A DNA stretch of 24,761 nt from a virus. Location: positions 1-24,761 of the IMG/VR virus record IMGVR_UViG_3300022911_000015. One strand, 5' to 3'. The translations under genes were made by a program, and so were the position numbers. Of this stretch, positions 1 to 24,761 are shown piece after piece (the first letter of the stretch is position 1; each line of letters begins with the position of its first letter). The notes under the pieces are model-generated. The model did no database searches. It worked only from the letters and a program-made list of their open reading frames with translations, and had not been told where the DNA came from.

Positions 1-36
1 GTAAACGTGGAAGGGGGTGCTTTTGGTTTTGGTCAT
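1..36 (-). CDS. Start of a leftward gene, partial (runs off the window)
   Basis: On the minus strand an ATG at 36-34 opens a frame that reads MTKTKSTPFHVY to the window edge. Too little is visible to name a product. The start is chosen because a -10-like TACAAT (49-44) lies 7 nt upstream, directly abutting a perfect 16-bp palindrome (50-65). The same arrangement precedes the gene at 8257. There is no convincing Shine-Dalgarno, only GGGG next to the start, so the mRNA may be leaderless. The gene is inferred from its promoter context and an open 12-codon frame. Confidence 0.45.
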   Translation of the reverse strand, partial: MTKTKSTPFHVY

Positions 37-43
37 AGTCCCC

Positions 44-65
44 ATTGTAGCGCAGATATCTGCGC
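44..65 (-). promoter_or_regulatory. Operator palindrome plus -10 box, copy 1
   Basis: GCGCAGATATCTGCGC at 50-65 is a perfect 16-bp palindrome. Reading leftward it is followed at once by TACAAT (49-44), which matches the sigma-70 -10 consensus at five of six positions, then 7 nt and an ATG. An identical palindrome occurs at 8225-8240. The upstream -35 region is poor. A regulator bound here would therefore cover the spacer, consistent with repression or with activation from the spacer. The binding protein is not known. Confidence 0.6.
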
Positions 66-77
66 GCGCCACCCCGA

Positions 78-722
78 TCAATGCTCGCCCCTTGCGGCAG
101 CTCGCCTCGTACCCTCGCCAGGCCTCACCCTTTGGTCAGCCCCCCGGCCGACGTGCACGGCCCCGGCCCGACTCTGGCACCATGCCCGCGTTGCTGCCCC
201 GCCACCCCAAACCAAAAGCGTGAACGGCGCGCCCGCACTGTGCCGCACTGCTAGCTCTAGCTCGCGGTCGAGATCTGCAATCCTGCAGTCCCAGCCGGCA
301 GTCGCGTACCGTTGCCAGCCCTCCGGCACGCCGAGCAAGGTCAGGTCCGAGTGCACCGGGCTCGTGCATAGGTCCACCCAAACATGGGCGCCCGCGTCTT
401 GCCATAAGCGCGCAAGGTAGCGCTTCCGGTACGCATTCCATACCGCCACGGCTCGCGGCGTATCGTCGTGCGTCGTGAAATTCGGCTCGCATAGTTCCCG
501 AGCTCCGGACCGAAGCGGCAGCATCGGATCGGACCAAACCCGCTCGAACCGGTAATCGTCGACGTAGAACGCCCACGTGGAGGCGTTAGCCGTCCGGCGC
601 ACGCTGCCCCAAGCGAGGACGGGCGCGGTCACTTGCGGCGCATGGTCCACCCTCGGGGGTAGCACTAGGCACGGGACCCCAAGATCGTTATCGGTAGGTA
701 GAATGATCTCGGGCGCGGTCAC
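78..722 (-). CDS. DUF4417 family protein
   Basis: The 214-residue product resembles DUF4417 proteins, which are common in phages and mobile elements and have no established function. Family-like features are the VDDYRFERVW segment (about residues 53-62), the AVWNAYRKRYLARLWQ helix, the later GVPEGWQRYATAG stretch and a C-terminal strand LLVWGGG. The start is GTG at 722, which overlaps the preceding gene's TGA in a GTGA junction and implies translational coupling. It is the last gene of the left-arm operon; only the palindrome and the next leftward start lie beyond it. The assignment rests on recalled motif resemblance. The arginine-rich C-terminal tail (last about 30 residues) looks less conserved. 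Confidence 0.7.
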   Translation of the reverse strand: MTAPEIILPTDNDLGVPCLVLPPRVDHAPQVTAPVLAWGSVRRTANASTWAFYVDDYRFERVWSDPMLPLRSGARELCEPNFTTHDDTPRAVAVWNAYRKRYLARLWQDAGAHVWVDLCTSPVHSDLTLLGVPEGWQRYATAGWDCRIADLDRELELAVRHSAGAPFTLLVWGGGAATRAWCQSRAGAVHVGRGADQRVRPGEGTRRAAARGEH

Positions 723-1141
723 GGGACGCGGAGCCGATCCTCGACTCGCTCGGCTAGCGTTTGCTCAAACTCAGCGAGGGCGCTTTCCCCACTCTGCCAG
801 CGTTCCCATGCATCCCGGATCCCGGCTAGTGATTCCGCCATTTGGGCGCATTCATCCTGCCCCATGCGCGCGGTATCGCGTTCGGACGTAAGGGTCATGG
901 TCTCGGCTTCGAGGCTCGCAATCTTGCCGCGAGCTAGCAGCGCCTCAGTCCGCAATCGGGCGATCGTCCGTTCGTGGCACGCAAACCGCTCGTACAATTC
1001 GCCATGCCGATCGACGCGGCACCCCTCCCACTGGCAATCGGGGCAGCGCTCGGGCTCCGCTCTAGGCGGGTCGCACTTGTCGCAACGCTCGTCCAACGTT
1101 TGCCCACTATGAGAGCAGCGCTCTGGTTTTGTTTCGTCCAT
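719..1141 (-). CDS. Cysteine-rich coiled-coil protein, function unknown
   Basis: The protein has 140 residues starting with MDETKPERC. The frame is open further upstream, but those codons lie inside the YkgJ-like gene. The ATG at 1141 sits 2 nt after that gene's stop and is preceded by AGGAG about 13 nt away, so this start is preferred. The N-terminus has cysteines at about 9, 20, 23, 33, 36 and 41 in CxxC-type pairs, consistent with a zinc-binding knuckle. Residues about 55-105 form a charged heptad-rich helix, probably a coiled coil. I do not recognise a family. It overlaps the DUF4417 gene by 4 bp (GTGA). Confidence 0.65.
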   Translation of the reverse strand: MDETKPERCSHSGQTLDERCDKCDPPRAEPERCPDCQWEGCRVDRHGELYERFACHERTIARLRTEALLARGKIASLEAETMTLTSERDTARMGQDECAQMAESLAGIRDAWERWQSGESALAEFEQTLAERVEDRLRVP

Positions 1142-1143
1142 CG

Positions 1144-1818
1144 CTACACCTTTTCTCCTGCGCGCCATCGGCGCTCGATCTCTTCCAGCCAAACAAAGTA
1201 ATCCAGGCTCGGATCGTCTACCAACACCCAAGCGCGCCGAAGCATCGACGGCAGCAGCAGCAGCAAAAGCGGAACGTCGCGCTCCGCCCCTCGCACGGAA
1301 TGGGCCATGCAATGCGCCATGGTCCGCGCTACCGGATCGGTAAACAGCAGCACTCCCACCCCCCGCGTAGGGTCCTCTCGATCGCAAGCACTCGGCTCCT
1401 CGTCAACGGCCACATGACCGCGGCAGCCGAGCGGGCGCGCCTCGTAGATCGTGCAATCGCCGCTTTCGCGATCGAGGAGCGGGCATACCGGTTTTGGCTT
1501 TTGGTGCCACGCCGCGAAGTCGAGGCCCGGATCGGTTTGGTCCGGATGGATCCCTTTGTTGCTCAGCACTCGCAGCCATTCCGCGATCCGAACTCGGATT
1601 AGCGACCGCTGCCCCTTAGGCATCGCGCGAATCGCTTCCACGATCGGAGGGATGCAATATTGCGAAACGATTAGCGGCTCCGAGCAGCAAGCCGAGCATC
1701 CGCGTTTACACGGAACCTTGCTCCCGTTCTGTGTTCGGGCGAGCTCGATCGAGCCCGCTACGTGTTCGTCAAACGCCGCGTAAGCGTCTTGGATTACGCG
1801 GAGTGGATATCTCTCCAT
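1144..1818 (-). CDS. YkgJ-type cysteine-cluster protein (putative metal-chelating)
   Basis: The 224-residue product carries the hallmark of the YkgJ (CxxCxxCC) family: C37-x3-C41-x2-C44-C45 near the N-terminus, then CPLLD (C112), DCTIYEARP (C122) and LGCR (C132). Family members are proposed to chelate zinc or iron, but their biochemical role is largely unknown. The protein is somewhat longer than the minimal domain, with a C-terminal extension of about 75 residues containing a leucine-rich stretch near 184-190. It lies in the left-arm operon, preceded by a 101-bp gap with a small hairpin. No strong Shine-Dalgarno is seen before the ATG at 1818. Phage occurrences of this family are known but not functionally explained. 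Confidence 0.8.
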   Translation of the reverse strand: MERYPLRVIQDAYAAFDEHVAGSIELARTQNGSKVPCKRGCSACCSEPLIVSQYCIPPIVEAIRAMPKGQRSLIRVRIAEWLRVLSNKGIHPDQTDPGLDFAAWHQKPKPVCPLLDRESGDCTIYEARPLGCRGHVAVDEEPSACDREDPTRGVGVLLFTDPVARTMAHCMAHSVRGAERDVPLLLLLLPSMLRRAWVLVDDPSLDYFVWLEEIERRWRAGEKV

Positions 1819-1872
1819 TGGTCACTCGCTAGGGTGAGAGGTTTACCGGTCCGCCGCAACATGCCGCGACCC

Positions 1873-1890
1873 GGAGTGTTACCGCACTCC
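1873..1890 (-). other. Small hairpin in the gap between two left-arm genes
   Basis: GGAGTG (1873-1878) and CACTCC (1885-1890) form a perfect 6-bp stem with a 6-nt loop. It lies in the 101-bp gap (1819-1919) between the HPPC-protein gene and the YkgJ-like gene, the largest gap in the left arm. No T-tract follows on the minus strand, so intrinsic termination is doubtful. It could be an RNA processing or pausing site. Nothing else is evident in this gap. Confidence 0.35.
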
Positions 1891-1919
1891 CCGCACCCTT
1901 GCGAGTAGCGCGCACGCTA

Positions 1920-2507
1920 TCAAGTCCGCGCATGCTCGGCCAGTGCTACGAGGTAGGCCGCGAACTCGGGCGGGGTAGCGCTAGCAGCGCGCTTCGCCAG
2001 GGTCGGGCGACGGCCGGGCGTGGCAATGAACCACCCGCATTGATGCGTCCCGCGCTTCCGTTCCCAACGCGCCTCCAACGGCGGGCGACCGCCGCAATAA
2101 AAAAGCCACGTGCGCTTTGTTGCGCGGTGCCCGTAGGCGCTTTGCCATACCTCGCACACCCATTCGCGCGGCCCGCCTTGCCAGCCGACCCCGGACGGCC
2201 TCGGCAACCCATGCGCCTTGAACGCATGCGAAAACGCCGGGTGCTCCAACACTCCGCCATTGGCGCGCACGATTGCAACGGCCGTTGCAAAACAGCCGTT
2301 GTCGTTCGCGGGCCGATTGTGCTCGCCTCCGTACCGCGCGAAATTGACGAACGCTAAATTCGTCCATAGGTTGCACGGCGGATGGGCGACGACCGGCGCG
2401 GAGCCGTCATAGGTCCGCGCGTCCCGCGCCTTATCCCAGCAAGACTCCGCGCCTATGAGCTCCGGATACGGGCCGCGCGGGTCGACGAATAGCGCGGCCG
2501 CTTTCAT
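1920..2507 (-). CDS. HPPC-motif protein, possibly related to cytosine methyltransferases
   Basis: The product has 195 residues. It has VVAHPPCNLW at about 39-48, GGVLEHP at 84-90, a GHRATKRTWLFYC block at 126-138 and a C-terminal ATPPEFAAYLVALAE helix. PPC followed by a short acidic-containing turn is reminiscent of motif IV (PC) and motif VI (EN) of C5 DNA methyltransferases, and the TPPEFA tail resembles the end of some methyltransferases. I recall similar phage hypothetical proteins, but not a proven activity. A clear SAM-binding FxGxG motif is absent, so it may be a degenerate or divergent enzyme. Its ATG overlaps the upstream zinc-ribbon gene's stop in an ATGA junction. Confidence 0.65.
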   Translation of the reverse strand: MKAAALFVDPRGPYPELIGAESCWDKARDARTYDGSAPVVAHPPCNLWTNLAFVNFARYGGEHNRPANDNGCFATAVAIVRANGGVLEHPAFSHAFKAHGLPRPSGVGWQGGPREWVCEVWQSAYGHRATKRTWLFYCGGRPPLEARWERKRGTHQCGWFIATPGRRPTLAKRAASATPPEFAAYLVALAEHART

Positions 2508-2749
2508 GGCGCGGACTCGTCACACTCCCACGGGTGCGGCTTAGCGAGCTCGAGGGCGTCACGCGGATTGACTCGAGGTCGCGAGGCTTTGTCCATTGCC
2601 GCCATGCGCGCACGCGCGGCCGCGTTGCGGGGGCCGAGGGTGTGATCGCGGAGTGTGAGTTCGTCCCCGAAGTACCGGTTAGAGCAGTAGTCGCACCGGA
2701 AGCGATGCAAGTTAAACAGCCGCTTCGAACACCCCTGACATTTTCGCAT
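2504..2749 (-). CDS. Small zinc-ribbon protein
   Basis: The product has 81 residues. C4-x2-C7-x11-C19-x2-C22 forms a compact treble-clef or ribbon at the N-terminus, followed by a basic helix (RNAAARARMAAMDK) and a short acidic tail. Such proteins usually bind DNA, RNA or a protein partner. The ATG at 2749 has a good Shine-Dalgarno (AAGGGAG, about 8 nt away). The stop overlaps the next gene's start by ATGA, so the two are probably made together. Confidence 0.65.
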   Translation of the reverse strand: MRKCQGCSKRLFNLHRFRCDYCSNRYFGDELTLRDHTLGPRNAAARARMAAMDKASRPRVNPRDALELAKPHPWECDESAP

Positions 2750-2761
2750 TGTTCGCTCCCT

Positions 2762-2983
2762 TCATTTCTTCCACATGCGCGGCCGCTTGGGCGCCGGAGG
2801 GGGTACACCCTTTGCGCCTTGCCAAGCGGCTTCAATATCAGCCAGCGCTCTTTCGTGCGAGGTGAGCGGGCGGGCGTTATCGTTCGCCGCTCGGGGGATC
2901 GCATTGTCGTTAGCCGGCCGCATTTTCAGCCAATCCGGAGCTTTTTCGCCCTTATTGGGCTTGATTCCGCCGCCTTTTGCCAT
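2762..2983 (-). CDS. Small basic protein with two ANDN motifs, unknown
   Basis: The product has 73 residues and is basic and largely disordered at both ends (MAKGGGIKPNKGEK at the start, PKRPRMWKK at the end), with a short predicted helix HERALADIEAAWQGA in between. PANDNA and AANDNA repeat within residues 23-37; a third ANDN occurs in the neighbouring HPPC protein. The start is not strongly marked by a Shine-Dalgarno. It lies 12 nt upstream of the zinc-ribbon gene on the same strand. No family is recognised. Confidence 0.5.
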   Translation of the reverse strand: MAKGGGIKPNKGEKAPDWLKMRPANDNAIPRAANDNARPLTSHERALADIEAAWQGAKGVPPPAPKRPRMWKK

Positions 2984-2996
2984 GGGCCATGATGCA

Positions 2997-3030
2997 AGCC
3001 CGAGCGCCGGGCGGCAAGCTCGGCCGGGCT
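2997..3030 (-). other. Imperfect GC-rich hairpin between genes
   Basis: AGCCC-GAGC (2997-3005) can pair with GCTC (3018-3021) and GGGCT (3026-3030), leaving a 4-nt GGCC bulge. It fills most of the 50-bp gap between a small basic-protein gene and the first tandem paralogue. There is no T-tract, so termination is uncertain. Confidence 0.25.
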
Positions 3031-3033
3031 AGA

Positions 3034-3411
3034 TTAGTTGTTCTCGCTGCCCGGGCGGGTGGCCTTGACCAGCGTGGCGGGCATGCCAATCACGACGTGA
3101 TAGCGCCCGGCCAGTATTAACAGATCCATGGTCCCGGGGCGAGTCGGGGAGAGAATCGCGGCTATCTCCTCCGCGTCCATCCTGTTCCGCTTTGCCTGCT
3201 CCGCGCATCGCTCCTTAGTCAAGACCCGCACATCGGTAGGCCCGTCGGGTTCGATAATGATTACGCCGATCAATCCGTCGAATGTTGCCCTCGTATAGAT
3301 GATCGATTCCAGCTCGATCACTGCCGCAACAAAACGCGGGACGAGTTCGGGCGGCTCCCACGTGGCTAGGAAGGGCATCGCTTCCACAAATTCAGCTTCG
3401 GTTATGGCCAT
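3034..3411 (-). CDS. Tandem paralogue B, function unknown
   Basis: The 125-residue protein is clearly related to the product of the adjacent upstream gene (3415-3789). Shared landmarks in order are PFLAxWEP near residues 13-20, FV..V..L..I, a GV..I...G..D.RV strand pair, VIGxPA and an identical C-terminal PGSENN. Helical N- and C-terminal parts flank a beta-rich middle. No catalytic motif is recognised. The start lies 3 nt after the upstream paralogue's TAG with no clear Shine-Dalgarno, suggesting coupled translation. Divergence from the sister copy is substantial apart from these anchors, so the duplication is not recent. Confidence 0.65.
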   Translation of the reverse strand: MAITEAEFVEAMPFLATWEPPELVPRFVAAVIELESIIYTRATFDGLIGVIIIEPDGPTDVRVLTKERCAEQAKRNRMDAEEIAAILSPTRPGTMDLLILAGRYHVVIGMPATLVKATRPGSENN

Positions 3412-3414
3412 CGG

Positions 3415-3789
3415 CTAATTGTTCTCGCTGCCCGGAGCGGGCAAGCTCACATGCTTCCGGTCGGCTGGTACCCCGATCACAGCCTCACACCAAGGGGTCA
3501 TAATCCAGATCATGAAATAGCCCGGGCCGCGTACCGCCTCTAACGCCTCGCGCACTTGCGACTCCATCCCTTCGGCGCCGGTTGCCAGCGATAGGCAATC
3601 TGCGCGGGGCATGACTCGCGCGTCCAGTTTGCCCGTGTGATCGATTAGCAGGACCCCGACCCACGAATCGATCGGCCCGGTGAGCGGGATCGCTTGCAAG
3701 CGGTCAACCCCCTCGACAAATTGCGCGCGCGCTTTCGGTTCCCACCCCGCTAGGAACGGGATCGCGTTGATGTAATCCTGTTCGGTCAT
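3415..3789 (-). CDS. Tandem paralogue A, function unknown
   Basis: The 124-residue protein is the sister of the downstream gene at 3034-3411. It starts MTEQDYINAIPFLAGWEP, carries GVLLIDHTGKLDARV in the middle and ends PGSENN. The two genes share an exact 17-nt block (3038-3054 and 3419-3435) that encodes this C-terminus. The ATG overlaps the upstream gene's stop (ATGA at 3786-3789). No known domain is recognised. Retention of both copies in a compact operon suggests either hetero-oligomer formation or divergent targets; this is inference. Confidence 0.65.
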   Translation of the reverse strand: MTEQDYINAIPFLAGWEPKARAQFVEGVDRLQAIPLTGPIDSWVGVLLIDHTGKLDARVMPRADCLSLATGAEGMESQVREALEAVRGPGYFMIWIMTPWCEAVIGVPADRKHVSLPAPGSENN

Positions 3790-4478
3790 TCGCTCGGCTC
3801 CTCCGGTAAAAAAGTGTAGGCCGCCTCCATGGCGGCTGCTAGTGCAGTAAGCCCCCCGGGCTCGCGCGATGCCTCCTCGGCAAGTGTGGGGACCCCGTCC
3901 ATGATGCTAGCGGCTACCTCCGCCCGCGTGGCTTGGCGCCCCTCCGCGAACCATTTGACGAACTCCGGATCGCCGAGCTCGAATAGCACGCCCCCCGGTT
4001 CGATGAATGGGCGGAATGTGCGCGTAGCCCAAACCAGAGTCACGCCAGGGTTGCGCATGCTGGCGCGCTCGTCCATCGGGATCACGCCCTCGGGCATGCC
4101 CTGCTCCCGCCGCTTGCGGTTTGGGTTGACGAGGAACGGGCACGCCATCGCGGCGAACTCCGCGCAAGTCGGATGGCAGGGCGGCTCGGCATGAACGCGA
4201 CTAACGGCCGTGACGGGGCCCGCCACGAATGCGTGCAAAGCGCCGCGCTTTTGCCCGCATATCCAGCAAAGCCCGCTCGATACCGCGGTAGAAATCGCTG
4301 TCGGATAGGCCAGCCGAAAATCCGGCTTGCCTTGCCCGCGTTCGAGCCAAGTCCCGTCCGGACCGAGCCAAGCCACGAACCACGGGACGGGATAGCCGCG
4401 TGCATCGACGGGCAGCGCGCGCGCCGCGGCAGCGGCGGCAGGGTGTCGAGCAGTCGACTCACAGCCAAGTCTCCACAA
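3786..4478 (-). CDS. Conserved phage-type protein with zinc-binding cysteines
   Basis: The product has up to 230 residues. It contains CWICG (C71, C74), PPCHPTC (C101, C105) and MACPFL (C113), a likely zinc site, embedded between RGYPVPWFV near residue 28 and a C-terminal region with PGVTLVWATRTF and a WFAEGRQATRAEV helix. I recall similar uncharacterised proteins in phages of Proteobacteria, but no function. The start is uncertain. A TTG at 4478 gives the listed form but overlaps the upstream gene by 20 bp and has no clear Shine-Dalgarno. Downstream it is coupled to the paralogue by ATGA. Confidence 0.65.
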   Translation of the reverse strand: MWRLGCESTARHPAAAAAARALPVDARGYPVPWFVAWLGPDGTWLERGQGKPDFRLAYPTAISTAVSSGLCWICGQKRGALHAFVAGPVTAVSRVHAEPPCHPTCAEFAAMACPFLVNPNRKRREQGMPEGVIPMDERASMRNPGVTLVWATRTFRPFIEPGGVLFELGDPEFVKWFAEGRQATRAEVAASIMDGVPTLAEEASREPGGLTALAAAMEAAYTFLPEEPSE

Positions 4479-4698
4479 TGACCGGATCGTCGCCTTCCGC
4501 GCGATGCATGCAAACGAGCCCCTGTGGCCGAGCGTCCATGATGGCGCCCCGGCAATCGTTAAGTGAACGGCCGAGCATGAACGGCTCGGGGTCCATGGTC
4601 GCGCCCTCCGCGGTCACGACGGATCGACGAACCACGAACCACCCCGGGAAGTCGGAGGTGTTCTGGTACACGGTGAACATTTCGAGACCTTCGTCCAT
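4459..4698 (-). CDS. Small conserved phage-type protein
   Basis: The product has 79 residues, beginning MDEGLEMFTVYQNTSDFPG. The frame is open further upstream, but those codons lie within the membrane-protein gene. The ATG at 4698 shares its A with that gene's TAA (TAATG), which fixes the start. The pattern of FTVYQ...DFPGWFVVRR at the N-terminus, a central helix and DDPVIVETWL at the C-terminus resembles small hypothetical proteins seen in many phages. A compact alpha/beta fold is likely. No activity is known. Confidence 0.65.
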   Translation of the reverse strand: MDEGLEMFTVYQNTSDFPGWFVVRRSVVTAEGATMDPEPFMLGRSLNDCRGAIMDARPQGLVCMHRAEGDDPVIVETWL

Positions 4699-5051
4699 TA
4701 GTTTGGCGCCGATCGGGCAGTCTGCCGCGCGCGCAGATCTAAAAACTTTCGATCCATTTCGCGGGCATCCTTCCGGATCGCTTCGATCGTTGTCGCTAGC
4801 GCTTGTTCCAAATCCGCGAACTCCTCCCGCCTCGATTGCTCCTCGCGAATCCATCGCGCGCGCTCGCGGGCTCCGCCAAGCTGATAGGCGGCGAAAGCCC
4901 AGCACGCGCTATAAATCAGATTCACGATCGGCGCTGGCCAGTGCGGGAACACCAGGAAAACGAGTAACGACCAGCCGATGGTAAACAGCGCGATCCCGCG
5001 CCATCGGCTCCAGAAAAATTGCGCCAAGGTGAGCGGCTTACCCTCGGTCAT
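4698..5051 (-). CDS. Small membrane protein with cytoplasmic-type coiled-coil tail
   Basis: The product has 117 residues. Two hydrophobic segments, about 19-36 (IALFTIGWSLLVFLVF) and about 40-59 (APIVNLIYSACWAFAAYQ), are separated by a tight Pro-containing turn and followed by a long charged helix from about 60 to 112. A helical hairpin with both ends on the same side resembles class II holins. However, no endolysin or spanin gene is adjacent, and the long charged tail is atypical, so a holin is only one option. It is coupled to both neighbours (ATGA upstream, TAATG downstream). Confidence 0.65.
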   Translation of the reverse strand: MTEGKPLTLAQFFWSRWRGIALFTIGWSLLVFLVFPHWPAPIVNLIYSACWAFAAYQLGGARERARWIREEQSRREEFADLEQALATTIEAIRKDAREMDRKFLDLRARQTARSAPN

Positions 5052-5419
5052 GCTCTGCCGCCTTTCGCGTTAACGCCATCCTTTGCGGCTTGGCCTTGCT
5101 GGATCAAAACGCAGATTTGCAACATGAGGAGCGTTGCAGTGTGCCCCGTGCGTTCGTCAATCGTCCGAATGAACTCGCGTGCGGTATCGTCCCCGCACAT
5201 GCCGAGGGCATCCGCGGAATCGAGATTGCCTGTTAACAACGTGTCGTTTTTCAGTAAATCCGGGACCTTGAGCAATAGTCGCGTGTCCGGGTTATCCTCG
5301 AACCACTGCGCGCAAGCATCATTCAGCCGCGCGATTTGGTCGATGTAATCGCCCGGGGGGACGGCCCCTAGCAAGCGCTCGACAACGAAAGCGGCCGACC
5401 GGTGAAACGCGGTGTTCAT
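5048..5419 (-). CDS. Unknown left-arm protein, mainly helical
   Basis: The product has 123 residues and is predominantly helical. It begins MNTAFHRSAAFVVERLLGAVPPG and has a long C-terminal helix TGHTATLLMLQICVLIQQGQ before a Gly/Lys-rich tail. No motif is recognised. It overlaps both neighbours by ATGA, placing it firmly in the operon. The helix near residues 91-108 is amphipathic rather than clearly transmembrane. Confidence 0.6.
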   Translation of the reverse strand: MNTAFHRSAAFVVERLLGAVPPGDYIDQIARLNDACAQWFEDNPDTRLLLKVPDLLKNDTLLTGNLDSADALGMCGDDTAREFIRTIDERTGHTATLLMLQICVLIQQGQAAKDGVNAKGGRA

Positions 5420-5853
5420 GAGCTCTCCTTATCCGGCACGATGCGCCCGGTGCCATCGATCAAATCCGCAATGCCGCGCAGCAGAGCGGGCACGCCCGCA
5501 ATCACGCGGCTAGCCTCGACGCGCTTCCCTCGAATCGCCAGCGAGAACCCGCTACCCTCCCGCCCATTGAGCACGATCGCTAGTGCCGCGTCTCCTTCCG
5601 TTGCGTTCAGCAGCGCGTAACCTTCGGTCTCGTATTTCCCGCCGCCCGGGGCCGGGGCCGCGGAGATCGGAGACTCCCGGCCCGCCATGATATCGAGCGC
5701 GCGCGCCGCGCACGCCACGCAATTAACCTTACTGGCCTCCTCCTCCTCCATGTAAACCCACACATTCGCCTTAGGCCAATCGCCCGGCAGCCCCGGCAGC
5801 CCGCAAAGCGCGAAGCCGTGGCGGAGAATGTGAACGGTGACCAGCGGGGTCAT
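5416..5853 (-). CDS. Small protein with CxxC metal-binding N-terminus
   Basis: The product has 145 residues from the ATG at 5853, chosen because it forms an ATGA overlap with the upstream stop; a longer in-frame start would intrude into the neighbour. The N-terminus has H8, H12, C17 in HILRHGFALCGLPGLPGDWP and then C45-x2-C48, a plausible zinc site. The C-terminal half is a mixed alpha/beta region ending in a helix (VIAGVPALLRGIADLIDG). I recall similar CGLPG..P..W...C..C proteins in phages but no function. Confidence 0.6.
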   Translation of the reverse strand: MTPLVTVHILRHGFALCGLPGLPGDWPKANVWVYMEEEEASKVNCVACAARALDIMAGRESPISAAPAPGGGKYETEGYALLNATEGDAALAIVLNGREGSGFSLAIRGKRVEASRVIAGVPALLRGIADLIDGTGRIVPDKESS

Positions 5854-6502
5854 GCGCGCGGAGCCTTCCGCCATTCGATCAATTCATCCGCTAGGGTGAC
5901 GAGAGCCGCGGCGGGCAGCGTGACCGTATGCCCGGGGCCTCCCATTAGCGCGAGCTCGCGCCACGTGTGGGCGAGCTCCTCCAGCATTGAATCGTTTGGG
6001 CGGCTGAGCATGCTATTTTTCCCGAGGGTCGGCGCCCGGCTAAGCAATTCGGCGATCGCCCCGCTAGCCACGCCCCGCCGTTCGATTAGCTCATTCAGGA
6101 TCGAGAGTACGCACTCTTTCGGCAGCGCGGGCAGCTCCCCGAATGCGTGCCGTTTTACGCTTGCCAGGTACACGTCACGCAATCCGATTAGGATATTGTC
6201 CGGCGCGCGCTCTGCCGAGCTAACCGCGCCGGACTCGTCCAGAGCCTTTCGCAAAGCGTCCGCCACCTCCCCCATTTGTTCGCGGGTCGGGGGGGCCACC
6301 TCCGAAGGCCCGCCCAATTTGCTCGCGCAATCGGCGCAAATAAACTCTGCGCGCTTCGCCTCCGGCCGATTAAGCGAGCTCGGCGCGAATAGCGTAGGCT
6401 CGCCGCATAGCTCGCAGTCGAGCGTTCGCGTGCCCGGTATATCTTCGGCTTTGTAGTTCGCCGCACGCGCGCCAATAATGAACGCCGGCCTATCCTCCGG
6501 AG

Positions 6503-6506
<4 letters not shown>
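5850..6506 (-). CDS. Zinc-ribbon protein with helical C-terminus
   Basis: The product has 218 residues. CELC (31-34) and CADC (57-60) form a CxxC-x22-CxxC ribbon typical of nucleic-acid- or protein-binding modules. It is followed by a mostly helical region with two similar-sized helical blocks (about 75-95 and 125-150) and a C-terminal helix VTLADELIEWRKAPRA. No known family is recognised. It overlaps both neighbours by ATGA. Its position directly after the XRE-zipper gene suggests it acts with the regulatory cluster, but this is only positional. Confidence 0.6.
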
Positions 6507-7333
<827 letters not shown>

Positions 7334-7363
7334 GTGTTCTCCTCCTCGCGATTGTTGGTTTCG

Positions 7364-7681
7364 TTATCTTGTCCCGCGGCCGAGCAGAACGATCGTTCTG
7401 CGTAGCGCCGTGACTTCGGCTTTCAATTGGTCGCGTTCCCGTTGCAACGCGAGCAGCCCCGGATCTCCCCGCTCGCTCGGCATGTACCCAGTATGGCTCG
7501 GCTCCTCGTATCGATCCGGCTCGGGCTCGCGATCGGCGTACTCAAGTTTCCATCGGTAAAGGGTCGCTTGCGTGACCCCGAGCGAACGCGCCAGATCCCG
7601 CACTGGCTGAGTACCCCGAGACAGGAGGGCGGCTACCGCACGCCGCTCGAACTCCTCCGTGTGGCGACGAAAACCGCCCAT
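7364..7681 (-). CDS. IS3 OrfA-like helix-turn-helix/zipper protein (domesticated)
   Basis: The product has 105 residues. RHTEEFERRAVAALLSRG ... DLARSLGVTQATLYRWKLEY (about 6-48) is a classical transposase OrfA-type HTH. It is followed by an acidic linker and a heptad helix LLALQRERDQLKAEVTALRR near the C-terminus. In IS3 elements the HTH binds the terminal repeats and the zipper dimerises. Here no OrfB with a DDE core follows and no terminal inverted repeats are seen, so it is better read as a phage regulator. A GAAGGG lies about 9 nt before the ATG, and the gene starts 4 nt after the next upstream gene's stop. Confidence 0.75.
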   Translation of the reverse strand: MGGFRRHTEEFERRAVAALLSRGTQPVRDLARSLGVTQATLYRWKLEYADREPEPDRYEEPSHTGYMPSERGDPGLLALQRERDQLKAEVTALRRTIVLLGRGTR

Positions 7682-7685
7682 CCCC

Positions 7686-8081
7686 TCACACCCTTCGCCG
7701 CGCGAACACGGCGACGACTTCCGTGAGTAGGTTGCATTCCTCGCGCAGCATCGCGATCTCTTGCCTAAGTCTAATCACTTCCGCTGCCGCGCTGTCCTTC
7801 CGTAGCGCTCGCGTTCGGTCCGGCTCGACCCTTTCGGATCTAACAACCATGGCGCGCGGGCGCTCTGCCGGCGGGGGGGCCTTACCTGTGATGTTTCCCC
7901 ATTTCTTCCCGTCGCGCCGAGCTTGCCAATAATAGAGCATCCCGGATGTGACCCCGAGCCCTTTAGCGGCCTCGTCCGAGGTTTTGCCCTCGGCTCGCCC
8001 TTTCTCCCATGTCGCTAGCGCCCTCTCTACAAATGCCGCTGAATGCTTCGGCGGGGCTTTTTTCGTCTGTCTTTTGGCCAT
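7686..8081 (-). CDS. OrfA-like helix-turn-helix/zipper protein, first gene of the left arm
   Basis: The product has 131 residues. A lysine-rich N-terminus precedes an HTH at about 14-56 (SAAFVERALATWEKG ... AAKGLGVTSGMLYYWQARR). A basic linker and a strong leucine-zipper helix follow, containing IRLRQEIAMLREECNLLTEVVAVF (about 102-126). The architecture matches the neighbour at 7364-7681, and the two are probably ancient duplicates. Being first after the control region at 8082-8256, it is a good candidate for an early regulator. The Shine-Dalgarno is modest (GGAG about 14 nt upstream). A transposase function is unlikely because no catalytic subunit is present. Confidence 0.7.
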   Translation of the reverse strand: MAKRQTKKAPPKHSAAFVERALATWEKGRAEGKTSDEAAKGLGVTSGMLYYWQARRDGKKWGNITGKAPPPAERPRAMVVRSERVEPDRTRALRKDSAAAEVIRLRQEIAMLREECNLLTEVVAVFARRRV

Positions 8082-8112
8082 GATTAAGATTCATCTCCGG
8101 GTCAAGTCGAAT

Positions 8113-8130
8113 TGATTACTAAACTAATCA
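8113..8130. promoter_or_regulatory. Inverted repeat, likely operator of the left-arm promoter
   Basis: TGATTActaaacTAATCA is a 6-6-6 inverted repeat in an AT-rich patch 32 bp upstream of the first left-arm gene (start at 8081). Reading leftward it contains -10-like TAGTAAT/TAATCA sequence, so a bound dimer would block or guide a leftward promoter. The cognate protein is unknown; the adjacent HTH proteins are candidates. Confidence 0.5.
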
Positions 8131-8206
8131 CGGCTACGCAAGCATTCAGCACCTCAGAACGAGACGATTTTGCGGGCCCGCGGGGGCGATTTGCAACGCT
8201 CGCCGA

Positions 8207-8219
8207 TTTCACGTGAAAC
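8207..8219. promoter_or_regulatory. parS-like palindrome
   Basis: TTTCACGTGAAA (8207-8218) is a perfect 12-bp palindrome, and with the next base matches 13 consecutive positions of the widespread chromosomal parS core (TTTCACGTGAAAC). The outermost bases of the 16-bp parS consensus are not conserved. It lies 6 bp from the 16-bp palindrome in the control region. No ParB or ParA gene is in the window. It could be bound by host ParB, by a phage ParB encoded elsewhere, or by an unrelated regulator using the same core. Confidence 0.55.
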
Positions 8220-8224
8220 GCCGT

Positions 8225-8250
8225 GCGCAGATATCTGCGCGTGTTAGATT
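8225..8250 (+). promoter_or_regulatory. Operator palindrome plus extended -10, copy 2
   Basis: GCGCAGATATCTGCGC at 8225-8240 is identical to the copy at 50-65. Downstream, TGtTAGATT (8242-8250) reads as an extended -10 element ending 6 nt before the ATG at 8257, so transcription would start at or next to the ATG. GGAG lies only 2 nt before the ATG, too close for a normal Shine-Dalgarno. The -35 region is weak. This is the probable promoter of the ribbon-helix-helix/lipoprotein pair. Confidence 0.6.
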
Positions 8251-8256
8251 GGAGCG

Positions 8257-8448
8257 ATGAAAAAGAAACGCCCCTCCGGCCCCTCCGGCCGCAACGCGCA
8301 AGCCGCGCGCATTCTCCGCGGCTCGCCCGAATTTTGGGCGCTCCTCGATCGCGCTGTCGAGCAAGCAAACGAGACCTATTCCGACTGGGCGCGCCGCACG
8401 CTTGCGGCCGCTGCTGAACTCGAACTCAGGAAAGCCCCGACGAAATGA
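8257..8448 (+). CDS. Small ribbon-helix-helix-like protein
   Basis: The product has 63 residues. A basic N-terminus (MKKKRPSGPSGRNAQAAR) is followed by SPEFWALLDRAVEQANETYSDWARRTLAAAAELEL, which resembles the two-helix part of small ribbon-helix-helix or antitoxin-like DNA-binding proteins (compare patterns of the type VDRAAE...SAWIRRAL). The strand that would contact DNA is not obvious, so the fold is tentative. It is the only rightward cistron directly under the palindrome-controlled promoter. Its stop overlaps the lipoprotein start (ATGA at 8445-8448), so the two are coupled. An autoregulatory repressor is a reasonable hypothesis. Confidence 0.55.
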   Translation: MKKKRPSGPSGRNAQAARILRGSPEFWALLDRAVEQANETYSDWARRTLAAAAELELRKAPTK

Positions 8449-9047
8449 CCCCTAATCAACGCGGCCGCGTGGCCGTAGTCGCAAGCATGAGATTGCTACT
8501 AATCGCGATACTCGCTCTTACTGCGCTTGCATGCGGCTCCGCTGTCGACGATGCGCCTACCGCCGCGGGCGGTAGCTCGGGCTCCGCGCCCATGGCGGAG
8601 GGCGGAACCGCGGGCGCGGAGCTCCCCGCGGCGGGCGCGGCAGGCGAACTCACGGCAGAGGGCGGGGCAGCGGGCGCCATGCCTATGGGCAGCGCGGGCA
8701 CGCCTACGGTGTTGGACGGGGCGGGCGCGGGCGGGACGGGCGGCGACAGCTCGGAAGCGGCGGGCGCTCCTAATGCGGCGGGAAGCGCGGGCGCGGAGCC
8801 GGCCCCCGGCTCGCTATGGGCAGCGTGTACCGAGGCCCCCCCGTGCAATGCGGGTTTGGTATGCGGCGAATTCGTTAGGCGCGCGGGCGACCCGGCCGGG
8901 AATCGGGTTTGCACATTCCCTTGCTTGCATGGCGACGCGCCTATGTCCGAGCTGGCCGCAAGATGCGCCGCTGCCGGCGGAGTGTGCGGCCCGGGCTACT
9001 ATGCATTTTGCGTGCCGCATCAACCGATCCGAACCGAAGACCCCTGA
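8445..9047 (+). CDS. Exported cysteine-rich lipoprotein
   Basis: The product has 200 residues. A signal peptide MRLLLIAILALTALAC ends at C30, a lipobox-type cysteine followed by Gly-Ser rather than Asp, compatible with outer-membrane delivery. Residues about 32-123 are a Gly/Ala/Ser-rich low-complexity linker. The C-terminal domain (about 124-195) has eight cysteines (WAAC, PPC, LVC, RVC, FPC, ARC, GVC, AFC), enough for four disulfides. This layout is typical of myxobacterial surface lipoproteins. The ATG at 8445 gives ATGA coupling, but an inner ATG at 8487 would start right at the signal peptide and is also possible. In a phage, such a protein is a candidate for superinfection exclusion or host-surface conversion; that role is inferred. 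Confidence 0.75.
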   Translation: MTPNQRGRVAVVASMRLLLIAILALTALACGSAVDDAPTAAGGSSGSAPMAEGGTAGAELPAAGAAGELTAEGGAAGAMPMGSAGTPTVLDGAGAGGTGGDSSEAAGAPNAAGSAGAEPAPGSLWAACTEAPPCNAGLVCGEFVRRAGDPAGNRVCTFPCLHGDAPMSELAARCAAAGGVCGPGYYAFCVPHQPIRTEDP

Positions 9048-9055
9048 AATTGGGA

Positions 9056-9085
9056 GGGCCCCCAAGTCTTGCGACCGAGGGGCCC
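9056..9085 (+). terminator. Hairpin A after the lipoprotein gene
   Basis: GGGCCCC (9056-9062) pairs with GGGGCCC (9079-9085). A 3x3 internal loop separates this stem from GTC/GAC closing a TTGC tetraloop. It begins 9 nt after the lipoprotein stop. No U-tract follows, so simple intrinsic termination is uncertain. A diverged copy lies at 9201-9230 on the other strand. Confidence 0.6.
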
Positions 9086-9137
9086 ATAATGGGCGCGTGC
9101 GGCAGGGGGGGACAGACCGCTACGCCCGAGGGGGAAC

Positions 9138-9178
9138 CTAGCACCGGGAAATAATGGCGGTCAATATTTCCCGGCTAG
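9138..9178. other. Long hairpin/inverted repeat in the middle of the convergent intergenic region
   Basis: CCGGGAAATA (9144-9153) and TATTTCCCGG (9165-9174) are perfect 10-bp arms around an 11-nt loop. CTAG (9138-9141) and CTAG (9175-9178) extend the stem past a 2-nt bulge. It lies between hairpins A and B and near the 3' end of the large terminase gene. It could be a bidirectional terminator, a protein-binding site or a packaging-related site; none is proven. Confidence 0.55.
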
Positions 9179-9200
9179 ACTAAGCTCGGCAGCGCGTAAG

Positions 9201-9230
9201 CAGCCCCCTGGTCGCAAGACTCGGGGGCTG
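9201..9230 (-). terminator. Hairpin B after the large terminase gene
   Basis: CAGCCCCC (9201-9208) pairs with GGGGGCTG (9223-9230), and an inner GTC/GAC pair closes a tetraloop. It lies 2 nt after the large terminase stop. Read on the terminase sense strand, it aligns base for base with hairpin A read on the lipoprotein sense strand (23 of 30 positions identical). Outer pairs change in a compensatory way. It probably ends or stabilises the terminase transcript. Confidence 0.65.
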
Positions 9231-9232
9231 TT

Positions 9233-10690
9233 CTATTTGCGCGCGGTGAATCCCGCCGCCCCTAGTTTGCGCGCCCGAGTCTCGGCGCGTTTTCGCATTT
9301 CAGCCCGCGTGCGCTTGGCCTCCTGTTTGTGCCATTCGACCGTGCCGGCTTTCGGGGCCTCGATCTCCGGCTGATACCAAGCCCGCGCCGCGCGCACGCT
9401 GTACAGGAGCGAATCGCACGAATGATTCTCGAACCGCTGATCTTCCGCAGCTCGGCCCGGTCCCCATTGCAGTAAGCACATTTCGTCGATTAGGTGCGAA
9501 CACTCGCGGGTCACGATTCGGATCGTGCCGCTCCGGAGTTCTCCCGCGACGATCTCCTGATACGCGCGCTTTTTGGTTTTCTCGGCAGCGATGCATCCGA
9601 TCCCGTAACGCTGCCGCATTTCTTCCGCGTAGCCTTTCCCCATGCCGCCTTCGTCCACGACGATTTGGAGGCCCGGCCCGAACTCAGCGCGGAAGGCCTC
9701 GACGTGCCCCGCCACGGCGGCAGGAATGAGGCCCGAGCGTTTCCACGATCGGAGGATCCAAATCTCCGGGAAGCCCGTCCGCGTGGCGGCAATGGTGAAC
9801 GCCGTTGCATCGATAAAGCCGATATCCACCCCGAGGATATATCGAAGCCCGGCGGGCACCTCCGCCGCGGTCACGCCGTTCAGGTTTGCGCTAAACGGAT
9901 AGACTAGCGCGCCCTCGTCCCGCACCCATTCGCCGAGATACTCCCGCCGATACGTCGCGCTGTGTTTGTCGAGCCCATAGGTCTCGCAAAAAAGTTTAAC
10001 CTCCGCCTCCGCGTTCGGAATGTGCGGGTTATCGAAAATGGTCCAATGATGCGTTGGCCATTGCGGCGAACCGTCGCCCGTCGAAGCCTCGTAGAATAAC
10101 CCCGCGGGGATAGGGCTCGGGGTCCCGGCTAGGAGCAAGTGTCCGGCTTTGTCGATTAGCGCCGGCTCGAACGCATCGGTTACGAGCTCGCGCAAAAACG
10201 ATCCATATTCTTGCGATTCGTCGATCGCGACCCGCTTGTATTTCGAGCCGCGAAACTTCCCCACCTCGGACGCATCCTTGCAGCCCGCGAGCCAAATGGA
10301 ATGGCGCGTCACGCCTACGACTAGCAAAAGCTGCCCGTCGATTTCGCGGAGCTTCAGCCGAAGCTCTGGATATTTGCTCGCAAAAAAGTCGATCGCCGGT
10401 TGCAAGATGCGCCGCGCGTCGCCCTTGCTGCGCGCGACGTATACGCTTAGCCCGTTTGCATCGGACAGCGCGCCATCGATTAGCCAGGCTAGGATACCGT
10501 GCGACTTGCCGGCACGACGCGAACAGATGGCGACTTTGCGGCGGCTCTGGTCGAGAACAAACGCCCGTTGCTTCGGGTGCAAGTCGGTCAGGAAACGGCG
10601 CGCGGCTTCGATATCGCGCGCGGTCCTAACGCGGCGTTCGAGCTCCCCGCGGAGCTCGGGCGGCAGCTTCGCGAATTGCTCGGGGGTCAC
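9233..10690 (-). CDS. terL: Large terminase subunit (DNA-packaging ATPase/nuclease)
   Basis: The 485-residue protein starts from GTG at 10690, chosen because it forms a GTGA overlap with the upstream stop and gives the natural N-terminus VTPEQFAKLPPELRGELE. A longer ATG form (10768) would run through the neighbour. The ATPase part has Walker A SRRAGKS (about 57-63), Walker B VAIDE (about 154-158) and LLLAGTPSP as the likely coupling motif. The RNase H-like nuclease part has VDIG (D about 289), VVDEGG (D about 346) and HSCDSLLYS (D about 426). It translocates DNA into the procapsid through the portal and cuts concatemers. It is unusual in lying on the opposite strand from portal and capsid. 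Confidence 0.93.
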   Translation of the reverse strand: MTPEQFAKLPPELRGELERRVRTARDIEAARRFLTDLHPKQRAFVLDQSRRKVAICSRRAGKSHGILAWLIDGALSDANGLSVYVARSKGDARRILQPAIDFFASKYPELRLKLREIDGQLLLVVGVTRHSIWLAGCKDASEVGKFRGSKYKRVAIDESQEYGSFLRELVTDAFEPALIDKAGHLLLAGTPSPIPAGLFYEASTGDGSPQWPTHHWTIFDNPHIPNAEAEVKLFCETYGLDKHSATYRREYLGEWVRDEGALVYPFSANLNGVTAAEVPAGLRYILGVDIGFIDATAFTIAATRTGFPEIWILRSWKRSGLIPAAVAGHVEAFRAEFGPGLQIVVDEGGMGKGYAEEMRQRYGIGCIAAEKTKKRAYQEIVAGELRSGTIRIVTRECSHLIDEMCLLQWGPGRAAEDQRFENHSCDSLLYSVRAARAWYQPEIEAPKAGTVEWHKQEAKRTRAEMRKRAETRARKLGAAGFTARK

Positions 10691-10962
10691 TCCGCGGTAT
10701 CGTTCGCGGGCTCGGGCTCGCGTCCGATCTCCCACGTGGCATAGCGAATCATATCGTCCGGGTGCCAATGCCGCGCGCCCGTATTCCGGGCAATCACGAG
10801 GAATCCTCCATCGTAGCGATCGATAACGGCGGACTCGAGGTTATAGGCCGCCTCCCCGTCCTCGCCAGGCATTTTCAGGGTCAATGCGATCCAGCGCAAG
10901 CGCGCCGGGCTCGCGTCCAGGTTCGGGGATTTCTTGGCCGTCGATTTCAATAACTCGGGCAT
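10687..10962 (-). CDS. Small protein of the terminase operon, overlapping terS
   Basis: The product has 91 residues. The ATG at 10962 has an excellent Shine-Dalgarno (GCAGGAG, 8 nt away), although the first 122 bp overlap the end of the small terminase gene in another frame. A later ATG at 10872 would reduce the overlap to 32 bp but lacks a ribosome-binding site. The core ESAVIDRYDGGFLVIARNTGARHWHPDDMIRYATWEI looks like a compact beta-rich fold. No family is recognised. Its position between the terminase subunits suggests a packaging-related accessory role, by context only. Confidence 0.6.
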   Translation of the reverse strand: MPELLKSTAKKSPNLDASPARLRWIALTLKMPGEDGEAAYNLESAVIDRYDGGFLVIARNTGARHWHPDDMIRYATWEIGREPEPANDTAE

Positions 10963-11452
10963 TGCTGTTCGCTCCTGCTGACTGACTGAGGCGGTGCACC
11001 TCGTTAAGTAAATCCGCGTCGCTCATTTGCTGATAGCGGATGACGACTTCGCTATTTGTGCCGCTCAAGCCGAGGCAATCCGCGAGATGCTTTGCTGCCG
11101 CGAGCGCGGTTCGGTGGTCGGGCTTGCGCAGCGTGTGAACCTGGCCCGCCATATCTAGGGCCTCCTCGGTCCGCTCCTCCGCGTCCCGACCAATGCGGGC
11201 GATCCGTTCGAGGACAGCGAGCTTCGCCTCGTCTTGCCCCCAACTCATGCGCAGCAAACGCGAAGCTTCGGCCGCGCATTTCTGCGCGTGCGTTAGCGAG
11301 CAGTCCAGGCGGGCCGCGAGCTCGCGCACGCTGCGAAACGGACGCCACAAACCCTCCGCCATCTCCATCGCGATGGCTTCGACGATTTTATCCTTTTGCA
11401 AGGCGGAGCCCTCCGCCGCGCCCATGCCTGGCCTCATGAGCCGCCGAGCCAT
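10841..11452 (-). CDS. terS: Small terminase subunit (putative)
   Basis: The product has 203 residues. A helix-turn-helix at about 41-68 (SVRELAARLDCSLTHAQKCAAEASRLL) is followed by a long helical region suitable for ring oligomerisation (about 75-130) and a C-terminal tail (ALDRIDPENAWRGRGG) that could contact the large subunit. Small terminases recognise the packaging site and stimulate the large-subunit ATPase. The size and the position just upstream of terL support the call, although sequence similarity alone is weak. The ATG at 11452 lies 3 nt after the stop of the membrane microprotein. The 3' end overlaps the next gene by 122 bp. Confidence 0.75.
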   Translation of the reverse strand: MARRLMRPGMGAAEGSALQKDKIVEAIAMEMAEGLWRPFRSVRELAARLDCSLTHAQKCAAEASRLLRMSWGQDEAKLAVLERIARIGRDAEERTEEALDMAGQVHTLRKPDHRTALAAAKHLADCLGLSGTNSEVVIRYQQMSDADLLNEVHRLSQSAGANSNARVIEIDGQEIPEPGREPGALALDRIDPENAWRGRGGGL

Positions 11453-11455
11453 TTG

Positions 11456-11545
11456 CTACTGGCGCCCCGGTTTCGCCATGTACACGCCCACTAGCGCGCC
11501 CACGAACGCGGACAGAAACACGAGCACATGCCCGACCGCGTCCAT
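11456..11545 (-). CDS. 29-residue single-span membrane peptide
   Basis: A short frame exactly fills the gap between groES and terS. It starts at ATG 11545, which shares its A with the groES stop (TGATG), and ends at TAG 11456-11458, 3 nt before the terS start. The peptide begins MDAVGHVLVFLS, continues as an uninterrupted hydrophobic Gly/Ala/Val helix with GxxxG spacing, and ends MAKPGRQ. That is one transmembrane span with a basic C-terminus. Codon fit and precise spacing argue for a real gene. Its role is unknown; similar tiny spans occur in phages as holin- or lysis-associated peptides or as chaperone/membrane adaptors. Confidence 0.55.
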   Translation of the reverse strand: MDAVGHVLVFLSAFVGALVGVYMAKPGRQ

Positions 11546-11898
11546 CACTCGGCCTCGACCACGGCGAGGACCTCATCCTCACGCACGATCCGAAAATCCC
11601 CGTGCTTGTCGGCCCACGTGGTTTCCTTATTCGTGCGCGGGACGTTGATATCCAGCGCGAAATCTTGCCCCGCCTGGCGCTCGATTAGGACAACTTCCCC
11701 GGGGCGTAGCGTGGTCGGGATAAACCGCCCGTGCCCGCTGTCGCGGAAGTAGCCGGGGCCGACCGCCACGACTTCAGCGCGTGCGGTTTTCTCCGGGCGG
11801 GCAGTGTCGGGAATGAATAGCAGCCCTCCCGGGGCACGCTCGGGCGGCGGCAAAAAGCGCAAAATCACATTGTCTTGCACGGCGCGGATCCTGGCCAT
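11545..11898 (-). CDS. groES: GroES/Cpn10-like co-chaperonin
   Basis: The 117-residue protein follows the Cpn10 pattern from end to end: QDNVILRFLPPPE at the first strand, a mobile-loop region APGGLLFIPDTA (about 22-33), AEVVAVGPGYF (about 41-51), a PGEVVLIERQAG segment and the C-terminal FRIVREDEVLAVVE. Cellular GroES has about 97 residues. The extra length comes mainly from an insertion around residues 85-97 (NVPRTNKETTWAD). Phage co-chaperonins such as T4 gp31 replace host GroES on GroEL to fold the capsid protein, and location next to the packaging genes fits that role. The start lies 7 nt after a TACTAT -10 element, so the mRNA may be leaderless. Confidence 0.85.
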   Translation of the reverse strand: MARIRAVQDNVILRFLPPPERAPGGLLFIPDTARPEKTARAEVVAVGPGYFRDSGHGRFIPTTLRPGEVVLIERQAGQDFALDINVPRTNKETTWADKHGDFRIVREDEVLAVVEAE

Positions 11899-11905
11899 TC
11901 CGGCG

Positions 11906-11952
11906 ATAGTACCTCTAAGACATTATTTGTCACGGGACATTATTTGTCTTAG
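11906..11952. promoter_or_regulatory. Divergent late promoter/operator with 13-bp direct repeats
   Basis: GACATTATTTGTC occurs exactly twice, at 11919-11931 and 11936-11948, with 17-bp periodicity. Each copy is itself a GACA-N5-TGTC dyad, and CTAAGACA (11915-11922) with TGTCTTAG (11945-11952) makes an outer inverted repeat. Leftward, GTGACA (11933-11928), 16 nt and TACTAT (11911-11906) form a promoter for groES. A rightward promoter for the virion genes is less clear. Two dimer sites 17 bp apart between the packaging and virion operons suggest control by one regulator. Confidence 0.65.
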
Positions 11953-11983
11953 CCGATTTCGCAAGCTATTCCTGTAAGCAGGC

Positions 11984-12172
11984 ATGTTCGGAAACGCCAC
12001 ATATCGCTACAATTGCCCGCGCTGTGACTGGCATGCGGGCGCCATTGACGAGGGCGAGCGCTGGTTTCGTCAAGCCGTGGCCGAGCATGAGCGCGCTCAC
12101 GAACATGAGGGCGAGCCGCAATGCCGCTGCCCGGATGGCGATCACTCGAACCACGGGACGGCGATCGACTAA
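11984..12172 (+). CDS. Small zinc-finger protein upstream of portal
   Basis: The product has 62 residues. C11-x2-C14 followed by a helix containing H35-x3-H39 makes a C2H2-like finger (YNCPRCDWHAG ... AVAEHERAHEHEG), and two more cysteines (47, 49) lie in the tail. Finger proteins of this type in phages may bind DNA or a protein partner. It is the first gene of the rightward virion operon. Its TAA overlaps the portal start in a TAATG junction, so it is translationally coupled to portal. The Shine-Dalgarno is weak (AAGCAGG). Confidence 0.65.
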   Translation: MFGNATYRYNCPRCDWHAGAIDEGERWFRQAVAEHERAHEHEGEPQCRCPDGDHSNHGTAID

Positions 12173-14151
12173 TGGCCGTCCAGCAGCAAACCAAATGGCA
12201 CCGATGCGCGAAAGGCCAAGAGATGGCCCGCGAGCTCGTCGCGCTGTGCTTGGCGTTGCAGACCGAGCAGAAGTCCCGCAAGACGCGCTGCCGCGACACC
12301 GCGAGCCGTTTCGAAATGCGGCGGCTCGGCGGCTTGAACCCGGCCGCGTACTATCGTGCCGGTGCCTACTCGGGAAACAATAACGCCCCGCTCACGTGGC
12401 CCGAGGAGCGATCGATCGCGAACGCCGCGCACGCGAAGCTAGCCGGGCAGCAAAAGCCGAAAGTCCAATTTGTAACGAGTGACGCGGACTGGTCAACCAA
12501 GCGCAAAAGCAAAAAGCTCGATCGCTTTGTTGAGGGGCAGTTCATGCAGTCGATCGGGATCTACGGCGACATTTGGCAACTCATGTTGCGCGTGTTTCTG
12601 GACGCATGCGTATTCCCGACGGGCGGGGCGGTCAAAACCTTCGCGGACGAAGAGGACGGGCGGGTCTCGTACGAGCGTGTTTTTACGTGGGAGCTTTTCG
12701 TCGATCCGCTCGAAGCTCGCTATGGACAGCCGCGGAATTTGTTCCACGTGTACCCGTACGACCGCGACGAATTGATCGAACGGTTCCCCGGGCACAAAGA
12801 CGCGCTAGAACGCGCGGCGGAGTTCGCGGAGGACGGCGAGGCCGAATGGACGGGCACGGGTCGCGTCTCGAATCAAATCCGAGTGTGTGAGGCGTGGCGG
12901 CTCCCGTTCAGTTCCAGCAAGCCCGGGCGGCATGTGATCGCGATCGACGAAGACACGCTAGTCGACGAGCCATGGACGCGGAATGAGTTCCCGTTTGTGT
13001 GGCTCCATTGGTCGCGCCATCTGGTCGGCTCGGATGGGACTTCGCTAATCGAGGAAATCAGCAGCATCGCGGATGCCATCAATGACACCGTGCAACGCAT
13101 GCAGGACTCCCACACTCGGACGAGTATGGGGATTTTCATGTTCGAGGAGGGTGCGATCCGCGAGGAAGATATCCGCTCGAACGAGGACGCGATCAACCTC
13201 CGGCTAGCGCCCGGCAAGGCTCCGCCGCAATACATTGCGCCGCAACCCTTCGGCCCGGCTAACGTCCAATTCGTTGAAATGAACGTGGATAAAATCCACG
13301 ACGTTTCCGGCGTGTCCGAGATGCTGTCGAGCGGCGACAAGCCGAGCGGCGTGACGGCCGCCGTTGCGATGCGCGCGGTGGAAGATATCCAGTCGAAGCG
13401 CTTCAGCGTGATCTATCGCGCCTACGAAGAGGCCTTCGTCTCGCTCGCTCGGCAAACGATCGCGTGTGTGCGCGAGCTGGCCGAAGTCGACAAAGACTTT
13501 TCTTCCAAATGGTCGGGCAAAGGGTTCATCAAAACGATCAAATGGTCGGACGTTGACCTTGAAGATGATCGCTATGTGATTCAGATCTACCCGGTAGGCG
13601 AAGTCAAAAACACGCCGGCCGATCGCTTGCAACTCATTCAGGAGTTGAACGCGGCGGGCAAGGTCTCGGACGAGGCCTTGCTCGAAACGATCAAATATCT
13701 CGACAGTGCGCGCGAGCTCGAATCGGTCTCGAGGCAGCGCGAACTCGTAGAGAGCTATATCGATCAATGGCTGGACGCGACCCCCGAGGCCGAGCAGGAG
13801 GGGACCTTCCGTTATCGGCCTCCGATCCCATGGATGCCATCGCTCGCGGATGCATTGGTCCAAGTAGCTCAGGCCTACCTAGAGGCGGAGATGGACGAAG
13901 TCCCCGACTATAACAAAGACTTTTTTCTGCGGTTCATGCAGGAGCTGGATTTGGAGATCCAGCGCAAGGAAGCGCGGGCCTCCGCGAACGCGGCCGGGGC
14001 TCCGATGCCTGTAGGCCCGAGCGGTCAGGATATGGGGGCCGACTCACTAGCAGCCCCGCCGGGGATGCCTATGCCGCCCGGCATGCCTCCGGGCGTTCCT
14101 GAAATGCCGATGCCTCCGGGGGCCCCTCCCGTGGCCGCAATGGTGCAATGA
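12172..14151 (+). CDS. Portal protein
   Basis: The product has 659 residues, starting MAVQQQTKWHRCAKGQ at the TAATG junction. Size, position directly before scaffold and capsid, and typical segments support a podovirus-type portal. These include LTWPEERSIANAAHAKLAG, the WELFVDPLEARYG strand, HWSRHLVGSDGTSLIEEISSIADAINDTVQRMQDS, and the long helix with SGDKPSGVTAAVAMRAVEDIQSKRF. The portal forms the dodecameric channel through which terminase pumps DNA. The last 60 residues are a Met/Pro-rich tail (repeats of the PPGMP type), probably flexible and facing the capsid interior or the tail. It overlaps the next gene by 4 bp. Confidence 0.85.
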   Translation: MAVQQQTKWHRCAKGQEMARELVALCLALQTEQKSRKTRCRDTASRFEMRRLGGLNPAAYYRAGAYSGNNNAPLTWPEERSIANAAHAKLAGQQKPKVQFVTSDADWSTKRKSKKLDRFVEGQFMQSIGIYGDIWQLMLRVFLDACVFPTGGAVKTFADEEDGRVSYERVFTWELFVDPLEARYGQPRNLFHVYPYDRDELIERFPGHKDALERAAEFAEDGEAEWTGTGRVSNQIRVCEAWRLPFSSSKPGRHVIAIDEDTLVDEPWTRNEFPFVWLHWSRHLVGSDGTSLIEEISSIADAINDTVQRMQDSHTRTSMGIFMFEEGAIREEDIRSNEDAINLRLAPGKAPPQYIAPQPFGPANVQFVEMNVDKIHDVSGVSEMLSSGDKPSGVTAAVAMRAVEDIQSKRFSVIYRAYEEAFVSLARQTIACVRELAEVDKDFSSKWSGKGFIKTIKWSDVDLEDDRYVIQIYPVGEVKNTPADRLQLIQELNAAGKVSDEALLETIKYLDSARELESVSRQRELVESYIDQWLDATPEAEQEGTFRYRPPIPWMPSLADALVQVAQAYLEAEMDEVPDYNKDFFLRFMQELDLEIQRKEARASANAAGAPMPVGPSGQDMGADSLAAPPGMPMPPGMPPGVPEMPMPPGAPPVAAMVQ

Positions 14152-15299
14152 TGGCAGACGAAGCCGAAAGCGTAGCAGCGGCCCCGAGCGCGGCCGAGCC
14201 GGCGGGCGGCGGAATCAAATCCGCGTCCGAGGTGATCGAAAAAGTCCTAGCCGAATCGAAGGAGCCGGCAGCCGAGGCAAAGCCGGCACTGGTCAAGGTC
14301 AAGGGGAAGGGCGAGCCGTCGCGGCGTGTCGAAGCACTCGAAGCCAAGTCGGCCGAGAAAGCGGCAGCGGCGGCGGAGGTGGCCGAGCCGGACGACGCGG
14401 CGGGCGCTGTCGAGCGCGCGCGGCACTACTTGGCGCATGGGGACTTAGCCAAAGCCCTCGACGTATTCGGCGACTTGAAAGCCTTAGGGGAAGGCCTGCC
14501 GGACGCCGTGCGCGAAGCGCTCGGGCGAAAGCTCGGGGTCAACTCGGCGCAATGGGAAAAGCTCCGGAAGTTCGAGGCGGGCGCAAAGCGTGCCGTTGCT
14601 GCGAAGGAGCAGGAGCTACACGGGGTCATTGCCCGACTACAGACCGAATACGCGCCGCTCCATCAGGCGCGCAAGCTGTACGAGTCGGGCGACTATGACG
14701 GCGCTTTCACTGCCGCATTTGGCGAGGACGCGGCCGACTATCAGCGAAAGCTAATCGGCCAACGCATCGGCAAAAACCCCGAGGTGGAAGCGCTACGCGC
14801 CGAGCTCGAGGCCGAGCGGGCCGAGCGCAAAGCGCGCGAGGAAGCGGCCGAGCAGTCGCGAGCCGAGGCCGAGCAGCGCGCGCAGATCCACGACTACTTG
14901 AACGAAACGCAGCGGGCGCTAGGCGAAAGCGACGATCCGATCGTGCGCAAGTTTGCATCGCGCCCCGCGTTCATCCAACGGGTCTATCAGATCCAAAAGT
15001 CTACCTATGACGCGCGCGCTAACACGGTGATGCCGATGCACATCGCGGCCGAGCATGCGCGCGACGAGATCTTGAACTCCGTGAAGGCATGGAGTATCGA
15101 CGACGACGATCCGACCGGGGTTATCCCCGCGAATGCTGCCCGGGCCAGTGTACCGCCCGCGAAACCGCCCGTTGCGAAAGCGCCGGCGCGAACGCTCAAG
15201 CAATCGCAGTCCGCAGATTCGAACGGGAAACCGGCGAAAATGAATTCCGAACAGGTGCGCGCGTATCACCAGCGCCTAATGGAACAAGCCGGCGACTAG
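14148..15299 (+). CDS. Scaffolding protein (putative)
   Basis: The product has 383 residues and is very rich in Ala, Glu and Lys. The N-terminal 70 residues look disordered. A helical region follows, with a strong coiled coil at about 208-250 (EVEALRAELEAERAERKAREE...). A Pro/Lys-rich linker leads to a short C-terminal helix SEQVRAYHQRLMEQ, as expected for a scaffold's capsid-binding end. The call rests on composition and on position between portal and major capsid protein. The junction is ATGATGG, so translation may begin at 14148 or at the second ATG (14151). Confidence 0.75.
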   Translation: MMADEAESVAAAPSAAEPAGGGIKSASEVIEKVLAESKEPAAEAKPALVKVKGKGEPSRRVEALEAKSAEKAAAAAEVAEPDDAAGAVERARHYLAHGDLAKALDVFGDLKALGEGLPDAVREALGRKLGVNSAQWEKLRKFEAGAKRAVAAKEQELHGVIARLQTEYAPLHQARKLYESGDYDGAFTAAFGEDAADYQRKLIGQRIGKNPEVEALRAELEAERAERKAREEAAEQSRAEAEQRAQIHDYLNETQRALGESDDPIVRKFASRPAFIQRVYQIQKSTYDARANTVMPMHIAAEHARDEILNSVKAWSIDDDDPTGVIPANAARASVPPAKPPVAKAPARTLKQSQSADSNGKPAKMNSEQVRAYHQRLMEQAGD

Positions 15300-15326
15300 T
15301 TCGCTCACGCGGTCACGGGGTTACCC

Positions 15327-16592
15327 ATGGCCAGTACGATCCAATCATTCGATGCGTTCCTAAAAGACTACTACACCAAAGACAAGATCGACGATTTGAC
15401 GAAGAAGGATCGACCCTTCTTCGGCATGGTCAAGCGCGAGGAAGACCTAGGCGGCGACCAATACATCCATCCGTTTATTTTCCAGAACCCGCAAGGCTTC
15501 GGCGCAACGCTCGCGAAAGCGCAGCAAGGCGCGCAGCAAGGGAGCGGCAATGGGAATATCCAGGGCCGCAAGTGGAAGGTTGCCTATGGTGACTACTCCG
15601 CGAGTGTCGAGATCGGCGACAAGGTAATCAAGGCTTCGCGCTCGAACGTGGGCGCATTCCTCCGCGATCAGGAAACGGAAATCAACGGCCTGTACAACGG
15701 GTTTGGCGATACGTTCTCCACGTATCTCTACTCGAACGGCGGGCAAGCGCTCGGCTCGGGGACGATCGCGGCGGGCGTGATTACGCTTCAGAACTCGGAC
15801 GACGTCGTCAATTTCGAAGTCGGGCAAATCCTCGTTCCGTCCCTGAATGATGGCTCTGACCCGGCGCATATTTTGATCGCGGGCGCGGGCCTCGGGTTCG
15901 TGATTGCGGTTAACCGCAACGCGGGCACGGTCACGGTCTCGGCCACCTCGGGCGGTGTAGCGGCGACTCCGGCGGCATGGGCCGGAACGATGTTTTTCTT
16001 CCGTGACGGCGATTTCGGCGGAGCGGGCGCAACTCGTATCTTGCTCGGGCTCGGCGCATGGATCCCGGCCTCGGACCCCTCGGCCGTGTCGTTCGAGAAC
16101 ATCGTTCGTACGACCGACGTTGCTCGCATGTCGGGGATTCGCCTGACCGCGGGCGAGATTTCAGGCCTCACGCTGGAACAACGGCTCAAGCGCCTCGTGA
16201 CGCGCATGCGCGGGCGTAACTTTGGCCCGGGCCCGGACGCCGTTTTCCTGAACCCGGAGAAATGGCAAAACGTCGCGGACACGCTCGAATCGCGCGGGTA
16301 TCGCGAGATCGGGAATGACGCGGTTTTCGGCTATGAAAACTTGTCGTTCAAGGCGGGCGGTAAAACGGTCAAGCTGTACGCCGATCCATTCTGCCCGGTT
16401 AACAAGGCGTTCGCGCTGAAAATGGACACGGTCAAGCTCGGCGGCTTGTCCAAAATTCCCGAGGTGGTCAATGGTGACGGCCTCGAAATGCTGCGCAAGG
16501 TCGCGAGCAACGATTACGAATATCGCTTGGTTGCATACCCGGCGTTCGTGGTCGCGGCTCCCGGTTTCTGCGGAACCGTTTCGACGGTCTAA
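15327..16592 (+). CDS. Major capsid protein (HK97-type fold expected)
   Basis: The product has 421 residues. The N-terminus FDAFLKDYYTKDKIDDLTKKDRPFF is typical of a capsid-protein family found in podovirus-like phages. GDKVIKASRSNVGAFLRDQETEINGLYNGFGDTFSTYLYS is the expected spine helix, and the C-terminal part (FGPGPDAVFLNPEKWQNVADTLESRG..) carries the P/A-domain helices. A beta-rich, Gly-rich block at about 145-230 looks like an inserted domain. Position after scaffold and before the connector supports the call. The upstream GGGG is a modest ribosome-binding site. It is probably a client of the phage GroES with host GroEL. Confidence 0.87.
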   Translation: MASTIQSFDAFLKDYYTKDKIDDLTKKDRPFFGMVKREEDLGGDQYIHPFIFQNPQGFGATLAKAQQGAQQGSGNGNIQGRKWKVAYGDYSASVEIGDKVIKASRSNVGAFLRDQETEINGLYNGFGDTFSTYLYSNGGQALGSGTIAAGVITLQNSDDVVNFEVGQILVPSLNDGSDPAHILIAGAGLGFVIAVNRNAGTVTVSATSGGVAATPAAWAGTMFFFRDGDFGGAGATRILLGLGAWIPASDPSAVSFENIVRTTDVARMSGIRLTAGEISGLTLEQRLKRLVTRMRGRNFGPGPDAVFLNPEKWQNVADTLESRGYREIGNDAVFGYENLSFKAGGKTVKLYADPFCPVNKAFALKMDTVKLGGLSKIPEVVNGDGLEMLRKVASNDYEYRLVAYPAFVVAAPGFCGTVSTV

Positions 16593-16604
16593 GGAGCGCA
16601 CGCC

Positions 16605-16997
16605 ATGAGCACTATTGCGGGCGACGTTGTCCATTACGATCTCAAATCGGGTAAGCGCGATCGCTTGTTTTTGCAAGCGCGCGCGACCGTAGCGGCCGCG
16701 GGTGCCATTACTCAGCCGCTCGCGTGGCAAGACGATCCGGGGATCACGATCGTTCGTGGCGCGACCGCTGGCCTTTATCTCGTGACGTTCCCGAAGGCGG
16801 CCGATGCTGTCGGATCGGCGGACGTGCAAGTCGTGTCCCCCGCGGGCACGGTCAAAAACGGATATTGGGCAGCGTTCGATCCCGTGGCGGGGACTGGATC
16901 GATCCAGGTCACGGACGCGACGGGAACGGCGGCAGATCCAGCCGTCGGAAATTGGTTCGTCCTCACTCTGATTTTGAGCATGCGGAAGGATTTCTAG
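16605..16997 (+). CDS. Small beta-rich head protein (decoration or cement candidate)
   Basis: The product has 130 residues and is predicted to be almost all beta, with segments such as VVHYDLKSG, ITIVRGATAGLYLVTFP, ADVQVVSPAG and GNWFVLTLILSM. No family is recognised with certainty. Small beta proteins directly downstream of the major capsid gene are often decoration or head-fibre proteins, so that is the leading inference. The TAA of the capsid gene is part of a TAAGGAG ribosome-binding site 8 nt before this ATG. Confidence 0.6.
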   Translation: MSTIAGDVVHYDLKSGKRDRLFLQARATVAAAGAITQPLAWQDDPGITIVRGATAGLYLVTFPKAADAVGSADVQVVSPAGTVKNGYWAAFDPVAGTGSIQVTDATGTAADPAVGNWFVLTLILSMRKDF

Positions 16998-16999
16998 CC

Positions 17000-17266
17000 G
17001 TGGCCGAGGCGGCGAAAAAACCGGTAGACCTGGCGATCATCATGGGCGCGCCTAAAGGCAAAAAGCCGGAGGGTGGGCCCATGGCGGGCGACGAGGGAGA
17101 AAGCGACGAGGCGCCCGCGTCCGGGCCCGGCAAGTCGGACGAGGGCGACGATCTCCCCGCGGGTTTCGAGGAGGCTTTTAGCGAAGCTTTCCCGGAAGCC
17201 TCGGGCGACACGGAACGGATGCAAGCGCTCAAGCGCCTCATTCATCTTTGCAGCGATAGCTACTAA
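17000..17266 (+). CDS. Small acidic protein of the head operon
   Basis: The product has 88 residues starting from GTG at 17000, supported by GGAAGGA about 9 nt upstream and by the 2-nt distance from the preceding stop. An ATG at 17042 is a possible alternative. The centre is acidic and Gly/Pro-rich (GDEGESDEAPASGPGKSDEGDD), and the C-terminus has a short helix MQALKRLIHLCSDSY. No family is recognised. Its position suggests a head-assembly or internal-head role. The acidic, disordered character would suit a DNA-mimicking or assembly-tether protein, but this is speculative. Confidence 0.55.
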   Translation: MAEAAKKPVDLAIIMGAPKGKKPEGGPMAGDEGESDEAPASGPGKSDEGDDLPAGFEEAFSEAFPEASGDTERMQALKRLIHLCSDSY

Positions 17267-17285
17267 CCCCGAGGAGTAACGCAAC

Positions 17286-18002
17286 GTGGCCCGTACCCGG
17301 ACCTTGGCTCTCATGCGCGAGGACTTGCGCTGGCAAGCTGATCAGCTTGGGGCCACGTTGCGCCACGACAACCCGTCACTCACGCGGGTTATTAACCAGT
17401 CTATCCAGCGGTGGCGCGAATGGGTGAGCGAACAGGGTTCGCCCCTGTACCTAACTCCCCATAGCGGCGTGCTAGTCGTGGGCCCGACCGCGCCCTATGC
17501 ATTCGGGGCGATCGATTTCTCGGCATGGGTCCCGACCCCTGTTCATATCTATCTGATGGAGGTGACGGTTAACGGCCAAATTCTGGACGTGCCCCAAATC
17601 CCCTTCGAGCAGCGCAACCAATACCAGGGCATTTTTGGCCCGACTCCCACGGGCTCGACGCAATCGATCCCGGTCGGGTTCATTCGCTACGCCAATACGC
17701 TTGGCATCGTCCCGCCGCCGCAATCGGCCTACCCGTTCACGGTTTGGTATATGGGCCTCGGGACGGATCTCGTGGCGGACGTGGACGCATTCGACGGGAT
17801 CGCCGGATGGGAGGAATGGGTAATCTGGGATTGCCTGATCAAGATCTTAGTGCGCGACCACGACGCGGGTGCGTACGCGGTAGCGACTGCCGAGCGCGAC
17901 CGATTGCAATCGGACTTTTTGCAGCGCTTGCGGCAGGACAAGCCGAGCGTGTCGAAACGCTATGACCTTCGAGGCATGCGCAACCGGAGAACGATGCTGT
18001 GA
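17286..18002 (+). CDS. Head-to-tail connector/adaptor protein (putative)
   Basis: The product has 238 residues from GTG at 17286 with AGGAG 9 nt upstream. An N-terminal helix (LRWQADQLGATLRHDNPSLTRVINQSIQRWREWV) and a C-terminal helical pair (WVIWDCLIKILVRDHDAGAYAVATAERDRLQSDFLQRLRQDKP) enclose a beta-rich middle. Connector proteins of podoviruses (P22 gp4-like, T7 gp11-like) show this pattern. They attach below the portal after packaging. The assignment is by architecture and synteny. It is joined to the next gene by a GTGA overlap. Confidence 0.7.
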   Translation: MARTRTLALMREDLRWQADQLGATLRHDNPSLTRVINQSIQRWREWVSEQGSPLYLTPHSGVLVVGPTAPYAFGAIDFSAWVPTPVHIYLMEVTVNGQILDVPQIPFEQRNQYQGIFGPTPTGSTQSIPVGFIRYANTLGIVPPPQSAYPFTVWYMGLGTDLVADVDAFDGIAGWEEWVIWDCLIKILVRDHDAGAYAVATAERDRLQSDFLQRLRQDKPSVSKRYDLRGMRNRRTML

Positions 18003-18415
18003 CGTTCAAGCGCGTAAACAATTTCACGACGGACAAGCTTTTGCAGCTCGGGCGCGAGCTCCCGCAATTGGAAGAAAACGTAGCGGCTGAGTTCGTGCTC
18101 CTCCGCGGCGAAACGATTGCGCGCCCGCGGGTCGAGACGTTCATTGCTACGCCTACCCGGCGGGTTATCGCCATCCTTCCCGACCAGCAACTATCTGTCG
18201 ACACCAGCAACTCGGAAGCGACCGTGGTTTTCCCCGCGCCCGAGCCGCGCCTATTCGGGCGGATCTTTTTCCTAATCAAGCGCTCGGGCCTCGGCAACCT
18301 CGTTACCCAGTGTCAGGACCCCGCGACGAAATGCAATGACGCCGCGTTCCCGGTGTTCATGTCGGCCGGCGCGGTCGTGTTTTTGTGTGACGCCTCGGGG
18401 TACTACCGCCGATGA
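17999..18415 (+). CDS. Small beta-rich head-tail protein
   Basis: The product has 138 residues starting from GTG in a GTGA junction. The first 30 residues are helical, and the remainder is beta-rich (TFIATPTRRVIAILPDQQLSV, ATVVFPAPEPRLFGRIFFLIKR, AGAVVFLCDASGYYRR). No family is recognised. Between the connector and the large tail hub it could be a second adaptor, a head-fibre or a tail-needle/knob component. It is coupled to the tail hub gene by an ATGA overlap. Confidence 0.55.
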   Translation: MTFKRVNNFTTDKLLQLGRELPQLEENVAAEFVLLRGETIARPRVETFIATPTRRVIAILPDQQLSVDTSNSEATVVFPAPEPRLFGRIFFLIKRSGLGNLVTQCQDPATKCNDAAFPVFMSAGAVVFLCDASGYYRR

Positions 18416-21400
18416 CTGAGCTCCTGCCGATCATTTTCACGCGCGGGCAAAACGAGAGTATCGATCCGCGCGTCGCCCCGCCGGACGTGCACGCGATCGC
18501 GCGTAACGTCCGCTGGCGCAAGGATGGGCGGCCGGCGAAACGCTATGGCGTGGCGGCAGTCACGACTTCGGGGCTAGCCGCGAACGGGTACAACGCGCAG
18601 CCGGTGAACGCGCTTACGCAATGGGGTTCAACTCCCGTTGTCGCGATCGGTTCGACCGTGCGGCAGCTCGGCCCCCTCGGCTGGAATGCGCAAGTGATGG
18701 CGGACGCGGGCGACATTTCGCATTTTGCGCCGCTCGTCCGTGACGTGGTTACGCGCGACGAGCAGACCACGATCAACAATGTCACGAGCGGGTTTTGCAA
18801 GGGGCTCGTCTTGCACGCTTGGGACAACGGGAGCGCGACGTTCTACGCGGTAAAGAATCGGGAGGGGACGACCGTTGTCGCGCCTAAGGTTTTGGGCCTC
18901 GGCTCGGGCACCTATCCGCGCTGTATCTCGACCGACAATTTTATTTATATCGCGGTCCGAAACGGCGCGGCGATCGACCTTTACACATTCGACCCGCTCT
19001 CACTCCTGGTCACGGGCCCGATCCCGGCGGGGGCGCTCGGCTCCTCCGCGAGCTTTTTCGATGCTGTCGGGCGCGGCTCGGACTTTGTGATCGCGTCGCA
19101 ATCGGCGGCGGCGACCCTGACCGTTAGCCTATTCAGTGCGATCGCTTCGCCTGCTCTGCTGAGTACTCAGTCCGCGGGCATCGTCGGATCGCCATGCCGG
19201 ATCGGAGTGACGAGCGCGGCGGGCGCGGCCGTGTTCGTCGGAGTCGTGGAACCGGCGGGGGCCGTCAAGTTTGCCGCGTATAATACGGGCGTTACCGCCT
19301 TGCTCGGCGGCGGACTAATCGAAACGGACGCGAACAATAATTCGCAACCGGGCCTAGTGCTCGAAGGCCCGACCACGTGTGAGATCTTTTGGGGCGGGTT
19401 CGTCCTCGCGTCCGAATCCTCCTATGTGCGCTTGTGCCAAATCACGTCGGTTAGCTTCGGCGCGACTACCCCGATCGGAACCTACTACGGGATTAGCCAG
19501 GCTTCCAAGCCGTTCATGGGCCCGGCGTATCCGACCCTAGGCGCGATCGATGGCTCCTATCTATGGGTTTCGACCCATAACGCGGACAACGGCAATTCCA
19601 AATGGAACTCGCAACGCGCCTACCTTTTGCTGAAATGCCATATGGGGAATTTCTTGCCCCTCCGCCGGCAAATGCATGTGCCGAATGTGGTCGCGGGCGT
19701 GGAACAATTCCACCTCTCCGACGTGGTAAACCTCGGGGCGGGGTTTGGTTACTTGACCCCGTTGCGCAACGCGATCCGTTTCGCCAATAGCCTCGTCACG
19801 GCGTTTGGTTTCGACACCGTGAGCTTTCGGTCCATCTACGACGGGCCGCGCGCGGCCGCTCGCGACAGCGTGACGGCGGGTCGCGCGTTGCAGTTCTCGG
19901 GCGGCTCATTGTTCGAGCTGAACGGGGACACGGAGGAAACCGGTTTCTCCAATGCGCCCGTGATTCAGTCCATCACACAAGGCAGCGCGGGCGGGATTGC
20001 CCCGGGTGTTTACATCTATCGCGCTGTGTATGAATGGCTGGACGCGCAAGGGCGTCGCCATCGCTCGGCAACTAGCGACCCTTTCACATACACCGCGGCG
20101 ACGAACGCGGTTGCTAACGTGACCGTGAAACTATTGGTCGCGGACGCTCACTCTCAAACCGCTTTCGGCGGCATCCCGAGCCGCGGCAGGGTGACGATCC
20201 ACATCTATCGATCTCTGGCGGGGCAAGCCACGTTGCACCGTGTAACCCCGAACGTGGGCGCGCCTAACGCGCTAATCGTCGGGACGGCTAGCATTACCTT
20301 TTTCGATACCATGTCGGACGCGACCGCGGGCGGTCAGGAGTTTTTGTATACGGAAGGCGGTGTGGTCGATAACACCCTATGCCCCCCGCATACGTTCCAA
20401 ACCGTATGTAACGGGCGTGTGTGGGTCGGGGGGCAGCTCGATCGATGCGTCGTGACTGCTAGCAAATTGCTGGTCGACGGCGAGCCCACCCAATTTTCAG
20501 ATCTCGATCCGTTCAACATTTTCCTCCCGACCGATAACACCGGGATCGCGAGCCTCGACGGGACGACCGTGCTTTTTTCGGCAGATCGGATCTACCTCGT
20601 AGGGGGCGACGGTCCGAACGATCAAGGCGTCGGCGACTTCAGCACCCCGAGCGAGCTACCGACGGACGTTGGTTGTATTGATTGGCGTAGCGTCCTCGAG
20701 ACATCTGCCGGCGTTTTCTTCCAGAGCAAGCGCGGGATCTTTTTGCTCCCGCGTGGCTTTGCTTCGCCCGTGTTCGTCGGGGCGGAAGTCGAGGCCACGC
20801 TCGCGCAGTTTCCGATCGTGGTTAGTGCAACGCTCGTGACCATGCCGAGCTCGGGTGTTAACTCGCTCGGCGAAGTCACGGCGCGCTTTGTCGTGTGTAC
20901 CGACGAGGCGCAACTAACGGGCGCGGTACTGGTCTATGACCTGCGCACGGGAGGGTGGTCGGTCGACGAGTTCGGGAACGGGCCGAAGCTCGGGGGGACG
21001 TGGGGCGCGGCGTTTGTTACCGCTCGCGAGGACCTGTCGGGGGCGCTTGTCTTGCATACCGAGAATGCGGGCGCCGGCTACGTTTCGCCGTTTGGTGACC
21101 ACATGATCACGCAGCTCGGGACGGGCGACATCCGACCGTTCGGTATTGCCGGCTATGGCGGTTTTGAATCGGTCGTTTTAATGGGTGAGTTCCGCGGGCC
21201 AGCGCTGGTCAATATCCAGGTGATTGTAGACGGCGGTCCGCCGGACCTGTTCCAGTTTCACGTTACCGCGCCGGATGGCCCGAGCGATAACACGGTGTAC
21301 TTGGATGTGACGCCGCGCGTGCGGCTCGGCTCGGCGATTCGAGTCCTCTGCCAAGACTCGCGCGAGACGATTCCGTCCGAGGGTTTCATCATGCAAGCGC

Positions 21401-21462
21401 TCTTCATTGAGCACGAAACGATCGGCAAGACGAAGCGGCTAGCGGCCGCTCGAAGGGCGTAG
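18412..21462 (+). CDS. Large tail hub/nozzle protein (putative)
   Basis: The product has 1016 residues and is strongly beta-rich. The start (RGQNESIDPRVAPPDVHAIARNVRWRKDGRPAKRYG) matches the N-terminal signature seen in podovirus tail hub or stabilisation proteins: a run such as 'D..l.PP......NVR...G....R.G', then repeated beta segments suggestive of a propeller. Such proteins (P22 gp10-like, T7 gp12-like) form the tail nozzle under the connector. The identification is by this signature, size and synteny. No enzymatic motif is seen. The stop is followed 2 nt later by the next start. Confidence 0.72.
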   Translation: MTELLPIIFTRGQNESIDPRVAPPDVHAIARNVRWRKDGRPAKRYGVAAVTTSGLAANGYNAQPVNALTQWGSTPVVAIGSTVRQLGPLGWNAQVMADAGDISHFAPLVRDVVTRDEQTTINNVTSGFCKGLVLHAWDNGSATFYAVKNREGTTVVAPKVLGLGSGTYPRCISTDNFIYIAVRNGAAIDLYTFDPLSLLVTGPIPAGALGSSASFFDAVGRGSDFVIASQSAAATLTVSLFSAIASPALLSTQSAGIVGSPCRIGVTSAAGAAVFVGVVEPAGAVKFAAYNTGVTALLGGGLIETDANNNSQPGLVLEGPTTCEIFWGGFVLASESSYVRLCQITSVSFGATTPIGTYYGISQASKPFMGPAYPTLGAIDGSYLWVSTHNADNGNSKWNSQRAYLLLKCHMGNFLPLRRQMHVPNVVAGVEQFHLSDVVNLGAGFGYLTPLRNAIRFANSLVTAFGFDTVSFRSIYDGPRAAARDSVTAGRALQFSGGSLFELNGDTEETGFSNAPVIQSITQGSAGGIAPGVYIYRAVYEWLDAQGRRHRSATSDPFTYTAATNAVANVTVKLLVADAHSQTAFGGIPSRGRVTIHIYRSLAGQATLHRVTPNVGAPNALIVGTASITFFDTMSDATAGGQEFLYTEGGVVDNTLCPPHTFQTVCNGRVWVGGQLDRCVVTASKLLVDGEPTQFSDLDPFNIFLPTDNTGIASLDGTTVLFSADRIYLVGGDGPNDQGVGDFSTPSELPTDVGCIDWRSVLETSAGVFFQSKRGIFLLPRGFASPVFVGAEVEATLAQFPIVVSATLVTMPSSGVNSLGEVTARFVVCTDEAQLTGAVLVYDLRTGGWSVDEFGNGPKLGGTWGAAFVTAREDLSGALVLHTENAGAGYVSPFGDHMITQLGTGDIRPFGIAGYGGFESVVLMGEFRGPALVNIQVIVDGGPPDLFQFHVTAPDGPSDNTVYLDVTPRVRLGSAIRVLCQDSRETIPSEGFIMQALFIEHETIGKTKRLAAARRA

Positions 21463-21464
21463 TC

Positions 21465-23453
21465 ATGGCTGGATTTGAAACCCCCGAGCAGAAGGCAGCA
21501 CGCGAAGCGCGCGAGGCAATGCAGCAGCAGACGGGCGGCTATGTCGCGCCCGGTAACGCTCCCCTCCCTCCGGGGTACGACCGATCGTCCATGAGCCCGG
21601 AAGCGCAGCAAGCGCGGCGGGAACAGGGGCGGGCGCAAGCCGCCGCAAACGTGGCGACGGGTAACCAACTCCCGGGCAAATTCTCGACGTGGGCCGGGCA
21701 AGCAAAGCAAGATATTGTCCATTCGGAGTTGAGCCGCGGCGAGGCGGACGCGAAGCGGCAACGCGATTTCGGATTTGGCACGGGGAACAATGCCGAGACC
21801 GCCGGCATGATTGGCGGCGTTCAGCAAACCGCCGATAAGTTTTCAACGGTGTTCGGGGATATGGCGGGCACGGCGGGCGCGCGCTCGGACGCGGCAAACG
21901 CCCGCGGCACGGGCATGTATGCCGGCAATATGGGCCAGTACCAGACGGGCCTAGCGAACGCGCAGCAATCGCGCGGCATGCAAACGGGCGCGTATGACGC
22001 GCTGATGGGCATGGCGAACGCGGGCCCGGGCCCGAGCGCGGCTCAGGCGCAACTCACGCAAGCGACCGATGCCAATACTCAGAACGCGCTAGCGATGGCA
22101 CGCTCGGGGCGCGGCATGGGCGGAGGTGCGGCCGCCATGCGCCAGGCAATCGGACAGAACGCCGCAACGCAGCAGCAAGCCGGCGGGCAGATGGCGCAAC
22201 TCCGCGCGAACGAAAACACGGCGTTCCAAGCTCAGCGATTGCAAGCGATGCAAGGGGCCGGGGACGTTGGCTATAAGACCGCGGCGACCGATCAAAATTA
22301 TGGCCAGCTCGGTCTACAGGGCGCGCAATACGAAACCGATACCCTGCTTAAGGGAACCGATCTGAACGACCGCACGGCGGCGGGATGGGCGGACCGCCAA
22401 CTCACCGGAGCGGAGCGCGCGCATGGGGCGGAAGTCACGGGCCACAACCAAGTGCAAAACCTCAACGCGGCCGCGCTCGCCGCGCGCCAGGCGGAGGACG
22501 ACGCCGCTTTCCGCAAGGCAGCGCTAGAGCGTGGCGAAGTCGCGGCAGCGGAGCAACGCCAGGCGAATCTAGTGGACGCGACGATTAGCGGCGGGGCTAC
22601 GGTCGCGGGCGCGGTTTCCGACGAACGCGGGAAAATGAATATCGAACCGCTCGGCGGTATCGCCTCGACTCGCCCGGGCGAACCGCTTTCGGGCAACGGG
22701 GTCAAGCCGATCCAGATCCAGCCGAAGCTCCCGCCGCCTCCTCCGCCTCCGGGCCCGAGCGAGGAGGAGGAGGCGGCCGCTAAGGGCGGCAAGATTGGCG
22801 GGACCGTGGGCAAGGTCGGAGGCGCGGTAATCGGCGGCGTGGTCGGGGGTCCGATCGGCGCGCTCGCGGGCTCCGCGATCGGTGGGCTCGCGGGCAAACA
22901 CCTCGGGAAAATCTTTTCCGATGTGCGCAGCAAAACGAATATTGAACCGCTGTCGAGCTCGACTGACGAGGCCGATCCATATGCGCAACTCGGCTCGCTC
23001 GCGGAGAAGTACGGAGCGGCGGGCGTGGCCTCGACCCCCAAGGCAGTAAAGGAATACACCGCGCGCAAGCCGGGCGAGTCTCATTCGATTTTGAGCAAGG
23101 GCGACGCCTTGCTGGCCGACTCCGCGCGCAACGCGCCCCCCTCGGCCTACGACTACAAAGAACCGGACGCCCCCGGGGCGAAACCGGGGCGCCAAGTCGG
23201 GCCCATGGCGCAAGACTTGGCGGCACATCCCGTCACGCGCGGGGCAGTCGAGACCGATCCGAACACCGGCCGGCTAATGGTCGACGGCGGGCGCGCGGCG
23301 CTTGCTGGCCTCGCGCAGAATCACTCGCAGCAAAACCAACTCGACGCGCTAGGGGGCGAGATTGCTCGACTCGAGGACTTGCTAAAGCGCAAGCCGGGAG
23401 ACTCGAGGGCGACCGGTTTCAAGCGCGACCAGACCGCGGGGGGACTCAACTAG
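21465..23453 (+). CDS. Ejection-type protein with glycine zipper and Peptidase_S74 chaperone domain
   Basis: The product has 662 residues. Residues 1-370 are Gln/Ala/Gly-rich and helical. SDERGKMNIEPL lies at 385-396. A polyproline run and acidic stretch lead to a glycine zipper at about 441-482 (IGGVVGGPIGALAGS...). A second SDVRSKTNIEPL is at 485-496, then an ICA-like domain containing YDYKEPDAPG, GRQVGPMAQDL and a terminal GGEIARLEDLLKR coiled coil. S74 domains chaperone trimerisation and usually cleave themselves at the Ser of SDxRxK. The glycine zipper suggests membrane insertion during DNA ejection. The signature occurs twice, exactly 100 residues apart. A fibre is possible but less likely given the membrane-like zipper. 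Confidence 0.75.
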   Translation: MAGFETPEQKAAREAREAMQQQTGGYVAPGNAPLPPGYDRSSMSPEAQQARREQGRAQAAANVATGNQLPGKFSTWAGQAKQDIVHSELSRGEADAKRQRDFGFGTGNNAETAGMIGGVQQTADKFSTVFGDMAGTAGARSDAANARGTGMYAGNMGQYQTGLANAQQSRGMQTGAYDALMGMANAGPGPSAAQAQLTQATDANTQNALAMARSGRGMGGGAAAMRQAIGQNAATQQQAGGQMAQLRANENTAFQAQRLQAMQGAGDVGYKTAATDQNYGQLGLQGAQYETDTLLKGTDLNDRTAAGWADRQLTGAERAHGAEVTGHNQVQNLNAAALAARQAEDDAAFRKAALERGEVAAAEQRQANLVDATISGGATVAGAVSDERGKMNIEPLGGIASTRPGEPLSGNGVKPIQIQPKLPPPPPPPGPSEEEEAAAKGGKIGGTVGKVGGAVIGGVVGGPIGALAGSAIGGLAGKHLGKIFSDVRSKTNIEPLSSSTDEADPYAQLGSLAEKYGAAGVASTPKAVKEYTARKPGESHSILSKGDALLADSARNAPPSAYDYKEPDAPGAKPGRQVGPMAQDLAAHPVTRGAVETDPNTGRLMVDGGRAALAGLAQNHSQQNQLDALGGEIARLEDLLKRKPGDSRATGFKRDQTAGGLN

Positions 23454-24761
23454 TGGCCAAGCAAAATAACGTCGTAGGCGTGACCGACGTTGCAGAATTC
23501 CCCGGCGCGGGGCAGCTCCATTTCGAGGACGGCTCATCCATTCTAGCGCTGCCCGAGGTGGCCGATCCCTATCGCGAGCGCTTCGGCCATAGCGCCTTGC
23601 AAGGCGTAGCGGGCGACAATGCCGCTAACCCGGAAGCGCCCGGCCCGGCACTGAAGCGCGAACCCGGGACCGATATCTATGGGCTCAAGCCGGGTGAGGG
23701 GGCGAAGCGGGAGCCCAACACCGATACCTATGGAAACCCGCTCCGGGTCGTCCAGGGCGAGCCCTCCGCGCCTGCTCCCGGTCCCGCGGCTCCGGCGGCA
23801 GCAGCGCCCGAGGCGGCAGCAGCGGCAGCGCCCGGGGCAGCAGCGGGCGCGCCCTCCGCCCCGCCTAGCATCTCCGAGCAACTAGCGGCCGCGAACGAAC
23901 GGCGGCAAGCGCAAGTGCTAAGCCCGACGGTTTGGGATCCGGGCAGCGCGGGGCGCGCGGCAGGTTTCACGCCATCGGCGCAACGCACGACTACCGAGGC
24001 CGGTCCCGAGTATCGCCAGGAGGACGCGGACGCGCGGGCAGCGGCGGGAAAAGAATACCTCGCCGCCATGCAATCGAAAGCGGACGCGGAGAAAGCCGAG
24101 GCGGACGCGCGCGCGGAGGGGGCGCGGGTCGCAGGCTTGCAGGAGCAGCAAAAGGCGGCGGAGCTCGAGGCGGATAACCAACGCAAGACGATCGACTATC
24201 AACGGAAGGAGTCGGCCATGCAAAAGGAATTGGCCGACTATTCCGAATCGGAGAAACCCGATCCGAAAAAGTTTTGGTCGACTCCGGGCGGGGCAGTGTC
24301 GGGCTTGCTTTCGATCATTGGGCAAGGGCTCGGCGCGTTCGCGGCCGTGCGCTCGGGGACGGAAAATTTCGCGATGAAAGCCGCGCAAGAAAAGATCCGC
24401 CAAGAGCTGGCCGCGCAAGAGAAAGCCTATGACGCGGGCCGGGGCGATCGCAAAAACGCGCTTGCGCGCCTTACCCAGTATTACGACGGCGACATTGAAA
24501 TGGGGCGGCTTGCCCTAGCGCAATCGCTGAACAAGGTAGCGGAGACCGAGACCACCCGGCTCGCGGCGCAATCGCGTTCGACGGCCGCGACGAATAACGC
24601 TCGCATTCTCGCGGCCGACTTCGCCCAAAAGCAATTGGAGGCCGAGCAAGCGCGCCGCGCGCTCGCGGATGGCAAGTCCACCCGCACGGTTGACGAGCGT
24701 TACCAAAGCGCGGTCGCGGCGCGTGCTCCGGGTGAGCGACTCAAAACTGAGGCGGAAACGA
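23453..24761 (+). CDS. Second ejection-type/internal virion protein, partial
   Basis: A GTG at 23453 shares its G with the preceding TAG (TAGTG) and opens a frame that stays open to the window end, about 436 residues. The N-terminus (VVGVTDVAEFPGAGQLHFEDGSSILAL) is beta-like. KREPGTDIYG and KREPNTDTYG form a short repeat, and an Ala/Pro-rich linker follows. A long Ala/Glu/Lys-rich helical region covers about residues 180-270. SGLLSIIGQGLGAFAAV is a hydrophobic segment, followed by more coiled-coil-like helix. The layout fits podovirus internal virion proteins released with the DNA. No lytic transglycosylase motif is visible in this part. Confidence 0.65.
   Translation, partial: MAKQNNVVGVTDVAEFPGAGQLHFEDGSSILALPEVADPYRERFGHSALQGVAGDNAANPEAPGPALKREPGTDIYGLKPGEGAKREPNTDTYGNPLRVVQGEPSAPAPGPAAPAAAAPEAAAAAAPGAAAGAPSAPPSISEQLAAANERRQAQVLSPTVWDPGSAGRAAGFTPSAQRTTTEAGPEYRQEDADARAAAGKEYLAAMQSKADAEKAEADARAEGARVAGLQEQQKAAELEADNQRKTIDYQRKESAMQKELADYSESEKPDPKKFWSTPGGAVSGLLSIIGQGLGAFAAVRSGTENFAMKAAQEKIRQELAAQEKAYDAGRGDRKNALARLTQYYDGDIEMGRLALAQSLNKVAETETTRLAAQSRSTAATNNARILAADFAQKQLEAEQARRALADGKSTRTVDERYQSAVAARAPGERLKTEAET

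What the first reader, a model, noticed from the sequence alone, without database searches (positions are those of the whole stretch)
9056..9230. Two diverged copies of a 30-nt hairpin with compensatory changes
Hairpin A (9056-9085, sense strand of the lipoprotein gene) and hairpin B (9230-9201, sense strand of terL) align over 30 nt with 23 identities, including an exact 12-nt core AGTCTTGCGACC. The first and second base pairs change from G-C and G-C to C-G and A-T, preserving pairing. Each begins 2-9 nt after a stop codon in the direction of its own gene. This covariation indicates a selected RNA structure, yet neither has a U-tract, so it is not a textbook terminator.
Basis: seen in the sequence. 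Interest (0 to 1): 0.65.

Follow-up and report, generated by a model that had tools for sequence, protein, structure and literature searches.

The report
Paired convergent phage transcription terminators

Summary
Two inverted hairpins (A 9056-9085, B 9201-9230) share 23 of 30 nt and an exact 12-nt core, more than shuffled sequence gives, and two outer pairs change on both sides. On the opposite strands both fold better: a GCAA tetraloop closed by GGUC/GACU, -24.7 and -26.3 kcal/mol against -19.8 and -22.1. On those strands they are followed by partial U-tracts. The same core occurs in terminator-like hairpins of unrelated viruses and bacteria, nearly always with the T-rich tail on the GCAA strand. 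A syntenic relative has a hairpin with different sequence and a T-rich tail at the place of B. Best reading: a pair of convergent Rho-independent terminators, probably an inverted duplicate, B stopping the lipoprotein operon before terL and A stopping terL before the lipoprotein gene. A's tail is weak, and nothing here measures termination. No copies were found in the close relatives. Ordinary; low interest.

The parts
9201..9230 (+). Hairpin B: CAGCCCCC-U-GGUC-GCAA-GACU-C-GGGGGCUG, proposed terminator of the + strand operon (8257-9047)
   Evidence: -26.3 kcal/mol with flanks, z -5.98; highest terminator score of 897 hairpins on both strands of the window; model match 54.2 bits, by construction since it is in the model
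9231..9240 (+). Partial U-tract of B, TTCTATTTGC; it overlaps the antisense of the terL stop codon and last lysine codon
   Evidence: sequence; equivalent T-rich stretch TGCTTTCATTTGCGC in relative G004
9056..9085 (-). Hairpin A: GGGCCCC-UC-GGUC-GCAA-GACU-U-GGGGGCCC, proposed terminator of terL
   Evidence: -24.7 kcal/mol with flanks, z -4.22; rank 19 of 897; 46.3 bits, by construction
9046..9055 (-). Weak tail of A, TCCCAATTTC; it reaches the lipoprotein stop codon
   Evidence: sequence
9144..9174 (.). A/T-containing dyad CCGGGAAATAATGgcggtCAATATTTCCCGG between the two hairpins, function unknown
   Evidence: not found in the relatives or in viral contigs
8445..9047 (+). Small lipoprotein gene (lipobox LTALAC), second gene of a two-gene + strand operon
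   Evidence: ORF and translation
8257..8448 (+). 63-aa protein, first gene of the operon; homologues in relatives G002 and G004
9233..10768 (-). terL, large terminase subunit
   Evidence: PHROG 2, E 1.4e-37; Pfam Terminase_6N

Best explanation
A(-) and B(+) are two Rho-independent (intrinsic) transcription terminators in the gap between convergent transcription units, related to each other probably by inverted duplication. RNA polymerase transcribing the + strand operon (63-aa gene and lipoprotein) passes A in its weakly folding orientation, makes B as a GC-rich stem with a GCAA tetraloop, and releases at UUCUAUUU just before entering terL in antisense. Polymerase coming from terL passes B in its weak orientation, makes A, and stops just before entering the lipoprotein gene in antisense. 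The outer base pairs are free to drift as long as they pair, which gives the two-sided changes. Shown: folds, strand asymmetry, scores, gene layout, the same tip in other terminator-like hairpins, a hairpin at the same place in one relative. Inferred: that termination occurs, its efficiency, and the duplication.
For: Opposite strands fold 4-5 kcal/mol better with a GNRA loop. Hairpins with the same core but unrelated flanks have a T-rich tail on the GCAA strand: canonical T7-tailed terminator-like hairpins in viruses L010 and L016, intergenic copies in Phycisphaerales, three of them right after tRNA-Met; T counts favour the GCAA strand 19:1 with 3 ties once the window's own copies are removed (one search prints 20:1 because one of its rows is B). 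Syntenic relative G004 (terL 83% identical) has a hairpin with a different stem and loop beside the terL stop, with its T-rich tail on the same strand as B's, rank 6 of 970 on that strand. GCAA-tipped terminator-like hairpins are common in viral contigs. Two-sided substitutions in terminator stems are documented, more often at the stem ends (PMC5381666).
Against: A's tail has only 4 T in 10 and its score is negative; it may be a poor terminator. B's T-run is partly dictated by the terL Lys-stop codons. terL relatives G002 and L003 have the convergent gene abutting terL with no hairpin there, so terminators are not obligatory at this place. The scoring formula was calibrated on E. coli. The long transcripts are predicted to pair A with B instead, though the local hairpin would form first. 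No transcript data.
Confidence: 0.78

Rival explanations
1. Only B(+) is a working terminator; A is its decayed or captured inverted copy with no role of its own, and terL transcription ends by Rho or runs on antisense into the lipoprotein gene. (This is a weaker form of the best explanation, so the confidences overlap.)
For: B has the top score (7.8) and A a poor one (-21.8) because of its tail.
Against: A keeps a fully paired outer stem with two two-sided changes relative to B and lies exactly at the end of the lipoprotein gene.
Confidence: 0.35
2. Each hairpin works on the strand the reader chose, as a 3' UTR structure directly after its own gene (mRNA stabiliser, RNase stop, or Rho-terminated end trimmed back to the stem).
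For: Each begins 2-8 nt after the stop codon of its own gene; -19.8 and -22.1 kcal/mol is still stable.
Against: The other strand is more stable in both copies and carries the T-rich flanks; the same tip elsewhere mostly faces the GCAA way.
Confidence: 0.12
3. The inverted repeats are the ends of a small mobile element (MITE-like, about 175 bp) inserted between terL and the lipoprotein gene.
For: 26-nt arms, 88% complementary, 119 nt apart; relatives G002 and L003 have no such segment there.
Against: No flanking target duplication seen by eye; no second copy in the window or in relatives; no match of the segment in phage or plasmid collections beyond chance level; the core occurs singly in other records.
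Confidence: 0.04
4. The similarity of A and B is convergence: two independent terminators that happen to use one favoured tip. (About the origin of the pair, not its function; compatible with the best explanation.)
For: GCAA tips are common in terminator-like hairpins; G006 and Phycisphaerales genomes hold several hairpins with similar tips.
Against: The full 12-nt tip is rare: 13 viral stretches hold GGTCGCAAGACTNGGGG, mostly not hairpins, and no other within-contig hairpin pair shares its tip.
Confidence: 0.2

Closest known systems
Rho-independent (intrinsic) terminators between convergent genes
   Same: GC-rich stem, short stable loop, T-rich tail (B), placement between tail-to-tail genes; one terminator per strand without overlap is a recognised class (PMC5381666, PMC1852404)
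   Different: Tails are imperfect, that of A weak; the two terminators look like inverted copies of one another
Bidirectional terminators
   Same: Near-palindromic hairpins between convergent genes
   Different: Each hairpin scores well on one strand only; neither is flanked by A-tract and T-tract on both sides
Uptake-sequence terminators of Neisseria and Pasteurellaceae (PMC1852404)
   Same: A repeated short sequence forms terminator hairpins
   Different: There two inverted copies make one hairpin and occur in hundreds; here each copy is a hairpin by itself and only two exist in the record

Membership tests
Intrinsic (Rho-independent) terminator | Stable GC-rich hairpin, better than shuffled sequence | tested here: met
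   B(+) z -5.98, A(-) z -4.22
Intrinsic (Rho-independent) terminator | U-rich tract directly after the stem | tested here: inconclusive
   B 6 T of 10, A 4 T of 10, local T 19%; best score in window for B, weak for A
Intrinsic (Rho-independent) terminator | Lies downstream of a transcription unit on the same strand | tested here: met
   B(+) 153 nt after the lipoprotein stop; A(-) 147 nt after the terL stop
Intrinsic (Rho-independent) terminator | RNA 3' ends form there without Rho | not testable with these tools
   needs Term-seq or in vitro transcription
Bidirectional terminator | Same hairpin meets terminator criteria on both strands | tested here: not met
   B(-) rank 43, A(+) rank 193
Rfam structured RNA family | Covariance model match above gathering score | tested here: not met
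   0 matches in the window
MITE or insertion element | Terminal inverted repeats plus target site duplication and further copies | tested here: not met
   Inverted repeats present; no second unit; no duplication seen by eye

The most novel reading that the evidence does not exclude
The inverted pair is a regulated switch: in either transcript A and B can pair with each other over 26 nt (predicted in both full-length folds), so the two states, local terminator or long-range stem around the 9144-9174 dyad, would couple lipoprotein and terL expression.
Probability: 0.04. Interest if true: 0.5.

Novelty: new member of a known kind. Interest (0 to 1): 0.12.

Why it matters
It is mostly a correction: reading a near-palindromic hairpin on the wrong strand hides its GNRA loop, its G-U pair and its U-tract and makes an ordinary terminator look strange. 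It also gives the transcription layout of this uncultured phage group: a small conserved operon facing terL, with terminators that come and go between relatives.

Tried and rejected
Rfam: no match. Further copies in the record or in terL relatives: none with the model. Central dyad in viral contigs: none. terL in 294 Planctomycetota genomes: only weak matches, 24-41% identity, so the recurrence of the tip in Phycisphaerales does not show the host. The alignment A2 was chosen by the core, so the conservation of the core in it, and much of its covariation score, is by construction. A first hairpin-pair null missed the window pair because it scanned one strand only; one search replaces it.

Full report
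What is there. The record is a 24,761-base virus fragment. terL (9233-10768, minus strand) converges on a two-gene plus-strand operon: a 63-aa protein (8257-8448) and a small lipoprotein (8445-9047). The 185 nt between the two stop codons hold hairpin A next to the lipoprotein gene and hairpin B next to terL, as inverted copies, with a third dyad between them.

Chance. Shuffling 8900-9400 with dinucleotides kept never gave an inverted match of 23/30 (0 of 200), though a 12-nt exact inverted match alone is not rare in such GC-rich DNA (14 of 500). Among 127 four-loop hairpins in 23 viral sequences, the window pair is the only one of 1103 within-contig pairs with the same 12-nt tip. The copies are therefore probably related, most simply by inverted duplication; convergence on a favoured tip remains possible.

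Which strand. The core is almost its own reverse complement, so the strand must be tested. On the other strands it gives GGUC-GCAA-GACU with a G-U pair, a 1x1 mismatch and a GNRA tetraloop (-24.7 and -26.3). The T-rich flanks are also on those strands.

The same tip elsewhere. Pattern scans that did not ask for a T-tract found the tip in hairpins of two unrelated viruses with seven T after the stem (L010, L016), in further viruses (L041, L042) and in bacteria, above all Phycisphaerales, where three copies follow tRNA-Met directly. In 23 such hairpins outside the window the 12 nt after the stem hold more T on the GCAA strand in 19, fewer in 1, equal in 3 (after removing the window's own B copy from its 24 rows). 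These records are not independent of each other, so no probability is attached. The Stenotrophomonas phage B2 hairpin is a counterexample with the longer T-run on the other strand.

Relatives. Four viral contigs carry terL at 73-83% identity. None has the tip. In G002 and L003 a convergent gene abuts terL without a hairpin. In G004, syntenic over most of the window, a hairpin of different stem and loop lies beside the terL stop, with its T-rich tail on the same strand as B's; the local gene order differs there, since another minus-strand gene follows terL. A hairpin kept in place but not in sequence fits a terminator. Part of the T-run is the antisense of the terL Lys-stop codons, which limits the weight of this.

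Mechanism. B(+) would end the operon's transcript before antisense terL; A(-) would end the terL transcript before the antisense lipoprotein gene. B is well supported, A moderately because of its poor tail. Two-sided changes at outer stem pairs are what is known of terminators (PMC5381666), and non-overlapping terminators between convergent genes are a recognised class (PMC5381666, PMC1852404). In full-length folds A pairs with B; since hairpins form as they are made, this is left as an unlikely regulatory option.

Verdict. A real feature, read on the wrong strand; a new member of a known kind, of low interest.

Noticed in passing
window 8205-8220: GATTTCACGTGAAACG, with the exact core TTTCACGTGAAA of the bacterial ParB site parS (3 mismatches to TGTTTCACGTGAAACA, consensus from memory), in the divergent promoter region; identical in relative G004 at 7320-7335. 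A phage-borne parS-like site would be worth a look.
   Followed up: partly
window 50-65 and 8225-8240: Perfect palindrome GCGCAGATATCTGCGC twice in the window; G004 has GCGCGGATATCTGCGC twice (7342, 30930), one copy also beside the parS-like site. Probably an operator.
   Followed up: partly
L036 2996, 4582, 7765; L054 1515, 2937; L096 2296, 3996, 4719, 10222; L097 12337 and others: Phycisphaerales genomes carry several same-strand copies of a hairpin AACCCCCGGGTCGCAAGACTCGGGGGTTGTCGTTTT within a few kb, some after tRNA-Met, with a further conserved stretch upstream (CGCCCNCTATTCG) in most copies. Clustered terminators or a repeat family; unexplained.
   Followed up: partly
window 9144-9174: Dyad CCGGGAAATAATGgcggtCAATATTTCCCGG between the two terminators, with an A/T-rich stem in a 63% GC genome; no relative found.
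   Followed up: partly
window 11460-11477 and 23177-23194: Exact 18-nt inverted repeat TGGCGCCCCGGTTTCGCC, one copy just upstream of the gene 10841-11452(-), the other inside the gene 21465-23453(+).
   Followed up: no
L098 1009-1045 (Stenotrophomonas phage B2 41877-41913): Terminator-like hairpin GGCCCCTAAGTCTTGCGATTTAGGGGCC between converging genes near the small terminase gene, not annotated in the record.
   Followed up: partly
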